Positions 1 to 64,000 of a stretch of 64,000 nt of DNA are shown here, in pieces. Source of the stretch: Buttiauxella sp. B2 (GTDB lineage: Bacteria > Pseudomonadota > Gammaproteobacteria > Enterobacterales > Enterobacteriaceae); contig NZ_VEXQ01000003.1 in assembly GCF_006376615.1 (NCBI RefSeq), forward strand, positions 124,001-188,000. The letters are read 5' to 3'. The notes under the pieces are model-generated. The model had not been told where the DNA came from and did not search any database. It worked only from the letters and a program-made list of their open reading frames with translations. Positions within the stretch are counted from its first letter, which is position 1; each line of letters starts with the position of its first letter. The position numbers and the translations under genes are program-made.

Positions 1-359
1 CCACCAGGTACGGAGAAAGAGATCATCAAATCGTCTAAACGCCAGTCAGGTAACACGCGGAAAGGACGTACCAATTCAGCAGACGGTGCATGCCAGTGGT
101 TAACGGCCTGTGCCAGCAGTGACCAGTTGGTTTCACCCAGATCGTCAAAATGTTCAAAAGGCCCGTTGGCCGCCTGCCATTGACCGTTGATATGGCTGAC
201 CAGTCGGCTATCCACTTCTGCTTCCATAGCAAGACCGGCTAATTCATCCGGGGTAATCGGATCGACAAAATCAGGGAACGCATTTTTTAACACGACTGGC
301 TTTTTCTGCCAGTATTTCGCCATAAACTCAGGCCAGTCTAAATTGAGTTGATAATCCAT
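1..359 (-). CDS. roxA: 50S ribosomal protein L16 arginine 3-hydroxylase RoxA, 5' part only
   Basis: The minus strand is open from an ATG at 359 to the left window edge and encodes about 119 residues beginning MDYQLNLDWPEFMAKYWQKK. From memory this matches the N-terminus of E. coli RoxA (YcfD), including the stretches ELAGLAMEAEVDSRLVSH and FRVLPDWRLDDLMISFSVPG. RoxA is a JmjC-type 2-oxoglutarate/Fe(II) oxygenase that hydroxylates an arginine of ribosomal protein L16. The iron ligands (HxD...H) lie beyond the edge, so catalysis cannot be checked. In E. coli roxA sits next to phoQ near 25 min. Here it is divergent from dinG, which implies a rearrangement breakpoint just upstream of its start. 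Identity is secure; completeness is unknown. Confidence 0.93.
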   Translation of the reverse strand, partial: MDYQLNLDWPEFMAKYWQKKPVVLKNAFPDFVDPITPDELAGLAMEAEVDSRLVSHINGQWQAANGPFEHFDDLGETNWSLLAQAVNHWHAPSAELVRPFRVLPDWRLDDLMISFSVPG

Positions 360-493
360 TTTTGATACCAGTGGAGGATAAACAGGCTCGATTATAGAGA
401 AGGTTCGCTATCCGCCGCCTTGTCATGAGTCAAGGCAACCGGTGAGACTGGCGCAGAAAAAACAATACAGCCCCGCCGCAAAAAGTGGGACAA

Positions 494-513
494 TAGTGGC
501 TGTTTATACAGTA
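494..513 (+). promoter_or_regulatory. LexA (SOS) box of dinG
   Basis: The 20-mer tagtggctgtttatacagta fits the LexA pattern TACTG-N10-CAGTA with a degenerate left half (GTG instead of CTG) and a perfect right half. It ends 12 bp before the dinG ATG, as I recall for the E. coli dinG box. It therefore overlaps the initiation region and should repress dinG until SOS induction. Confidence 0.85.
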
Positions 514-525
514 AAAGTGGTTTCC

Positions 526-2691
526 ATGGCCTTGTCCTCCGCGCAAAAAGCGCAAATCGCCGCCTGGTATAAGGCGTTACAGCAACAGATCCCGGACTTT
601 ATTCCGCGTCCACCGCAACGGCAAATGATTGCCGAAGTGGCGAAAACGCTCGCGGGTGAGGAAGGTCGTCATCTGGCGATTGAGGCTCCAACTGGCGTGG
701 GTAAAACACTTTCTTACCTGATTCCCGGCATCGCTATTGCGCGAGGCGAGCAAAAAACACTGGTGGTCAGCACAGCCAACGTTGCTCTTCAGGATCAAAT
801 ATTTAGCAAAGATTTGCCGCTGCTACGCAAAATTATCCCCGACCTGAAATTCACAGCAGCCTTTGGCCGTGGGCGCTATGTCTGTCCGCGCAATCTTGCT
901 GCTTTGGCAACGGATAATCTGGCGCAGGGCGATCTGCTGGCTTTTCTGGAAGATGAACTTGCTCCTGCCAGCAAAGACGAGCAACAGCGCTGTGTAAAAC
1001 TGAAAACGGACCTTGATGCTTACAAATGGGACGGCCTACGCGATCATACTTCGCAAAACATTGAAGATGATCTGTGGCGCCGCCTGAGTACTGACAAAGC
1101 CAGCTGCCTTGGGCGTAATTGCCATTGGTATCGCGAATGCCCGTTCTTTGTGGCGCGCCGTGAAATTGACGATGCCGAAGTCGTGGTCGCGAATCACGCG
1201 CTAGTGATGGCCGCCATGGAAAGTGACGCGGTTCTGCCTGAAGCGAAAAACCTGCTGCTGATTTTAGACGAAGGCCACCATTTGCCGGATGTCGCACGCG
1301 ATGCGCTGGAAATGAGTGCCGAAGTCACGCCTGGCTACAGCCGTTTGCAGTTCGATTTATTCACCAAACTGGTGGAAACCTGCATGGCGCAGTTCCGCCC
1401 GAAAAGCCCACCACCGTTGACGTCGCCCGAACGCTTGACCAATCATTGCGATGAGATCCATGAACTGCTGAGCTCGTTTAGCGGCATCGTGTCGTTGTGG
1501 TTGCCTGGTGAACAAGAAGCTGAGCATCGCTTTGAAATGGGTGTTTTGCCTGAAGAAATCATGGTGATTTGCAAACGGCTGGCGAAACTAATGGAAGGGT
1601 TGCGCGGCCTTGCAGAAGCCTTGCTTAACGACCTGGGCGAAAAAACCGGTACGCACGATATTGTGCGTTTGCATCGCTCGTTATTACACATGAACCGCGC
1701 ATTGGGCTACTTCGAAACGCAGAGCAAACTGTGGCGGCTTTCGGCGATGGAACAGGCATCGGGTGCGCCGGTTTCAAAATGGGTGACACGTGATATCCGC
1801 GAAGGGCAGCAACATTTGTACTTCCATTGCGTAGGGATCCGCGTCAGCGATCAACTCGAAAAGCTGGTCTGGCGCAACGTACCGCATGTGATAATCACTT
1901 CCGCGACGTTGCGATCGCTCAACAAGTTCGATCGTTTGCAAGAGATGAGCGGCCTGAGCGAAAAAGCGGGTGATCGTTTTATCGCCCTGGATTCGCCGTT
2001 TAATCATGTCGAGCAAGGCAAATTGGTGATCCCGCAGTTGACGGTAGAGCCGACGATGGCAAACGAAGCCCAGCATTTGGCTGAAATGGCAGCGTTTTTC
2101 CGCGCTGAGCTCGCAAAAGGTGAGCATAAAGGCATGCTGGTGTTATTTGCCAGCAACCGCGCGATGCAAGTGTTCCTGACGCATGTCACCGATCTGCGGC
2201 TGACATTATTAGTACAAGGCGATATGCCACGTTACCGGCTGGTGGAGTTGCACCGCAAACGCGTAGAACAAGGTGAAACCAGCGTGCTGGTTGGTTTGCA
2301 GTCCTTTGCGGAGGGCCTGGATTTAAAGGGCGACTTACTCAGCCAGGTGCATATCCATAAAATAGCCTTCCCGCCTATCGACAGCCCGGTCGTGCTCACT
2401 GAAGGTGAATGGTTAAAAACCCTGAAACGCTATCCTTTTGAAGTACAGAGTTTACCGAGCGCTTCATTTAATCTTATTCAACAAGTTGGACGTTTAATTC
2501 GTAGTCACGGCTGTTATGGTGAGGTGGTGATTTACGACCGCCGCCTGTTGACCAAAAATTATGGTCCGCGTTTATTGGGTGCATTGCCGGTGTTTCCGAT
2601 AAGTCAGCCCGAAGCACCAGCGGCTAAACTGATTGATACCACCCCGAAAAAGACGGTGCGGCGCAAACGTGTAAGCAAGAACAAGAAATAG
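526..2691 (+). CDS. dinG: ATP-dependent 5'-3' DNA helicase DinG
   Basis: A 721-residue XPD/Rad3-like SF2 helicase that unwinds R-loops, D-loops and forked DNA and helps replication forks pass transcription units. Walker A is EAPTGVGKT at residues 53-61. The DEGH box lies near 248 and the C-terminal helicase motif reads QQVGRLIRSHG. The four iron-sulfur cysteines are present: Cys120 in GRYVC and three in ASCLGRNCHWYREC. The frame stays open upstream to 442, but the ATG at 526 gives the family N-terminus (MALSSAQKAQIAAWYKALQQ) and lies just after the LexA box, so it was chosen. ybiB follows after 14 bp and is probably cotranscribed. Confidence 0.97.
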   Translation: MALSSAQKAQIAAWYKALQQQIPDFIPRPPQRQMIAEVAKTLAGEEGRHLAIEAPTGVGKTLSYLIPGIAIARGEQKTLVVSTANVALQDQIFSKDLPLLRKIIPDLKFTAAFGRGRYVCPRNLAALATDNLAQGDLLAFLEDELAPASKDEQQRCVKLKTDLDAYKWDGLRDHTSQNIEDDLWRRLSTDKASCLGRNCHWYRECPFFVARREIDDAEVVVANHALVMAAMESDAVLPEAKNLLLILDEGHHLPDVARDALEMSAEVTPGYSRLQFDLFTKLVETCMAQFRPKSPPPLTSPERLTNHCDEIHELLSSFSGIVSLWLPGEQEAEHRFEMGVLPEEIMVICKRLAKLMEGLRGLAEALLNDLGEKTGTHDIVRLHRSLLHMNRALGYFETQSKLWRLSAMEQASGAPVSKWVTRDIREGQQHLYFHCVGIRVSDQLEKLVWRNVPHVIITSATLRSLNKFDRLQEMSGLSEKAGDRFIALDSPFNHVEQGKLVIPQLTVEPTMANEAQHLAEMAAFFRAELAKGEHKGMLVLFASNRAMQVFLTHVTDLRLTLLVQGDMPRYRLVELHRKRVEQGETSVLVGLQSFAEGLDLKGDLLSQVHIHKIAFPPIDSPVVLTEGEWLKTLKRYPFEVQSLPSASFNLIQQVGRLIRSHGCYGEVVIYDRRLLTKNYGPRLLGALPVFPISQPEAPAAKLIDTTPKKTVRRKRVSKNKK

Positions 2692-2705
2692 AAAGGAGAG
2701 TCTGA

Positions 2706-3674
2706 GTGGATTACCGTAAGATCATTAAAGAAGTCGGGCGCGGTAAGAACCATGCACGCGATCTGGATTTTGACACCGCTCGTGGCTTATATGCCCACAT
2801 GCTCAGAGGAGAAGTGCCGGAGCTTGAGCTGGGCGGCGTGCTGATTGCACTGCGTATCAAAGGCGAAGGTGAGGCAGAAATGCTCGGCTTCTATGACGCA
2901 ATGAAGCACCACATCATTTCTCTAACGCCGCCGGTTAACAAGCCGATGCCCATCGTGATCCCTTCCTATAATGGCGCGCGCAAACAAGCAAACCTCACGC
3001 CATTGCTGGCGATGCTGCTTAACCGCCTGGGTTTCCCTGTGGTGGTGCATGGCGTAAGCCACGATCCTACGCGGGTGGTAAGCGAAACTATTTTTACGCT
3101 GATGGGCATTGAACCCACGCGACTCGCGGGGCAGGCACAAGCCAAACTGGAGTCGCACCATCCGGTCTACATCCCGATAAGCGCCCTCTGCCCACCGATG
3201 GAAGATCAACTCGCAATGCGTTGGCGTATGGGGGTGCGTAACAGTGCGCACACGCTTGCGAAACTGGCGACACCGTTTGAAGAAGATACGGCACTGCGTC
3301 TGGCAAGTGTTTCTCATCCTGAATATGTTCCAAAAGTGGCGAAGTTCTTTGCTGATATCGGTGGACGCGGCCTGCTGATGCACGGTACTGAAGGGGAAGT
3401 GTATGCCAATCCACAACGCTGCCCGCAGATTACGCTTATCGACAGCCATGGCGCGCGGATAGTCAGCGAACGTCAGACGCAAACCAGTGATGAAGACGTT
3501 GTGTTGCCATCCGGGAAAGACCCAGAAATTACCGCACGCTGGATTGAACGTTGTGTTGCAGGAGTCGAACCCATCCCACAATCATTAAAAACGCAAATGG
3601 CTTGCTGCCTGTTGGCGACAGGTGAAGAGCAAACCATGGAAGATGCGCTGGCGCGAGTGATGCAAAGCTACTGA
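2706..3674 (+). CDS. ybiB: YbiB, anthranilate phosphoribosyltransferase-like (TrpD2) protein
   Basis: A 322-residue protein starting at GTG behind a good ribosome site (gaaaggagag, 2691-2700). It has the glycosyltransferase family 3 fold (helical N-domain, then the nucleoside/PRPP-type domain) and closely resembles E. coli YbiB by eye, for example in PSYNGARKQANLTPLLA and MRWRMGVRNSAHTLAKLATP. The E. coli protein is described as a nucleic-acid-binding TrpD2 dimer rather than a tryptophan enzyme and is SOS-associated through dinG. Its place 14 bp after dinG supports the same LexA control here. The true biochemical role is unsettled. Confidence 0.93.
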   Translation: MDYRKIIKEVGRGKNHARDLDFDTARGLYAHMLRGEVPELELGGVLIALRIKGEGEAEMLGFYDAMKHHIISLTPPVNKPMPIVIPSYNGARKQANLTPLLAMLLNRLGFPVVVHGVSHDPTRVVSETIFTLMGIEPTRLAGQAQAKLESHHPVYIPISALCPPMEDQLAMRWRMGVRNSAHTLAKLATPFEEDTALRLASVSHPEYVPKVAKFFADIGGRGLLMHGTEGEVYANPQRCPQITLIDSHGARIVSERQTQTSDEDVVLPSGKDPEITARWIERCVAGVEPIPQSLKTQMACCLLATGEEQTMEDALARVMQSY

Positions 3675-3681
3675 TTTTCAA

Positions 3682-3702
3682 GGCCCGTCCCGGCCGCGGG
3701 CC
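3682..3702. terminator. GC-rich hairpin between convergent ybiB and ade
   Basis: Inverted repeat GGCCCG / CGGGCC with a 9-nt GC-rich loop lies between the two convergent stop codons (3674 and 3713). There is no proper T-run on either side, so it is at best a weak or Rho-assisted bidirectional terminator. Confidence 0.35.
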
Positions 3703-3712
3703 AGAAAACAAG

Positions 3713-5479
3713 CTACTCTTTTATCGCCAGTTCGGTGAAACAAAAGTGGTCGCCATCGAAAAGCCCCTGACTGGTAAGTTTCAGTGATGGGATTACCGGT
3801 AATGACAGAAATGCCATTTGAATAAACGGCTCATCTAAGGTTATTCCGCAGTCACGGCAAGCGGCTTTGAGTTCATCAATTTTCTGCGCCAGAACGTGAG
3901 CGGGTTGCTCACTCATCAAACCACAAATCGGCAAAGGCAGATGGCTGACAACCTTGCCGTTTGCCACTACACATAACCCGCCGCCATCTTTAATTACTTG
4001 GTTCACGGCCATGGCCATTTCGGCTGGATTGCGACCTATTACGACCAGATTATGGCTGTCGTGGCTGACGGTTGAAGCCAGTGCGCCGCTGCGTAAACCG
4101 AAGCCTGACAGCAGGCCAACGGCTGGCGGTGATTGATGTCCGTAGCGCTCCAGGACTGCCAGATAGCAGATATCCTTCTCGCCGAAACCTGCATCGGACC
4201 AGGTAAATTCCCGCGCATGAGTGATAAGTTCATTTGGGATAACCTCAATCACCCGGTAGCGAGTACCGGGAACTAAATTTAGCGTTAATTCATTGGTGGT
4301 TATCCTTTGGCGATGCACGGTATTGCCTATCGGGGGTAATGACTGGTGATGACGTTTAGCTTCCTGATCGTGGAGTTGCTCCGTGCAAACTGGTTTACCC
4401 TTAATAAACACTTGCTGAACGGTAACGTTACGCGCATCGCTCAGCAGAACGATGTCTGCTTGTTTTCCCGGAGCCAGTAAACCCAAGTGCTTCAGGCCGA
4501 AATGGCGGGCGGCTGACCAGCTGGCAACGCGGTACGCCAGGTATACAGGCACGTGGTGTTGGTTAATCAGGCGGCGGATTAGGGCGTCAATATGCCCTTC
4601 ATGGGCGATCTCCCAAGGGTTGCGATCGTCGGTGCACAACATGCACTGTGGGCTATTCATCGCATTGATCAGTGGCGCAAGGGTATTCAGGTTTCGTGCG
4701 GCGGAACCTTCACGAATCATCAGCGCCATGCCGGCTATGAGTTTTTCACGCCCCTCTTCCAGAGTATGGGTTTCATGGCAGTTTTCTATTCCAGCGCAAA
4801 GATAGGCATTGAGCGCTTTGCCACGCAGGCCGGGTGAGTGACCATCAAGCGTCAGATGACGAAAGGCATCTATTTTATCGAGAATCGTATCATTTCCGGC
4901 AATCACGCCAGGATAATCCATCATCTCACCAAGCCCTGTGATTAAGGGGTGATCGCGCCATTTCAGCATCGCGTGTAGAGGAAACTCCGCGCCGTTGATG
5001 TCGCTTTCGGCAAGCGCTGGTACACAGGAACTGACTTGGATATATTGGTTTTGTTGCGCCTGTTCGGCACAACGCACGAACCACTCAATTCCTTTTTCCC
5101 CGAGAACATTGACGATTTCATGCGGGTCGCAAATCAGTGTGGTTAAGCCGCGCGGCAGGGTGGCTGTTTCAAAGGTTATCGGTGTCATCATGCTCGATTC
5201 AATATGCAGATGTGCGTCGATAAAACCTGGCACTGCAACGGTGTTATTCCCGTTGATGCGCTGAAGGGCTGGGGTGTGTTGGTATTCCGGGCCAATACCA
5301 ACGATAGTTTTTCCTTTTATTACAATAGGTCCGGGGATTTCGCCACCATTTATTAAATCGAGAACCATAATATTATCAATAATATAATCCGCAGGTGCGC
5401 CATTACGGGCTGTGGCCAATATTTCCTGCAATTCCTTCCTGCTGACCTGATGATACTTTGCGTTAATTCCATTATTCAT
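3713..5479 (-). CDS. ade: Adenine deaminase
   Basis: A 588-residue amidohydrolase, the same length as E. coli Ade (YicP), that converts adenine to hypoxanthine and ammonia in purine salvage. The metal motif HLH is at residues 90-92 ([10 protein letters not shown]). A DPHE motif ([11 protein letters not shown]) and DDRNP follow at the positions typical of bacterial adenine deaminases, and a C-terminal adenine deaminase domain completes the protein. It is divergent from the adenine permease adeQ, separated by 200 bp, so uptake and deamination are linked. In E. coli K-12 this pair lies near 82 min; here it sits between ybiB and ybiJ, so it is relocated or separately acquired. Confidence 0.96.
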
Positions 5480-5575
5480 ATTATTTTCTCATTTTGATTT
5501 TATTAAATTGATAAAATAATTATCGAAACTCCATAAAATATAAAATTTAGTCTAGCGGTACGCCCCGGTAAAAAA

Positions 5576-5591
5576 TGTGATTAGCTTCACT
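5576..5591. promoter_or_regulatory. Probable CRP site between ade and adeQ
   Basis: TGTGAttagctTCACT preceded by AAA matches the CRP dyad TGTGA-N6-TCACA with one mismatch. It lies near the middle of the 200-bp AT-rich divergent region and could act on either gene. No PurR box (ACGCAAACGTTTGCGT-like) was found there by eye. Confidence 0.55.
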
Positions 5592-5679
5592 GAATAAAAT
5601 TAAGTGAATAGATTAGATTTAAGAGAGATATATGTTGCGACAGCTTTTAGTTAAGTCCCTTTCCTAGACGGATGAAAAA

Positions 5680-7014
5680 ATGAATAATGAAACGAGTGAA
5701 ATTAAACCCTCCGACTCTGGTGGCATTGCGAGCTTTTTTAAATTTGCTCAGCATGGCACCTGTATGCGTACTGAGATTATTGCTGGCCTAACGACCTTCT
5801 TAACGATGGTATACATTGTCTTTGTGAATCCGCAAATTCTCAGTGCGGCACATATGGACCCTAAGGTAGTGTTTGTTACGACCTGCTTGATCGCGGGTGT
5901 AGGGAGTATAGCGATGGGGGTTGTGGCCAATCTTCCCGTAGCGCTGGCTCCCGCTATGGGGCTGAATGCCTTTTTTGCTTTTGTTGTTGTGGGGGTTTTC
6001 GGGTTGACCTGGCAAGTAGGAATGGGGGCTATTTTTTGGGGGGCTGTCGGGCTATTTTTACTAACACTCTTTCGCATACGCTACTGGATGATCGCCAATA
6101 TACCAATAAGTTTACGAGTTGGTATTACCAGTGGCATTGGTCTATTTATCGCCATTATGGGGCTGAAAAATGCCGGTATTATTATCGCCAATAAAGATAC
6201 ATTAGTCAGTATAGGTGATTTGAGTTCACATGGTGTATTAGTGGGTATACTTGGGTTTTTTATTATCGCGGTGTTGTCGTCACGTAATTTCCATGCGGCT
6301 GTACTAATTTCTATTATTATAACTTCCTGCTGCGGGTTATTCTTCGGTGATGTTCATTTTAGTGGTATTTATTCTATTCCGCCGAATATCACTAGTGTGC
6401 TGGGGCAGGTGGATTTGACAGGTGCGCTATCCTTGGATCTCGCAGGAGTTATTTTTTCTTTTATGTTAATTAACTTATTTGATTCATCTGGAACGCTCAT
6501 TGGTGTTACCGATAAAGCGGGTTTGATTAAAAGTGATGGAACCTTTCCAGGGATGAGTAAAGCGCTGTATGTCGATAGCCTGAGTTCTGTCGTCGGTGCA
6601 TATATTGGTACTTCTTCCGTTACGGCCTATATCGAAAGTACTTCAGGGGTAGCTGTTGGCGGGCGCACCGGATTAACGGCCGTGGTGGTGGGAGTAATGT
6701 TTTTATTGATAGTGTTCTTCTCCCCGCTGGCAGAAATGGTGCCGAGTTATGCAACAGCTGGTGCGCTTATTTTTGTTGGCGTGTTAATGACTGCGAGCCT
6801 TGCACGCATCGATTGGAATGATTTAACTGAATCGGTCCCGGCATTTATTACCACTGTCATGATGCCGTTTACCTTTTCTATAACGGAGGGCATTGCGCTG
6901 GGATTTATGGCGTACTGCATTATGAAGCTTTTCACCGGGCGGTTACGCGAGCTAAATATCTGCGTAGTGGCTGTAGCATTGTTGTTTGCGCTTAAAATTG
7001 CGTTTGTAGATTAA
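5680..7014 (+). CDS. adeQ: Adenine permease AdeQ (NCS2 family)
   Basis: A 444-residue polytopic inner-membrane protein of the AzgA-like branch of NCS2, importing adenine by proton symport. It matches E. coli AdeQ (YicO) closely by eye, for example TELIAG-like TEIIAGLTTFLTMVYIVFVN, LPVALAPAMGLNAFFAFV and INLFDSSGTLIGVTDKAGL, which hold the conserved substrate-site acidic and polar residues. About 12-14 membrane segments are visible. The start at 5680 gives the family N-terminus MNNETSE. It is divergent from ade, and the two form an import-plus-deamination module. Confidence 0.95.
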   Translation: MNNETSEIKPSDSGGIASFFKFAQHGTCMRTEIIAGLTTFLTMVYIVFVNPQILSAAHMDPKVVFVTTCLIAGVGSIAMGVVANLPVALAPAMGLNAFFAFVVVGVFGLTWQVGMGAIFWGAVGLFLLTLFRIRYWMIANIPISLRVGITSGIGLFIAIMGLKNAGIIIANKDTLVSIGDLSSHGVLVGILGFFIIAVLSSRNFHAAVLISIIITSCCGLFFGDVHFSGIYSIPPNITSVLGQVDLTGALSLDLAGVIFSFMLINLFDSSGTLIGVTDKAGLIKSDGTFPGMSKALYVDSLSSVVGAYIGTSSVTAYIESTSGVAVGGRTGLTAVVVGVMFLLIVFFSPLAEMVPSYATAGALIFVGVLMTASLARIDWNDLTESVPAFITTVMMPFTFSITEGIALGFMAYCIMKLFTGRLRELNICVVAVALLFALKIAFVD

Positions 7015-7043
7015 AAAAAAGCCCGCGGTAAAGAGCCGCGGGC
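7013..7043 (-). terminator. Rho-independent terminator downstream of ybiJ
   Basis: Stem GCCCGCGG (7021-7028) / CCGCGGGC (7036-7043) with a run of A on its left, which reads as a T-run on the minus strand. It therefore terminates leftward transcription from ybiJ and lies at the end of adeQ, where it may also slow rightward transcription. Confidence 0.85.
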
Positions 7044-7120
7044 AACAAGGGTAATAACAAAGTCAAGCTGGGTGGAGCAGCGCTCCAAAAATGAGGGTTA
7101 ATCAAAGCAATACAGCAGGA

Positions 7121-7381
7121 TTACTTGTAGATAACCGCAGTACCGCTCATTTTTCCGTTGGTGTTAGCAGAAGTGATCGAGTACGCTTTTGCGCCAGCCG
7201 CTTGTGCTTTATCAGCCAGTTTTGCTTCCAGGCCATCCAGAGTTGTTGCGCCATCCGCTGAAACTACACCCACTTTATTTAAGTTCTGAGCTTCAGATTG
7301 GGTGATAGATTGTGCAGCGAACGCACCGAAAGAAAGAGTAGTAAGGGCAATAGCAGCTACAGCATATTTGATGGTTTTCAT
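7121..7381 (-). CDS. ybiJ: YbiJ, YhcN/DUF1471 family periplasmic protein
   Basis: An 86-residue secreted small protein. Residues 1-22 form a signal peptide (MKTIKYAVAAIALTTLSFGAFA), followed by the DUF1471 module ending in SGTAVIYK. By eye it is very similar to E. coli YbiJ (NKxGVVSADGA..LDxLEAKLA). Family members such as BhsA, McbA and YhcN respond to stress and affect biofilm or envelope properties; no specific function is established for YbiJ. It ends leftward into a strong terminator. Together with mcbA it brackets the variable block to its right. Confidence 0.93.
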   Translation of the reverse strand: MKTIKYAVAAIALTTLSFGAFAAQSITQSEAQNLNKVGVVSADGATTLDGLEAKLADKAQAAGAKAYSITSANTNGKMSGTAVIYK

Positions 7382-7430
7382 AGTTAATATCTCGCAGGTT
7401 ATTCTGTTTAAGGTGACGTTGTTCCGTCGA

Positions 7431-7446
7431 TGTGATTATGGTCACA
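7431..7446. promoter_or_regulatory. CRP site upstream of ybiJ
   Basis: TGTGAttatggTCACA is a perfect TGTGA-N6-TCACA dyad centred about 57 bp before the ybiJ start codon, consistent with direct cAMP-CRP action on ybiJ. Confidence 0.7.
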
Positions 7447-7561
7447 CTTTTAAGCAGAATAATAAATCGAATAGAATTGACGACCTTATTCAAAATTTTT
7501 GAATCCAATCTAAACCATTGAAATAAGTGATGATTAGCGAGCGAATTATCATTACTGTTTG

Positions 7562-7577
7562 TGTGATCTGCTTCACA
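7562..7577. promoter_or_regulatory. Second CRP site in the ybiJ / HTH-gene intergenic region
   Basis: TGTGAtctgctTCACA is also a perfect dyad, 131 bp from the first. The 361-bp gap 7382-7742 is otherwise AT-rich with T-tracts and holds no convincing gene. The site is 166 bp before the start of the rightward HTH gene and about 180 bp before ybiJ, so it could serve either. Confidence 0.65.
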
Positions 7578-7742
7578 CTTATTTTTCCGCATCTTTTGCT
7601 ACTTTTTTTGCTGCTACTGGTCATCTCTGGCTTGCAATCGCTTGCGCACTCTTTTTACGACAATGTGCTTATTTGCTCTTTTCGCACGCTAACTTGCTTT
7701 TATAATGAAGACTTTACTTAACCATTTGCCAAAAGAGGTTTG

Positions 7743-8564
7743 ATGGAGATTAAGCTGCACTCCAACGCCACCACGACGCCGCGTACTCGCAAATATATTC
7801 AGAGTTCTGAAAAATCCGACAGTGATTTGGCTGAAGAGTTGAATATTTCTGTGGATACCGTCAGGCGTTGGCGTAAGCGAGATGACTGTTATGACAAATC
7901 TCATCGGCCGAATACTATTCATCGCGCTTTGAGTCATGAGCAAGAAGCCATACTGGTCTTTTTGCGTGTGCGTCTGTCTCTTTCTCTTGATGAGCTTCTG
8001 GAAGCCGCGCAATTGCTGGTACAGCAGGGTATTTCCCGTGCGAGTGTCAGCAGAATGCTGCAAAACTGGCAACAATCGCGTCTGACAAAACCTGATTTGA
8101 AGCAACCTGTCGGGCATCTTCACCTTGACGTATTCCCTCTGCCGGAAAGTATTAGCCATAAGCACGGCTTGTTGCTGGCTTTCAGCGACCCGGTTTCTGG
8201 TTTTCTTGCTGTGGCGCTGCGTGAGCGAGGTGAGGAACAACCGCTTGATGCGCTGGTAGGCTTTTTGCAGCAGGGTTTGTTGTTGCAGGTACTTTCATTG
8301 ACTTCACGTTCTACTGAGCTCACTCGGAAACTGGCTGAAAAGCTTCAGGTTCCATTACATGAAGTACTGCCAGAAGCGTGGCAGGAGCGGGCGGCAAGTG
8401 GTGAATGGGCACAGCCACTGGAACAGTTACTGAACGGTGAGCGTTACGATAAACGGTTAGGGTTTGGTGCTGTGTTACTAGAATTTGAGGATTTGCTGAA
8501 TCATCGAATTATCCGCAGCCGGTTGAAGAATCTCACGCCGGCTGCGTGGCTAAAAGCTAAATAG
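7743..8564 (+). CDS. HTH protein resembling a catalytically degenerate IS481-type transposase
   Basis: A 273-residue protein. An N-terminal helix-turn-helix (about residues 24-46, with NISVDTVRRWRKR) and a second one (about 80-108, with GISRASVSRMLQNW) are followed by VGHLHLDVFPL. That segment resembles the start of the DDE/RNase H core of IS481/IS3-like transposases, where Asp129 would be the first catalytic residue. The segment where these enzymes carry TDNG reads LTSRST (about 186-191), so the second Asp is missing, and the C-terminus is short. No terminal inverted repeats were seen. ATG 7743 was preferred to TTG 7740; an AAGAGG lies just upstream. It is convergent with the PTS operon. A domesticated DNA-binding regulator is the likeliest reading; the function is unknown. 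Confidence 0.75.
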   Translation: MEIKLHSNATTTPRTRKYIQSSEKSDSDLAEELNISVDTVRRWRKRDDCYDKSHRPNTIHRALSHEQEAILVFLRVRLSLSLDELLEAAQLLVQQGISRASVSRMLQNWQQSRLTKPDLKQPVGHLHLDVFPLPESISHKHGLLLAFSDPVSGFLAVALRERGEEQPLDALVGFLQQGLLLQVLSLTSRSTELTRKLAEKLQVPLHEVLPEAWQERAASGEWAQPLEQLLNGERYDKRLGFGAVLLEFEDLLNHRIIRSRLKNLTPAAWLKAK

Positions 8565-8571
8565 TTCGAGT

Positions 8572-8877
8572 TTAATCCATCAAACTCAAAGCGTGATCGA
8601 GGATCTTCTCGCCGTTGACCATCCCGTAGTCCATCATATTAATGGTTTCAACGCGCTTATTAAGCGGGGCGGCGAGTTGCTTGCAATCTGCCAGCTTGTA
8701 AGCAATTTGTGGGCCGAGTAAAGCGCAGTCAAAGCTGTTGATCGCGTTTTTAAAATCGCTAATTCCTTTTGCCTGAATCTCAACATCAAGCTCGCGTTTT
8801 GCGGCGGCTTCCTGCATTCGTTTGACGACCAGACTGGTCGACATCCCTAAATCACATACCAGTAGAATCTTTTTCAT
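8572..8877 (-). CDS. PTS EIIB component, lactose/cellobiose family
   Basis: A 101-residue cytoplasmic EIIB domain. The phosphocysteine loop is VCDLGMSTSL near the N-terminus with Cys8, as in ChbB-type proteins, and GPQIAYKL is the typical later motif. It receives phosphate from an EIIA and passes it to sugar bound by EIIC. Its start overlaps the end of the upstream aminopeptidase gene by 26 bp, so translation is coupled, and it is the last gene of the leftward operon. No EIIA gene is in the window, so a partner such as ChbA from elsewhere would be needed. Confidence 0.93.
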   Translation of the reverse strand: MKKILLVCDLGMSTSLVVKRMQEAAAKRELDVEIQAKGISDFKNAINSFDCALLGPQIAYKLADCKQLAAPLNKRVETINMMDYGMVNGEKILDHALSLMD

Positions 8878-10321
8878 TATTGTTTCCTTTGCAAAGGTCG
8901 AGTAAGTATTGCGTCAGTAGTAGAGCAGGGCGGCCACTGGCCTGCGTGAATTTACCGCGGCTAAGTGCGGTGCCGCTGACATCTAAATGTGCCCACGGCG
9001 ACTGATGGCAGAACTTACTCAAAAATTGGGCGGCGCAGACAGCTATAGCAGCATTATTAGGTGGCGTGTTGGTGAGGTCGGCAATATGGCTTTTGACCTG
9101 TGAGTCAAAACTTTCATCGAGTGGTAGCGGCCAGATTCGGTCCTGGGTTAAGTTTGCTGCCAGTTGTAGCTGCTGGCTGAGTTGCGCGTTATTACTCATC
9201 AGGCCGGAAATGTTGTAACCCAGCGCTTTAACCACCGCACCGGTCAATGTGGCGACGTCAATTAATGCTGCCGGATTAAAGCGCGTTGCGGTATAGCTGA
9301 GTGCGTCAGCCAGCACCAGACGGCCTTCGGCATCAGTGTTAATAATTTCAACGCTGTGACCGGCGTGGGATTTCACCACATCTCCAGGCAGCATGGCATT
9401 TTCACCCGGCATGTTTTCTGCCAGTGCCATTACTGCGACCACATTAAGTGGCAGTTGCAGCGTTTTGACTATCTCCATCATCCCGAAGACTACAGCGGCA
9501 CCGCACATATCATATTTCATGGTGCGCATCCCTTCGCCTTCTTTGAGCCACAGCCCACCGGTATCGAAAGTAATACCTTTGCCGACAAACGCATAATATG
9601 GTGCATTTTCTGACGCACCTTGCCAGCGCAGTGTTACCAGACGTGGCGGGTTGTTACTGCCTTTTCCTGTTGCATCAAGGCAACCCATACCCAGCTCGCG
9701 AATGGCATTTTCATCAAGAATATCGCAGTGCGTCTGAGGATGAGCGTTTGCCCAATTAGCAGCTTGCTGTGCAATATCCTTTGGGCGACAGTCGTTTGCA
9801 GGTGTGTCGGAAAGCTTGCGGGATAACAACATCCCTTTAGTAATGGCCTGCGTTTGCACAGCCAGCTCAGTGGCAAGCGCGTTGTGCTCTGTAACCAGAA
9901 GCCAAAGTTGCCCATTACTTTCTTGTTGCTGCTGACGATAGCCCAATTGTGGGAGCTGATAAAAGCGATTCATCACTGCAACTAACAGTGTGCGCAGGCG
10001 AGCAAAAACAGTGCGGTCTGCCAGATTAAAAGCGGAAATATCCAGCGCGATGGGATGCGAAATTGGGTTGGGTAAAAGTGTGCTGAGGCTTTCAGTTAAC
10101 TGGCGCAGGATTTCAGGGTGCTCAATCTGATTTGAAGGCAAAAGTGTAAGTTGCTGGCAGTGTCCGTTTAAACCAAAAGTGGTGGATTGCGGTTCATCAG
10201 AATGCGCCATTTCACCAAGCAGTGGGTACAGCGTGTCTGGCCACGAAGGTGTATGCGTTTTCCACAATATCAAATGCGCATTTGCTGGGTATTGTGCAAG
10301 GGTTATAACCTGGCATCTCAT
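8852..10321 (-). CDS. M17 family leucyl-type aminopeptidase
   Basis: A 489-residue cytoplasmic zinc/manganese aminopeptidase of the leucine aminopeptidase family. The catalytic domain shows VGKGITFDTGG (Lys248, Asp253), KYDMCGAA (Asp271) and the signature NTDAEGRLVLAD (328-339, with Asp330, Glu332 and Arg334), so the dinuclear metal site looks complete. The N-terminal half (about 1-150) is divergent, as usual. It does not look like the PepA or PepB housekeeping enzyme. ATG 10321 overlaps the stop of the glycosylasparaginase gene as ATGA and is preceded by GGAG. Its place between a glycosylasparaginase and a PTS EIIB suggests trimming of imported peptides or glycopeptides, which is inference. 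Confidence 0.92.
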   Translation of the reverse strand: MRCQVITLAQYPANAHLILWKTHTPSWPDTLYPLLGEMAHSDEPQSTTFGLNGHCQQLTLLPSNQIEHPEILRQLTESLSTLLPNPISHPIALDISAFNLADRTVFARLRTLLVAVMNRFYQLPQLGYRQQQQESNGQLWLLVTEHNALATELAVQTQAITKGMLLSRKLSDTPANDCRPKDIAQQAANWANAHPQTHCDILDENAIRELGMGCLDATGKGSNNPPRLVTLRWQGASENAPYYAFVGKGITFDTGGLWLKEGEGMRTMKYDMCGAAVVFGMMEIVKTLQLPLNVVAVMALAENMPGENAMLPGDVVKSHAGHSVEIINTDAEGRLVLADALSYTATRFNPAALIDVATLTGAVVKALGYNISGLMSNNAQLSQQLQLAANLTQDRIWPLPLDESFDSQVKSHIADLTNTPPNNAAIAVCAAQFLSKFCHQSPWAHLDVSGTALSRGKFTQASGRPALLLTQYLLDLCKGNNNEKDSTGM

Positions 10322-11286
10322 ATAATCTCCTCCGCGGTGATACGTTGCCGATAGGCGTCAAGCCAGGCCTGATCTGCAGGACGAATCAGCGTGTGTTTTC
10401 CTTCGCGTGTGGTCAAAAAAACCGTCGGTATTTGCGCGGGAGTGGCAACCGAAAACGAGAAGTTATCAATGGTGGTAGCGGCACCGTATTCTCCGCGATT
10501 ATTCATGCACACCACCGACAAATCCCCAGCGCGACCAAATCGGGAAATAAGCTGACTTTCCAAATCGTAAACCGCAGATTCAGCCGCCTGTTGTGGCGAC
10601 ATGCCGCGACCCATACGGCTGACAATTTCGTAGCTGATACAGCCCTTCATTAAGTCTTCGCCTAGACCGGTCGCTGTTGCGGCACCAATCTGGCTATCGG
10701 CATAAAAACCTGAACCGGAGACGGGCGAATCACCTACACGGCCTGGACGCTTCATAAACAGTCCGCTGGTTGATGTCGCGACACACATTTGTTGATTCTG
10801 GTCGAGAGTAATCACGCCAACCGTATCGTGCCCAGTGTAGGGGCTCAAACCCCGATCCAGCGTTTCACGTTTACGTTTCAGGTAATGCTGGTGGGCGCGG
10901 TCCGTCAGCATGTTTTTGCGTTCGAAGCCTTGGTTGAAAGCCCAGGTTTGGGCACCTTCACCCACCATAAAGCTATTAAAGCGTTCACGGCTTAATGCCT
11001 GCGCGACCAGAATAGGGTTGGCGATGTCGCGGATACTGGCGACGGCGCCAATGGCAAGCGTTGAGCCGTCCATAAACGCTGCGTCGAGTTCGACAACACC
11101 TTGCTCGTTTGGCAATCCGCCGTAACCGACGGATTTGTAGTAAGGGTAATCTTCCACACAAGTGACAGCGCGTACAGCAGCCTCGCTGGCCTCGCTTTTC
11201 CCCTGTAACAAACGTGCGGCTTCACTGACCCCTTCCCAGGCCATGCGCCAGGTCGCTATCACGCCCCAGTTTGTCGATAACGTCAT
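10318..11286 (-). CDS. N4-(beta-N-acetylglucosaminyl)-L-asparaginase-like Ntn-hydrolase
   Basis: A 322-residue member of the aspartylglucosaminidase/isoaspartyl peptidase family. These enzymes self-cleave before a threonine that then becomes the nucleophile; here that is Thr155 in GHDTVGV. Downstream, GRVGDSPVSGSGFYAD (182-197) and ATGLGEDLMKG (204-214) match the substrate-binding parts of glycosylasparaginases better than those of plant-type asparaginases. There is no signal peptide, so it acts in the cytoplasm, unlike exported bacterial homologues. Expected reaction: GlcNAc-Asn to aspartate plus the amino sugar. It starts 7 bp after the EIIC stop and overlaps the aminopeptidase start. Whether it prefers phosphorylated substrate is unknown. 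Confidence 0.9.
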   Translation of the reverse strand: MTLSTNWGVIATWRMAWEGVSEAARLLQGKSEASEAAVRAVTCVEDYPYYKSVGYGGLPNEQGVVELDAAFMDGSTLAIGAVASIRDIANPILVAQALSRERFNSFMVGEGAQTWAFNQGFERKNMLTDRAHQHYLKRKRETLDRGLSPYTGHDTVGVITLDQNQQMCVATSTSGLFMKRPGRVGDSPVSGSGFYADSQIGAATATGLGEDLMKGCISYEIVSRMGRGMSPQQAAESAVYDLESQLISRFGRAGDLSVVCMNNRGEYGAATTIDNFSFSVATPAQIPTVFLTTREGKHTLIRPADQAWLDAYRQRITAEEII

Positions 11287-11293
11287 GTTTTAC

Positions 11294-12601
11294 TTACTCC
11301 GTGGCGGGTTTAGTTGATGAGACAAGAGCCTGTGTTTCATTGGCCCGATATTGCTTGTCCACAACTTTAAGGAATGGCAAATAGATGATGGCGCCTATAA
11401 GTAGGTTAATAAGCTGAATGATTGCGCCACTGAGATGCCCGGTAACGATAAATCCGCTTAGCACCGGAGGCAGCGTCCATGGGATGTACACACCGGTGGT
11501 GGTAGCGACCCAACCCAGTGACATCGAGATGTATTGCACGGTGACCAGTACCAGCGGGACAAGGTTGAACGGGATAAGCATTATCGGGTTCATTATGACT
11601 GGCAGGCCAAACAAAACTGGCTCATTAATGTTGAAGATGGAGGAGCCTACGGCAAGACGCGAAACATTTTTAATATGCTGGCTGCGGGCAAACAGCAACA
11701 TAGCAATCACCAGAGACAAAGTTGCACCCGCGCCCCCCATCCAAATCATGTCGTAGAACTGCTCGGTCACGACATGCGGCGGCAGCAAACCGGCTTGTGT
11801 TGCGGCCAGGTTTTCCATCTGGTTTTCCATCCAGAAAGGACGCAGGATGCCGTTGACCATCGAGCCGGAGTTAATACCGACAGACCACAAACTGGTGATG
11901 CTAAAGCAGGTAAACAATGCGCCGACATACGAGGTGCCAAAGTGACGAATTGGCGTGGCGAGGACTTCATAAACAAACTGGTGAATGGTGTGGTAATCCG
12001 TTCTGGCAAACAGCACGCGTATAGCGAGCGCAATAACCAGAATCAGCAGAGAAGGAATCAGTGCGGCAAATGATTTCTGCACCGCAGGTGGCACGCCGTC
12101 GGGCATACGAATCACCCAGTTTTGGCGCAGCATCCAGGCAAACAGTTCAGTGCTGGCAAGAGCACCCAGCATTGCCACAAACAATCCTTTTGATCCCAAC
12201 CACTCCATCGGGATCAGATTGCCAATCTCCTGAGTCTTAGCAAAAGGGGTGAGGATTAAAAAGCACGACAGCGACAAAATCCCGGCCGACATTTTGTCGA
12301 TGTCATAGCGTTCGGCCAGGCGATAGGCGACCAGGAAACTGATAAACACCGCCATGGTAGAGAAAATGGCATTAAACGGAATTTCGATGGTGGCAGACCA
12401 GCCTTCACCAAAAATCGATGCCATAAACTGTTGATAAGCAGTGCTTGGGAAAGAGGAGATAACCAGCAGGATTGAACCAACAATAATAAATGGCATAAAC
12501 GAGATATACGCATCGCGAATGGCTCCGAGATGGCGTTGTTGTGCCATTCGTCCCGCTAGCGGCATCAGCTTTGCTTCTATTGCGGCCATCAGGTTTTTCA
12601 T
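11294..12601 (-). CDS. PTS EIIC component, lactose/cellobiose family
   Basis: A 435-residue inner-membrane sugar permease with about ten hydrophobic segments. The family motif NEPVLFGLPVIMNP lies in the C-terminal half and the N-terminal MPFIIVGSILLV is also typical of ChbC/CelB-type EIIC proteins. The frame is open to 12634, but ATG 12601 has a GGAG ribosome site 9-10 bp upstream and gives the family-like start MKNLMAAIEAK, so it was chosen. It is the first gene of a tight operon: EIIC, glycosylasparaginase, aminopeptidase, EIIB. A CRP-like site and a 7-bp inverted repeat lie upstream. Confidence 0.93.
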   Translation of the reverse strand: MKNLMAAIEAKLMPLAGRMAQQRHLGAIRDAYISFMPFIIVGSILLVISSFPSTAYQQFMASIFGEGWSATIEIPFNAIFSTMAVFISFLVAYRLAERYDIDKMSAGILSLSCFLILTPFAKTQEIGNLIPMEWLGSKGLFVAMLGALASTELFAWMLRQNWVIRMPDGVPPAVQKSFAALIPSLLILVIALAIRVLFARTDYHTIHQFVYEVLATPIRHFGTSYVGALFTCFSITSLWSVGINSGSMVNGILRPFWMENQMENLAATQAGLLPPHVVTEQFYDMIWMGGAGATLSLVIAMLLFARSQHIKNVSRLAVGSSIFNINEPVLFGLPVIMNPIMLIPFNLVPLVLVTVQYISMSLGWVATTTGVYIPWTLPPVLSGFIVTGHLSGAIIQLINLLIGAIIYLPFLKVVDKQYRANETQALVSSTKPATE

Positions 12602-12622
12602 TATTACCGCTCCGTAAGTAAT

Positions 12623-12642
12623 CACAAGAGACAATTCTTGTG
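12623..12642. promoter_or_regulatory. Inverted repeat in the leader of the PTS/glycosylasparaginase operon
   Basis: CACAAGA-N6-TCTTGTG is a perfect 7-bp dyad 21 bp upstream of the EIIC start codon. It could be an operator for an unlinked regulator or a small leader hairpin near the ribosome site. Confidence 0.45.
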
Positions 12643-12675
12643 TTGCATACAGTAGTCATTGTTAGCGGCGAATAA

Positions 12676-12691
12676 AGTGAGATAATTCACA
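12676..12691. promoter_or_regulatory. Probable CRP site of the PTS operon
   Basis: AGTGAgataatTCACA fits TGTGA-N6-TCACA with one mismatch and is centred about 83 bp before the EIIC start, a sensible place for a catabolite-activated promoter. Confidence 0.5.
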
Positions 12692-12727
12692 GATACCTGA
12701 CAAAAGTATCATGTGATTACTTAAAAT

Positions 12728-12754
12728 AAAAAGCGGCTAAAAAGCCGCTTTCAA
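12728..12754 (-). terminator. Rho-independent terminator of the TRAP transporter operon
   Basis: Stem AAAGCGGCT (12730-12738) / AGCCGCTTT (12743-12751) with a 4-nt loop, and A-rich DNA to its left that becomes a T-run on the minus strand. It directly follows dctM and insulates it from the PTS operon. Confidence 0.88.
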
Positions 12755-12763
12755 AGGCAGGTT

Positions 12764-14065
12764 TTACATCAATCCCAGCAGTCTTGGAATAAACAGAGAA
12801 ATCGACGGGATGTAGGTAATCAACATCAGCGAGACAAACAATGCCGCGTAGAAGGGCAGCAGTGGTTTGATGAGATTCTGAATTTTAACCCCAGTGATGG
12901 AGCAACCCACAAACAGTGCGCTACCGACCGGTGGTGTCAGCAATCCAACGCAAAGGTTCGCCACCATCATGATGCCGAAATGAACCGGATCCATACCCAA
13001 CTCTTGCGCAATCGGCAGGAAGATTGGCGTAAAGATCAGCACCGCAGGCGTCATATCCATAAAGATGCCGACAATCAGCAAAACGATGTTAATCAGCAGA
13101 AGAATAACCAGCGGGTTATCCGAGATACCCATTAACGTGTCGCTGATCATATACGGAATATCAGCATTGGTCATTGCCCAGGACATGCCGACAGAGAAAC
13201 CAATCAGCAGCAGAACAATGGAAGTTGTGACCACCGAATCCAGAATCAGTTTCGGCAAATCGCGCCATTTCACTTCACGGTAAATCAGCACCGAGAGCAC
13301 GAAAGTGTATACCACAGCGATTGCTGAGGCTTCCGTTGCGGTGAATACGCCGCCCAGAATCCCACCCATGACAATGAGCACCAGCAGCAAACTTGGCAGC
13401 GCATCCAGGAACGCTTTTGCAGCCATCGCACAAGTTGGGCGTGCAGACACCGGATAGCCGCGTCGCTTAGAAATAATCCAGCAGACCAGCATTATCGATA
13501 GGCCCATTAATATGCCAGGTAAATAACCAGCCATAAACAGCGAGGCTACCGACACGCCACCCGCAGTAAGTGAGAAGACGATCAGAACGTTAGAAGGTGG
13601 GATCAACAACCCCGTAATACAGGATGAAACGTTAACTGCGGTTGAGAACGCCGGATCGTAACCCTCTTTATTTTGAATCGGAGACAGCGTGCCTCCGACG
13701 GCTGCCGCTGCGGCAACAGCTGAACCGGAAATCGAACCAAACATCATGTTCGCCAGCACGTTAACGTGGCCCAGAGAACCCGGAATGCGGCCAACCATAA
13801 TTTGCGCCAGGTTTATTAACCTGATGGCTATTCCGCCGCTGTTCATTAGCGTACCGGCAAAAATAAAGAACGGAATCGCCAGCAATGCGAAGTTATCCAG
13901 GCCATTTGCCAGGCGTTGTGAAACGGTGATCACTGCGATATCCCACGGGAACATCAACAGCATGGAAGATACAGTGGCAATCCCAATTGCAAATGAGATG
14001 GGAACTCCGATAAACACCAGAACGAAGAACGCGCCAAATAAGGTGAGGGCGATGTAAGTTTCCAT
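12764..14065 (-). CDS. dctM: TRAP transporter large permease (DctM family)
   Basis: A 433-residue integral membrane protein of the DctM/SiaM type, the ion-coupled translocation subunit of a tripartite ATP-independent periplasmic transporter. About 12 hydrophobic segments are visible. Typical stretches are the N-terminal VFIGVPISFAIGIA, GSISGSAVAAAAAVGG and LCVGLLTPPVGSALFVG. Its start touches the dctQ stop by one base (14065), so the two are cotranslated. The substrate is not predictable from this subunit. Confidence 0.93.
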   Translation of the reverse strand: METYIALTLFGAFFVLVFIGVPISFAIGIATVSSMLLMFPWDIAVITVSQRLANGLDNFALLAIPFFIFAGTLMNSGGIAIRLINLAQIMVGRIPGSLGHVNVLANMMFGSISGSAVAAAAAVGGTLSPIQNKEGYDPAFSTAVNVSSCITGLLIPPSNVLIVFSLTAGGVSVASLFMAGYLPGILMGLSIMLVCWIISKRRGYPVSARPTCAMAAKAFLDALPSLLLVLIVMGGILGGVFTATEASAIAVVYTFVLSVLIYREVKWRDLPKLILDSVVTTSIVLLLIGFSVGMSWAMTNADIPYMISDTLMGISDNPLVILLLINIVLLIVGIFMDMTPAVLIFTPIFLPIAQELGMDPVHFGIMMVANLCVGLLTPPVGSALFVGCSITGVKIQNLIKPLLPFYAALFVSLMLITYIPSISLFIPRLLGLM

Positions 14066-14562
14066 TATTTACCCTCTTTGCAGACTAATGACTGGGCGTC
14101 GGTCAAGATAAAGTAGAGTGAGTAAAACACCATGATCGCGCCACTTAATGGCAACACGATATAGACATAACCCATAGGGATTTGCAGTGCCGCAGAGAGC
14201 TGTGAGGTGGCTAATGTTTTTTCAATGAGCTTCAACCCGCCGTTGACGATGACCATTCCGGAGAACAACATAACCAGCGTGTTGATGAGGATGCCAAGCA
14301 GTGGCTTTTTGCTATCTGGCAGCATCATTGCAAGAAAATCGATGGACAGGTGGCGCTGGGCGCCAACCGTATATGACGCGCCGAGCAGCCCGACCCAAAT
14401 CATCAGAAAACGTGCCAGTTCATCCGTCAATGTGCTGGGCTGATTAAGTACGTAGCGGCTGAAAACCTGCCATACCACACAGAAAACCAACGCTATCATC
14501 ACCAGTACTGAAAAGGTGGCAATAGTTCGGTCTACCGCAAGCTTGATGGGCTTAAGTATCAT
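14065..14562 (-). CDS. dctQ: TRAP transporter small permease (DctQ family)
   Basis: A 165-residue protein with four predicted membrane helices and the family pattern VFSRYVLNQPSTLTDELARF followed by MIWVGLLGASYTVG. It pairs with DctM in the membrane. Here it is a separate gene rather than fused to the large subunit. The gap to dctP is 151 bp and carries an ERIC-like repeat and a smaller hairpin, unusual spacing for this three-gene operon. Confidence 0.92.
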   Translation of the reverse strand: MILKPIKLAVDRTIATFSVLVMIALVFCVVWQVFSRYVLNQPSTLTDELARFLMIWVGLLGASYTVGAQRHLSIDFLAMMLPDSKKPLLGILINTLVMLFSGMVIVNGGLKLIEKTLATSQLSAALQIPMGYVYIVLPLSGAIMVFYSLYFILTDAQSLVCKEGK

Positions 14563-14630
14563 TTTTCATACCTGAGAAAATTAGCTTTGCCAATGCGGGT
14601 GAAGTTGCTTTACCCGCAATATATCTACCC

Positions 14631-14702
14631 TATACCCGTTATCCGTTTAAGCTGCAGGGGCGTCGTTAACGCCTACCTGCAACTTGTATGCTAATGGGTA
14701 TA
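14631..14702. repeat. Short ERIC-like palindromic element between dctP and dctQ
   Basis: A 72-bp element begins tatacccgtt and ends aatgggtata, terminal repeats like those of ERIC elements. Inside is a nested inverted repeat AAGCTGCAGG / CCTGCAACTT around a GC-rich centre. It resembles an internally deleted ERIC. In the transcript it would fold into a strong hairpin just after the dctP stop codon (14714) and could favour dctP over dctQM. A second small hairpin, GCGGGT / ACCCGC, lies at about 14596-14617. Confidence 0.6.
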
Positions 14703-14713
14703 CGACGCCAAAA

Positions 14714-15700
14714 TTACTCAGCCGCAGCTTCGAATTTAGCCAGCAGTGCAGCCTGTTTTGGATCTTTGGCGAAGTCGTCATACAGCGGTTTTACTGCTGC
14801 GCGGAATGGGGCTTTATCAACGGCCAGGATCGTTGCGCCCATTGCTTTAGCCTGAGCACGTGAATCTGAATCGACTTTTGCCCAAAGTTTTTGTTGATAT
14901 GCTTCGGAGTTTTTCGCCGCTGTGATCAGAATTTGCTGCTGTTCTGGGGAGAGCTTGGCCCAGGTTTTAGTGGAGATAACGAGGAAGTCAGGAATAGAGG
15001 TATGTTCATCTTCAGAGAACACTTTGGCGATTTCGATATGGCGAGTTTGAACCCATGACGGAACGTTATTTTCCGCACCATCTACCACGCCTTGCTGCAT
15101 GGCTGTGTACACCTCACCAAATGAAATAGGTGTTGGCGAACCCCCCATTAGCTCAACCATTTTCAGTGTTGTTGGGCTGGCCTGCACACGAATTTTTAGC
15201 CCTTTTAAATCTTCTGGTTTGGTAATTGGTTTTTTCGCGTAAAAACTACGGGTGCCAGCAACATAAGCTGAAATAGCAAAGAAACCTTTATCTTTTGTCG
15301 AGTCCATAATTTCTTTACCGACTTCACCAAATACCACGCGATCAAAATGCGCCTGGTCTTTAAATAAGTACGGTAAATTATAAATAGCATAAGTGTTGTC
15401 GAAAGATTCTAAATCACTGGCAGAACCTTTAGTCATATCTAGCGCACCATTTTGCAACAGCTCTAGTGTTTCGCGGGCGCTGCCCATTTGGCTACTAGGA
15501 TAAATGCGAATACGTATATTGCCGTCAGAAAGTTGTTGTACCTCTTTGGCCAGTTCTTCAAAAGCCTGGTGTACTACATGGCTGCGTTCCAGGTTATGAG
15601 CGAGCTTCAAGGTTATCTTGTCTGCAGCATTTGCACCTGTGGCACAGAGTGTAATAAGTGAGGCGCATAGCAGTTGGCGAGGTAAGGTTAGAAATTTCAT
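14714..15700 (-). CDS. dctP: TRAP transporter substrate-binding protein (DctP family)
   Basis: A 328-residue periplasmic binding protein. Residues 1-25 form a signal peptide ending ATGANA. The mature part has the DctP layout: ITLKLAHNLERSH, the SSQMGSARETLE stretch, and GLKIRVQASP, whose Arg171 is the position that usually grips the carboxylate of the ligand. The ligand is therefore probably an organic or sugar acid. By eye it is closest to the YiaO/UxaP-like group, but the exact substrate is not clear. No dehydrogenase or regulator of a known TRAP catabolic pathway flanks it. Confidence 0.92.
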   Translation of the reverse strand: MKFLTLPRQLLCASLITLCATGANAADKITLKLAHNLERSHVVHQAFEELAKEVQQLSDGNIRIRIYPSSQMGSARETLELLQNGALDMTKGSASDLESFDNTYAIYNLPYLFKDQAHFDRVVFGEVGKEIMDSTKDKGFFAISAYVAGTRSFYAKKPITKPEDLKGLKIRVQASPTTLKMVELMGGSPTPISFGEVYTAMQQGVVDGAENNVPSWVQTRHIEIAKVFSEDEHTSIPDFLVISTKTWAKLSPEQQQILITAAKNSEAYQQKLWAKVDSDSRAQAKAMGATILAVDKAPFRAAVKPLYDDFAKDPKQAALLAKFEAAAE

Positions 15701-16000
15701 GAAAATGCTCCCTGCAAAAATGTTAAGTAGCGATTAGAAGTTCACATTGTTGTATGACAGCTTATGATATTTGTCCGATAACAATGCTATGCCGACTTCA
15801 CATTTTTCAATTAACCGTAATGCTTTTGCTGTTTTTTGTGTTCTCGCTCACCCTCTATTCTTTAATTGGGAAATATTTTGCATTTCGCAAGAGAATTGGT
15901 TTAATTGTCCAAAAAATGATAGCAAGAAATTACCGATGTGATACTTCGGATTTACCATTGTTATTTGTTTTGGAATTAATTGGAATGATATAAATTGCCA
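15701..16000. other. Intergenic region upstream of dctP
   Basis: About 300 bp of AT-rich DNA that should hold the dctP promoter. An open frame of 79 codons with one hydrophobic segment runs rightward at 15754-15993, but it has no convincing ribosome site and no recognisable family, so I do not call it a gene. No clear operator was identified. Confidence 0.4.
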
Positions 16001-16037
16001 ATAAAAACGGCTTCCAAATATGGAAACCGTTTTTATT
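16001..16037. terminator. Strong terminator hairpin downstream of mcbA
   Basis: Stem AAAAACGGCTTCCA (16003-16016) / TGGAAACCGTTTTT (16021-16034) with a 4-nt loop and one mismatch. A-rich on the left and T-rich on the right, it can end transcription both ways; mcbA on the minus strand is its obvious client. Confidence 0.88.
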
Positions 16038-16063
16038 GATACCCCGGGGATAACCTCAGCAGG

Positions 16064-16324
16064 CTATTTATAAATAGTCGCGGTGCCGAACATACGCTTA
16101 TCACCGCTAGCAGAGTTAACAACAAAACCTTTTGCACCTTCTTCTTTCGCTTTCTCACCAAGTTTGGCTTGTAGATCGTCAAGGTTCGCCGCGCCGCTGA
16201 CAGAAACGGTTCCTGCCGGGCGAAGTGGGCCGGTGTTGTCCGAAGACAATTCCTGGGCTGCCATGGTAGCAAACGGTAATGCCGCAAGGGTGACAACCGC
16301 AGAAAAATACAGCAATTTTTTCAT
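16064..16324 (-). CDS. mcbA: McbA (YbiM), YhcN/DUF1471 family protein
   Basis: An 86-residue secreted protein with an N-terminal signal peptide ending ATMAA and a DUF1471 domain (LRPAGTVSVSGAANLDDLQAKL, ending FGTATIYK) that matches E. coli McbA. In E. coli McbA is controlled by McbR (YncC) and linked to colanic acid production and biofilm. ATG 16324 was preferred over GTG 16330, since GAGG lies 8 bp upstream of the ATG but only 2 bp from the GTG. It is a paralogue of ybiJ, and the two bracket the accessory block. Confidence 0.92.
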   Translation of the reverse strand: MKKLLYFSAVVTLAALPFATMAAQELSSDNTGPLRPAGTVSVSGAANLDDLQAKLGEKAKEEGAKGFVVNSASGDKRMFGTATIYK

Positions 16325-16502
16325 AATCACATCCTCATCACTTTTAGGGGTCGATTAAAAAATCATCAACACTAAAAGTGTAGGTGTAATGCGACAAATA
16401 AAAGACGCAAAAAATTGATGGACTTGTGCTTGTTTTTTGAACGACATTTCTTGACGAAATACTTACAAATCAGTTAGATACAGGATCATGATTTTGTTGG
16501 TT

Positions 16503-17126
16503 TTATCGTGCGTCTGGGCGAATTAAATCGAAACGGTGGGCTTCATCGATGGTGTAATAAGCCGATGGTCCACCCGCTCGCAGTACGGGTTGTGCCAGCG
16601 CGGTCTGGTAAATACCGTCTTTTAACAACGCTTCATCAATATGAACTGCTACAACTTCACCCAGCACCAGCCAGGTATTTATAGCCGTACCGTCTGCACC
16701 TGTTAACTGAATACACTGTGAAAGGCGGCACTCGAAGTTGACCGGGCTTTGGGCAACCAGGCAGGCTTTAACTTTTCGTCCTGCGACTGCGGTTAAACCG
16801 GCACGAGCAAACTCATCTTCACCACGTGGCAATGTGGCTGAGGTTTCATTCATCTGTTCGGCTAATTCACGCGTGGTGAGATTCCAGACAAACTCTTTCG
16901 TTTCAAGGATATTCTGCACGCTATCTTTCCAGCCGCTGCTGGCGAAACCAATAATCGGTGGGCGATAATTAAAGCAGTTAAAGAAACTGTATGGTGCGAG
17001 ATTGCGCATTCCTTGCTCATTGTACGAAGCAATCCAACCGATTGGGCGGGGGCCGATAATGGCGTTGAGTGGATCGTGTGGTAAACCGTGACCGTTAGAA
17101 GGTTCGTAGTAATAGCGTTTAGACAT
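16503..17126 (-). CDS. Flavin reductase-like FMN-binding split-barrel protein
   Basis: A 207-residue cytoplasmic protein of the DIM6/NTAB flavin reductase family. The N-terminal half has [16 protein letters not shown] and [20 protein letters not shown], typical of the FMN-binding split barrel. The C-terminal part is [17 protein letters not shown], ending in a short helix. Such proteins bind FMN and may reduce flavins or act as oxidoreductases; the substrate cannot be told. It is divergent from rlmF with starts about 80 bp apart, and it is not part of the E. coli K-12 gene order here. Confidence 0.85.
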
Positions 17127-17204
17127 AGCGCACCTTTGTTGATTTATTATTTACCCATCAGGCTTCACAGAGTATCTTACGCGCCCACACAAGGAGAAGC
17201 TGCA

Positions 17205-18146
17205 ATGAAAACCCCTGCCACCACCAAACCGGGTCTGCACCCACGCAACCGTCATCGTGACCGTTATGATTTCCCGGCACTTGAGCAAAGTAGCCCGGCG
17301 CTGAGCGCGTTTTTACGCCCAGGCCCACATGGCGAGACCACGGTTGATTTTGCCGACCCTATGGCGGTGAAAGCGCTGAATCAGGCGCTGCTAGCGCATT
17401 TCTACGGTGTTAAACAGTGGGATATTCCAGAAGGTTTTCTTTGCCCTCCAGTGCCAGGCCGTGCTGATTACATTCACCACCTGGCCGATTTACTGGCAGA
17501 AGGTAACGGTGGCGTGGTGCCTTCGCAGGCTTCTGTGTTGGATGTGGGGGTCGGTGCGAACTGCATTTATCCGCTGATTGGCCAACATGAATATGGCTGG
17601 CGCTTTACCGGAACGGATGTCGATCCTGAAGCGATTAGCAACGCCACGGCAATTATCGATGCCAACCCAGGGCTGACGCGTCTGATTCGTTTGCGTCGCC
17701 AGAAAACGCCAACCGCAATTTTGCCGGGCGTGATTCATAAGAATGAAATGTTTGATGCCACATTGTGCAATCCACCATTCCACGATTCCGCGCAGGCTGC
17801 CCGTAGCGGTAGTGAACGTAAGCGCGTTAACCTCGGTCAGGACAAAGATGCTGTGCTGAACTTTGGTGGCCGGGAGCAAGAGCTGTGGTGTGAAGGTGGC
17901 GAAGTGGCATTTGTTACCCAGATGGTTAACGAGAGCAAAGCGTTTGCCCGTCAGGTGCAGTGGTTCAGCTCGTTGGTTTCACGCGGCGAGAACCTGCCGT
18001 TGATTTATCGCGCTTTGCAGGAAGCTGGCGTTGAGAAAGTGGTGAAGAAAGAAATGGCCCAGGGGCAGAAACAGAGTCGTTTCATTGCCTGGACCTTTAT
18101 GAACGACGCACAGCGCGCTCGTTGGGCTGCTATGCGATACAAATAG
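17205..18146 (+). CDS. rlmF: 23S rRNA (adenine-1618-N6)-methyltransferase RlmF
   Basis: A 313-residue SAM-dependent methyltransferase that makes m6A1618 in 23S rRNA. It carries the SAM loop [15 protein letters not shown] and the N6-adenine catalytic motif NPPF in [11 protein letters not shown], followed by family motifs [10 protein letters not shown] and [11 protein letters not shown]. The frame is open from 17088, but ATG 17205 follows AAGGAGAAG and gives the family N-terminus ([14 protein letters not shown]). It stops one base before the convergent ybiO stop, so the two genes abut with no room for a terminator. Confidence 0.96.
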
Positions 18147-20402
18147 TCATACCGTAGGATTTGCAGGTGGCAGTGTTCCCGCTGCTACCTGCGAGTCCTG
18201 AAGCGCTTGAGTCGCATCCGCAGGAGGTTGCATCACCTGCACCGTTTGCACTGGCGGCCGAATACCTGCCGCGTCAAAGTGTTTTTTCACCATTCCATCT
18301 AAAGCGAATCGCACCGACCACTGTTTCAGAGGTTGCGTGGTGAACGATACACGCACGGTAAAGGCCTGGTTGGTCAACCCGACGATACCTGCAAAAGACG
18401 GCTCGCCAATCACCAGCTTACGAATATCTTCCTGCTCCATCAGTTCATTGACGGCTTCTTTCAAAATTCGGTTCGCTTTATCGACATCTTGCTGGCGCTC
18501 AACATCATAGTTCGCGACAAATGAACCAATGCCACGGACAAAGTTTGCGAAGGTGGTTATCGAGGACCACGGAATGATGTGATACGCCCCGGTATCCTGG
18601 CGCACGCCCACGGAACGAATCGACATCCGTTCGACAGTACCGGTTATCGGTCCAATCGTCACTAAGTCGCCTGTATTCATCCCATTTTCAAACTGGATAA
18701 AGACGCCGGTAATAATATCTTTCACCAGAGTTTGTGCGCCGAAACTTATCGCCAAACCTAGCGCGCCAGCCCCGGCCAGTAATGGGGCTATATTCACGCC
18801 AATTTCCGAAAGTAAAATCATGATTGTGATAGTGCTGATTACTACTGCTAGCGCATTACGAAATAGCGTGAGCAGTGTGCGGGTACGGGCGCTTGGCATC
18901 GGGCGGCCATGAATATCAGACGCCAGGCGGTTTTCAATCAAACTTGCCAACAAAGTCCAGCCGACAGCTGAGAACAGTAAAATCAGTACAATGCGGATAA
19001 GGATATCAATGGTTTTCTCACCAGCATCGTTGGAAATCCACGCCCATAAATCAAACATGCCCCAGGCATTGAGCAGCATCATTACTGCTGCGCAGACCGT
19101 CAGAATACGCGCCAGTTTCAGGGCTGCGGAAATCCAGCCGTTAAGTCGTTTTTGTAGCTCAGGGTAGTTACGTTGCACCTGGGGTGAAAGGGTGATGGTT
19201 TTTGCCAACCAGCGCGACAACATCCCTGAAACGAATGCCGCAATACTGATGATTGCCAGGCTGTTCAGCGACGCTGCCATCATCCACTTCAGACTATTTC
19301 CCGGATCGAATAGCGAGAGGAAAAACAGCGTCACAAAGTAGGCGCTTGCCAACCAGTGCCAAACCAGCGCGAAGGCCCGAATAAACAAACTGAAAAATGC
19401 CATCGAGCGGTCAGCTAATTGAATCAGGCTTTGTTGGATTTGGCGTTTGTTATGGAAAATGAGATACAGCGCCCAAAGCGTGATGCACAACATAATCACT
19501 ACGTTGATTATTGCACCGACTTGCACATTCACCTGGTTGGAGATTATTGGCACTGCGACCAGAATCCCGTAACCAATCAGACTGCTTAATCCTGACAGGC
19601 GAAGGTTCCAGTACCTGGCTTTTTGGTCGCATACCGGGAAAGGACGGAGATCAGGAAAGCGTGGGCAGAAAATTAAACGCAATATCGCTTTGAAAAATTC
19701 AATAAGCGCAAAGGCATTCAGAAACAGCCCTTGCTGACGGGCAATGGTGCGGTTGCCTGCGTTCATCATGTCGCTGAAGATTTGCCCGACGAGTATCGTT
19801 AATGCCAGTAACAGTAAATCAATAATAAATGCGCCGATGATCATCAGTGGCAGGTGAAACCAGCTCGAACGGTCACGATTCTTTTTGCGCCCCCATTTTC
19901 CCATGTGCGCCCAGACTGGGGTCATGCAGGCTCGAATCAACAGATAGAAGGCGAAAACGGAGACGGTGAGCATCGTAAAATGCGTCAGGGCGTTATAAAA
20001 GGTTTGTTGATTGAATGCCTTGTGCGGTGAACCCATGATATTGCGGTGTAGCTGGGCAAAGCGTTGTGCAAGCTCGCCGCCGTAGTATCGGCTGACATCG
20101 GTAACATTCTCGAGAACAGTTTTGTCCTCACTAAGTTGCTCGGGCGGAACGATTGAAGGAACAGGTTCCGGCGGCGGTGTGGCGGCCACCTTACGCAATT
20201 GCCCAATCAATTCATCTCGCGATTGCGAGTTATCCAGCACATCGGCCAGAGCTGAATAGGCTTTCTTTTTTTCTTCAAGATTGGGCTCAACTGATGGTGC
20301 GGCTGTGTTTTGTTGAACGGATGCGGCAACAGCCGCGGTCGGAAGAGTGACAGCCTGTATTTGAAAGCTAAACATGCACAGCAGTAGCAAGAGTAGCGGC
20401 AC
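18147..20402 (-). CDS. ybiO: Moderate-conductance mechanosensitive channel YbiO
   Basis: A 751-residue MscS-superfamily inner-membrane channel. It has a signal peptide, a periplasmic region of about 100 residues, some eleven membrane helices, and the MscS pore and beta domain in the last third (GALGLAISFGAQTLVKDIIT, then ENGMNTGDLVTIGPITGTVE). Alignment with E. coli YbiO is clear throughout by eye. It opens under membrane tension to release solutes on osmotic downshock. The start codon is GTG 20402, with GGAGG 6 bp upstream. The C-terminal tail is proline-rich and variable. Confidence 0.95.
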   Translation of the reverse strand: MPLLLLLLCMFSFQIQAVTLPTAAVAASVQQNTAAPSVEPNLEEKKKAYSALADVLDNSQSRDELIGQLRKVAATPPPEPVPSIVPPEQLSEDKTVLENVTDVSRYYGGELAQRFAQLHRNIMGSPHKAFNQQTFYNALTHFTMLTVSVFAFYLLIRACMTPVWAHMGKWGRKKNRDRSSWFHLPLMIIGAFIIDLLLLALTILVGQIFSDMMNAGNRTIARQQGLFLNAFALIEFFKAILRLIFCPRFPDLRPFPVCDQKARYWNLRLSGLSSLIGYGILVAVPIISNQVNVQVGAIINVVIMLCITLWALYLIFHNKRQIQQSLIQLADRSMAFFSLFIRAFALVWHWLASAYFVTLFFLSLFDPGNSLKWMMAASLNSLAIISIAAFVSGMLSRWLAKTITLSPQVQRNYPELQKRLNGWISAALKLARILTVCAAVMMLLNAWGMFDLWAWISNDAGEKTIDILIRIVLILLFSAVGWTLLASLIENRLASDIHGRPMPSARTRTLLTLFRNALAVVISTITIMILLSEIGVNIAPLLAGAGALGLAISFGAQTLVKDIITGVFIQFENGMNTGDLVTIGPITGTVERMSIRSVGVRQDTGAYHIIPWSSITTFANFVRGIGSFVANYDVERQQDVDKANRILKEAVNELMEQEDIRKLVIGEPSFAGIVGLTNQAFTVRVSFTTQPLKQWSVRFALDGMVKKHFDAAGIRPPVQTVQVMQPPADATQALQDSQVAAGTLPPANPTV

Positions 20403-20495
20403 GGCATTCCTCCGAACGAAAAGTCAGGCAAAGGAATAAGTATAGAAGGTGGGGATTGGGGGACTGGAAAACGGGAATTATCTGGTGTGGGAACG

Positions 20496-20528
20496 CCCTC
20501 ACCCTCTCTCCAAAGAGAAGGTGAGGGG
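20496..20528. repeat. GC-rich hairpin repeat between glnQ and ybiO
   Basis: CCCTCACCCTCTCTC...GAGAAGGTGAGGG forms a long imperfect stem of the kind common in enterobacterial intergenic DNA. It lies just past the glnQ stop, with no T-run, and probably stabilises the 3' end of the glnHPQ transcript or aids Rho termination. Confidence 0.6.
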
Positions 20529-20533
20529 GACTA

Positions 20534-21256
20534 TTAAGAAACGTGCTGCAAGAATTCCTGTAAACGCTGACTTGGCGGGTTCTCAATCAGCTCAAGCGGA
20601 TTACCATCTTCAGCAATACGACCTTTATCAATGAATATCAGGCGTGATGCGACTTTGGCGGCAAATCCCACTTCGTGAGTGACGATAACCATCGTCATAC
20701 CTTCCTCAGCCAAGTCCTGCATAACCTTCAGAACTTCATGGCGCAATTCTGGGTCAAGTGCTGAGGTGGGTTCATCAAACAGCATCATTTTTGGTTTAAC
20801 AGCCAGCGCACGGGCGATCGCCACACGCTGTTGCTGACCGCCAGAAAGCTCCGACGGATAGTGATGAGCGCGTTCTGCCAGACCAACTTTTGCTAACAAC
20901 TCTTTAGCCAGTTTATCGGCAGCGTCTTTTTTCAAGCCACGGACACGAGTCGGACCAAAAGCGACGTTTTCCAGCGCGGTCAGATGCGGGAACAGATAGA
21001 ACTGTTGGAACACCATACCTGCTTCCTGACGAATCAGGCGCTCATCGACTTTGGGGTCGTTAACTTTCAGACCATCAACAAACAGGTCACCGCTGGTGAT
21101 GTCTTCAAGTTTGTTGATACAACGCAGCAGTGTGGATTTACCGGAACCTGACGGCCCGATAATAACCACCACTTCGCCCTGTTTAATGTCGAGGTCGATA
21201 TTGTGCAGCACCTGGGTTTTGCCAAAGTGCTTAGAAACGTTTTTAAATTCAATCAC
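20534..21256 (-). CDS. glnQ: Glutamine ABC transporter ATP-binding protein GlnQ
   Basis: A 240-residue ATPase of the polar amino acid uptake family that powers high-affinity glutamine import. Walker A is GPSGSGKST, the signature is LSGGQQQR and Walker B is [14 protein letters not shown], with the switch histidine in VTHEVGF. It is essentially collinear with E. coli GlnQ at the same length. It overlaps glnP by 4 bp and is the last gene of glnHPQ. Confidence 0.97.
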
Positions 21257-21912
21257 AGGATTTTCATCCTTCTTTCAAGGCGACGTAGCACGAAGCTCAG
21301 CACCAAAGTAATAATCAGATAGAAGACCGCAACGGCGCTCCAAATCTCCAGCGCACGGAAGTTTCCGGCAATGATTTCTTGCCCCTGACGAGTCAATTCA
21401 GCTACACCGATAACGATAAACAGCGACGTATCTTTGATGCTGATAATCCACTGGTTACCCAATGGTGGCAGCATGCGACGCAGCGCCAACGGCATAATCA
21501 CGTGGCGAATAGTTTCACGCTTAGACAAGCCGAGAGCCAGACCTGCTTCCTGGAAACCTTTATGAATCGACAGCACAGCACCGCGGGTGATTTCCGCAAT
21601 GTAGGCACCGGAGTTGATCATAATCGTGACGACAGCTGCGCTGAAGGGATCGATGCGCAGGTCAGGGATAGCCATGGGTAAGGCGAAGTAAATAAACATT
21701 ACCTGTACGACAATTGGCGTACCGCGAATGACTTCAATAAAAACTAATGCGATGTGATTGGCAATCCAGCCGCCGTAAGTACGGGCGAAACCCGCTACCA
21801 GACCAATAATCAGACCGCCAAATAACCCGATGACCGAAATCAGCAAAGTCATTTTGGCGCCTTCAATCAAAAGCGGGATTGCAGGCCAAATGGCACTCCA
21901 GTCAAACTCCAT
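21253..21912 (-). CDS. glnP: Glutamine ABC transporter permease GlnP
   Basis: A 219-residue inner-membrane permease (HisMQ type) with about five helices and the EAA loop [20 protein letters not shown] that docks onto GlnQ. The frame is open to 21942, but the ATG at 21912 gives the E. coli-like N-terminus [20 protein letters not shown] and has AGGAAC upstream, so it was chosen. It lies between glnH and glnQ and forms a homodimeric channel. Confidence 0.96.
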
Positions 21913-21996
21913 GATGTGTTCCTGTTGTATACCGTGGTTCAAAAATAGCAGGGGCGAAAGCCGCCCCTGAGGTCTTACGTAATAACTTTAGAATTA

Positions 21997-22903
<907 letters not shown>

Positions 22904-23061
22904 CGTTTTTGGTGCGTAAAGTGAGAGGAAGTGTTGAAGTCTAGTTTTACCGCAAATAGCGGCGGCAAAACAATCATCTGTTAACGATTGTGTGAGGTGA
23001 TTATTACAAATGAGCAACTTATGCGGCAGGGTTAAACAATTTTATGCGCTAAAACAGTGCA

Positions 23062-23089
23062 TTCATCCTCCCACTGGCGGGAGGATGAA
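23062..23089 (-). terminator. Hairpin downstream of dps
   Basis: An 11-bp perfect stem, TTCATCCTCCC / GGGAGGATGAA, with a 6-nt loop lies 19 bp past the dps stop codon. The T-run is poor, but its position and strength fit a dps terminator. Confidence 0.7.
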
Positions 23090-23107
23090 GTAACAATCTG
23101 CTAGCAA

Positions 23108-23698
<591 letters not shown>

Positions 23699-23873
23699 CT
23701 ATCAGATAAATAGCAGAGGCAGAATGGATTTTAGTAACTCATTGTTAATAAATTACTTTTAATTAAATGTTGCGAGGCGTAACGGGAATAAACAAAACAT
23801 GAGCGTTTCATGGGAATAATTATTATTTTCTAGTGGTGATATTACAGAATATAAGTGATTGAACGGCAGTAAA

Positions 23874-23906
23874 TATTCACTGTGGTCACAAAAACCACGG
23901 TGAATA
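23874..23906 (-). terminator. Hairpin downstream of rhtA
   Basis: TATTCACTGTGGT / ACCACGGTGAATA pairs over 13 positions with one G-U type mismatch, 9 bp past the rhtA stop. It has no clear T-run, so it is probably a weak or Rho-assisted terminator. Confidence 0.6.
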
Positions 23907-23915
23907 ATGAGGGGT

Positions 23916-24803
23916 TTAATTTACATCGACGCTGGTAATCTGAGTTTCTTTCTTGAGCGTAAGCGTTGACCCCACTGACGCGGCAATAATGGATAGCAAT
24001 GCCAGCCACTGTATCAGAGTCAGATGCTCACCGAGGAACAACATACCAGACAATGCCGCAAGCCCTGGTTCCATACTCATCAGCGTGCCAAAAGTACGTG
24101 TCGGTAAACGAGTAAGGGCGATCATTTCCAACGAGTAGGGCAGTGCCGTAGACAAAATCGCCACACCAAGACCTAGCGGTACAAGCGACCAGTGCCATAA
24201 GGCTTCACCTGCCTGCCATGCGCCAATTGGCACAAAAATAATTGCGGCAATGAGTGAACCGAAAGCCACCGTTGCCGGGCCGTGGTCGGCGCCTGCTTTT
24301 TGGCCAAACAGGATGTAAATTGCCCAGCAAGCCCCAGCTCCCAGCGCATACGCAGCACCAACTAAATCAACACTTGAAATAGACTGCCCTAGCGGCAACA
24401 GGAACCACAAACCCAGCACCGCTAAAATCACCCAGACAAAATCCACGGCACGGCGCGATGAGAATAAAGCCACGGCAAGTGGGCCTGTGAACTCAAGTGC
24501 TACTGCAATCCCGAGAGGTACGGTCTGAATAGATAAATAGAAGAGGTAGTTCATTCCTCCGAGTGCGAGTCCGTACATCAATAAAGGGATTCGTTGCTCC
24601 GCTTTAAAGCGCAATCGCCACGGTTTAAACACGACCACCAGAATCAACGTACCCAAAGCCAGACGCAGTGCGGTCACACCTGGTGCGCCGACCAACGGGA
24701 ATAATGATTTTGCAAGCGATGCGCCACTTTGAATGGAGGTCATGGCAATCAAAAGTACGACGATGGGTAACCAAACGGGGGTCTTGCGTGGCGATAACGG
24801 CAT
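23916..24803 (-). CDS. rhtA: Threonine/homoserine exporter RhtA
   Basis: A 295-residue inner-membrane exporter of the EamA/DMT family with ten predicted helices in two five-helix repeats. It has the same length as E. coli RhtA and conserved blocks such as LFPLVGAPGVTALRLALGT and ALTRLPTRTFGTLMSMEP. It exports threonine, homoserine and some amino acid analogues. It lies between dps and ompX as in E. coli. Confidence 0.95.
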   Translation of the reverse strand: MPLSPRKTPVWLPIVVLLIAMTSIQSGASLAKSLFPLVGAPGVTALRLALGTLILVVVFKPWRLRFKAEQRIPLLMYGLALGGMNYLFYLSIQTVPLGIAVALEFTGPLAVALFSSRRAVDFVWVILAVLGLWFLLPLGQSISSVDLVGAAYALGAGACWAIYILFGQKAGADHGPATVAFGSLIAAIIFVPIGAWQAGEALWHWSLVPLGLGVAILSTALPYSLEMIALTRLPTRTFGTLMSMEPGLAALSGMLFLGEHLTLIQWLALLSIIAASVGSTLTLKKETQITSVDVN

Positions 24804-25171
24804 CCTGCTTCCTGTAAGTCAGTGTCGATTTCAGTCAAAAAATAAAAGTAACCCCAGTGTAAATGAATAAGTTATGGCTCGTTGAGAATTCATTGAAAAA
24901 AATAATAAACTGATGCAGTACCATAATCGTGTTTTTGCGTAATTTTCGCCCAAATAAGTTTAAGAATTATCTGGATGACGATGTGGCTGTTCATGCGAAT
25001 AATTGTCGCACTTTTTGATAAAAAGACTGTGATTTGAAGGGGCTACAATGTAACGGAAACGTTCTGTTACATGAAAGAAATCATTAGACAACGTAAATAT
25101 CGCAGAGTTTCATACATAAATTTGATATATTAAAAGCTTAGAAGTTACTTGAAGCACATTTGAGGTGGATT
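24804..25171. promoter_or_regulatory. ompX control region with a TGTAAC...GTTACA dyad
   Basis: This 368-bp gap separates divergent rhtA and ompX. The clearest structure is an imperfect dyad TGTAACGGAAACG / CGTTCTGTTACA at 25049-25071, about 100 bp before ompX, which looks like a regulator site, but I cannot assign the protein. The segment 25080-25150 is AT-rich and probably contains the ompX promoter. Confidence 0.4.
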
Positions 25172-25675
25172 ATGAAAAAAATTGCATGTCTTTCAGCACT
25201 GGCTTGTGTTCTGGCCGTTTCCGTTGGTACCGCATCTGCAGCTAGCACCGTAACTGGCGGCTACGCACAAAGCGATATGCAGGGCAAAGCCAACAAAGCT
25301 GGCGGTTTCAACCTGAAGTACCGTTATGAAAACGACACCCCGCTGGGTTACATCGGTTCTTTCACTTACACCGAGAAAAACAACAGTGACGCTGGTCAGT
25401 ATAACAAATCACAATACTACGGCATCACTGCTGGTCCTGCTTACCGCATCAACGATTGGGCAAGCATCTACGGTGTAGTTGGTGTGGGTTACGGTAAATT
25501 CCAGTCTACTAACTACCCAGCTAAAGCTGACACCAGCGATTACGGTTTCTCTTACGGCGCAGGTATGCAGTTTAACCCAATCGAAAACGTTGCTCTTGAC
25601 GTTTCCTACGAGCAGAGCCGCATCCGTAACGTTGATGTTGGCACCTGGATCGCAGGCGTGGGTTACCGCTTCTAA
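25172..25675 (+). CDS. ompX: Outer membrane protein OmpX
   Basis: A 167-residue outer-membrane beta-barrel of the Ail/Lom/OmpX family. A signal peptide of about 23 residues ends GTASA, followed by alternating amphipathic strands typical of an eight-stranded barrel, with AGPAYRINDWASIYGVVGVG and the C-terminal VGYRF ending in Phe. It is four residues shorter than E. coli OmpX, the differences falling in the surface loops. ATG 25172 has GAGG upstream. The codon use is that of a highly expressed gene. It is followed by a strong terminator. Confidence 0.97.
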   Translation: MKKIACLSALACVLAVSVGTASAASTVTGGYAQSDMQGKANKAGGFNLKYRYENDTPLGYIGSFTYTEKNNSDAGQYNKSQYYGITAGPAYRINDWASIYGVVGVGYGKFQSTNYPAKADTSDYGFSYGAGMQFNPIENVALDVSYEQSRIRNVDVGTWIAGVGYRF

Positions 25676-25697
25676 TTTCACTTTAACGAGTGAAAAT

Positions 25698-25727
25698 AAA
25701 AATCCGCCCAAGTGGCGGATTTTTTTT
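25698..25727 (+). terminator. ompX Rho-independent terminator
   Basis: Stem ATCCGCC (25702-25708) / GGCGGAT (25714-25720) followed by a run of eight T. Confidence 0.95.
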
Positions 25728-25784
25728 ACCTGAAATTCCCCGTCTTATTTGACACTACAACGCCAATTAATCAGGGCAATAAGG

Positions 25785-27371
25785 TTAACGCGTACGGGTT
25801 TCGAACACATCCGTCTGCAGATGAGTATAGTCCACCTTCTTAAGCTTAAAGTTTGTGATGAAGGTTGGCCCTGCGTTTTGCTCAGAAATGAACTTGTACT
25901 TCGGCGTTAACTCTTTGGTTTTAATCCCTGTCCATGCCGAGAAGAAATTCAGGAAATCATTCGCTGAACGACGCGTTTTTATTTGGCGATGCTCTTTATC
26001 ATCACTTGAAAGCACCATAAACGGCACCTGGAAGTTTTGCTGGTACTCGTCATCGTGCGCCAGATATTGCACATCTGTGCCACGCTCTTTGAAAGCCAGT
26101 CCATGGTCGGAGAAGTAAACTAACGAGAAAGTTTCGCCGCTGTTTTGCAACTGCTGGTAAAGCTGCTTTAGCAGGTCGTCGGTTTGCGTCATGCTATAGA
26201 GATAACAAGACGTCTCTTTCGACTGTACAAAATCTTTATATTTACCCTGAGTACGATCGCAAGCTTGCGGATGCGAACCCATCAAATGCAGCACAATTAA
26301 TTGTGGGGTGGTGCGCGGGGTTGCAAACACCTGTGCTGTCATCTTCAACAATGCTTCATCACGCGTATTCTTATCCGCTTCAAAATCACCATTTTTCAGG
26401 AAATGCACTTCATCGGCACGTTTGGCGATACTGGCAATGGCTGTGTCGTACTCGCCAATTTGACCCTGGTTTGAGAACCACCAGGTCTGGAAACCTGCGC
26501 GGTTTGCCAACGTAATAATGCTGTCCTGGTATTGCGGTTTGCCGTCAATGACGCGGTTGAGTGTCATGCCTAGTGACTTCTGCGTGGAGCCACTGGCGGC
26601 GACATAATCCATAAACAGATTGCCGTTTACCTGGCTTGCGAAAGGGGTGTTATCCCAGTGGCCACCAAATGCGCCCAGCGCGTCGCGTCGTGCACTTTCA
26701 CCAATCACCACTACATAGGTGTGATATTTCGGTTTCACCGCCAGCACATTCCAGGTGTCTTTCATTTGTGCGAAAGCCTGCATACGCGTTTGCTCGTCAA
26801 TCACTTCCTGGTTGTTAACGATAACATCTTTAACAAAGCGGAAAACCGGATAACCGGAATCTTTGATTTTAAATACTCCGCCGTATGCCAGGTTTTGTAC
26901 CGGCGCGACGAAGAAACAAACTATGCTGACGACCAGACATAAGCTGTCGAAATGGCACCATGTTCTTTTCTTTGGAGCGATTTTACGGCGCACGGCAATC
27001 ACACCAAGCGCCAGAATAAATACCGATACCAAATAGCTGTACCACGGGAAGATAGTCATTATCTCCGTGGATTCTTCAAAGTTGGTCGAATGCAGAGCAA
27101 GTAGGGTATTAAAGTTTGGTGCGCCATAAGCCTGGCCAAATGGGAAATACATCGCTGCAATTACGCTACAGATAGCCAGCAATCCCTTCTGGAATTTTGG
27201 TGCACTGCGCCAAAGCAGCAGTAATACGCAACTGAATGCCACTGCATACAGAACGCTAAATTCATAACCGAGTGCGAAGTTAATCAATAATGACTGAAGG
27301 AAATAAAAACCAGTCCACGGATTAAGCGCAATTGCGCGGATCGTCAGGGTATCTTTAACCGTTAAATTCAT
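25785..27371 (-). CDS. opgE: Phosphoethanolamine transferase OpgE (YbiP)
   Basis: A 528-residue inner-membrane enzyme of the EptA/alkaline phosphatase-like family that adds phosphoethanolamine to osmoregulated periplasmic glucans. Four to five membrane helices occupy about residues 1-165. The periplasmic sulfatase-like domain carries VVVIGESARRDALGAFG, the GSTQKSLGMTL nucleophile segment and the metal motif FSDHGLAFKERG. It aligns end to end with E. coli OpgE. ATG 27371 gives the E. coli start MNLT; an upstream TTG at 27386 is possible but less likely. Confidence 0.95.
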   Translation of the reverse strand: MNLTVKDTLTIRAIALNPWTGFYFLQSLLINFALGYEFSVLYAVAFSCVLLLLWRSAPKFQKGLLAICSVIAAMYFPFGQAYGAPNFNTLLALHSTNFEESTEIMTIFPWYSYLVSVFILALGVIAVRRKIAPKKRTWCHFDSLCLVVSIVCFFVAPVQNLAYGGVFKIKDSGYPVFRFVKDVIVNNQEVIDEQTRMQAFAQMKDTWNVLAVKPKYHTYVVVIGESARRDALGAFGGHWDNTPFASQVNGNLFMDYVAASGSTQKSLGMTLNRVIDGKPQYQDSIITLANRAGFQTWWFSNQGQIGEYDTAIASIAKRADEVHFLKNGDFEADKNTRDEALLKMTAQVFATPRTTPQLIVLHLMGSHPQACDRTQGKYKDFVQSKETSCYLYSMTQTDDLLKQLYQQLQNSGETFSLVYFSDHGLAFKERGTDVQYLAHDDEYQQNFQVPFMVLSSDDKEHRQIKTRRSANDFLNFFSAWTGIKTKELTPKYKFISEQNAGPTFITNFKLKKVDYTHLQTDVFETRTR

Positions 27372-27656
27372 GTTTACCGAGATCAACTAAACGCCATGCG
27401 AAAACCCTGGCGACGAGGGTAAGAACCTGCCTGACAGACGGAAAAAGAAGGGAGTTTGGACCGCATCTGCGAGCCGCTTCATGTACAGGGCTGCAAGAAG
27501 ATAGAGCGGTACGATAAGAAGATCAACTGATAAGCGAAATGTGTTTTGCGAAGCAGGTAGCAAATCCGACAAATGGTAAGGTTAAAGCACGGAAAACGAA
27601 GCTATTCGCGGGATCTATTGATATGTAAATTTACTTGCAGACGGCAGGGCGGTTGC

Positions 27657-27785
27657 CTATGGCTTTGGTTTTTCGCCCTGCTGTGGTTTCCCTGAAACCC
27701 ATTCACATAACATATTGAGCAGCATTAGCCGCACCTGAAACGGGGTATGTGTAAACACGCTCATGCACCTCTTAAATTCATTCAT
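27657..27785 (-). CDS. mntS: Small manganese-homeostasis protein MntS
   Basis: A 42-residue protein, MNEFKRCMSVFTHTPFQVRL and onward, the same length as E. coli MntS with most residues matching (VRLMLLxMLC, KPQQ). MntS raises available manganese under scarcity, apparently by inhibiting the exporter MntP, and is repressed by MntR with Mn. The frame is open upstream to 27857, but ATG 27785 with GGAGGG just before it is the right start. It is divergent from mntR, with an MntR box between. Confidence 0.95.
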   Translation of the reverse strand: MNEFKRCMSVFTHTPFQVRLMLLNMLCEWVSGKPQQGEKPKP

Positions 27786-27848
27786 ACAACCCTCCAGTCT
27801 ATTTTTTCTGCCCTTAATTCCTTTCAAGGCTGACTGCATTACATACAG

Positions 27849-27866
27849 ATATAGCACAGGCTATAT
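27849..27866. promoter_or_regulatory. MntR operator
   Basis: ATATAGC-N4-GCTATAT is a perfect 7-bp dyad that resembles the MntR boxes of E. coli mntS and mntH. It overlaps the presumed mntS promoter, about 65-80 bp before the mntS start. Confidence 0.8.
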
Positions 27867-27975
27867 TGTATAGCTATTGCTAATTCGTTAAATTTTTGTG
27901 CTTGCGTGATGCTGGTTTACAATGGGCTAAATGTCGTCATTGGACGATGCCGCGCCACTGCATTGAGGAAGCATC

Positions 27976-28443
27976 ATGAGCCGTACGCCTGGCCAAAAAA
28001 ATAAAGAGAAAGTGACGCAGTTGGTAAACGTTGAAGTGCATGTAGAAGGCTTTCGACAGGTTCGGGAAGCGCACCGTCGCGAATTAATTGATGACTATGT
28101 TGAGCTGATTTCAGATTTGATTCGTGAAGTAGGGGAAGTACGCCAGGTTGATATGGCGGCACGCCTCGGAGTTTCTCAACCTACGGTTGCAAAAATGTTA
28201 AAGCGACTAGCCTCGGTTGGGTTAATCGAACAAATTCCGTGGCGTGGCGTGTTTTTGACTGCTGAAGGTGAAAAACTGGCGCAAATCAGCCGGGAGCGTC
28301 ATCAGATAGTCGAAAACTTTTTCCTCGCGTTGGGTATTAGCCCGGAAACTGCAAGGATCGACGCAGAAGGTGTTGAGCATCACGTTAGTGAAGAGACGCT
28401 TGAAGCTTTTCGCTTGTTTAGCGAACAACGAGGACTCAAGTAG
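27976..28443 (+). CDS. mntR: Manganese-responsive regulator MntR
   Basis: A 155-residue DtxR/MntR-family metalloregulator. It has an N-terminal extension (about 1-30), the winged HTH ([21 protein letters not shown], about 58-80) and a C-terminal dimer and metal region with [15 protein letters not shown]. With Mn it represses mntS and mntH and, in E. coli, activates mntP. ybiR follows after 2 bp and is cotranscribed. Confidence 0.96.
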
Positions 28444-28445
28444 TC

Positions 28446-29564
28446 ATGCTGCAAAACCTGCTTCGTCCGTTTGTTCGCGATCGTTTTCTTCATCTATTAC
28501 TCCTCGCAGGCGTTGTACTGAGTTTTGCTGTACCTTTTCACCCGCAACGCTGGGTTCATGCCATCGACTGGCACACCATCATTACTCTTGCGGGGCTGAT
28601 GATGTTGACCAAAGGTGTGGAGCTGAGCGGTTATTTCGACGTGTTAGGTCGCCGCATGGTGAAGCGTTTTTCCAACGAGCGAACACTTGCGATGTTTTTA
28701 GTCAGCGCTGCGGCGCTGCTTTCAACCTTTCTGACCAACGATGTTGCACTGTTTATTATCGTGCCATTGACTATTACGCTTAAAAAACTATGTGCAATCC
28801 CCATTAACCGATTGATCATATTTGAAGCATTGGCGGTTAATGCAGGCTCAATGCTGACGCCAATTGGCAATCCGCAGAACATTTTGCTGTGGGGACGTTC
28901 TGGCTTGTCGTTTGGCGAATTTACCTGGCAGATGGCTCCTGCTGCGTTGGCGATAATGATCAGCCTGTTGGCGCTTTGTTGGTTCTGCTTTGCCAGGAAA
29001 AAACTCATTTATCAAATTCACGATAAAAGGCACGAATGGCAGCCGCGCCTCGTATTAAGTTGCGTGGCGTTTTATGTTGTCTTTATTGTTGCATTGGAAT
29101 TGAAGCAGGAAGTTTGGGGGCTAGCGGTTGTCGCCGTGGGCTTTTTACTGCTGGCGCGCCGCGTGTTGTTAAGTATCGACTGGAGCTTACTACTGGTCTT
29201 TATAGTGATGTTTATTGACGTCTATCTAATAACCCAGCTTCCGGTGTTGCAACACGCTTTAGCGGGAATAAACCAGCTTTCTAGTGGTGGGCTATTTGCA
29301 CTGGGAATCGGTTTGTCGCAAGTGATCAGTAACGTTCCCTCGACCATTTTGCTGCTGAATTACGTTCCAGATTCCGTGTTACTTGCTTTTGCGGTGAACA
29401 TCGGTGGTTTCGGTTTGTTGCCAGGGTCGCTTGCCAACCTGATTGCACTACGCATGGCTAACGATCGCCGTATCTGGATACGTTTTCACTACTATTCTTT
29501 GCCGATGTTGTTGTGGGCGGCGGCTGTAGGTTACGGCTTGTTGCTGCTTATGAAGAAGCTGTAG
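28446..29564 (+). CDS. ybiR: YbiR, inner-membrane anion permease-like protein
   Basis: A 372-residue polytopic protein of the ion transporter (ArsB/NhaD/SLC13-like) superfamily, the same length as E. coli YbiR. About ten to eleven helices are visible, with the re-entrant type motifs LTNDVALFIIVPLTI and GNPQNILLWGRSG that these families use to bind substrate. The substrate is unknown; the tight link to mntR recurs in enterobacteria and hints at a metal- or anion-related role. Confidence 0.93.
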   Translation: MLQNLLRPFVRDRFLHLLLLAGVVLSFAVPFHPQRWVHAIDWHTIITLAGLMMLTKGVELSGYFDVLGRRMVKRFSNERTLAMFLVSAAALLSTFLTNDVALFIIVPLTITLKKLCAIPINRLIIFEALAVNAGSMLTPIGNPQNILLWGRSGLSFGEFTWQMAPAALAIMISLLALCWFCFARKKLIYQIHDKRHEWQPRLVLSCVAFYVVFIVALELKQEVWGLAVVAVGFLLLARRVLLSIDWSLLLVFIVMFIDVYLITQLPVLQHALAGINQLSSGGLFALGIGLSQVISNVPSTILLLNYVPDSVLLAFAVNIGGFGLLPGSLANLIALRMANDRRIWIRFHYYSLPMLLWAAAVGYGLLLLMKKL

Positions 29565-29570
29565 ACTAAA

Positions 29571-29597
29571 AAAGCGAGAGGGGCTTTTCAGCCCCTC
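29571..29597 (-). terminator. Terminator downstream of ybjI
   Basis: GAGGGGCT (29578-29585) / AGCCCCTC (29590-29597) with a 4-nt loop and an A-run on the left that gives a T-run on the minus strand. It ends the ybjJ-ybjI transcript and also separates it from ybiR. Confidence 0.85.
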
Positions 29598-29604
29598 AAC
29601 GACA

Positions 29605-30420
29605 TCATTCGTTAAACGGCGCTTCTTTTTTCAGTACCTTTTCAATCACATCCAGCACGGCTTGCTGGTTGCAATGCCCGGCCTGATAAGACGCAATCTG
29701 CTTAATTTTTTCGGGCGCATTAGCCATCGCAAAACCGAATTTGGCTTGACGGAGCATTTCAATGTCATTGCCACCGTCGCCAAAGGTAACGACCTCGCTG
29801 TCATCAATACCCCATTTTTCCTGCAAAATCCGCAAACCGTTGGCTTTATGAACGCCTGGAATAATCAGGTCAATAGAGCCATGGCCACTGGTTACCGGCA
29901 CCATAATGCCTTCGAGTATTTCTTCCAGCGAACACATGGTGTCGTCTAACAAGTTGTCCGGCAGATTTAGCGCGAACTTAAAGAACACGTCGTCGAGCCC
30001 TGAAAAGTCATCGACTAACTCAAGACGGTGATAGTACGTACGCGCCATTTTTATAAACGCATCGTCATAACTATTCAGGGTATAACCATTGTGCTTCCCA
30101 CAGGCGATGATATCCGCATGAGGCAACGTTAGCAGGTGGTCGATAACTGTGTTGAATTGCTGTTTCGTCAGCTCACCGTTAAAGATGTCTTTACCTTCGC
30201 TAACCACCCAACCGCCGTTATCCGCAACGAATGAGATCTCGTGGGCAATCTCCGGGAAAAATGAAATTAACTGGTAATACTGATTGCCACTGGCGACCAC
30301 AAAACGAATCTCTTGCTCCTTCATCTGCGCATACAGCTCAGCAAAACGCGTGCGGTTGTACTCTTTCTTATCGTTCAGGAACGTACCATCCATGTCGACG
30401 GCAATTAATTTCACACTCAT
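29605..30420 (-). CDS. ybjI: HAD-family sugar phosphatase YbjI
   Basis: A 271-residue Cof-type HAD phosphatase with the nucleophile motif DMDGTFL (Asp9, Asp11), VVASGN and the metal motif [11 protein letters not shown]. It fits YbjI better than the paralogue YbiV (SupH): [16 protein letters not shown] and WGIDDSEVV are YbjI-specific as recalled. E. coli YbjI dephosphorylates the riboflavin precursor 5-amino-6-(5-phosphoribitylamino)uracil, and also FMN. It overlaps ybjJ by 4 bp. Confidence 0.93.
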
Positions 30421-31640
30421 CGAGTTCTCCGTTGAAGCAAGTGGGTAACAGGGTCTGTAGGTTTAGCGACAGCTTTCGCAACTAGCGCTGCGACAACCAT
30501 CAATGCAAGTACTACCAGCATGGCCAGACGCAGGCCGTAATGTTCACCGAGGAAGCCCAACAGCGGCGGCCCCACCAGGAATGCAATATAACCAGAAGCT
30601 GCGACGACACTGACGCGAGTTGCGGGATCAGGTCCGGTATCGCCTGCGGCAGAAATCGTTAATGGGAAACCGAGCGAGGTACCCAATCCCCATAAAATGA
30701 CGGAAATACCGGCTACAAAAGTGTTATCGACAAAGATGATTAAGCCAATGCCTAAAATACCCATCATCGCACAGGCACGAACCACCGACACACGGCTATA
30801 ACGGTCGATAAACCAGCCACCGGTAAAGCGACCAACTGTCATCCCCAGGGTAAAACCGACATAAATCATTGAGCCTGATGTCGGGCTAAAACCATGGCCA
30901 TCCACCATCAGCAAGGGTAGCCAGTCGTTCGCAGAGCCTTCAGCAAAGGCCATTGCCAGCACAATGGTGCCAATTAATAGCAATTGCAGATCTTTATAAA
31001 AGGGCGGGTGAGATTCGAGTGGGGTGTCGGCATCAGCATCTGCATTATTCTTTCCAACTCCATGTGGAATCGCGCTGATTGCAATAACAATTGGCGTGAT
31101 AACCACCAGACCAATCACCAACAGGTGTCCGTATGCGCTCACGTTCAAGGCGGTTAAACTCATACCAATACCCGCACCCGCCAGTGTTCCAAGGCTGTAA
31201 AAACCATGCATCATCGGTAACACGGTCTTCTTTAGCAATCCTTCAACAATGGCACCTTCTACGTTCATCGCAACTTCAGCCGAACCCAGTCCCGCACCCA
31301 AAATAGCCAGGCCAATGGCGAACAAGATTGGGGATGAGAGGAACAGCGCAACGCCCATCACCATCATGCCCGTTACCATTAATGTCATGCCGCTACGGAT
31401 GATATTGCGTGTACCAAAACGCTTAACCAGCCAGCCGGAGCAAAGGATGCCGCTCATTGATCCAATCGACAGGCCAAACAACACAATCCCCATACCGGCA
31501 GTCGAAACACTCAGCGTATCTCGGATTGCAGGGGTGCGTGTAGCCCATGAGGCCATGACCAAACCGGGAAGGAAGAAAAAGGCGAATAATGCCCAGGTGC
31601 GACGTTGAGTGGCTTTGCGATTACTAATGGCGGTAGACAT
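30417..31640 (-). CDS. ybjJ: MFS transporter YbjJ
   Basis: A 407-residue major facilitator protein with twelve predicted helices. It matches E. coli YbjJ, for example [20 protein letters not shown] and [18 protein letters not shown]. The substrate is unestablished. It is divergent from the TetR-type gene rcdA with about 105 bp between, which contains a short palindrome, so RcdA may control it. It forms an operon with ybjI. Confidence 0.92.
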
Positions 31641-31685
31641 GGAAATACCGGTTGGCGACGAATGGAAATTACACTAGCAAGTTTG

Positions 31686-31699
31686 TGTACATTTGTACA
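31686..31699. promoter_or_regulatory. Candidate RcdA operator between ybjJ and rcdA
   Basis: TGTACA-TT-TGTACA is a palindrome in the divergent promoter region of a TetR-family gene, a classic place for autoregulation. The assignment to RcdA is inference. Confidence 0.5.
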
Positions 31700-31746
31700 T
31701 ATTGCCTGGTAAACTCTTTTTAGTCCGATTTTACCGAGCGATAAAC

Positions 31747-32292
31747 ATGATCAAAGCCCCACGCCGCAACGATCCCGACAGACGTGGACGTATTTTACAA
31801 GCCACGCTGGATATGCTGGTAGAACATGGCATTAGCCATATCACGCACCGTAAAATTGCCGAGGCGGCGGGTGTCTCGTTAGGCTCGATGACGTACTATT
31901 TCGAGGGTATCGAATCACTATTGAGTGAGGCGTTCACGCAATTCGCGCATCAAATGTCCGAGGAGTATCGAACCCGTATGGAGCACGCGCGTAATCGCGA
32001 CGAGGCCTGCGAAGCAATCGTTGATATGATTTGCGCAGAGAAAATTGCTACGTCTTATAATCTGCAAGTAATGTATCAACTTTATGCCTACGCCAATCGT
32101 AACCCTGAACTAAAAATCATCATGCAGGACTGGATGTGCCGCAGCCAGCAAGTGCTGGAGGCTTTCTTTGACCCCATTACCGCCCGAACGCTGGACGCAT
32201 TTATCGAAGGTATGACGCTGCATTACGTGACTGACCGGCATCCATTGAGCCGCGAAGATCTCACCAGAATGCTGGCGAAAATTGTGGGATAA
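31747..32292 (+). CDS. rcdA: TetR-family regulator RcdA (YbjK)
   Basis: A 181-residue TetR regulator. The N-terminal HTH is GISHITHRKIAEAAGVSLGS followed by MTYYFEGIESLL, and the C-terminal ligand domain is variable. It corresponds to E. coli RcdA, which activates csgD and affects stress-response and biofilm genes. The frame is open to 31693, but the ATG at 31747 gives the family-like start MIKAPRRNDPDRRGRIL. It is followed by an MFS gene that is absent from E. coli K-12 at this place. Confidence 0.9.
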   Translation: MIKAPRRNDPDRRGRILQATLDMLVEHGISHITHRKIAEAAGVSLGSMTYYFEGIESLLSEAFTQFAHQMSEEYRTRMEHARNRDEACEAIVDMICAEKIATSYNLQVMYQLYAYANRNPELKIIMQDWMCRSQQVLEAFFDPITARTLDAFIEGMTLHYVTDRHPLSREDLTRMLAKIVG

Positions 32293-32451
32293 AATTGGCA
32301 GGTGATTTTCTGCATTTTGTTAGCTAGAGTTTGAATCGGTTCTTCAATATGAGTTTCTTACCAATGTAGTTGTTCCCTTAACGATAAACACAGCTTTAGA
32401 ACCGACGCCATCGTCGGCGAGTTACTTGTGCTTGTTGATAAGGGATAACCT

Positions 32452-33687
32452 ATGTTTTTTCTCATTCTGCGTACACTTCGCCAGCATCGCTGGTTTGCTC
32501 TCTTGGGCGCGGCATTACTCCTTTCCTCTATCGGAAATGGTCTGACTTATGTGATTGTATTTGGCAAACTCCTCGCGCTCGAAGCTAAACCATCTGCATT
32601 GACTCTTGCCTATATTCTGGCGTTAGCGCCTGGTATTCCAGGGAGCTATTTGGCAGAGCGACTTCTGACTAAAATGCCACCGATTCCTGTTCTGATATTG
32701 AGTGAAATTACCGGATTTGCAGGGCTTGCTTTACCTCTGTGGTCATTGTTTAGCGATAACCAAGTTCTGCTGCTGTCGAGCCAAGCCGTGGCTGCTTTTG
32801 CGGGTGGTATGATGGTGCCGGTGTTGAGCCAGACATTAAAGAGTGGCCTCAAACTTGCCGAGCTTCCTGCTGCATCTGGAATGGAAACCTTTATATTTGC
32901 GGCAAACGTCATTCTTGGCATAGGAATAGGGACGCTTCTTTATGGCCGGATACCTACATTCGCTATTCTTGCATTGGATGCTCTGAGTTTTGTGTTTGGG
33001 ATACTACTGCTATTCGCAGCTCACAAGGCATATCAACCTGTTAGCACACCGGAACATGGAAATCTTGTACTGGTACTCAACTGGCGAGGGTTGACTCAGT
33101 TACAGCGTCGGAGTTTGCTGCTGCTTCCTTCGCTCGCGTTAGTTGGCGCACCCGCAATGGCATTGTTACCCGCGCTGGCTCCGAACTTTAGCGGCTCATT
33201 CGCCGATTCAGGGCTGATGTTGTTGCTGGCTCGCAGTGTTGGGCAGCTTATTGGCCCTCTGCTGTTGTCTGAAGCACAACTGCAACGCCACACGGGTAAG
33301 CTTAATATCCTTGTCACTTTCCTTGCGCTGTTTATCGGTTGCTACACATTGGTTTCTATAACTGACAGACAATGGCTGGCGATGCTGCTTATCGTCATGG
33401 CGCATATTTTCACTAATATCGTTTATGTTCTGGCGACTCTGAACATTATGCGAACCTTTCCTGTCGCACTCACCGGAAGGGCAATGGCGAAGTCCTGGCG
33501 TCTTCAATTGGTTATCACATTGATTTTGCCTGTAGCGGCAGGCTTTGCGGCAGATAACTTTGACCCAGCGTGGGTACTGTATCTCAGCTCTGGCAGCGGA
33601 TTTATGGTGATGATTTGTATGCTGGGTGTGAATCATTTTCTGGGAAGATGTGAGGGTAATTATTTGAATATTAAAAAGAGTGATTAA
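32452..33687 (+). CDS. MFS transporter, accessory
   Basis: A 411-residue polytopic protein with about twelve helices and a major facilitator fold. It is not YbjJ-like; the EntS/MFS_3-type group is the closest I can suggest by eye. Loop 2-3 lacks the textbook GxxxDRxGRR motif and reads AERLLTKMPP. The substrate is unknown. It lies 159 bp after rcdA on the same strand and is convergent with the SDR gene, so the two form an inserted segment between rcdA and rybB. The C-terminus ends in a charged NIKKSD tail. Confidence 0.8.
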   Translation: MFFLILRTLRQHRWFALLGAALLLSSIGNGLTYVIVFGKLLALEAKPSALTLAYILALAPGIPGSYLAERLLTKMPPIPVLILSEITGFAGLALPLWSLFSDNQVLLLSSQAVAAFAGGMMVPVLSQTLKSGLKLAELPAASGMETFIFAANVILGIGIGTLLYGRIPTFAILALDALSFVFGILLLFAAHKAYQPVSTPEHGNLVLVLNWRGLTQLQRRSLLLLPSLALVGAPAMALLPALAPNFSGSFADSGLMLLLARSVGQLIGPLLLSEAQLQRHTGKLNILVTFLALFIGCYTLVSITDRQWLAMLLIVMAHIFTNIVYVLATLNIMRTFPVALTGRAMAKSWRLQLVITLILPVAAGFAADNFDPAWVLYLSSGSGFMVMICMLGVNHFLGRCEGNYLNIKKSD

Positions 33688-33820
33688 TTTTAGATAATAA
33701 AAACCAACTCATACAACCTGATTGATAAAAATAACGCGTTACTTTTTTATCGATCGATTAACCCATTGGTGAGGAGAGGCGGAAATAGAGTGATTGCCAA
33801 TATTTTCCGCCTCTAGCGCA

Positions 33821-34618
33821 TCAGCTGGTTGTTGTACCAGCAGTCATGTTGACCACCGTTGCTGTCATTGCGCCTGCATGATCCGATGCCAGAAATGTCA
33901 TGAGTTCGGCAACTTGTGAAAGTGTTGGCAGACGCTTGAGCATAGTGCTTTGTGCAGCACCACCAAGCCACTGTTCCACCGTTAACCCCATTTCCTGTGC
34001 CTTTGGCGCAAACACTTCGCCGGTATAGGATCCTGCTTGAACCGCACCAGCAATCGCATGAGACCGAACACAGATGACGCGAATGTTCCTGGGGCCAAGT
34101 TCGCTGGCAAGAGCCTTGACGAATGCTTCAATACCCGCGCAGCCGACGATATGGCCGAGGTGTCCTGGAATTGCCATTGTGCCTGCGGGAGCAACGACCG
34201 TCAGGATGGTTCCCGCACGTTCACCGCCCATGTGGGGAATAACCGCTTTTGAAATGTTGAATTGTGCAGTAAGGAACGGATCTATTCCCTGCATGAATTC
34301 GGCCAGGGATAATTCCTCGATTCCTTTGCCCTGGTTATGCATAAAACCCGTTGCGTTGACCACTAAGTCAAAACCATTGGTTTGTTGGGCAAGGCGCGCA
34401 ATTCGTTCGCTTGTGGACTTCTCGTCGAGTACGTCAATGACGAATGTCTCGGCCATTCCACCTGCCGTGCGGATTTCGCCAGCAACACGGTCCAGCTTAT
34501 CTTGATTACGTGCAACAAGATGCACATGCGCCCCTTCGCGTGCCATGGTATGCGCAATTGCACCGCCAATCGCACCGCTTCCACCGAAGATCACAGCTAC
34601 TTTGTCTTTAACCAACAT
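33821..34618 (-). CDS. SDR-superfamily protein lacking the Ser-Tyr-Lys triad
   Basis: A 265-residue Rossmann protein. The NAD(P) motif GGSGAIG (12-18), a D-V pair near 62-63 (VIDVLD) and NAT (88-90) in place of NAG are as in classical SDRs. However, the catalytic Ser region reads VVAPAG, and the Tyr-x3-Lys pair is replaced by His156 and Cys160 in HIVGC. It is therefore probably not a classical dehydrogenase; it could be a binding or regulatory protein, or use altered chemistry. ATG 34618 has GAGG nine bases upstream; ATG 34633 overlaps that site and was rejected. The substrate is unknown. Confidence 0.82.
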   Translation of the reverse strand: MLVKDKVAVIFGGSGAIGGAIAHTMAREGAHVHLVARNQDKLDRVAGEIRTAGGMAETFVIDVLDEKSTSERIARLAQQTNGFDLVVNATGFMHNQGKGIEELSLAEFMQGIDPFLTAQFNISKAVIPHMGGERAGTILTVVAPAGTMAIPGHLGHIVGCAGIEAFVKALASELGPRNIRVICVRSHAIAGAVQAGSYTGEVFAPKAQEMGLTVEQWLGGAAQSTMLKRLPTLSQVAELMTFLASDHAGAMTATVVNMTAGTTTS

Positions 34619-34747
34619 CGCGTATTTCCTCATCAGCCCACATCATTAAAAATTATGTGCAATACACGCTTTGCGCAAACGGGTGATGAAGGTAAGTTCA
34701 GAGGCGAAGCCGCGGATAATTCGAAAGCTTCATGAATTTCAGGCAAT

Positions 34748-34826
34748 AAAAAACCCATCAACCTTGAACCAAAGAGGCGGGGTTGATGGGCTCCACAAAT
34801 TGGGGACATCAAAGAAAAGCAGTGGC
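34748..34826 (-). ncRNA. rybB: RybB small regulatory RNA
   Basis: The minus strand from 34826 reads GCCACTGCTTTTCTTTGATG, as I recall for the E. coli RybB 5' seed, and continues through TGTGGAGCCCATCAACC to a terminator stem (CCCATCAACC / GGTTGATGGG) ending in six T at 34748. The length is 79 nt, as in E. coli. RybB is an Hfq-dependent RNA that represses many outer-membrane protein mRNAs on envelope stress. It lies between the inserted SDR gene and ybjL, the E. coli location apart from the insertion. Confidence 0.95.
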
Positions 34827-34832
34827 ACTAAT

Positions 34833-34860
34833 TAAGACTTTGCCCCCGGCAAAAAGTTCG
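34833..34860 (-). promoter_or_regulatory. Sigma-E promoter of rybB
   Basis: On the minus strand CGAACTT (-35, 34854-34860) and GTCTTA (-10, 34833-34838) are 15 bp apart and close to the sigma-E consensus GGAACTT / GTCTAA. The -10 lies 6 bp before the RybB 5' end. Confidence 0.85.
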
Positions 34861-34902
34861 CTCTTTCTTAAAAAAATATTTTTTCTTTGTCTGTGGCATG
34901 GA

Positions 34903-36585
34903 TCACAAACCGGGCCATATGATTACTATAAGAGTCCCGGCCAACGTTAACAACACGTTAGCGATAGCGTAAGTTCCGGCGTAGCCAAGTGCTGGAATAT
35001 TGCTGCGTGCGGTGTCGCTGATGATTTCCATTGCTGGTGCGCAAGTACGTGCGCCCATCATTGCGCCAAACAGCAATGCGCGGTTCATACGTAAAACATA
35101 TGCGCCGAACAGGAAGCAGATAACGACTGGGACCAGACTGACGATAAGCCCTGCTACCAACATTTGCCCGCCAACTGCCCCTAAACCATTGCCAATGCCG
35201 CTACCAGCACTCAGCCCTACGCCCGCCATAAAGACCATTAGACCAAACTCTTTCACCATATTCAGCGCACCTTGCGGGATGTAGCCGAAAGTAGGGTGGT
35301 TGGCTCGCAAGAAGCCCAGCATGATCCCCGCAAACAGCAAGCCTGCTGCGTTACCGACACCAAAACTGAAGGAGCTAAACTGGAAGGTGATCATGCCGAT
35401 CATCAAGCCAATAATGAAGAAGGCACAGAACGCGAGCAGGTCGGTAATCTGGCTGTGAATCGAGATAAAGCCGATACGCTCTGCCACTGTTTTCACACGA
35501 CGAGCATCGCCGCTCACCTGCAATACGTCACCTTTGTTAAGCACAATACTGTCATCAATAGGCATTTCAATCTGGCTGCGGATTACACGGTTCAGGAAAC
35601 AACCGTGATCGGTCAGCTTTAATTGCCCAAGGCGACGCCCCACTGCATTGTGGTTTTTCACTACTATTTCTTCAGTAACGATGCGCATATCCAGCAGGTC
35701 ACGGTCGAAAACTTCTTTACCGTTACGGAAGCTTGGATCAAGACGTGAATGTGCATCTGGATAGCCCACAAGTGCGATTTCATCACCTTTTTGCAGCACC
35801 GCGTCACCATCCGGGTTTGCCAGAATGCCATTACGACGAATACGTTCGATGTAGCAACCAGTCTGGCGGTAAATGCCCAGCTCACGCAGATTTTTACCAT
35901 CAGCCCAGGCAACCAGTTCAGAACCCACCCGGTAAGCACGAATTACAGGCAAGTAAACTTTGCGTGCCGCGTCTGTATCAAGACCACGTTCACGGGCGAT
36001 TTGTTGGGCGCTGGTTTGTAAATCCTGGTGCTGAAGTTTAGGCAGGTAACGTGCGCCGACAATCAGACTGACCAGACCGATAAGATAGGTCAGTGCATAG
36101 CCAAGGCTCAGGTTGTCTAATGAAGTGGCTAGCTGAGCTCCGGTGACCCCAGAATGGCGCAAAGTATCACCCGCACCGACGAGCACCGGGGTGGAGGTCA
36201 TCGAACCTGCGAGCATACCGGCGGTGAGGCCAATATCCCAACCGAAGAACTTCCCTAATCCTAAAGCCAGCAGCATGGCAGTTCCGACCATCACCAGTGC
36301 CAGCATCAAGTAATTTTTGCCATCGCGGAAGAAAATTGAAAAAAAGTTGGGTCCAGCTTCCACGCCAACACAAAAAATGAACAACATGAAACCCAGATTT
36401 AGAGCCTCTGTGTTAATAGAGAAATGTTGTTGGCCGAGCAATAAAGAGACCACTAAAACACCAATGGAATTACCCAGTTGGACTGAACCAAGGCGTAATT
36501 TTCCCAGGCATAATCCTAAGGTCAGAACAACAAATAATAACAGGATGTAATTCCCGCTTAACAAATCTGCGACGTTTATATTCAC
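34903..36585 (-). CDS. ybjL: YbjL, AspT/YidE-family putative transporter
   Basis: A 560-residue inner-membrane protein with the AspT duplication architecture: about five to six helices, two central cytosolic RCK_C (TrkA-C) domains (about 200-370), then another six helices. It matches E. coli YbjL along its length by eye (for example [19 protein letters not shown]). The family contains aspartate:alanine exchangers; a transport role for YbjL is likely, but the substrate is unproven. It is divergent from ybjM, with rybB downstream. Confidence 0.95.
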
Positions 36586-36886
36586 GAAGGATAACTTCTT
36601 GTTTACGAGTAACTTGTTGAAAGAGATGGTTTTTTGGGTTAGGGTTTCTACTAATTACGACGTAATCTAATGTATTTTCTCTGCATTAAAATATCCAGTG
36701 CGCAGACCTGATAATAGCCATTAGTTTAATCTTAATGAAGTTTAACGGCTAGTAAGAATATTGTACTAATTGCACTACGTATTTTTAGCATGGATTGCTA
36801 AGACTTTATCTGACTGGGGCAGGGTTCTGCTGGCAGAACCGTAAATTTAAGTTCGATACAAGCGATCGTCAGGGGGATGCCTGTTC
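36586..36886. other. ybjL-ybjM divergent intergenic region
   Basis: About 300 bp of AT-rich DNA with presumably divergent promoters. I see no strong dyad, small gene or RNA motif in it. Confidence 0.4.
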
Positions 36887-37252
36887 ATGCGTGGACAACG
36901 TTGGTTTGGGATTATTTGTTGCTTCGTGTTGTTTGTTGGCGTGTTTCTTTCTCAGAAACTCAGTGTTGTCAATAGCTACGCGGGTGATAGGCACTCAGAT
37001 TGGGGGTTGTTGTTTTTTATCCTGCCGGGTGTTATCGCTAGCGTGTTTTCACGCCATGGCCGAGTGATCAAACCGCTGATTGGCGCAGTCCTGGCCTCAC
37101 CGCTTTGTCTGTTAATCATTCACTTTTGGTTATCGCCAACGCGAACGTTTTGGCAAGAAATGGCCTGGATGTTTAGTGCGGTGTTTTGGTGTGCTCTTGG
37201 AGCATTGTGCTACTTGTTTGTGCGTAGTGTGCTCCGCCGTCAGCGGCGATAA
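36887..37252 (+). CDS. ybjM: YbjM inner-membrane protein
   Basis: A 121-residue protein with three to four hydrophobic segments and a basic tail (RSVLRRQRR). It occupies the ybjM position next to grxA and resembles YbjM (about 125 residues) in size and hydropathy, with moderate sequence agreement. The function is unknown. ATG 36887 follows a G-rich stretch (aggggga) acting as ribosome site. It converges with grxA on a shared terminator. Confidence 0.85.
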   Translation: MRGQRWFGIICCFVLFVGVFLSQKLSVVNSYAGDRHSDWGLLFFILPGVIASVFSRHGRVIKPLIGAVLASPLCLLIIHFWLSPTRTFWQEMAWMFSAVFWCALGALCYLFVRSVLRRQRR

Positions 37253-37283
37253 AAAAACCGGCTCACTGAGCCGGTTTTTTTTG
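37251..37283. terminator. Bidirectional terminator between ybjM and grxA
   Basis: A-run, then stem AACCGGCTCA / TGAGCCGGTT around a single C, then a T-run of eight. The symmetry serves both convergent genes. Confidence 0.95.
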
Positions 37284-37292
37284 GTCTGTTGC

Positions 37293-37565
37293 TTATTCCG
37301 CGTTCTGGAACAAATTCAGATGTTCTTTAGCGTAAGCTTCGAAATCAGTGCAACCGCCAATGTGTTTCTGATCGAGGAAAATCTGCGGTACGGTTTCAAC
37401 AGGTTTACCAACAGTTTTTTCCAGATCGGCTTTGCTGATCCCTTCCGCATGAATATCAATATAGCGGAAGTTGAAGTCGTCACGTTCAGCGGTCAATTTC
37501 TCAGCCAACTCTTTAGCACGAACGCAATATGGGCAGCCAGGGCGGCCAAAGATTACTGCAAACAT
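37293..37565 (-). CDS. grxA: Glutaredoxin 1
   Basis: A 90-residue glutaredoxin with the active site CPYC at residues 11-14, the cis-proline motif TVPQIF and the glutathione motif GGCTDF. It reduces ribonucleotide reductase and protein disulfides using glutathione. It is about five residues longer than E. coli GrxA at the C-terminus (HLNLFQNAE), and the Tyr of GGYTDF is Cys here, an extra cysteine near the glutathione site. AAGGAG precedes the start. Confidence 0.96.
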   Translation of the reverse strand: MFAVIFGRPGCPYCVRAKELAEKLTAERDDFNFRYIDIHAEGISKADLEKTVGKPVETVPQIFLDQKHIGGCTDFEAYAKEHLNLFQNAE

Positions 37566-37710
37566 GGAAACTCCTTTATTTTTTGAAGCCGAGCGAACCG
37601 GCGAATGGCAACTATAATGCCGCTAACCGCCAGGAATGAAAAGAAGGTCTTGCCTGTTAGTTTGATATTTGCCACCTATGACATCGGCGTAAAAAGGAGG
37701 GGAATCAGGT

Positions 37711-37716
37711 TATACT
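37711..37716 (+). promoter_or_regulatory. -10 element of the ybjC-nfsA promoter
   Basis: TATACT lies 31 bp before the ybjC start, preceded by GGT. No strong -35 is visible, as expected of a SoxS/MarA-activated promoter, but I could not place a mar/sox box with confidence. Confidence 0.5.
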
Positions 37717-37746
37717 GGACCGACAATTGCCTCTGGAGACAAGCGG

Positions 37747-38046
37747 ATGCGTTCACTCGGTGCACTCCCGAAACCGGTATTAATCCTCGAAGTTATCGGT
37801 ATTGCTTTTTTACTAATTTCCTATCTGTCCCTGAATGGTTACGTGGCATTGCCCGCCCCTGTAGGGAGCGCTACAGCAGCTATTGTCATGGTGTTTTTGG
37901 GCATTGCGCTAATGCTGCCAGCAGCAGCTTTCATGGTATGGGCGATGGCTCAAAACGTTGCGCCGTTGCTCACTAAAGACCATCCTCGACTCGATAAATC
38001 TCTTTCAGACAAACCAAAGGATAAACGCGATGACGCCGACCATTGA
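37747..38046 (+). CDS. ybjC: YbjC, small inner-membrane protein
   Basis: A 99-residue protein with two hydrophobic segments (about 11-33 and 40-70) and a charged cytosolic tail rich in Lys and Asp. It is in the E. coli ybjC position and of similar size. The function is unknown; in E. coli it is cotranscribed with nfsA under SoxRS/Mar control. The end overlaps the nfsA start by 17 bp, so translation is coupled. CTGGAG lies upstream of ATG 37747. Confidence 0.92.
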   Translation: MRSLGALPKPVLILEVIGIAFLLISYLSLNGYVALPAPVGSATAAIVMVFLGIALMLPAAAFMVWAMAQNVAPLLTKDHPRLDKSLSDKPKDKRDDADH

Positions 38047-38752
38047 TCTGCTGCGTTCACACCGTTCCATTCGTCGTTATACCGACGCGCCAATCACCGA
38101 CGAACAGCGTGCAGCGATTGTTGCCAGTGCTCAGGCGGCCTCCAGTTCCAGCTTTTTGCAATGCAGTTCGATTATTCGTATTACCGATAAATCCTTGCGT
38201 GAACAGCTTGTTCCGCTGACAGGTGGCCAACAGCATGTGGCGCAGGCGGCAGAGTTTTGGGTATTCTGCGCCGATTTTAATCGCCATCTGCAAATCTGCC
38301 CGGAAGCGCAACTGGGGCTTGCGGAGCAATTGCTGCTTGGCGTAGTTGATACGGCGATGCTGGCACAAAATGCTTTTACGGCTGCGGAATCGTTAGGTTT
38401 AGGTGGTGTATACATCGGCGGTATTCGTAACAGTATTGAAGCCGTCACCGAATTATTGGCTTTGCCAAAACATGTTCTGCCGCTCTTTGGCCTGTGTCTG
38501 GGCTGGCCTGATGAAGACCACGGCATCAAACCGCGAATGCCCACCGCCATGATAATGCATGAGAATTGCTATCAGCCGGTTGATGCAAAAGAGCTGGAAC
38601 AGTACGACGAAGAGATGGCGCAATACTATCTTTCGCGTGGCAGCAACACACGTCGCGATACATGGAGTGACCATATTCGTCGCACTATCATTCGAGAAAA
38701 CCGACCTTTCATTCTGGATTATCTACATAAGCAAGGTTGGGCAACTCGCTAA
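38030..38752 (+). CDS. nfsA: Oxygen-insensitive NADPH nitroreductase NfsA
   Basis: A 240-residue FMN-binding nitroreductase, the E. coli length, that reduces nitroaromatics and quinones by two-electron steps. The N-terminal SHRSIRRYTD is the FMN phosphate-binding segment, and the middle part GLGGVYIGGIRNS is conserved. The frame is open from 37958 inside ybjC, but ATG 38030 gives the family N-terminus MTPTIDLLRSHRSIRRY. In E. coli rimK follows; here the xap cassette intervenes. Confidence 0.96.
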   Translation: MTPTIDLLRSHRSIRRYTDAPITDEQRAAIVASAQAASSSSFLQCSSIIRITDKSLREQLVPLTGGQQHVAQAAEFWVFCADFNRHLQICPEAQLGLAEQLLLGVVDTAMLAQNAFTAAESLGLGGVYIGGIRNSIEAVTELLALPKHVLPLFGLCLGWPDEDHGIKPRMPTAMIMHENCYQPVDAKELEQYDEEMAQYYLSRGSNTRRDTWSDHIRRTIIRENRPFILDYLHKQGWATR

Positions 38753-38909
38753 TCGGCCAGGCGGTGACGACGGCTGTCATCGTCGATCAATACATTTTTA
38801 CTATCAATCACCCGGTCAAACGGTATTGGTGAAGCACAGTTGTCAGTCGGTATAACAGAGTAAGTAACGCTTAACCTGATTAATTCGACATAAAGACAAG
38901 GAGCACCCA

Positions 38910-39743
38910 ATGCCGATGACCACACTTGATAACTCCCCGTTTTACTCCGCAGACATTATCCGTTCCCGCATTAATGGGCTTGTGCCACGCGTAGCTTTCA
39001 TTTTGGGTTCTGGCCTTGGTGAGCTGGCTGAAAAAATCGAACAGCCTGTCGTTTTTCCGTATAACGAGTTACCCGGTTTCCCGGTTAGCACCGTACACGG
39101 CCATGCGGGTGAGTTGGTTGTAGGAATGCTAGCAGGCGTGCCGGTCGCTTGTATGAAAGGGCGTGGTCACTTCTATGAAGGGCGCGGTATGTCAGTGATG
39201 ACTAACGCAATTCGTACCTTCAAATTGCTGGGTTGTGAAATCCTGTTCTCAACCAATGCCGCTGGTTCATTGCGCCCTGAAGTGAGCCCTGGCAGCTTGG
39301 TTGCGCTGAACGACCATATTAATACCATGCCTGGCACACCGATGGTTGGCCCTAACGACGACCGTTTCGGTGAGCGTTTCTTCTCTTTGGCAAATGCGTA
39401 TGACGCCGATTATCGTGGCGTATTGCAGCAGGTGGCTAAAGAGCAGGGCTTCCCACTGACTGAGGGTGTGTTTGTTTCCTATCCTGGCCCGAACTTTGAA
39501 ACAGCAGCAGAAATCCGCATGATGCAAATCATCGGCGGTGATGTGGTTGGTATGTCTGTGGTGCCTGAAGTTATCAGTGCTCGCCATTGTGGCCTGAAAG
39601 TGGTTGCGGTTTCAGCGATTACTAACCTAGCAGAAGGCCTGGGCTGCGTGCAACTTTCTCACGCGCAAACCCTGGCAGCTGCGGCACTTTCGCGCCAGAA
39701 CTTCATCAATCTGATCTGCGGTTTCCTCGGCAAACTCGCCTGA
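38910..39743 (+). CDS. xapA: Xanthosine phosphorylase (purine nucleoside phosphorylase II) XapA
   Basis: A 277-residue trimer/hexamer-type PNP that splits xanthosine, inosine and guanosine with phosphate. Phosphate and nucleoside site motifs are GSGLG (33-37), HGHAGELV, TNAAGSLRPE, MSVVPEVISARH and SAITN. It matches E. coli XapA at the same length by eye. AAGGAG is six bases before the ATG. First gene of xapABR, which in E. coli K-12 lies near 54 min but here sits between nfsA and rimK. Confidence 0.96.
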   Translation: MPMTTLDNSPFYSADIIRSRINGLVPRVAFILGSGLGELAEKIEQPVVFPYNELPGFPVSTVHGHAGELVVGMLAGVPVACMKGRGHFYEGRGMSVMTNAIRTFKLLGCEILFSTNAAGSLRPEVSPGSLVALNDHINTMPGTPMVGPNDDRFGERFFSLANAYDADYRGVLQQVAKEQGFPLTEGVFVSYPGPNFETAAEIRMMQIIGGDVVGMSVVPEVISARHCGLKVVAVSAITNLAEGLGCVQLSHAQTLAAAALSRQNFINLICGFLGKLA

Positions 39744-39771
39744 GGCACTTCCAACATACCGGGTAAAACAC

Positions 39772-41043
39772 ATGGCTATTAACTGTATGGCGATTCAACC
39801 GCGCTTGAAAATCATGTTGTTTTTGCAGTACTTCATTTGGGGTGCCTGGCTGGTTACGCTTGGCTCTTACATGATTAATACCCTCGGATTCCGAGGGGCA
39901 GATGTGGGCATGGTCTACAGCACCAAAGGTATTGCCGCATTATTAATGCCGGGGATTGTCGGTATTATTGCTGATAAATGGCTGCCTGCGAATCGTGTGT
40001 ATGCGCTCTGCCACCTGGTGTGTGCGGTAATGTTGGCTTGGGCGGCCAGCATTAACCAGCCTGGGTTGATGTTTTGGATAATGTTGGGTAACGCAATGGC
40101 GTTTATGCCAACTATTGCTCTGTCCAATACCATTTCTTATGCCAGTCTCGAAAAAGCTGGTCTGGATACTGTCAGCCATTTCCCACCGATCCGCGTCTTT
40201 GGCACCATAGGCTTCATTGCTGCAATGTGGACCGTGAGCCTGATGCGCCTCGAGCTTAGTAATCTTCAGCTGTATATTGCAGCTGGAGCCTCGCTGGCAT
40301 TGGCGCTGTACTCACTGACGCTGCCAACGATTCCTGTCGCGAAGGGTGGGGCATCTCGTACCTGGGTTAGCCGGCTGGGATTAGATGCTTTCGTCTTATT
40401 CAAAAATCCACGCATGGCTGTTTTCTTCCTGTTCGCCATGTTATTAGGTGCAGTACTACAAATTACCAATACCTTCGGTAACCCATTCCTGCATGATTTT
40501 GCTCGTCAGCCTGAGTTTGCGAATAGTTTTGTGGTGCAGTATCCATCACTTTTGCTTTCGGTTTCTCAAATGTCGGAAGTGGCGTTTATTCTCACTATTC
40601 CATTCTTCCTGCGTCGCTTTGGAATTAAGCAAGTGATGTTAATGAGTATGGTGGCTTGGGTGTTGCGTTTTGCACTTTTTGCGTGGGGTGACCCTTCTGC
40701 GTTTGGCTTCGTACTATTGCTGCTGTCGATGGTGGTGTACGGCTGTGCCTTTGATTTCTTCAATATTTCCGGTTCAGTGTTTGTGGAACAAGAAGTTGAC
40801 TCACGAATTCGTGCCAGTGCTCAGGGGTTGTTTATGACGATGGTTAACGGCATTGGCGCTTACCTCGGGGCAATTCTCAGCGGATACGTCGTGGATTACT
40901 TTAGTGTTGATGGTGTCAAAGACTGGACCACAATTTGGCTGGTGTTCGCCGGATATGCTTTAGTGCTGGCGGTAATTTTCCACTTCAGCTTCCAGTATCG
41001 CCACAACCCATCGCTCAAGGCTTCGGCACCGGTCGCACATTAG
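39772..41043 (+). CDS. xapB: Xanthosine permease XapB (NHS/MFS nucleoside:H+ symporter)
   Basis: A 423-residue twelve-helix nucleoside symporter of the NupG/XapB family. It carries QYFIWGAWLVTLGSYMINTL near the N-terminus and the signature FDFFNISGSVFVEQEVDSRI in the second half. Agreement with E. coli XapB is strong by eye. It follows xapA by 28 bp, supplying xanthosine to it. A second in-frame ATG at 39787 is possible, but the first was chosen. Confidence 0.96.
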   Translation: MAINCMAIQPRLKIMLFLQYFIWGAWLVTLGSYMINTLGFRGADVGMVYSTKGIAALLMPGIVGIIADKWLPANRVYALCHLVCAVMLAWAASINQPGLMFWIMLGNAMAFMPTIALSNTISYASLEKAGLDTVSHFPPIRVFGTIGFIAAMWTVSLMRLELSNLQLYIAAGASLALALYSLTLPTIPVAKGGASRTWVSRLGLDAFVLFKNPRMAVFFLFAMLLGAVLQITNTFGNPFLHDFARQPEFANSFVVQYPSLLLSVSQMSEVAFILTIPFFLRRFGIKQVMLMSMVAWVLRFALFAWGDPSAFGFVLLLLSMVVYGCAFDFFNISGSVFVEQEVDSRIRASAQGLFMTMVNGIGAYLGAILSGYVVDYFSVDGVKDWTTIWLVFAGYALVLAVIFHFSFQYRHNPSLKASAPVAH

Positions 41044-41109
41044 CAGTCGCCTGGATTACAGCAAGCAGCATGAGTGATAACGTATGGGGCTGCCAGCAAA
41101 GGGAGCCCC

Positions 41110-42027
41110 ATGACTATTTCACAGCGAACTTACCGTACCGATTTAAAATTGCTGCGCTATTTTCAGGCAGTGGCGGAAGAGCTGCATTTCGGTAAAGCAG
41201 CCGCGCGGCTAAACATGTCCCAGCCACCGCTCAGTTTCCACATCAAAGAATTAGAATCTCAGCTCGGTACGGTTTTATTTATTCGTCATTCACGAAGTGT
41301 TGCACTGACCTATGCTGGGGAGATATTACTGGAAGAAACCCGCCGTCTGCTGGATAGCGCTAACCTGGCATTAGCTCGCGTCGAACAAATTGGGCGTGGT
41401 GAAGGTGGGCGTATTCATCTCGGAATTGTTGGCACCGCCATTTGGGGCGGATTGCGTCTTGGGTTACAGCAGTTTATTGCTGATTTCCCCGCCATCGATA
41501 TCTTGTTCCGTGAAAAGTCACCAGGCGATCAGATTTCTTTGATAGAACGCCATGAAATTGACGCGGGTATTTGGCGTATGGAAACCAATCCACCACCTGG
41601 TTTGCGCAGCGAAAAACTTCATGACGCTACATTCTTAGTCGCTTTGCCGGAAAAGCATCCGCTAACTAAACAATCCGCTATTGATATTGAGCAATTGCGA
41701 CACGAAGCCTTTGTCACCATGACTGCAGTGCATTCTGACTGGACCTTCTTGCAAGGTGTTTGTCGTGAAGCCGGGTTCTTACCGCGAATAGCCAGAGAAG
41801 CAGTTGAGCCGCAGACCGTACTGGCGCTGGTCAGCATCGGTATGGGGCTGACGATAATGGCCGACAGCTACGCGCAAATGAACTGGCCGGGTGTTACGTT
41901 TCGCCCGCTGATTAAAGCGATCCCCGCAGATCTGTATGTGGTGTACGACCCGCATCATCTGGCATCCACAACGCGTCATTTAATTGATGTGTTAAAACAG
42001 TCGCCGGATACATTGCCCGTTCGTTGA
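41110..42027 (+). CDS. xapR: LysR-type activator XapR
   Basis: A 305-residue LysR regulator with the N-terminal HTH (LHFGKAAARLNMSQPPLSFH) and a LysR substrate domain. The start YRTDLKLLRYFQAVAEELHFG is shared with E. coli XapR, which activates xapAB with xanthosine. The frame is open from 41074; ATG 41110 follows GGGAG and gives the family N-terminus. It is the third gene of the cassette on the same strand, as in E. coli. Confidence 0.93.
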   Translation: MTISQRTYRTDLKLLRYFQAVAEELHFGKAAARLNMSQPPLSFHIKELESQLGTVLFIRHSRSVALTYAGEILLEETRRLLDSANLALARVEQIGRGEGGRIHLGIVGTAIWGGLRLGLQQFIADFPAIDILFREKSPGDQISLIERHEIDAGIWRMETNPPPGLRSEKLHDATFLVALPEKHPLTKQSAIDIEQLRHEAFVTMTAVHSDWTFLQGVCREAGFLPRIAREAVEPQTVLALVSIGMGLTIMADSYAQMNWPGVTFRPLIKAIPADLYVVYDPHHLASTTRHLIDVLKQSPDTLPVR

Positions 42028-42091
42028 AACGTAATGGCAGTGCTATGATGTTCGCGCTGTCATTATTGGACTGGAAGCGCTGAGGTGTAAG

Positions 42092-42994
42092 GTGAAAATC
42101 GCCATTTTATCCCGGGATGGAACGCTTTATTCTTGTAAACGTCTACGTGAAGCGGCGTCTCGCCGTGGTCATGTCGTCGAAATTATCGATCCCCTTTCTT
42201 GTTATATGAACATCAACCCGGCCGCCCCGTCTGTGCATTATAAGGGTCGTCAACTTCCTCATTATGATGCAGTCATTCCACGCATCGGTTCAGCGATTAC
42301 CTTTTACGGCACCGCCGTTTTACGTCAGTTTGAGATGCTGGGAAGTTATCCGCTCAACGAATCTGTGGCGATTACTCGTGCGCGTGACAAATTGCGCTCA
42401 TTACAGCTAATGGCGCGACAAGGAATTGATTTGCCGGTAACCGGTTTTGCACATTCCCCGGATGACACCAGCGACTTAATCGACATGGTTGGCGGTGCGC
42501 CGTTGGTAGTGAAGCTGGTGGAGGGCACGCAAGGGATTGGTGTGGTGCTGGCAGAAACACGACAGGCGGCTGAAAGCGTGATTGATGCGTTTCGTGGCCT
42601 GAATGCGCATATTCTGGTGCAAGAGTATGTGAAAGAAGCGAAGGGCAGAGATATTCGCTGTCTGGTGGTGGGCAATACTGTAGTGGCCGCTATTGAGAGA
42701 CAGGCCAAACCGGGTGATTTCCGCTCTAACTTGCACCGTGGCGGTGTGGCAAATCAGGTCACGATTACGGAACGCGAACGTGAAATTGCGTTACACGCAG
42801 CCGCAACGTTGGGGCTGGATGTTGCCGGGGTCGATATCTTACGTGCCGAACGTGGCCCACTCGTTATGGAAGTTAACGCATCCCCTGGTCTTGAAGGCAT
42901 TGAAAAAACGAGCGGCGTGGATATTGCCACGTTAATGATCAAGTGGATTGAGCAGCAAGCACAGCCTGGCTACTGTCTGAAAACGGGCGGCTGA
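42092..42994 (+). CDS. rimK: Ribosomal protein S6 glutamate ligase RimK
   Basis: A 300-residue ATP-grasp ligase that adds glutamates to the C-terminus of ribosomal protein S6. It has the glycine loop [28 protein letters not shown] and the metal site [14 protein letters not shown]. The start codon is GTG (42092) with TGAGG and AAGG upstream. It is the same length as E. coli RimK and nearly identical in the core by eye. Followed by ybjN. Confidence 0.97.
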
Positions 42995-43073
42995 TGCCGA
43001 GCATCATGGCAACTGGGCGCATAATAATAGTATGAGGCGCTTTTTTTGCGTAAGCTATGGCGCGACTCATCCA

Positions 43074-43082
43074 CCCCCCCCC
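43074..43082 (+). repeat. Poly-C tract of nine upstream of ybjN
   Basis: Nine consecutive C residues lie 23 bp before the ybjN start codon, between the presumed promoter and the ribosome site. It is the longest G/C homopolymer I noticed in the window. Confidence 0.8.
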
Positions 43083-43104
43083 TTTAGAAGAGGCTACGGC
43101 ATTT

Positions 43105-43584
43105 ATGGATTCACTCGTTGTCCCTACTCTGGACATCTTACGCCGCTGGCTTGACGATATCGGTGTGACCATTTTCGAGTGCGATACTTGCCAGGCGCTC
43201 CATCTGCCGCATATGCAGAATTTTGATGGTGTCTACGATGCGAAAATCGACCTGGTCGATGATATCGTCTTGTTTTCAGCTCTGGCAGAGGTAAAGCCTT
43301 CCGCTTTGCTGCCCCTGGCATCAGATCTTTCGTCTATTAACGCCAGTTCGCTAACAGTGAAAGCGTTTTTGGATATTCAGGATGATAATTTACCTAAACT
43401 CGTGGTTTGCCAGTCACTGCAGGTATCAGTCGGAATTACCCGCGAACAGTTCGCAGCCTTTGTTAAACAAAGCGAAGAGCAAATCTCGATGGTTATTCTG
43501 GAAGCCTGTGCAAACCAGTTGCTCTATATCTCTGAAGACGAAGAGCAAGACGGCACAATTATTCAAACCCACTTTCTACACTAA
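43105..43584 (+). CDS. ybjN: YbjN family stress/motility-related protein
   Basis: A 159-residue cytosolic protein, very similar to E. coli YbjN (158): LHLPHMQNFDGVYDAKIDL, INASSLTVKAFLDIQDDN and QSEEQISMVILEA. E. coli YbjN influences motility, biofilm and stress resistance when overproduced and resembles type III secretion chaperones in fold; its biochemistry is not established. The frame extends upstream to 43057 across the poly-C tract, but ATG 43105 with AGAGG is the family start. Confidence 0.94.
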   Translation: MDSLVVPTLDILRRWLDDIGVTIFECDTCQALHLPHMQNFDGVYDAKIDLVDDIVLFSALAEVKPSALLPLASDLSSINASSLTVKAFLDIQDDNLPKLVVCQSLQVSVGITREQFAAFVKQSEEQISMVILEACANQLLYISEDEEQDGTIIQTHFLH

Positions 43585-43600
43585 TCGTTTCATTCTTAAC

Positions 43601-43642
43601 CGCAGCGGTTGCCAAAACCGCTGCGTTCCGCGATTTTTTATT
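43601..43642 (+). terminator. ybjN terminator
   Basis: Perfect 10-bp stem CGCAGCGGTT (43601-43610) / AACCGCTGCG (43616-43625) with a 5-nt loop, followed shortly by six T at about 43634-43639. Confidence 0.8.
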
Positions 43643-43856
43643 CTGCCTTAACAGTATTTATCCAGCATTATTCTCGCCAATAGAGCCAGTTCTGGGCTAC
43701 AGCATAGACGTATTATTCTTAAAAAATTGATATAAGGCGCTTTTTTACCTGGGCTATAGTCACTAACTCTGGCTACAGTTATTCTTGCGGAACGCTTAAA
43801 GCGTGCAACGTATGCAGGGGGGATTCCATCCTTTTTTCACTGCAGTTTGAATAGAG

Positions 43857-43872
43857 ATGCATGATTCTTGCA
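43857..43872 (+). promoter_or_regulatory. Possible sigma-54 promoter of potFGHI
   Basis: atgcatgattcttgca matches the -12 part (TTGCA) and much of the -24 part, but has TG where GG is expected. E. coli potFGHI is reported as nitrogen-regulated, which supports it. It lies 27 bp upstream of the ERIC element and 220 bp before potF. The rest of 43643-43856 shows nothing else I can name. Confidence 0.4.
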
Positions 43873-43898
43873 TGTAACAAATGCGGAAATTAAATGCG

Positions 43899-44024
43899 TA
43901 TACCCGTAATACTTCAAGTTGTTGGTGCGTTGGCTACGCTCGCTCACCCGAATCACTTACTACAGTAAGCTCATCGGGATTCGCTTTCTTGCCGCCTTCC
44001 CCCAACTCGAATTATTTTGGGTAA
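43899..44024. repeat. ERIC (enterobacterial repetitive intergenic consensus) element
   Basis: About 126 bp starting tatacccgtaatacttcaag and ending attattttgggta, with the internal palindrome cgctcacccgaatcacttac / acagtaagctcatcgggatt characteristic of the 127-bp ERIC. It lies in the potF leader, 66 bp before the potF start, and would form a long hairpin in the transcript if transcription starts upstream. Confidence 0.93.
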
Positions 44025-44090
44025 AAAGTTTGATTGAGTAAATTATGCTCGCGAAAGCGAGATTTACCCTTTATTCAGAAGGAATGAAAT

Positions 44091-45203
44091 ATGTTCGCCC
44101 AACGTAAAAAATTGTTGTCGGGTGTGGTGGCGGGTTTGTTGATGGCAGTTTCTGTCACCACGTTTGCCGCTGAACAAAAGACGCTGCACGTTTATAACTG
44201 GTCAGATTATATCGCGCCGGACACGCTAGAAAACTTCACCAAAGAAACCGGTATTAAAGTGGTATATGACGTTTTCGACTCCAACGAAGTGTTGGAAGGG
44301 AAGTTGATGGCGGGCAGCACGGGTTATGATCTTGTAGTGCCATCTTCACAATTCCTTGAACGTCAGGCTCAGGCCGGTATTTTCCAGCCTCTTGATAAAA
44401 GTAAATTACCGAATTATAAAAATCTCGATCCAGAAATGCTCAAGTTGGTGGCGCATAACGACCACGACAATAAATACGGCATTCCCTACATGATGGTTAC
44501 TACGGGGATTGGCTATAACGTCGATAAAGTTAAAGCGGTATTGGGTAAAGATGCGCCGGTTAATAGCTGGGATCTAATTCTGAAACCAGAAAACCTTGAG
44601 AAGCTGAAAAGCTGTGGTGTTTCCTTCCTCGATGCACCGAGTGAAGTTTACGCCAGTGTGCTGCATTATCTGGGCAAAGATCCTAACAGCACCGATCCAA
44701 AAGATTACACCGGTGCAGCGAACGATCTGCTGCTAAAACTGCGCCCGTCGATCCGCTATTTCCACTCATCCCAATACATCAACGATTTGGCTAACGGCGA
44801 CATCTGCGTAGCGATTGGTTGGTCCGGCGATATTCTCCAGGCGGCAAACCGTGCTAAAGAGGCAAAAAATGGCGTGAATATTGCTTATACCATTCCTAAA
44901 GAAGGCGCGATGGTTTACTTCGATATGTTCGCTATGACAGCTGATGCGAAAAATAAAGACGAAGCGTATCAGTTCCTGAACTATTTGATGCGACCAGATG
45001 TAGTAGCGAATATCAGTAATCACGTTTATTACGCGAATGCGAATAAAGAGTCGACTCCGCTGCTGAACGCTGAGATTCGTGATAACCCGGGAATATATCC
45101 ACCCGCTGATGTGCGTGCCAAATTGTTCACCCAGGGCGTGCAATCGCCAAAAGTTGATCGTGTGATTACCCGTGCGTGGACTAAAGTTAAAACTGGGAAA
45201 TAA
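44091..45203 (+). CDS. potF: Putrescine-binding periplasmic protein PotF
   Basis: A 370-residue solute-binding protein with a signal peptide of about 26 residues ending TTFA. The mature part shows TLHVYNWSDYIAPDTLENF, YDVFDSNEVLEGKLMAG and IGWSGDI, where polyamine-contacting Trp, Ser, Asp and Glu residues reside. It is the same length as E. coli PotF. It delivers putrescine to PotHI. Two hairpins in the 157-bp gap after it probably keep its transcript level above that of potGHI. Confidence 0.96.
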   Translation: MFAQRKKLLSGVVAGLLMAVSVTTFAAEQKTLHVYNWSDYIAPDTLENFTKETGIKVVYDVFDSNEVLEGKLMAGSTGYDLVVPSSQFLERQAQAGIFQPLDKSKLPNYKNLDPEMLKLVAHNDHDNKYGIPYMMVTTGIGYNVDKVKAVLGKDAPVNSWDLILKPENLEKLKSCGVSFLDAPSEVYASVLHYLGKDPNSTDPKDYTGAANDLLLKLRPSIRYFHSSQYINDLANGDICVAIGWSGDILQAANRAKEAKNGVNIAYTIPKEGAMVYFDMFAMTADAKNKDEAYQFLNYLMRPDVVANISNHVYYANANKESTPLLNAEIRDNPGIYPPADVRAKLFTQGVQSPKVDRVITRAWTKVKTGK

Positions 45204-45244
45204 GTAAACCTGTTAGAGAGTTAACACGGGCTGCAACGGGGTAG

Positions 45245-45298
45245 CGCACCCAAATGGTGCGTGTGCCCCAATACGGACAGAGGCTCCTGGCCTCTGTC
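45245..45298 (+). other. Two tandem hairpins between potF and potG
   Basis: CGCACC / GGTGCG (45245-45261) and GACAGAGGC / GCCTCTGTC (45276-45298) follow the potF stop. Neither has a T-run, so they look like mRNA 3'-protecting structures that favour expression of the binding protein. Confidence 0.65.
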
Positions 45299-45360
45299 TC
45301 GTTATGAGTACGGCAACCGGGTCGTACCATTTTCTTTGCTTTTGCCGGAGAGCAACATAA

Positions 45361-46494
45361 TTGAACGACGCAACTCCTCGTCCGCAAGCGAAAACTCGTA
45401 AAGCGCTTACCCCGCTGCTTGAAGTTCGCAACCTCACCAAGTCCTTTGACGGGCAACATGCCGTTGATGATGTCAATCTGACTATTTATAAAGGCGAAAT
45501 TTTTGCGCTGCTCGGGCCATCCGGCTGTGGTAAATCAACGTTGCTACGCATGTTGGCGGGTTTTGAACAGCCGAGCGCAGGACAAATCGTGCTTGATGGT
45601 GTCGACTTGTCACATGTGCCGCCGTATCAGCGCCCGATTAATATGATGTTCCAGTCGTATGCGCTTTTCCCACACATGACGGTGGAGCAGAACATTGCGT
45701 TTGGACTCAAGCAAGATAAATTGCCGAAAAATGAAATCACTCAGCGTGTACAGGAAATGCTGACGTTGGTTCATATGCAGGAGTATGCCAGGCGTAAACC
45801 GCACCAGCTTTCAGGTGGGCAACGTCAGCGCGTGGCACTTGCTCGTAGTTTGGCAAAGCGACCTAAGTTGTTGTTGCTTGATGAACCAATGGGCGCGCTG
45901 GATAAAAAATTGCGTGACCGTATGCAGCTCGAAGTGGTCGATATTCTGGAGCGAGTGGGTGCGACTTGCGTGATGGTGACGCATGACCAGGAAGAAGCGA
46001 TGACCATGGCGGGGCGTATTGCCATCATGAATCGCGGCAAGTTCGAACAAATTGGCGAGCCGGAGGAAGTCTACGAACATCCAGCGACGCGCTATAGCGC
46101 TGAATTTATCGGCTCAGTAAACGTCTTTGAAGGTTTGCTAAAAGATCGCCAGGAAGATGGCCTGGTGATTGATAGCCCAGGGCTTGTGCATTTACTCAAA
46201 GTTGATCCGGATGTTTCCGTTGTCGATGGTGTTCCGGTATATGTCGCGCTTCGCCCGGAAAAAGTGATGCTGTGTGACGAGCCGCCTGCTGACGGCTACA
46301 ACTTCGCGGTCGGAGAAGTGGTGCACATTGCCTATCTTGGCGACCTGTCGATTTATCACGTACGCCTGAAAAGCGGCCAGATGATCAGTGCACAGTTGCA
46401 AAACGAACACCGTAATCGGAAGGGGATGCCGACATGGGGTGACGAAGTTCGTCTGTGTTGGGATGCTGAAAGTTGTGTGGTTCTCACGGTTTAA
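45361..46494 (+). CDS. potG: Putrescine ABC transporter ATP-binding protein PotG
   Basis: A 377-residue ATPase with Walker A GPSGCGKST, signature LSGGQRQR, Walker B LLLLDEPMGALDKK and the switch histidine in VTHDQEEAMTMA. A C-terminal TOBE/regulatory domain covers about residues 245-377. The start is TTG at 45361, preceded by GGAGAG, and gives the E. coli-like N-terminus MNDATPRPQAKTRKALTPLL. It powers putrescine import. Confidence 0.96.
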   Translation: MNDATPRPQAKTRKALTPLLEVRNLTKSFDGQHAVDDVNLTIYKGEIFALLGPSGCGKSTLLRMLAGFEQPSAGQIVLDGVDLSHVPPYQRPINMMFQSYALFPHMTVEQNIAFGLKQDKLPKNEITQRVQEMLTLVHMQEYARRKPHQLSGGQRQRVALARSLAKRPKLLLLDEPMGALDKKLRDRMQLEVVDILERVGATCVMVTHDQEEAMTMAGRIAIMNRGKFEQIGEPEEVYEHPATRYSAEFIGSVNVFEGLLKDRQEDGLVIDSPGLVHLLKVDPDVSVVDGVPVYVALRPEKVMLCDEPPADGYNFAVGEVVHIAYLGDLSIYHVRLKSGQMISAQLQNEHRNRKGMPTWGDEVRLCWDAESCVVLTV

Positions 46495-46503
46495 GGGGGC
46501 GAA

Positions 46504-47457
46504 ATGAGCACGATTACTGAACGCCCGGCCGAGCCACCGGCAAGCGGTTTAAAATTGTGGCTGGCGAAAACGCAAATGCGCCATGGTCGCAAGTTGGTCA
46601 TTGCATTGCCGTATCTCTGGCTGATTTTGCTGTTCATGCTACCGTTTTTGATTGTTTTTAAGATAAGTTTTGCAGAAATAGCACGATCCATTCCGCCTTA
46701 TACCGATCTGATCACCTGGGCTGACGATCAGATTTCGTTGGCGCTGAATCTGGCGAACTATCTTCAGTTAACCGACGATCCGTTATACGCGGAAGCCTAT
46801 TTGCAGTCACTGCAAGTTGCCGGGATTTCTACCATTTGCTGTTTGCTGCTGGGATATCCGTTGGCATGGGCGGTGGCGCACAGTAAATCATCAACGCGTA
46901 ACATTCTGTTGTTACTGGTGATTCTACCGTCATGGACATCATTTTTGATTCGCGTCTATGCGTGGATGGGAATACTGAAAAACAACGGCGTACTGAACAA
47001 CGTATTGATGTGGCTGGGCGTTATCGACCAACCACTGGTGATTCTGCATACCAATCTCGCCGTTTACATCGGGATTGTTTATGCCTATCTGCCATTTATG
47101 GTGTTGCCGATTTATACCGCATTGACGCGACTCGATTACTCGCTAGTGGAAGCGTCTTTAGACTTGGGTGCTCGCCCGTTGAAAACCTTCTTCAGCGTTA
47201 TTGTGCCATTAACCAAAGGCGGCATTATCGCCGGTTCGATGCTGGTCTTTATTCCGGCGGTGGGCGAGTTTGTTATCCCTGAACTTCTTGGCGGACCAGA
47301 CAGCATTATGATTGGCCGCGTGTTGTGGCAGGAATTCTTTAATAACCGCGATTGGCCGGTTGCGTCCGCAGTGGCGATAACCATGCTCATTCTGCTGATT
47401 GTGCCGATTATGTGGTTCCATAAATATCAGAATAAAGCTGCGGAGGACCACTCATGA
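46504..47457 (+). CDS. potH: Putrescine ABC transporter permease PotH
   Basis: A 317-residue inner-membrane permease, the same length as E. coli PotH, with six helices and the EAA motif EASLDLGARPLKTFFSVIVP. It starts 9 bp after potG and overlaps potI by 4 bp (ATGA), the normal tight operon layout. Confidence 0.96.
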   Translation: MSTITERPAEPPASGLKLWLAKTQMRHGRKLVIALPYLWLILLFMLPFLIVFKISFAEIARSIPPYTDLITWADDQISLALNLANYLQLTDDPLYAEAYLQSLQVAGISTICCLLLGYPLAWAVAHSKSSTRNILLLLVILPSWTSFLIRVYAWMGILKNNGVLNNVLMWLGVIDQPLVILHTNLAVYIGIVYAYLPFMVLPIYTALTRLDYSLVEASLDLGARPLKTFFSVIVPLTKGGIIAGSMLVFIPAVGEFVIPELLGGPDSIMIGRVLWQEFFNNRDWPVASAVAITMLILLIVPIMWFHKYQNKAAEDHS

Positions 47458-48299
47458 ACAATTTACCAGTAGTACGTTCACCGTGGCGTATTCTGATTTT
47501 GGTGATTGGCTTCACCTTCCTTTACGCACCTATGCTGATGCTGGTTATCTATTCATTTAACAGCTCAAAATTGGTTACTGTTTGGGCGGGATGGTCGACG
47601 CGCTGGTATGTCGAGTTATTCCAGGACTCCGCAATGATGAGCGCCGTGGGACTCAGCTTAACTATTGCGGCAGCGGCGGCGACTGCGGCGGTGATCCTCG
47701 GGACTATCGCGGCGGTAGTCATGGTGCGTTTTGGTAAGTTCCGAGGTTCAACGGGATTTGCTTTTATGCTCACCGCACCGTTAGTTATGCCTGATGTCAT
47801 CACTGGTCTTTCGCTGCTATTGCTGTTTGTGGCCTTAGGGCATGCCATTGGTTGGCCAAGCGATCGCGGCATGTTGACGATATGGCTTGCGCACGTCACA
47901 TTCTGTACTGCATATGTCTCGGTGGTCATCAGTTCGCGTTTAAGAGAACTAGATCATTCAATTGAAGAGGCGGCAATGGATTTAGGTGCGACTCCGTTGA
48001 AGGTTTTCTTCGTGATAACCGTTCCGATGATTGCTCCGGCGATTATCTCTGGCTGGCTGTTAGCATTTACGTTATCGCTCGACGATTTGGTTATTGCGAG
48101 CTTTGTCTCAGGGCCAGGTGCAACGACATTACCGATGCTGGTATTCTCAAGTGTAAGAATGGGGGTTAATCCTGAAATTAACGCGCTGGCGTCTATAATT
48201 TTGGGAGTCGTGGGTGTGATTGGCTTGATAGCCTGGTGGTTTATGGCTCGAGCTGAAAAACAGCGTCTGCGCGATATCCAGCGAGCAAGGCGCGTATAG
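47454..48299 (+). CDS. potI: Putrescine ABC transporter permease PotI
   Basis: A 281-residue permease, the partner of PotH, with six helices and the EAA loop EAAMDLGATPLKVFFVITVP. It has the same length as in E. coli. It is the last gene of potFGHI and is followed within about 35 bp by a strong hairpin. Confidence 0.96.
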   Translation: MNNLPVVRSPWRILILVIGFTFLYAPMLMLVIYSFNSSKLVTVWAGWSTRWYVELFQDSAMMSAVGLSLTIAAAAATAAVILGTIAAVVMVRFGKFRGSTGFAFMLTAPLVMPDVITGLSLLLLFVALGHAIGWPSDRGMLTIWLAHVTFCTAYVSVVISSRLRELDHSIEEAAMDLGATPLKVFFVITVPMIAPAIISGWLLAFTLSLDDLVIASFVSGPGATTLPMLVFSSVRMGVNPEINALASIILGVVGVIGLIAWWFMARAEKQRLRDIQRARRV

Positions 48300-48332
48300 C
48301 CTAACTACTTAAAATTTGTAATGATATGCCCC

Positions 48333-48359
48333 ACAGTGCCGCGCCCGACGCGGCACTGT
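48333..48359 (+). terminator. Hairpin after potI
   Basis: Perfect 11-bp stem ACAGTGCCGCG / CGCGGCACTGT with a 5-nt loop. There is no T-run, so it is a pause or Rho-assisted end of potFGHI. It lies upstream of the likely ybjO start. Confidence 0.65.
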
Positions 48360-48364
48360 ATCGT

Positions 48365-48854
48365 ATGGAACACGAGGTTTGCAGAAATTTTTAGGAAACG
48401 AAGTCAAACACAAGCTAAATTGAACGCGCCCACATTAGTGCTGGTGGCGGCAATTGCTATTCTCACTACGCGCATGCTCGATCTCATGTTGCTTTTAAAC
48501 ATGCTCGGTGTCCGTGGGGTTATTGATTTTGTTCATCGCAGTGTACAAACCTGGAGCCTGACGCTGATTTTCCTTGGCAGTCTGGTCATGCTGTGTGTCG
48601 AATTACGTTGCGCGTTTGTCATTATGAAAGGGCGAAATTGGGGGCGCTGGGTATTTCTCACCACACAGATTATTGCAGTAGGTTATTTATGGGCGGCATC
48701 CCTTGGCTGGGGGTATCCGGAACTTTTCAGCATCCCCGGCGAGTCAAAACGTGAGATTTTTCGTTCGTTAATGACCCAAAAACTGCCCGACTTATTGGTT
48801 CTATTTTTGTTATTCGTCCCTTCGCGCAGTCGGCTTTTTTTTAAACTTCAATAA
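48365..48854 (+). CDS. ybjO: YbjO inner-membrane protein, probable N-terminal frameshift
   Basis: Four membrane segments and the blocks LGVRGVIDFVHRSVQTWSLT and YPELFSIPGESKREIFRSLM match E. coli YbjO (162 residues, function unknown). The matching start MEHEV is at ATG 48365, but this frame meets a stop after nine codons, and the rest is in another frame. Removing one T from the five-T run at 48388-48392 joins the two parts into MEHEVCRNFRKRSQTQAKLN, equal in length to the E. coli N-terminus. It is either a real frameshift or a sequencing slip. The only upstream in-frame ATG (48321) would translate through the potI hairpin and has no ribosome site. Confidence 0.75.
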
Positions 48855-48899
48855 CTGAGTAGTGCTACAATCTGCGCCCCAGGTTTTCAGGATTTAATT

Positions 48900-50033
48900 A
48901 TGCATTGCGCGCTATATCAGGCTAATCGCTGTCGTTCTTGTCAGTGGATTGAACAGCCGATTTCCGAACAGCTCAACACCAAAATGAATGAACTTCAGCA
49001 ATTGCTGAAGGGTATTGCGGTGCAAGACTGGCGCGTGCCGATAAGCGGCCCTGAACAAGCGTTTCGCAACAAAGCCAAGATGGTTGCCAGCGGCAGCGTA
49101 GAAAAACCGTTGCTGGGGATGCTGCATCGCGATGGTACACCTGAAGATTTAACCGAATGTCCGCTATATCCAGCATCATTTCAGGCAGTATTTGCCACAC
49201 TGAAACCTTTTATTGCCCGCGCAGGCCTGACGCCCTACAACGTGGCGCGCAAACGTGGTGAACTGAAATACCTGCTGTTGACGGAAAGTAGGTTTGATGG
49301 TGACATGATGCTGCGCTTTGTCCTGCGCTCAGAAGCCAAACTGGAACAGTTGCGAACAGCATTGCCCTGGTTGCAACAACAACTTCCGCAGTTAAAAGTG
49401 ATTTCTGCCAACATCCAGCCTGTGCATATGGCAATTATGGAAGGCGAGCATGAAATCCACCTTACCGAACAGCATGCGCTCGAAGAACAGTTCAATGGCG
49501 TACCGTTATATATCCGGCCACAAAGTTTTTTCCAGACCAACCCAACGGTTGCCGCTTCTTTGTATGCGACAGCGCGAGAGTGGGTCGGTGAATTACCGGT
49601 CAAACATATGTGGGATTTATTCTGCGGAGTTGGTGGATTTGGGCTGCATTGCGCGACTCCGGACATGAAACTGACCGGGATAGAAATCGCACCAGAAGCG
49701 ATTGCCTGCGCACGGCAATCAGCGGAAAAACTCGGGTTAACGAATATTCACTTTCAGGCGTTGGATTCCACAAAATTTGCCACTGAACAACAAGATGTGC
49801 CCGACCTCGTGCTGGTGAATCCACCACGGCGGGGGATTGGCCAGGCGTTGTGTTACTTCCTCAATAATATGGCACCGAAGTACATCATCTATTCAAGCTG
49901 TAACGCGCAGACCATGGCGCGGGATATTGCTTCGCTGGCGGAATATCGGGTCGCAAGAGTTCAGTTATTCGATATGTTCCCGCACACGGCACATTACGAG
50001 GTGTTGGCGCTGTTGGTGAAAGTTACAGATTAA
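48900..50033 (+). CDS. rlmC: 23S rRNA (uracil-747-C5)-methyltransferase RlmC
   Basis: A 377-residue iron-sulfur RNA methyltransferase. The four cluster cysteines are Cys3, Cys11 and Cys14 near the N-terminus ([16 protein letters not shown]) and the one in [10 protein letters not shown]. The SAM motif is [14 protein letters not shown], the NPPRRG loop follows, and the catalytic Cys is in [12 protein letters not shown]. It makes m5U747 in 23S rRNA. It matches E. coli RlmC (RumB) with two extra residues. Confidence 0.96.
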
Positions 50034-50119
50034 CGTGGTGGATGTCGCTGGTCGCTAATCCACCCTGCAAAACACCTGTCTTTTAGTAGGTCTGCGGCAT
50101 TCGACCTACGCTATTACTT

Positions 50120-50851
50120 TTACTGCGGGAACCACTGCTCGCTAATTTTCTGATAAGTCCCGTCAGCTTTAATCGCGGCCAGAGCGGTATTCAGTTTGGC
50201 TAACAGCGCCTGATTATCAGGACGGACAGCAATGCCAAGACCTGTGCCGAAGTATTGTGCGTCGGTAACGTGCTCACCAACGGTACCCAGCTGTGGATTG
50301 GTTTTCAGCCACTCATTGACCACTGCGGTATCGCCAAATACCCCATCAATACGGCCATTTTTCAGGTCGATAATTGCATTCTGATAGCTATCGTAAGAGA
50401 CGGTTTTAATTTCCGGATGTTTATCCTGGAGATATTTCTGGTGCGTGGTGCCATTCTCCATGCCGATACGTTTACCTTTCAATTCATCAAAAGATTTGAA
50501 CGCACCTTTTTTAGCAATGACGACCGCTGAGTTGGCGTAATACGGTGTGGTGAAGGAAACCTGCTTGCTACGTTCCGGCGTAATATCCATACCTGAAATC
50601 ACCGCATCATATTTCCGGAACTTAAGCGATGGGATAAGGCTGTCAAAGGCATGGTTAGTGAATGTGCATTCTGCTTGCATTTGTTTGCATAAAGCTTTTG
50701 CCAGGTCGATATCAAAACCGACGATTTGATTGTTGGCATCAAGTGATTCAAATGGCGGATAAGTGGCCGAAGAACCAAAGTTGATTTTGTCGGCTGCAGC
50801 CACGTTGAATGCGGCTGTAGCGAACATGGCGGCCAAAATAAACTTCTTCAT
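50120..50851 (-). CDS. artJ: Arginine-binding periplasmic protein ArtJ
   Basis: A 243-residue binding protein with a signal peptide of 18-19 residues ending FNVAAA. It fits ArtJ rather than ArtI because of KALCKQMQAECTFTNHAFDS, YDAVISGMDITPERSKQVSF and the ending ISEQWFPQ. E. coli ArtJ binds L-arginine with high specificity. It is a separate transcription unit next to artMQIP, with its own ARG box. Confidence 0.95.
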   Translation of the reverse strand: MKKFILAAMFATAAFNVAAADKINFGSSATYPPFESLDANNQIVGFDIDLAKALCKQMQAECTFTNHAFDSLIPSLKFRKYDAVISGMDITPERSKQVSFTTPYYANSAVVIAKKGAFKSFDELKGKRIGMENGTTHQKYLQDKHPEIKTVSYDSYQNAIIDLKNGRIDGVFGDTAVVNEWLKTNPQLGTVGEHVTDAQYFGTGLGIAVRPDNQALLAKLNTALAAIKADGTYQKISEQWFPQ

Positions 50852-50920
50852 GTGTGTAGCTCCCGTCTGTCATGTTTTATTGTTTTCACCGTTTCCCGGC
50901 ATTAAAAAATCATGCCAGCA

Positions 50921-50938
50921 AATGAATTTATATGCAAA
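50921..50938. promoter_or_regulatory. ARG box (ArgR site) of artJ
   Basis: aatgaatttatatgcaaa has TGAAT-TTAT-ATGCA, close to the ArgR consensus TGAAT-W4-ATTCA with one mismatch, about 70-87 bp before artJ. A weaker second box may follow at about 50942. Confidence 0.7.
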
Positions 50939-50969
50939 TAAAACGTATAATTATATTTTTCGAGGCGTA

Positions 50970-50994
50970 AAAAAAGCGGGGGATCCCCGCTTTT
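50970..50994. terminator. Terminator of artPIQM
   Basis: A-run, stem GCGGGG (50976-50981) / CCCCGC (50985-50990), then TTTT. On the minus strand it follows artM; the symmetry allows action both ways. Confidence 0.9.
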
Positions 50995-51014
50995 CTTGAC
51001 TGAATGGTTACCGA

Positions 51015-51683
51015 TTAATTGCGGCGTTCAAATGCCAGAGCTCGGCGTTCTATCACGCGCATTAACAGGGTTAATAATCCGTTTACTACCAGATAAACCA
51101 GGCCTGCGGCGCCAAACACCATCACATCGTAGGTGCGGCCATACAGCAATTGCCCGTGACCCATCACTTCCATCAGCGTAATGGTGTACGCCAGAGAGGT
51201 ACTTTTAAACACCAGCACCACTTCATTCGAGTAAGAAGAAAGGGCACGTTTAAATGCATAAGGCAGCAAAATAGCGAGGGTATCTTTCTTGCTCATTCCT
51301 AATGCGCCACACGACTGCCACTGGCCATCAGGAATGGCGCGAATGGCACCGTAAAACAGTTGAGTGGTGTAGGCCGCACTGTTCAACGATAACGCAATCA
51401 ATGCACATAACCATGGCTCGGAAAGCAGGTGCCATAATACCGGGTAGTTCTGAATAGACGGAAACTGACCTGGGCCGTAGTAAATCAGGAAGATTTGCAC
51501 CAGCAAAGGCGTACCGGTAAACAGGGTGATATAGACGCGGACAATGTGGACCAGTACCGGTGTTTTCAGCGTCAAAACGATGGTGAAAAACAGCGATAAA
51601 ATCAACGCGACTACAATCGATGCCGCGGTGAGAGTCAGGCTAGTGTGCAAGCCTTTCAACAATTCCGGTAAATACTCAAGCAT
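51015..51683 (-). CDS. artM: Arginine ABC transporter permease ArtM
   Basis: A 222-residue HisM-type permease with about five helices and the EAA-like loop SCGALGMSKKDTLAILLPYA. It pairs with ArtQ and is driven by ArtP. It shares one base with artQ at 51683. Same length as in E. coli. Confidence 0.95.
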   Translation of the reverse strand: MLEYLPELLKGLHTSLTLTAASIVVALILSLFFTIVLTLKTPVLVHIVRVYITLFTGTPLLVQIFLIYYGPGQFPSIQNYPVLWHLLSEPWLCALIALSLNSAAYTTQLFYGAIRAIPDGQWQSCGALGMSKKDTLAILLPYAFKRALSSYSNEVVLVFKSTSLAYTITLMEVMGHGQLLYGRTYDVMVFGAAGLVYLVVNGLLTLLMRVIERRALAFERRN

Positions 51684-52399
51684 CAGCCGGGTCTCCGTTC
51701 AAAACGTGTCGCTCGTTGGTCAATGCGTTTAAGAACGTACTGGCTGATGAGGGTGATCACGAGGTAGATCGCGGCAGCAACCACATACCAGGTAAACGGC
51801 TCTTGGGTACGGGTGGCGATACTCTTAGTTTGTAACATCAAATCGTTCACGCTAATCAGCGACACCAGCGCGGTGTCTTTCAGCAATACCAACCACTGAT
51901 TACCTAAACCTGGCAACGCATGGCGCCACATCTGCGGCATGATCAGACGGAAGAAAATCGCTGCTTTCGACATGCCTAAGGCCTGGCCGGATTCCCACTG
52001 GCCAATAGGCACAGCTTTAAGTGCACCACGCAACGTTTGCGAGGCATAAGCCGAGTAGAGCAGGGAAAGCGCAATAACACCGCACAGGAACGGGCTGACA
52101 TCGAAATTCTCAATTTGTAACTGGAGAGGGATTTGCGCAAAACCGAGGTTGAGTACAAAACCATCTGAGAGGATCAGCAGTAACTGCGAGGAGCCGAAAT
52201 AAATAAACAGCACCACCAGAATTTCAGGTAGGCCACGTAGTACCGTAACCAAAGCTGAGCCCAGCCAGGCTATCGGACGCCACTTCGCGGACTCCCATAC
52301 GGCAAAAATCATCGCCAGAGCCAGGCCGATGATCAGCGCACAAACGGCAAGGCCGACGGTCATCCCGGCGGCGCTCGCTAAAGTAAACATTTCGTTCAT
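51683..52399 (-). CDS. artQ: Arginine ABC transporter permease ArtQ
   Basis: A 238-residue HisQ-type permease with EAA-like loop [20 protein letters not shown]. It is the heterodimer partner of ArtM. It lies 5 bp after artI in the artPIQM operon. Confidence 0.95.
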
Positions 52400-52404
52400 T
52401 CAGA

Positions 52405-53136
52405 TTACTTCTGGAACCATTTTTCGTAGATGGATTTGTACGTACCATCTTGCTTTACTTTTTCCAGCGCAGTGTTGAACTTCGCCTGCAAGTCAGTGTT
52501 GCCCTGACGAACAGCGATGCCCAAGCCTGTACCGAAGTAGTCTTTATCCGTTACTTTATCGCCGATAGCGGCAAGTTTAGGATCGGCTTTCAGCCATTCG
52601 GTAACCACAGCCGTGTCACCAAATACCGCGTCAATACGGCCGCTTTCCATATCCAGCTTGGCATTCATGTAGCTGTCGTAAGGAACAGTGGTGATTTCCG
52701 GATGTTTATCCATGATGAATTTCTGATGCGTGGAACCGTTCTGCATACCCACTTTTTTTCCTTTCAGCGCATTGATATCAGCAATTTTTCCTTTCTGGCC
52801 GACAAACAGCGCAGAGTTTTCATAATACGGGCTGCTGAACAGTACCTGCTTTTCACGCTCAGGGGTGATATCCATACCAGAGATAACTGCGTCGATACGG
52901 CGGAATTTCAGGCTTGGGATCAGGCTATCAAATGCCTGGTTGCTGAAAGTACAGGTCGCATCAATCTCTTTACACAGTGCGTTCGCCAAATCGACATCGA
53001 AACCAACAATTTTGTTGCTGGCATCCATAGATTCAAACGGAGGATAAGATGCTTCCATAGCAAAACGAATAGTTTGTGCAGCCGTCGCGGAAAGGCTCAG
53101 GCTGGCTAATAGTGTGGCAAGCAGAACTTTTTTCAT
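52405..53136 (-). CDS. artI: Periplasmic binding protein ArtI
   Basis: A 243-residue solute-binding protein with a signal peptide of 19 residues ending SATA. MEASYPPFESMDASNKIVGF and the ending SIYEKWFQK are ArtI-like. In E. coli ArtI did not clearly bind arginine, so its ligand may be another cationic compound. ATG 53136 was chosen over the longer frame to 53214, which overlaps artP. Confidence 0.94.
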   Translation of the reverse strand: MKKVLLATLLASLSLSATAAQTIRFAMEASYPPFESMDASNKIVGFDVDLANALCKEIDATCTFSNQAFDSLIPSLKFRRIDAVISGMDITPEREKQVLFSSPYYENSALFVGQKGKIADINALKGKKVGMQNGSTHQKFIMDKHPEITTVPYDSYMNAKLDMESGRIDAVFGDTAVVTEWLKADPKLAAIGDKVTDKDYFGTGLGIAVRQGNTDLQAKFNTALEKVKQDGTYKSIYEKWFQK

Positions 53137-53155
53137 GATTATTTTCCCGGATACA

Positions 53156-53884
53156 TCAGTGTGACAGATAGAATTTAAACGCTTCGGTCTGCGGTTTTGC
53201 GAAGCAACTCGCATCGCCTTGTTCGACTATGTGGCCATTTTCCATATACACCACGCGGCTTGCGGTTTTACGCGCAACTTCCACTTCGTGGGTAACAATG
53301 ACCTGTGTGATATTGGTTTCTGCCAATTCACGAATGATGCTGACGATTTGTGCGGTGATTTCTGGGTCCAGTGCTGCGGTTGGTTCATCAAACAGCAGGA
53401 TCTGTGGTTCCATCATCAATGCACGGGCAATCGCGACGCGCTGCTGCTGGCCACCGGAAAGGTGGAGCGGATAACGGTCCATATAAGGTTTTAGGCGTAA
53501 ACGCTCAAGCAGCTTGTCGGCACGCTGGCGTGCTTCATCTTTACTAATACCGAGGACGCGGCAAGGCGCTTCCATCAGGTTTTGTAGCACGGTGAGATGA
53601 GGCCAAAGATTGTATTGCTGGAATACCATACCAACGTTGCGGCGCAATTCACGAATGGCTTTATCTCCAGGCGCTTTAGCAAAGTCAAAATGATTGTCTG
53701 CAATGGTGAGTTGCCCTGAACGCGGCATCTCAAGCAGATTGAGTACGCGCAGAAGCGAGCTTTTGCCTGCGCCGCTTGGGCCCAGTAACACCAGCGTTTC
53801 GCCCTGTGGGCAACTAAGGGTGATATCGAACAGCGCCTGATGCGCGCCGTAAAAACAATTAATGCCGTTTAGTTGAATACTCAT
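53156..53884 (-). CDS. artP: Arginine ABC transporter ATP-binding protein ArtP
   Basis: A 242-residue ATPase with Walker [10 protein letters not shown], signature LSGGQQQR and Walker [15 protein letters not shown]. Its start [20 protein letters not shown] matches E. coli ArtP. An alternative ATG two codons upstream (53890) cannot be excluded. First gene of artPIQM; ARG boxes lie upstream. Confidence 0.95.
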
Positions 53885-53892
53885 GCGCATAA

Positions 53893-53981
53893 GTTGAATA
53901 GCAATTGAAGCCGGAAAGGGTACCTTTAACAGAATAGTTATGCAATCTTTGTGCGTTAAAACCTAAAAATAACTATTCACA
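53893..53981. promoter_or_regulatory. Candidate ARG boxes upstream of artP
   Basis: Three TGAAT/ATTCA-like elements lie before artP: TTGAATAGCAATTGA (53894-53908), AGAATAGTTATGCA (53931-53944), and on the minus strand TGTGAATAGTTATTTTTA (53964-53981). Each has one good half. ArgR usually binds paired boxes; which pair is functional is not clear. Confidence 0.5.
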
Positions 53982-54106
53982 TGCATTAAAAGTAGCACAA
54001 TATAGCGAGGCGGGAAGGAGGTAAGAATAAATGTCGGAGATATTTAAGAAATCCAGACTATTTACAGGGTTTACCTTTCCCACCTGAGAATGTTTAAGAC
54101 GATATT

Positions 54107-54634
54107 TTACTCTGTTTCGATCGCCTGGCGCAGACTACCTGCAGGTGCATGGCCGTTTTCGCCGAGATAACGTACGTCATCGACCGCCCAGCATTGCCCC
54201 TCACGAATCATCAGCACTTCATCTTGCCAGTTCTGGCTGCCTTTTGTGAGTTTCACACGCAGCGGAATATTACGTGCGTCAGTGTTGGGAATAGTTGACG
54301 AGGAGGCCACTTCAGCCGTGTCTACGCCATCAGCGTTGCTGGTGAACATATTGCTGCGCATAAATTCATTTTGTGCGTTGGGTGAAGTGCTGGCTTTTTG
54401 CATTTGCTGCGCCAGTGAATCACTCAAGTACGGGCGTAAGTTTGTGATCGCACTGCTCCCCTGCGTTTTATGGCTTATTTGATAATCGTAAAACTTCTGC
54501 GCCACGCTATCCGGGCCGCCTTCAATACAAGGGCCGCTGCGGGTGCCAATATCTTTAAACGCGGGAGTGACGCTGGTAGTACAGGCCGTGAGTAACAGAG
54601 CGCACGGAAGAAGAACCAAAACTGAGCTGCGCAT
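54107..54634 (-). CDS. ybjP: YbjP lipoprotein
   Basis: A 175-residue lipoprotein with signal peptide and lipobox LTAC (Cys18), followed by a DUF3828-like domain (VAQKFYDYQISHK, NWQDEVLMIREGQCWAVDDV). It matches the position and size of E. coli YbjP (171). The function is unknown. It is divergent from ybjQ. Confidence 0.93.
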   Translation of the reverse strand: MRSSVLVLLPCALLLTACTTSVTPAFKDIGTRSGPCIEGGPDSVAQKFYDYQISHKTQGSSAITNLRPYLSDSLAQQMQKASTSPNAQNEFMRSNMFTSNADGVDTAEVASSSTIPNTDARNIPLRVKLTKGSQNWQDEVLMIREGQCWAVDDVRYLGENGHAPAGSLRQAIETE

Positions 54635-54742
54635 TTTTATTTCCTTATCTTCTCAGGAGGGACTAACTTAGCATAGCGTATCGTTGTCAAAATGCGTGGC
54701 AGGCAATGCGCTAAGATATTGATACAAAGAGAGGAGAAGCTT

Positions 54743-55066
54743 ATGCAATTTACAACTACCCCAACGCTCGAAGGGCAGGCCATCACAGAATACTGTGGCG
54801 TTGTCACTGGAGAGGCGATTCTTGGCGCCAATATTTTCCGCGATTTTTTTGCGGGCGTGCGCGATATCGTGGGTGGCCGTTCCGGCGCATACGAAAAAGA
54901 GTTACGCAAAGCACGCGAAATAGCGTTTAAAGAATTGCAGGAACAGGCGGAAGGATTAGGGGCTAACGCTGTTGTCGGTATTGATATCGACTACGAAACG
55001 GTTGGCAAAGATGGAAGCATGCTGATGGTGAGCGTCACCGGCACTGCGGTAAAAACCCGTCGATGA
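54743..55066 (+). CDS. ybjQ: YbjQ (UPF0145 heavy-metal-binding-domain) protein
   Basis: A 107-residue protein with the family blocks [36 protein letters not shown] and [16 protein letters not shown]. The family forms pentamers in crystal structures; its role is unknown. ATG 54743 with GAGGAG gives the E. coli length. It overlaps amiD by 4 bp. Confidence 0.95.
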
Positions 55067-55893
55067 AAGGCCGTCTTGCCATCTTGTTAATTGCAGCGTT
55101 GCTGGCGGGTTGTGCTAGTGAGACAGGCATTGTCGATAAGGGTGATTATAAAGTTGATACGCGTCGACAGGCTCAGGCTGCTTATCCACGCGTAAAAGTG
55201 CTGGTTATTCACTACACCGCTGACGATTTCACCGGCTCGTTAGCCACTTTAACCGACCAAAATGTCAGTTCTCACTATCTGATACCCGACACGCCGCCTG
55301 TCTCTGGTGGTAAACCGGTTATCTGGCAACTGGTGCCGGAAAGTGAACTGGCCTGGCATGCTGGCGTAAGTTTTTGGCGTGGAGCCACGCGTATTAATGA
55401 TACGTCGATTGGCATTGAGCTGGAAAATAAAGGCTACACCCGACAGGGCGGGGTAAAACAATTTTATCCGTTTAACGCCCCGCAAATCTCAGTGCTGGAA
55501 AAGTTAGCGAAAGAGATAATTAATCGTTATCAAATCCAGCCTCAGAACGTCGTTGCGCATGCTGATATCGCACCGCAACGTAAAGTCGATCCCGGTCCGT
55601 TATTCCCATGGCAGCAACTAGCAAAACAGGGTATTGGCGCCTGGCCTGACGCGCAAAGAGTGGCATTTTATTTGAATGGGCGTTCGCCTTATGAACCTGT
55701 CGATACGCTAAATGTACTCGATTTACTATCGCGTTATGGTTATCAGGTGACGCCGGAAATGAATACAGAGCAGCAGCAGCGGGTGATTCGTGCTTTCCAG
55801 ATGCACTTCCGCCCAGCCCAATATTCTGGCGTGGCGGATGCACAAACTCAGGCTATTGCCCAGGCATTGCTTGAGAAATACGGGCAAGGATAA
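55063..55893 (+). CDS. amiD: Outer-membrane N-acetylmuramoyl-L-alanine amidase AmiD
   Basis: A 276-residue lipoprotein amidase with lipobox LAGC (Cys17). The zinc ligands are His50 (VLVIHYTA), a later His in [10 protein letters not shown] and Asp in KVDPG, as in the AmpD/AmiD amidase_2 fold. A C-terminal peptidoglycan-binding domain occupies about residues 200-270. It cleaves both intact and anhydro-muropeptides from the outer-membrane side. Translationally coupled to ybjQ. Confidence 0.95.
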
Positions 55894-56901
55894 CTAACGG
55901 TGCAGCGTACCGTGGTCTCTGAGCCAGAGTGCGGTACGCTTAATACCTTCATCCAGCGTGACTATGGGTTGATAACCCAACTCGGTTTCAGCGCGAGTAG
56001 TATCCAGCGTTAAATCAAAATTCAGTTTTGACACACCATAGTGAGTGAGCACCGGTTCTTTGGCCGACTTACTGCCAAGACGCTCCATACTGCGGGCAAT
56101 CATATCCAGCATCGGATACGGCACAGAACGAATCCGGCATTTAATCTCTAACTCATCAATTAGCTTTTGCACGATAAAACGTAATGGGCGCGCTTCCATA
56201 TTGGTGATGTTATATGCCCGTCCTGACGGCTGGCTTTCACATTGGGTGGCAAGCCACATTGCATGCACCGCATTTTCTATATACGTCATATCCACCATGG
56301 CCTCACCGCCGCGTGGTAACAACACGCTGCCATAGCGGCGCATCATCTGCACCAGACGTGGGAAAAAGACTTTGTCATGCGGGCCAAACAAACTTTGCGG
56401 ACGCAAAATGGTGAAGCGTGTGTGCGGGTTTGATTGCGCCAATAATTGAATCACTTCTTCGCTGGCAGCTTTGCTGCGAGCAAATTCATTGGCAAAACGA
56501 ACCGGACGAAAATCTTCTTTGATCTTGCGATGATGATGGTAATCGAAGTAGAGCGACGGTGAGGAAATATGCACAAAGTTGCGCACACCCCAGGCAACGG
56601 CCCATTCGCCCAGACGACGGGTGGCACGGACGTTTGCAAGATCAAATGCTTCCTGTGTTCCCCACGGAGAGGTAAAGCCCGAGCAATGCCAAAGCGTATC
56701 GACATCGGCCAGCATCACTTTGGCTTGCGAAGACACCAATTCAGTCAGGTCAGCATGAACGAACTCTGCACCCATTTTTTCCAGCAGTTTGCCCATGGCT
56801 TCATTTCGCCCGGTTGCGCGAACGCTGATGCCTTTTGCTCGCAGATATTCGACCGCGTTTCGGCCTAAACCGCTGGTGGCGCCCGTTACCAGTACCTTCA
56901 T
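55894..56901 (-). CDS. ybjS: YbjS, extended SDR-type NAD(P)-binding protein
   Basis: A 335-residue protein with the Rossmann motif TGATSGLG at the N-terminus and SPSLYF with a later Tyr/Lys region like extended SDR epimerases. Alignment with E. coli YbjS is strong ([20 protein letters not shown]). The substrate is unknown. ATG 56901 was chosen over the longer frame to 56967 because [15 protein letters not shown] is the family start. It abuts amiD at its 3' end with no terminator, and ybjT lies 92 bp upstream on the same strand. Confidence 0.94.
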
Positions 56902-56993
56902 GTCGACCAACTCATGATAATTGAGATTTACGCTGCGCATTTTTCCGTGAAATGGCAGTGCTTGCAATGGGGAAAGCCAAAGATTAGGAACTC

Positions 56994-58442
56994 TTAACGG
57001 ACTTTATGTGACAATTGTTCGGAAAGTTGGCAAATCCGGCGGGCCATGCCACGGAAAATAAACAGATGTGCGGGAATCATTACCAACCAGTAGAACAAGC
57101 CTGCGGTTCCGTGTGGATGCCACCAGGCTCGAACATCCAGCGAGCGATGCTTGCCGTGGTCGCGCAGTGTGAAGGACAGACGCCCAAGCCCAGGCGCTTT
57201 CATCCCAAACAAGAGAGTCAGCTCTTTTTGCGGCTCAACAATGATGACTTTCCAGCTATCGACTCGATCGCCAACTTCGAGCATTTCCCGTTCCGGACGG
57301 CCCTTTGGCAGCCTGTGACCGACTAAAAGGTCCATATAACCACGGGTTTGCCACAAAATATTGCCGAAGAAATAACCCTCTTTCCCGCCAATTTGATTAA
57401 CCACCTGCCATAAGTCTGCCACTTCAGCAGAGGTAGTGAGTGTGCAACCTGCCTGTTTAGGGAAATAACCATAATCTGGCCGCCAACGTGCAAACGCCTG
57501 AGCGTCATAACCCCAGTCCTGTGAGTTTGCCAGCTTGTGTTCGTCTTCAAGCGTTGCTCGCACCGCATCGTCAAAAGTTAGGAGCGGTTGTGGGATCAAC
57601 GCGCGTAATTCACGATCGTCAGCCAGAAGATCGTGCTTCAATCCCTGGATCAGTGCCTTAGCAATGGTGGGTGGCACGGACGTTATCATGTTGAGAAACC
57701 ATACTGAGATCCAACTGGTCGGCAAGGGAATGGGTATAAGCGGCCTCTTTTTGCCACTGACAGCCATAAAGCGCTCGAATTGTTGCTGGTAGCTCAGTAC
57801 TTCTGGCCCGGCGGCTTCAAATACTCGATTTTCCTGCGAAGGATGATTAAGCAATTCGGTTAAATAATGCAGCAAATTTTCCAGCGCAATGGGTGTGGTG
57901 CGCGAACGAACCCAGCGCGGAGGCGTGAGTACCGGCAAGTTATAAACCATATCGCGCATCACTTCGAAGGCGGCTGAGCCGGCGCCGACAATAATGCCAG
58001 CACGGATCTCTGTCACCGGAACGCCTGAATCACGCAAAATATCGGCTGTGAGTTGGCGTGCGCGCAAATGCTCTGAATCACCATCGCCTTCTGCGGCTTG
58101 TAGTGAGCTCAGAAAGATAAGATGTTTTACGGGATATGCGCGCAATGCATCGCGCAAATTGAGAGCGGTCTGGCGTTCATGGGCAACGAAATCTGCACCG
58201 TCGCCCATGCTATGTACCAGATAATAAAGGGTATCGACGTTTTCCAGCAGTGTGGGGAGTGTTTCTGGCCACTGTAAATCGACATGGCGACAAATGACGT
58301 CAGGCCAGGGTTGTTTCTCCAGCCACTCAACGCGCCTTGCAGCAGCAGTGACATGGTGCCCAGCTTGTGTAAGCTTAGGCACCAGATGCTGCCCGATATA
58401 GCCGCTTGCGCCGAGCACCAAAATGTTTTGTGGCTGTGTCAT
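56994..58442 (-). CDS. ybjT: YbjT, NAD(P)-binding protein with DUF2867 domain
   Basis: A 482-residue protein. Residues 1-300 form a NmrA-like/SDR-a Rossmann domain starting [20 protein letters not shown], and about 330-470 form a DUF2867 domain with hydrophobic stretches ([19 protein letters not shown]). It matches E. coli YbjT. The C-terminal hydrophobic part suggests membrane association. The function is unknown; the ltaE-ybjT-ybjS order is conserved. Confidence 0.93.
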
Positions 58443-58459
58443 CGTCCTTGATCCTCAGC

Positions 58460-59461
58460 TTAACGCTGTAAAAATGCCTGCCAGTGGGAAACCAATTCGG
58501 CCAACTGCTGGCGGTTCACGTCAAGATGAGTCACCAAACGAGTGATTGGCCCGGCACTCATCAAAATGCCTCGCTCTTTCATGAAATTTCCGAGGCTTTC
58601 GGCTTGCTCAACCGGAACGCGAACAAACACCATATTGGTATCCTGGCGAGTGACATCGACACCAATTTCACGTAATTCCCCTGCCAGCCAATGGGCGTTG
58701 TCGTGGTCGGTTTGCAAGCGCTGCACGTTATTCTCAAGAGCATATAAACCTGCAGCCGCCAGAATGCCTGCCTGACGCATGCCACCACCGACCATTTTGC
58801 GCCAGCGAGTTGCACGCTTAATGTATTCACGGCTACCGACTAAAAGTGAACCGACAGGTGCTCCCAGGCCTTTTGAGAGACAAATCGTGAAGGTATCGCA
58901 ATAGCGCACCACTTCTTCAAGCGTGCAGCCATATGCCACCACGGCATTGAAGATACGCGCACCGTCAACATGCAATGCCAGGTTATGGTTGCGGCTAAAT
59001 TCCCAGGCTTGTTTGAGGTACTCGCGCGGTAATACTTTGCCGTTATGAGTGTTTTCGAGACTGAGTAATTTAGTGCGTGCAAAGTGGATATCGTCAGGTT
59101 TGATTTTCGCGGCAACTTTATCAAGCGGCAGAGAACCGTCAGGGTTGGCATCAATTGGTTGCGGTTGAATACTGCCTAATACCGCAGCACCACCGGCTTC
59201 ATAGAGATAATTATGCGCAAGTTGCCCAACAATATATTCTTCGCCGCGCTCGCAATGGCTTAACAGAGCCACCAGGTTTGCCTGGGTGCCGGTAGGTAGA
59301 AATAGCGCTGCTTCTTTGCCGCTTATTTTGGCCGCGTAATCTTGCAATTCATTGACGGTAGGATCATCACCGTATACGTCATCACCAGTTGGTGCGGCCA
59401 TCATACGTTTGAGCATTTCATCGCTCGGGCGGGTTACTGTGTCGCTGCGCAAATCAATCAC
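58460..59461 (-). CDS. ltaE: Low-specificity L-threonine aldolase
   Basis: A 333-residue PLP enzyme, same length as E. coli LtaE, that splits threonine and allo-threonine into glycine and acetaldehyde. The PLP lysine is Lys197 in [11 protein letters not shown], with [10 protein letters not shown] before it supplying the ring-contacting Asp. It is between poxB and ybjT on the same strand, 17 bp before ybjT. Confidence 0.97.
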
Positions 59462-59498
59462 GGTGGGTCCTTATTATTATCCACAATAAACCTCTGTT

Positions 59499-61220
59499 TT
59501 ACCGGAACCAGTTGGTTTTCGCCAGTTCGATAACTTCATCACCACGTCCGTTGATGATGGCGCGCAACATATAGAGGCTGAACCCTTTGGCTTGTTCAAG
59601 TTTGATTTGTGGTGGGATAGCTAACTCTTCTTTGGCGACAACAACGTCTACTAGTACTGGGCCATCAATACTCAGGGCGCGTTGCAGGGCGTTATCCAGA
59701 TCCGCTGCTTTTTCAACGCGAATACCGGTGATACCGCAGGCAGTGGCGATATTGGCAAAGTTAGTATCGTGTAATTCTGTGCCGTCTGTCAGGTAACCAC
59801 CGGCTTTCATTTCCATTGCCACAAAACCCAGCACGCTGTTGTTGAACACCACGATTTTGATTGGCAGTTTCATTTGCACCACTGAAAGAAAATCCCCCAT
59901 CAGCATGCTGAAACCGCCGTCGCCGCACATGGCAATAACCTGTCGGTCTGGTGCTGTCGCTTTTGCGCCCAGTGCTTGTGGCATGGCGTTGGCCATCGAA
60001 CCGTGGGTAAAGGAACCGATCAGCCTGCGTTTGCCGTTCATTTTCAGATAGCGCGCAGCCCAGACAGTAGGTGTGCCGACGTCGCAGGTGAAAATAGCGT
60101 CTTCATCAGCATATTTACTGATTTGCTGTGCAACATATTGCGGATGGATAATTTTGCCATCGCCAGGTTGCGCCAGTTCGTCCAGGTCTTCACGCGCTTT
60201 ACGGTAATTATCCAGCGCTTTATCGAGGAAGCTGCGATCAGTTTTTTCTTCCAAAAGCGGAATCAATGCCGCAAGTGTGGCTTTAATGTCCCCGACTAGC
60301 GCCATATCCACTTTGCTGTGCGCGCCGATGCTGCCAGGGTTGATATCAATTTGAATAATTTTTGCATCAGTGGGGTAGAAGGCACGATAAGGGAATTGCG
60401 TGCCGAGCAGAATCAGCGTGTCGGCGTTCATCATGGTGTGGAACCCCGATGAAAAACCAATCAGCCCAGTCATGCCAACGTCATAAGGATTATCGTACTC
60501 AACGTGTTCTTTACCGCGCAATGCGTGAACAATCGGCGCTTTAAGCTTGGCGGCAAATTGCACCAGTTCTTCATGCGCACCGGCACAACCGCTGCCGCAC
60601 ATCAGGGCAATGTTGTCGTGGTATCGCAGCAGCTGCGCCAGTTTTTTCAGCTCGTCGTGTGGCGGTACAACAATGGGTTGTGGAGCCGGGTACCAGTGCG
60701 TGCTGGCGGTTTCAGGCGCGGGCTTAAGCGCCACATCGCCCGGTAGCACGACGACTGAAACGCCACGGTTTAGTATCGCTTTGCGCATGGCAATCGCAAG
60801 AACCTGCGGGATTTGTTCCGGGGATGACACCAGTTCACAGTAATGGCTGCATTCGCGGAATAACTCCTCTGGATGTGTCTCCTGAAAATAGCCGCTGCCA
60901 ATTTCGCTGGAGGGAATATGTGCGGCAATCGCCAGCACCGGAACACGGTTGCGATGGCAGTCGAACAGACCATTAATTAAATGGAGGTTGCCAGGCCCGC
61001 AGGAACCAGCGCACACCGCTAGTTCACCTGAAAGATGCGCTTGCGCACCTGCGGCAAAAGCGGCGACCTCTTCATGGCGCGTTGGCATCCATTGAATGGT
61101 GCCCATGCGGTTCAGGCTATCGCTTAGCCCATTGAGGGAATCGCCAGTGACACCCCAGATTCGTTTCACTCCCGCACTTTCGAGCGTTTTTGCCAGATAT
61201 GCGGCTACGTTCTGTTTCAT
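59499..61220 (-). CDS. poxB: Pyruvate dehydrogenase (quinone) PoxB
   Basis: A 573-residue thiamine diphosphate/FAD enzyme that oxidises pyruvate to acetate and CO2 and passes electrons to ubiquinone. The ThDP-activating Glu is in [12 protein letters not shown]; the ThDP/Mg motif runs from [13 protein letters not shown] to FNN; the C-terminal alpha-peptide ([12 protein letters not shown]) binds the membrane on activation. It aligns with E. coli PoxB end to end with one extra residue. The upstream minus-strand TACGCT (61255-61260) is a plausible -10 preceded by C, as in sigma-S promoters. ltaE follows after 37 bp. Confidence 0.97.
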
Positions 61221-61371
61221 TGGTTCTCCTTGTCACATGATGGTCGAACTAATAAGCGTAGCCCAAGTCGCTGAACTGGCCGGATAATGCCCTTCTAATT
61301 CAGGGGGTATCTGTAACAGAATATTAAGTGTAAATTATTCTCGTTATCACTCAGGACGGGTTGCATTTCAA

Positions 61372-61806
61372 ATGGTTAATAAATTGTTAAATGCAGTAAA
61401 TGGTGCACTGGCAAAGGATGATTTGGGGAAGTTAATCTTGCGACTGGCCGTTGGTGGGTTAATGCTTTTTCATGGCCTACATAAATTATTTGATGGGGTT
61501 GGGCCGATTAAAGGCATGCTGGTTTCCCACGGGCTACCTGAGTTTATCGCCTATGGCGTTTTGATCGGGGAAGTTGTTGCGCCTTGTTTGGTCATTCTTG
61601 GCGTGTTGACGCGTCCTGCTGCACTTGTGCTGGCGTTTACTATGGTGGTTGCCTGGTTGCTGGTGGGAACGGATAAGACGTTTATGCTCGATAAAACAGG
61701 GACCTGGGCAATTGAAAGCCTGGTCTATTTCTTCCTGGGGGCTATTGCGGTGATGTTTTCAGGTGCGGGGCGTTATTCTCTGGCAGAAAACTCAGCCTGG
61801 CGATGA
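61372..61806 (+). CDS. DoxX family membrane protein
   Basis: A 144-residue protein with four membrane helices and the DoxX features ILRLAVGGLMLFHGLHKLFD and GLPEFIAYGVLIGEVVAPCL. The family includes quinone- or oxidoreductase-linked membrane subunits; no specific role can be given. It is divergent from poxB and convergent with hcr. It is not in E. coli K-12 at this place. ATG 61372 has only a weak ribosome site. Confidence 0.88.
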   Translation: MVNKLLNAVNGALAKDDLGKLILRLAVGGLMLFHGLHKLFDGVGPIKGMLVSHGLPEFIAYGVLIGEVVAPCLVILGVLTRPAALVLAFTMVVAWLLVGTDKTFMLDKTGTWAIESLVYFFLGAIAVMFSGAGRYSLAENSAWR

Positions 61807-61852
61807 GTTTAATAGGCGGGAAATGTTGCATTCCCTGCCTATTAAATACGGT

Positions 61853-62821
61853 TTACGCCATCACTAAATCGCTTTGCGGGTGGCATGAACAAGCCAATAC
61901 ATAACCGTTAGCAATTTCTGCCTCGCTCAGGGTCATGGTGCTGCTTACCGTGTAATCACCCGATTCGATTTTGGTTTTGCAACTCCCGCATACGCCAGCG
62001 CGGCAAGCCGCATTCACCGGAATGCTGTTACTTTCCATCGCTGCCAACAACGTACTGCCGACTGGTGCGTAGAACTCGCGCAGAGGTTTTAATGTGGTGA
62101 ATTTCAAACCGCTTTGTACGGGGGTCGCAACTGGGGTAAAGAATTTTTCAGAGTAAAATTCGCTCACACCCAGCGCTTTAACTTCTTTCTCGACCAATTC
62201 CATATACGGCGCGGGGCCGCAGGTCATGACGGTTCGTGAAGCAATATCCGGTACTGCCGCAAGAATTTCATGCGTTAAACGCCCGGCGATAAAACCCTGT
62301 GTCGCGTTATTTTCAGCAATCAGCGTCAGCGGATAGTTGCTCCATTCCTGTGCGAAAATGACATCTTCCGGCGAACGAACGTTATAAATAACCTGCACGT
62401 CTGCCTGCGGGCGGTGTTTTGCCAGCCAGCGGCGCATCGCCATAATCGGCGTCACGCCACAACCCGCCGCTATCAACAGATAACGGTTGGTCGCCAGGTT
62501 TTCACAGCTAAATTCACCCAGGCCTTCAGACAGCCACAGATAATCGCCAACTTTCACATCCTGGGTTAGCCACTCGGAACCAACGCCATTTTCGATACGA
62601 CGGACTGTCAGCGTCACGAATGGGCTGAGTCCTGGTGTGGACGAAATGGTATAAGCACGCAGCGTTTCATCACGGTTACGAATGCTCACCAGCGTATATT
62701 GCCCAGCTTTGTATGGATAGAAATCGTGATTAATCAGCGATAACGTCCAGACATCCGGCGTTTCCTGGTGAATATGATGTACCTGCATGCGATACGGGCA
62801 CAGCGGCGTTGGCATAGTCAT
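61853..62821 (-). CDS. hcr: NADH oxidoreductase Hcr
   Basis: A 322-residue electron donor for Hcp, the E. coli length. It has an FAD domain (RAYTISSTPGLSP), an NAD domain (AAGCGVTPIMAMRRW, TCGPAPYM) and a C-terminal plant-type 2Fe-2S ferredoxin with CRAGVCGSC and a fourth Cys in LACSCHP. It starts 9 bp after hcp and forms the hcp-hcr operon for nitric oxide and nitrosative stress. Confidence 0.96.
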   Translation of the reverse strand: MTMPTPLCPYRMQVHHIHQETPDVWTLSLINHDFYPYKAGQYTLVSIRNRDETLRAYTISSTPGLSPFVTLTVRRIENGVGSEWLTQDVKVGDYLWLSEGLGEFSCENLATNRYLLIAAGCGVTPIMAMRRWLAKHRPQADVQVIYNVRSPEDVIFAQEWSNYPLTLIAENNATQGFIAGRLTHEILAAVPDIASRTVMTCGPAPYMELVEKEVKALGVSEFYSEKFFTPVATPVQSGLKFTTLKPLREFYAPVGSTLLAAMESNSIPVNAACRAGVCGSCKTKIESGDYTVSSTMTLSEAEIANGYVLACSCHPQSDLVMA

Positions 62822-62830
62822 GGCTTCTCC

Positions 62831-64000
62831 TTATGCGCTCATCAACTGTTCGATATCTTGCTCAACGGTGGTAATGGCACGCAGGCCAAATTTCTCGTTC
62901 AGCACAGCCAGCAGATTTGGCGTCAGGAAGCCTGGTGCGGTTGGGCCGGTGACAATATTCGTAACGCCCAACGACAGCAGGGTCAGCAGGATAACAATCG
63001 CTTTTTGCTCGAACCAGGAAAGCACCAGGCTCAGCGGCAGGTCGTTCACACCACAACCCAGTTTTTCGGCAAGAGTTACCGCAAGGATAATTGCAGAGTA
63101 AGCATCGTTACACTGACCCGCATCCACCAGGCGTGGCAGACCTTCGATATCGCCGAAGTCCAGTTTATTGAAGCGATATTTACCGCAGGCAAGTGTCAGG
63201 ATCAGGCAATCTTTTGGCACGCTGGTAGCAAAATCAGTGAAGTAGCTGCGTTCGCCACGTTCGCCGTCACAACCGCCAACCAGGAATATATGGCGCAGTT
63301 TTTCACGGCTCACCAGGTCAATCAGCGTATCGGCGGCACCCAGTAAAGTCTGGCGGCCAAAACCGACCGTAATCAGGTGTTCGATTTCGCTGTACTGGAA
63401 ACCAGCCATTTGCTGTGCTTGCGTAATTACGGAGGTGAAATCATCACCTTCGAGGTGACTAACGCCAGGCCAGCCGACAATGCTGCGTGTCCAGATGCGG
63501 TCGGTATAGGAGCCTACTTCCGGGTTAATGATGCAGTTTGATGTCATCACAATAGGGCCTGGGAAGCGGGCGAATTCGACCTGCTGGTTTTGCCAACCGC
63601 TGCCGTAATTACCGACCAGATGTTTGAACTTGCGTAGTTCAGGGTAGCCGTGTGCTGGCAGCATTTCGCCGTGGGTATAGACATTGACGCCTGTACCTTC
63701 AGTTTGCTCAAGCAAGTGGTACAAATCTTTCAGGTCGTGGCCGGAAATCAAAATACATTTGCCTGCAACAGGGCGAACGTTTACTTGCGTTGGCGTTGGG
63801 TGCCCGTATTTCTCAGTTTCGCCGAGATCCAGAATGCTCATCACTTTGAAGTTCATCTGGCCGATTTCCATGGAGCACTCAAGCAGTGCGCCCATGTCAG
63901 CAGGCCAGGTGCCGAGCCACGCCATAATTTTATGGTATTGCGCGTAGATGTCGTTGTCGTACTGGCCGAGTACGTGGGCGTGTTCCATATACGCAGCGGC
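62831..64000 (-). CDS. hcp: Hydroxylamine reductase / hybrid-cluster protein Hcp, C-terminal part
   Basis: The last 389 residues of Hcp (550 in E. coli); the gene runs off the right edge. The hybrid-cluster ligands are visible in order: His in ISGHDLKD, Glu in [10 protein letters not shown], Cys in MTSNCII, Cys in VGGCDGERG, Cys in [10 protein letters not shown], Cys in DAGQCNDAY, and Glu and Lys in SWFEQKA. The N-terminal 4Fe-4S (or 2Fe-2S) cysteines are outside the window. In E. coli Hcp is a high-affinity NO reductase and protein S-nitrosylase. An internal ATG at 63988 is not the start, since the homology continues to the edge. Confidence 0.96.

Follow-up and report, generated by a model that had tools for sequence, protein, structure and literature searches.

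A candidate glycosyl-asparagine utilization operon with a predicted IS481 transposase-derived regulator in Buttiauxella sp. B2

Introduction

In Buttiauxella sp. B2, four tightly packed leftward genes combine the PTS components EIIC and EIIB with a putative glycosylasparaginase and an M17 aminopeptidase, raising the question of which substrate such an operon serves and what controls it. The DNA studied is a stretch of 64,000 nt (GCF_006376615.1, NZ_VEXQ01000003.1, 124,001-188,000, forward strand), referred to here as the window; positions count from its first letter (Table 1). A first-pass annotation had placed the four genes on the minus strand with a 7-bp gap between EIIC and hydrolase and overlaps of 4 bp (hydrolase/M17) and 26 bp (M17/EIIB), and these coordinates and spacings were exact to the base. 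Its span, 8572..12601, captured the four-gene operon but missed the regulator gene at 7743-8564, the operators, and the promoter elements. With a probability of roughly three in four, the locus is a glycosyl-asparagine utilization operon controlled by a domesticated IS481-type transposase that binds the site O1, together with CRP.

Table 1. Features of the locus, with positions in the window
Feature	Position	Strand	Remarks
Predicted regulator derived from an IS481 transposase, HTH and integrase-like domain, decayed catalytic residues	7743..8564	+	convergent with the operon
PTS EIIB, lactose/cellobiose type	8572..8877	-	profile
M17 leucyl-aminopeptidase-type peptidase	8852..10321	-	profile and alignment
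Predicted cytoplasmic glycosylasparaginase (PF01112), nucleophile Thr155	10318..11286	-	W13/R14/T173/R183/D186/G207
PTS EIIC, lactose/cellobiose/chitobiose type	11294..12601	-	ATG at 12601; profiles and alignment
Possible second operator O2, inverted, AAGTAATCACAAGAGACAATTC	12616..12637	+	weak: score 7.2, rank 3 in window
CRP-like site TGTGAATTATCTCACT	12676..12691	-	one mismatch to TGTGAN6TCACA
Candidate operator O1 AAGTAATCACATGATACTTTTG	12701..12722	-	best matrix match in the 64-kb window

Gene neighborhood and known systems

A total of 447 loci were retrieved with the hydrolase alignment, and neighbors were counted in the best 80 of them, composed of 63 gammaproteobacterial and 17 Firmicute loci; the retrieval patterns came from ten hydrolases already known beside PTS genes, so the survey favors that subfamily. 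Within 4.5 kb of the gammaproteobacterial hydrolases, EIIC was found in 63/63 loci, M17 in 59, EIIB in 16, and EIIA in 12, the four loci without a nearby M17 all being from Vibrionaceae. The survey of PTS and peptidase linkage that the first-pass annotation had called for was thus strongly positive among these best 80 loci. The 17 Firmicute loci, four of which (L059, L061, L062, and L064) come from one assembly, have an M20 peptidase in 14 cases and a nearby EIIC in eight. The gene set is kept in Enterobacteriaceae, Hafnia, Serratia, Providencia, and Histophilus, and loci were also obtained from Enterobacter, Klebsiella, Kluyvera, Lelliottia, and marine Vibrionaceae. Distant blastn gave no match in E. 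coli.

A sister system is known from Enterococcus faecalis, where the ega locus, according to the accessible part of the report, consists of glycosylasparaginase, EIIB, EIIC, and dipeptidase genes and is named for GlcNAc-Asn (Combret et al., Res Microbiol 175:104169; PMC11160706). The pathway, for which the first-pass annotation knew no standard gene name, already carries a name in Enterococcus, as far as that part goes. The Buttiauxella operon likewise joins a glycosylasparaginase-type gene, a lactose/cellobiose-type EIIB and EIIC, and a peptidase gene; as described there, however, ega has a GntR regulator, an M20-type dipeptidase, and an oxidoreductase-type gene, whereas Buttiauxella has an IS481-derived regulator and M17 instead, and no EIIA. 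The Buttiauxella hydrolase is 57-58% identical to homologues in E. raffinosus and E. gilvus, which themselves stand beside dipeptidase, EIIB, EIIC, and EIIA genes; the dipeptidase there is of the M20 type, and both it and the EIIA set these loci apart from the Buttiauxella operon. No description of a Gram-negative version of the glycosyl-asparagine PTS operon, or of its regulator, was found in a search outside which most subscription papers lay.

The transporter and its substrate

The EIIC matches PF02378 and TIGR00410 (447.6 bits, cut-off 236). It also passes the cut-off of the cellobiose EIIC model TIGR00359 (447.6 vs 434), so automatic annotation would read it as a cellobiose transporter. 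Of the PDB entries, only 3qnq matches it at E <= 1e-5 (E 7e-114), a Bacillus cereus ChbC deposited as a cellobiose-type EIIC, which we take to be a diacetylchitobiose transporter. In the alignment with 3qnq, Asn244 of EIIC aligns with ChbC His250 and Glu327 with ChbC Glu334 (EIIC residues hand-counted on the alignment). The two proteins are alike in family and in this Glu, while ChbC position 250, a His in B. cereus, is Asn in 73/73 hydrolase-linked EIICs examined, ten of them from Firmicutes and E. raffinosus among the carriers, and His in 36/36 other EIICs, although rows of this comparison share descent and are not independent, as is also true of the promoters considered below. The 36 comprise six of the seven further matches of the own genome (one partial match was omitted) and 30 of 44 matches (14 omitted) from 11 enterobacterial genomes without a hydrolase match at E <= 1e-40.

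This switch in the EIIC pocket suggests a substrate other than chitobiose or cellobiose; the sugar is not given by the sequence. It could also hint that the PTS takes another N-glycosyl asparagine, such as glucosyl-asparagine from bacterial N-glycosylation, with the hydrolase tuned to that sugar, and the presence of the genes in Histophilus and marine Vibrionaceae would fit such a source. However, the Enterococcus system, which has the same EIIC and hydrolase type, is named in print for GlcNAc-Asn, judging from the accessible part of its report, and a different sugar is rather unlikely.

The EIIB matches PF02302 (67 bits, cut-off 23.6) and falls below the cut-off of TIGR00853 (79.8 vs 110). 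The operon contains no EIIA, and three lactose-type EIIA genes lie elsewhere in the genome. The earlier picture, in which the EIIC/EIIB pair imports and phosphorylates the substrate, needs correction: with EIIA missing from the operon and EIIB not nearby in 47/63 gammaproteobacterial loci (best 80 of 447), PTS parts must come in trans.

The hydrolase and the peptidase

Glycosylasparaginases (EC 3.5.1.26) cleave GlcNAc-Asn in which the alpha-amino group and the alpha-carboxyl group of the Asn are both free. The hydrolase matches PF01112 (210 bits, cut-off 27), and its Thr155 sits within GHDTVGV, where it had been located before. W13, T155, T173, R183, D186, and G207 are invariant in 81/81 aligned hydrolase rows and presumably represent the autoprocessing Thr, the substrate Arg, Asp, and Gly, and the Trp on the GlcNAc side; the best PDB match is the Elizabethkingia glycosylasparaginase (E 1.7e-52). 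In its hallmarks, the protein is predicted to be a glycosylasparaginase and not an isoaspartyl peptidase, which bears out the first assignment. That it is nevertheless an isoaspartyl peptidase or asparaginase, with an unrelated PTS sugar and genes linked only by co-regulation for nitrogen and carbon scavenging, is very unlikely: the common superfamily PF01112 and an E-value of 4e-34 to the beta-aspartyl-peptidase model (EcAIII type, NF007589) speak for it, but the score to that model is 117.8 bits against a cut-off of 567, and the EIIC switch tracks the hydrolase.

Position 14 of the hydrolase is Arg in 81/81 rows, Asp, Glu, and Glu in L023-L025, and Asn in Elizabethkingia. As a hypothesis only, R14 could read the 6-phosphate of the substrate; it is one among 28 columns, polar or charged, in which the hydrolase groups differ, and an Arg at this position is also seen in the pseudoenzyme-like L022. 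At K51 and K214, both groups carry either Lys or Arg, L022 excepted. No assay of any such hydrolase on a phosphorylated substrate was found in the accessible literature.

The M17 peptidase matches the PF00883 catalytic domain (372.9 bits, cut-off 25), and its alignment with 8pz0 runs through KGITFDTGG and NTDAEGRL.

The regulator and its candidate operator

The gene at 7743-8564 is most likely a domesticated IS481-type transposase and is predicted to regulate the operon. It scores 54.9 bits with the IS481 transposase model NF033577 (cut-off 224), and its DDE triad is not intact: around the second Asp, LTDNGKEF has become LTSRSTEL in the window regulator, and NGMVERF is not conserved. Matches at E <= 1e-85 occur in exactly seven of 295 genomes of the order, the same seven that have a close hydrolase, and the next match (G015, E 5e-56) is an intact IS481 element. 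Among the best 80 of 447 loci, the regulator is absent from all 17 Firmicute loci, and regulation is therefore lineage-specific. A decaying IS481 remnant, nearby by chance, would explain why 32/32 scanned members match the IS481 model (best E 2.1e-21); against this highly improbable reading, the gene lies near the hydrolase in 61/63 gammaproteobacterial loci in two different positions (best 80 of 447), it gives a single match per genome, its DNA-binding half is its most conserved part, and the operator is conserved.

The closest relative that has been studied is PfaR, a protein with a transposase-like fold that lacks catalytic residues and was taken as the regulator of the omega-3 fatty acid (pfa) genes (PMC4744452). 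The regulator shares with the PfaR-like class a homologous N-terminal HTH domain and the loss of catalytic residues. Proteins matching the regulator profile over the first ~115 residues adjoin one gene cluster in 12/12 loci opened, and a gene of that cluster was read as pfaA. The operon differs, however, and the C-terminal half is unmatched. In a tree of N-terminal parts that took 10 of the 12 PfaR proteins, PfaR groups with an intact IS481 element (96/91) and the regulators do not form one clade. A single origin of regulator and PfaR was considered; this tree, which carries a long-branch warning, shows no joint clade for the two.

The operator matrix was built solely from 45 divergent loci of other genera, and its best site lies upstream of EIIC in 15/15 loci with another gene order as well as in the window, counting loci with both genes inside the distance filter (45 divergent, 15 other; L089 lies outside). 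The CRP consensus is TGTGAN6TCACA, and a CRP-like site stands between operator and EIIC start in 53/61 promoters, compared with 4.6% of shuffled segments. Two regulator-less controls, L038 and L041, have best operator scores of 6.9 and 3.9, the L041 match being 290 bp before EIIC and within M17. L082, L063, L053, and L046 each have a single operator match (<=3 mismatches), in all cases at the operon. In the own genome, sites with 0-1 mismatches are only the two of the EIIC promoter, a scan that is circular for the window because the pattern derives partly from Buttiauxella sites; a further 17 sites have two or three mismatches vs 10 for a reversed control pattern, and a few further operator sites may exist elsewhere in this genome. 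The idea that the operator derives from the termini of IS481 was rejected, since the G015 element ends approximately in TGGGTCCCTGATGATTGG and CAGGTCCCGAACGATTGA, unlike the operator.

Proposed pathway

EIIC, the operon EIIB, and an EIIA from elsewhere would import and 6-phosphorylate either GlcNAc-Asn itself or a very short peptide that contains it, and the M17 aminopeptidase would strip residues blocking the Asn alpha-amino group. Cleavage of the beta-aspartyl linkage by the glycosylasparaginase would then release aspartate together with 1-amino-GlcNAc-6-P, and the latter would lose ammonia and become GlcNAc-6-P for the Nag pathway; the genome has two NagA genes. The regulator is envisaged to bind O1, a site taken from comparative sequence, upstream of the EIIC promoter and to control the operon with CRP, its sign of control and inducer being likewise conjectural.

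The first product is proposed to be a 1-amino-GlcNAc species because of the chemistry described for AsnA2 of Lacticaseibacillus casei, which acts on GlcNAc-Asn, and the direct release of GlcNAc-6-P assumed earlier was dropped on this ground (PMC6960285). The alf-2 system of L. casei likewise has a cytoplasmic glycosylasparaginase, AsnA2, and a linked peptidase, but takes up its substrate by an MFS permease needing 6'-fucose, followed by fucosidase and sugar kinase steps; a pepV mutant of this species showed wild-type growth on fucosyl-GlcNAc-Asn (PMC6960285). Together with the four Vibrionaceae loci that have no M17 nearby, this keeps the proposed peptidase step tentative. For the pathway for N-glycoprotein debris put forward in the first-pass annotation, the substrate class is favored by the linkage survey, the hydrolase residues, and the EIIC switch; its unnamed status and the direct step to GlcNAc-6-P were given up. 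A Chb duplicate for chitobiose or another GlcNAc disaccharide, to which 3qnq as the only PDB match of EIIC at E <= 1e-5 would point, has next to no likelihood, as the operon has no glycosidase, it is not evident what its hydrolase and its peptidase would do with disaccharides, and ChbC His250 is replaced by Asn in 73/73.

Wider distribution and CutC

A broader and tentative reading, to which only a minor chance is given, is that of a two-phylum glycosyl-asparagine PTS class marked by Asn at ChbC position 250, with a Gram-negative transposase-derived regulator sensing the pathway and with CutC handling the hydrolase product (1-amino-GlcNAc-6-P or GlcNAc-6-P), in trans in Buttiauxella. If the operon works as proposed in the main reading, PTS-driven use of N-glycoprotein debris would reach beyond Enterococcus to many Gram-negatives, the Asn would be a one-residue marker for spotting such transporters, and the regulator would join PfaR as a second instance, open to testing, of a transposase recruited for local control of metabolism.

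CutC is a conserved protein of unsettled function, the copper role of which in E. coli was reassigned to an sRNA. A link between CutC and glycosylasparaginase loci was not found in a literature search that most subscription papers lay beyond. It is a recurrent neighbor of the hydrolase in other lineages (Clostridia, an Oceanospirillales bacterium, and Histophilus), possibly because it handles the hydrolase product, as the same tentative reading would have it; if this linkage is true, it would offer a concrete candidate substrate for a family whose reported role was reassigned.

The TRAP transporter genes at 12764-15700 were set aside as operon partners because, among the best 80 of 447 loci, they adjoin the operon only in four Buttiauxella loci and are absent in the Cedecea-type loci L030-L035.

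Gene content and linkage

The four genes and spacing reported in the first-pass annotation match the window exactly, and family-model scores make the assignments of EIIC, hydrolase, M17 aminopeptidase and EIIB firm. Comparison loci were fetched by hydrolase alignment, so that neighboring genes form a separate readout, although the search patterns were biased, since the ten hydrolases behind them were known to have PTS genes as neighbors; the best 80 of 447 relatives were retained, comprising 63 gammaproteobacterial and 17 Firmicute loci as classed by record title. Among these 80, the closest to the window hydrolase belong to Buttiauxella (93–95% identity), followed by Cedecea and Enterobacter/Enterobacteriaceae (80–85%). 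Within 4.5 kb of the hydrolase, the gammaproteobacterial loci carry EIIC (63/63), the IS481-derived regulator (61/63), M17 (59/63), EIIB (16/63), and EIIA (12/63), and M20 peptidase in none of 63. The Firmicute loci carry M20 (14/17), EIIA (13/17), EIIC (8/17), and EIIB (8/17) near the hydrolase, with M17 and the regulator at 0/17 each. M17 and M20, which are unrelated peptidase families, occupy a similar slot in Gammaproteobacteria and Firmicutes, respectively. A short GRDB-like gene (glycine reductase selenoprotein B family) accompanies the hydrolase in eight of the 17 Firmicute loci, whereas all 63 gammaproteobacterial loci lack it.

In a sample of 295 genomes of the order, the hydrolase finds matches at E <= 1e-40 in 11, seven of them close (E <= 1e-135); EIIC and M17 adjoin the hydrolase in all seven and in none of the four distant ones. 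The chromosomal site varies, with flanking genes that we take from their sequences to be bepA/yfgD-like and hda/uraA-like in some genomes and YhcN-like genes in Cedecea; because the operon genes occupy different places, their linkage is not simply an inherited position. In the window, two YhcN-like small-protein genes bracket the region, as homologues do in Cedecea-type loci, and a TRAP transporter upstream is adjacent to the operon only in four Buttiauxella loci of the 80.

Locations of features in the window and in related loci
Feature	Location	Remark
Regulator	7743-8564 (+)	convergent with operon
Operator O1	12701-12722 (-)	
Operator O2 (possible)	12616-12637 (+)	inverted, weaker copy
DctP/DctQ/DctM	12764-15700	TRAP transporter
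YhcN-like genes	7121-7381, 16064-16330	
Glycosylasparaginase relative	L022:8743-9705	apparently cytoplasmic
GRDB-like gene	L054:7373-7897	example
CutC, Clostridia/Firmicutes	L054, L059, L061, L062, L064, L070, L081, L092, L096, L097, L100-L103	near hydrolase
CutC, Oceanospirillales	L038:8972-9712	directly downstream of hydrolase
CutC, Histophilus	L042:5805-6536	divergent from EIIC

Relation to known pathways

The ega locus of Enterococcus faecalis is reportedly named for GlcNAc-Asn use, and E. raffinosus and E. gilvus carry a row of GntR, M20-type dipeptidase, hydrolase, EIIB, EIIC, and EIIA genes. The ega locus is described as having a glycosylasparaginase with lactose/cellobiose-type EIIB and EIIC, as in the window, but with a GntR regulator and a dipeptidase in place of the IS481-derived regulator and M17 (PMC11160706). 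In L. casei alf-2, uptake is described as proceeding through an MFS permease, unlike the PTS EIIC/EIIB of the window, and AsnA2 splits GlcNAc-Asn to 1-amino-GlcNAc, which decays to GlcNAc and ammonium (PMC6960285). The window operon is thus a Gram-negative variant of a known glycosylasparagine pathway.

At the sequence level, the gene set, hydrolase residues, EIIC switch, regulator ancestry, and operator conservation are evident. GlcNAc-Asn would be the substrate, 6-phosphorylated on uptake, presumably trimmed by the peptidase and cleaved in phosphorylated form by the hydrolase, while the regulator would bind DNA and respond to an inducer.

EIIC and hydrolase

Over almost its full length, the window EIIC can be aligned with Bacillus cereus ChbC (3qnq; E 7e-114), in which Glu334 and His250 are key sugar contacts. 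Glu334 is retained in 73/73 hydrolase-linked EIICs, and the His250 position is Asn in all 73, ten of them Firmicute; it is His in 36/36 EIICs without hydrolase linkage, namely, the loci returned by the search (a subset of the EIICs of those genomes), six from the window's genome and 30 from a set of 11 enterobacterial genomes in which the hydrolase has no match at E <= 1e-40. Because this switch tracks the hydrolase across two phyla, it suggests that the transporters share a substrate that is not chitobiose, the simplest candidate being that of the hydrolase.

The best PDB match of the hydrolase is the Elizabethkingia glycosylasparaginase (E 1.7e-52), and the isoaspartyl peptidase model scores far below its cut-off. 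The nucleophile, substrate-binding residues, and a tryptophan are invariant in 81/81 aligned hydrolases. Judged by eye, a signal peptide is absent from the window hydrolase and present in the relatives L023-L025. Arg14, next to the tryptophan, is found in 81/81, where L023-L025 have Asp or Glu and Elizabethkingia has Asn; it is at most a candidate reader of the substrate 6-phosphate. The L022 relative, aligning Ala, Val, and His at the nucleophile Thr, Arg183, and Asp186 positions, is likely a pseudoenzyme.

Regulator

The regulator weakly matches the IS481 transposase model (54.9 bits; cut-off 224), as do all 32 aligned members (best E 2.1e-21). Its AlphaFold2 model from 32 sequences (mean pLDDT 88.6) retrieved retroviral integrases and IstA transposase first in Foldseek (E from 1.7e-6), where a TM of about 0.37 indicates that domains rather than whole proteins match. 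One order genome, G015, has a real IS481 element in two copies (97% alike) that has the N-terminal block KLHANAATTP in common with the regulator and an intact triad, which we place within VHVDVKYLP, LTDNGKEF, and NGMVERF; the regulator keeps LHLDVFPLP at the first site, reads LTSRSTEL at the second, and is not conserved at the third. Of the 295 genomes, the seven with a close hydrolase, and no others, have a regulator match at E <= 1e-85, and the next match is the G015 element itself (nearly full length, 5e-56). A further 49 genomes have matches between 1.6e-40 and 2.7e-29 that are mostly confined to the first ~115 residues, and in 12/12 loci opened from this set, the regulator-like gene adjoins one large synthase gene cluster; the single synthase sequence examined has tandem carrier domains. 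We read the synthase gene as pfaA, and its neighbor would then be PfaR, which is described as modeling on MuA, as lacking the catalytic residues, and as regarded as a regulator (PMC4744452). The PfaR-type proteins of L163-L174 have their N-terminal DNA-binding domain in common with the window regulator and the intact IS481 element.

Operator and promoter

Loci with divergent regulator and EIIC conserve a 22-bp element like AACTAATCATATGAGACTTATA. A matrix based on 29 distinct sites in 45 of these loci, with both strands scanned, placed the best site of the whole locus upstream of EIIC in 15/15 loci of other gene order, at 105–135 bp in 13 of them and at 35–36 bp on the other strand in two Enterovibrio loci. 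In the entire 64-kb window, O1 scores best (16.3; next 7.3), and O2 scores 7.2. No site of this strength occurs in two loci that lack the regulator. A CRP-like site (<=2 mismatches) lies between the operator and the EIIC start in 53/61 promoters, which are from related loci and so not independent events, vs. 4.6% of shuffled segments; judging by the spacing, the promoter would be of the class II CRP type, with O1 lying upstream.

CutC-linked loci

As a lead outside the operon finding, CutC (PF03932) lies near the hydrolase in 14/17 Firmicute loci of the best 80 of 447 (11/14 if four loci of one assembly are counted once), and two of the three lacking it end at a contig edge. Besides the two tabulated cases, it is absent near the hydrolase in the remaining 61 of 63 gammaproteobacterial loci, and the single CutC of the Buttiauxella genome lies elsewhere. 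One study reports that E. coli cutC mutants are sensitive to copper entirely through loss of the sRNA MicL (PMC6538781). The recurrence of CutC beside glycosylasparaginase suggests a role in glycosyl-asparagine catabolism.
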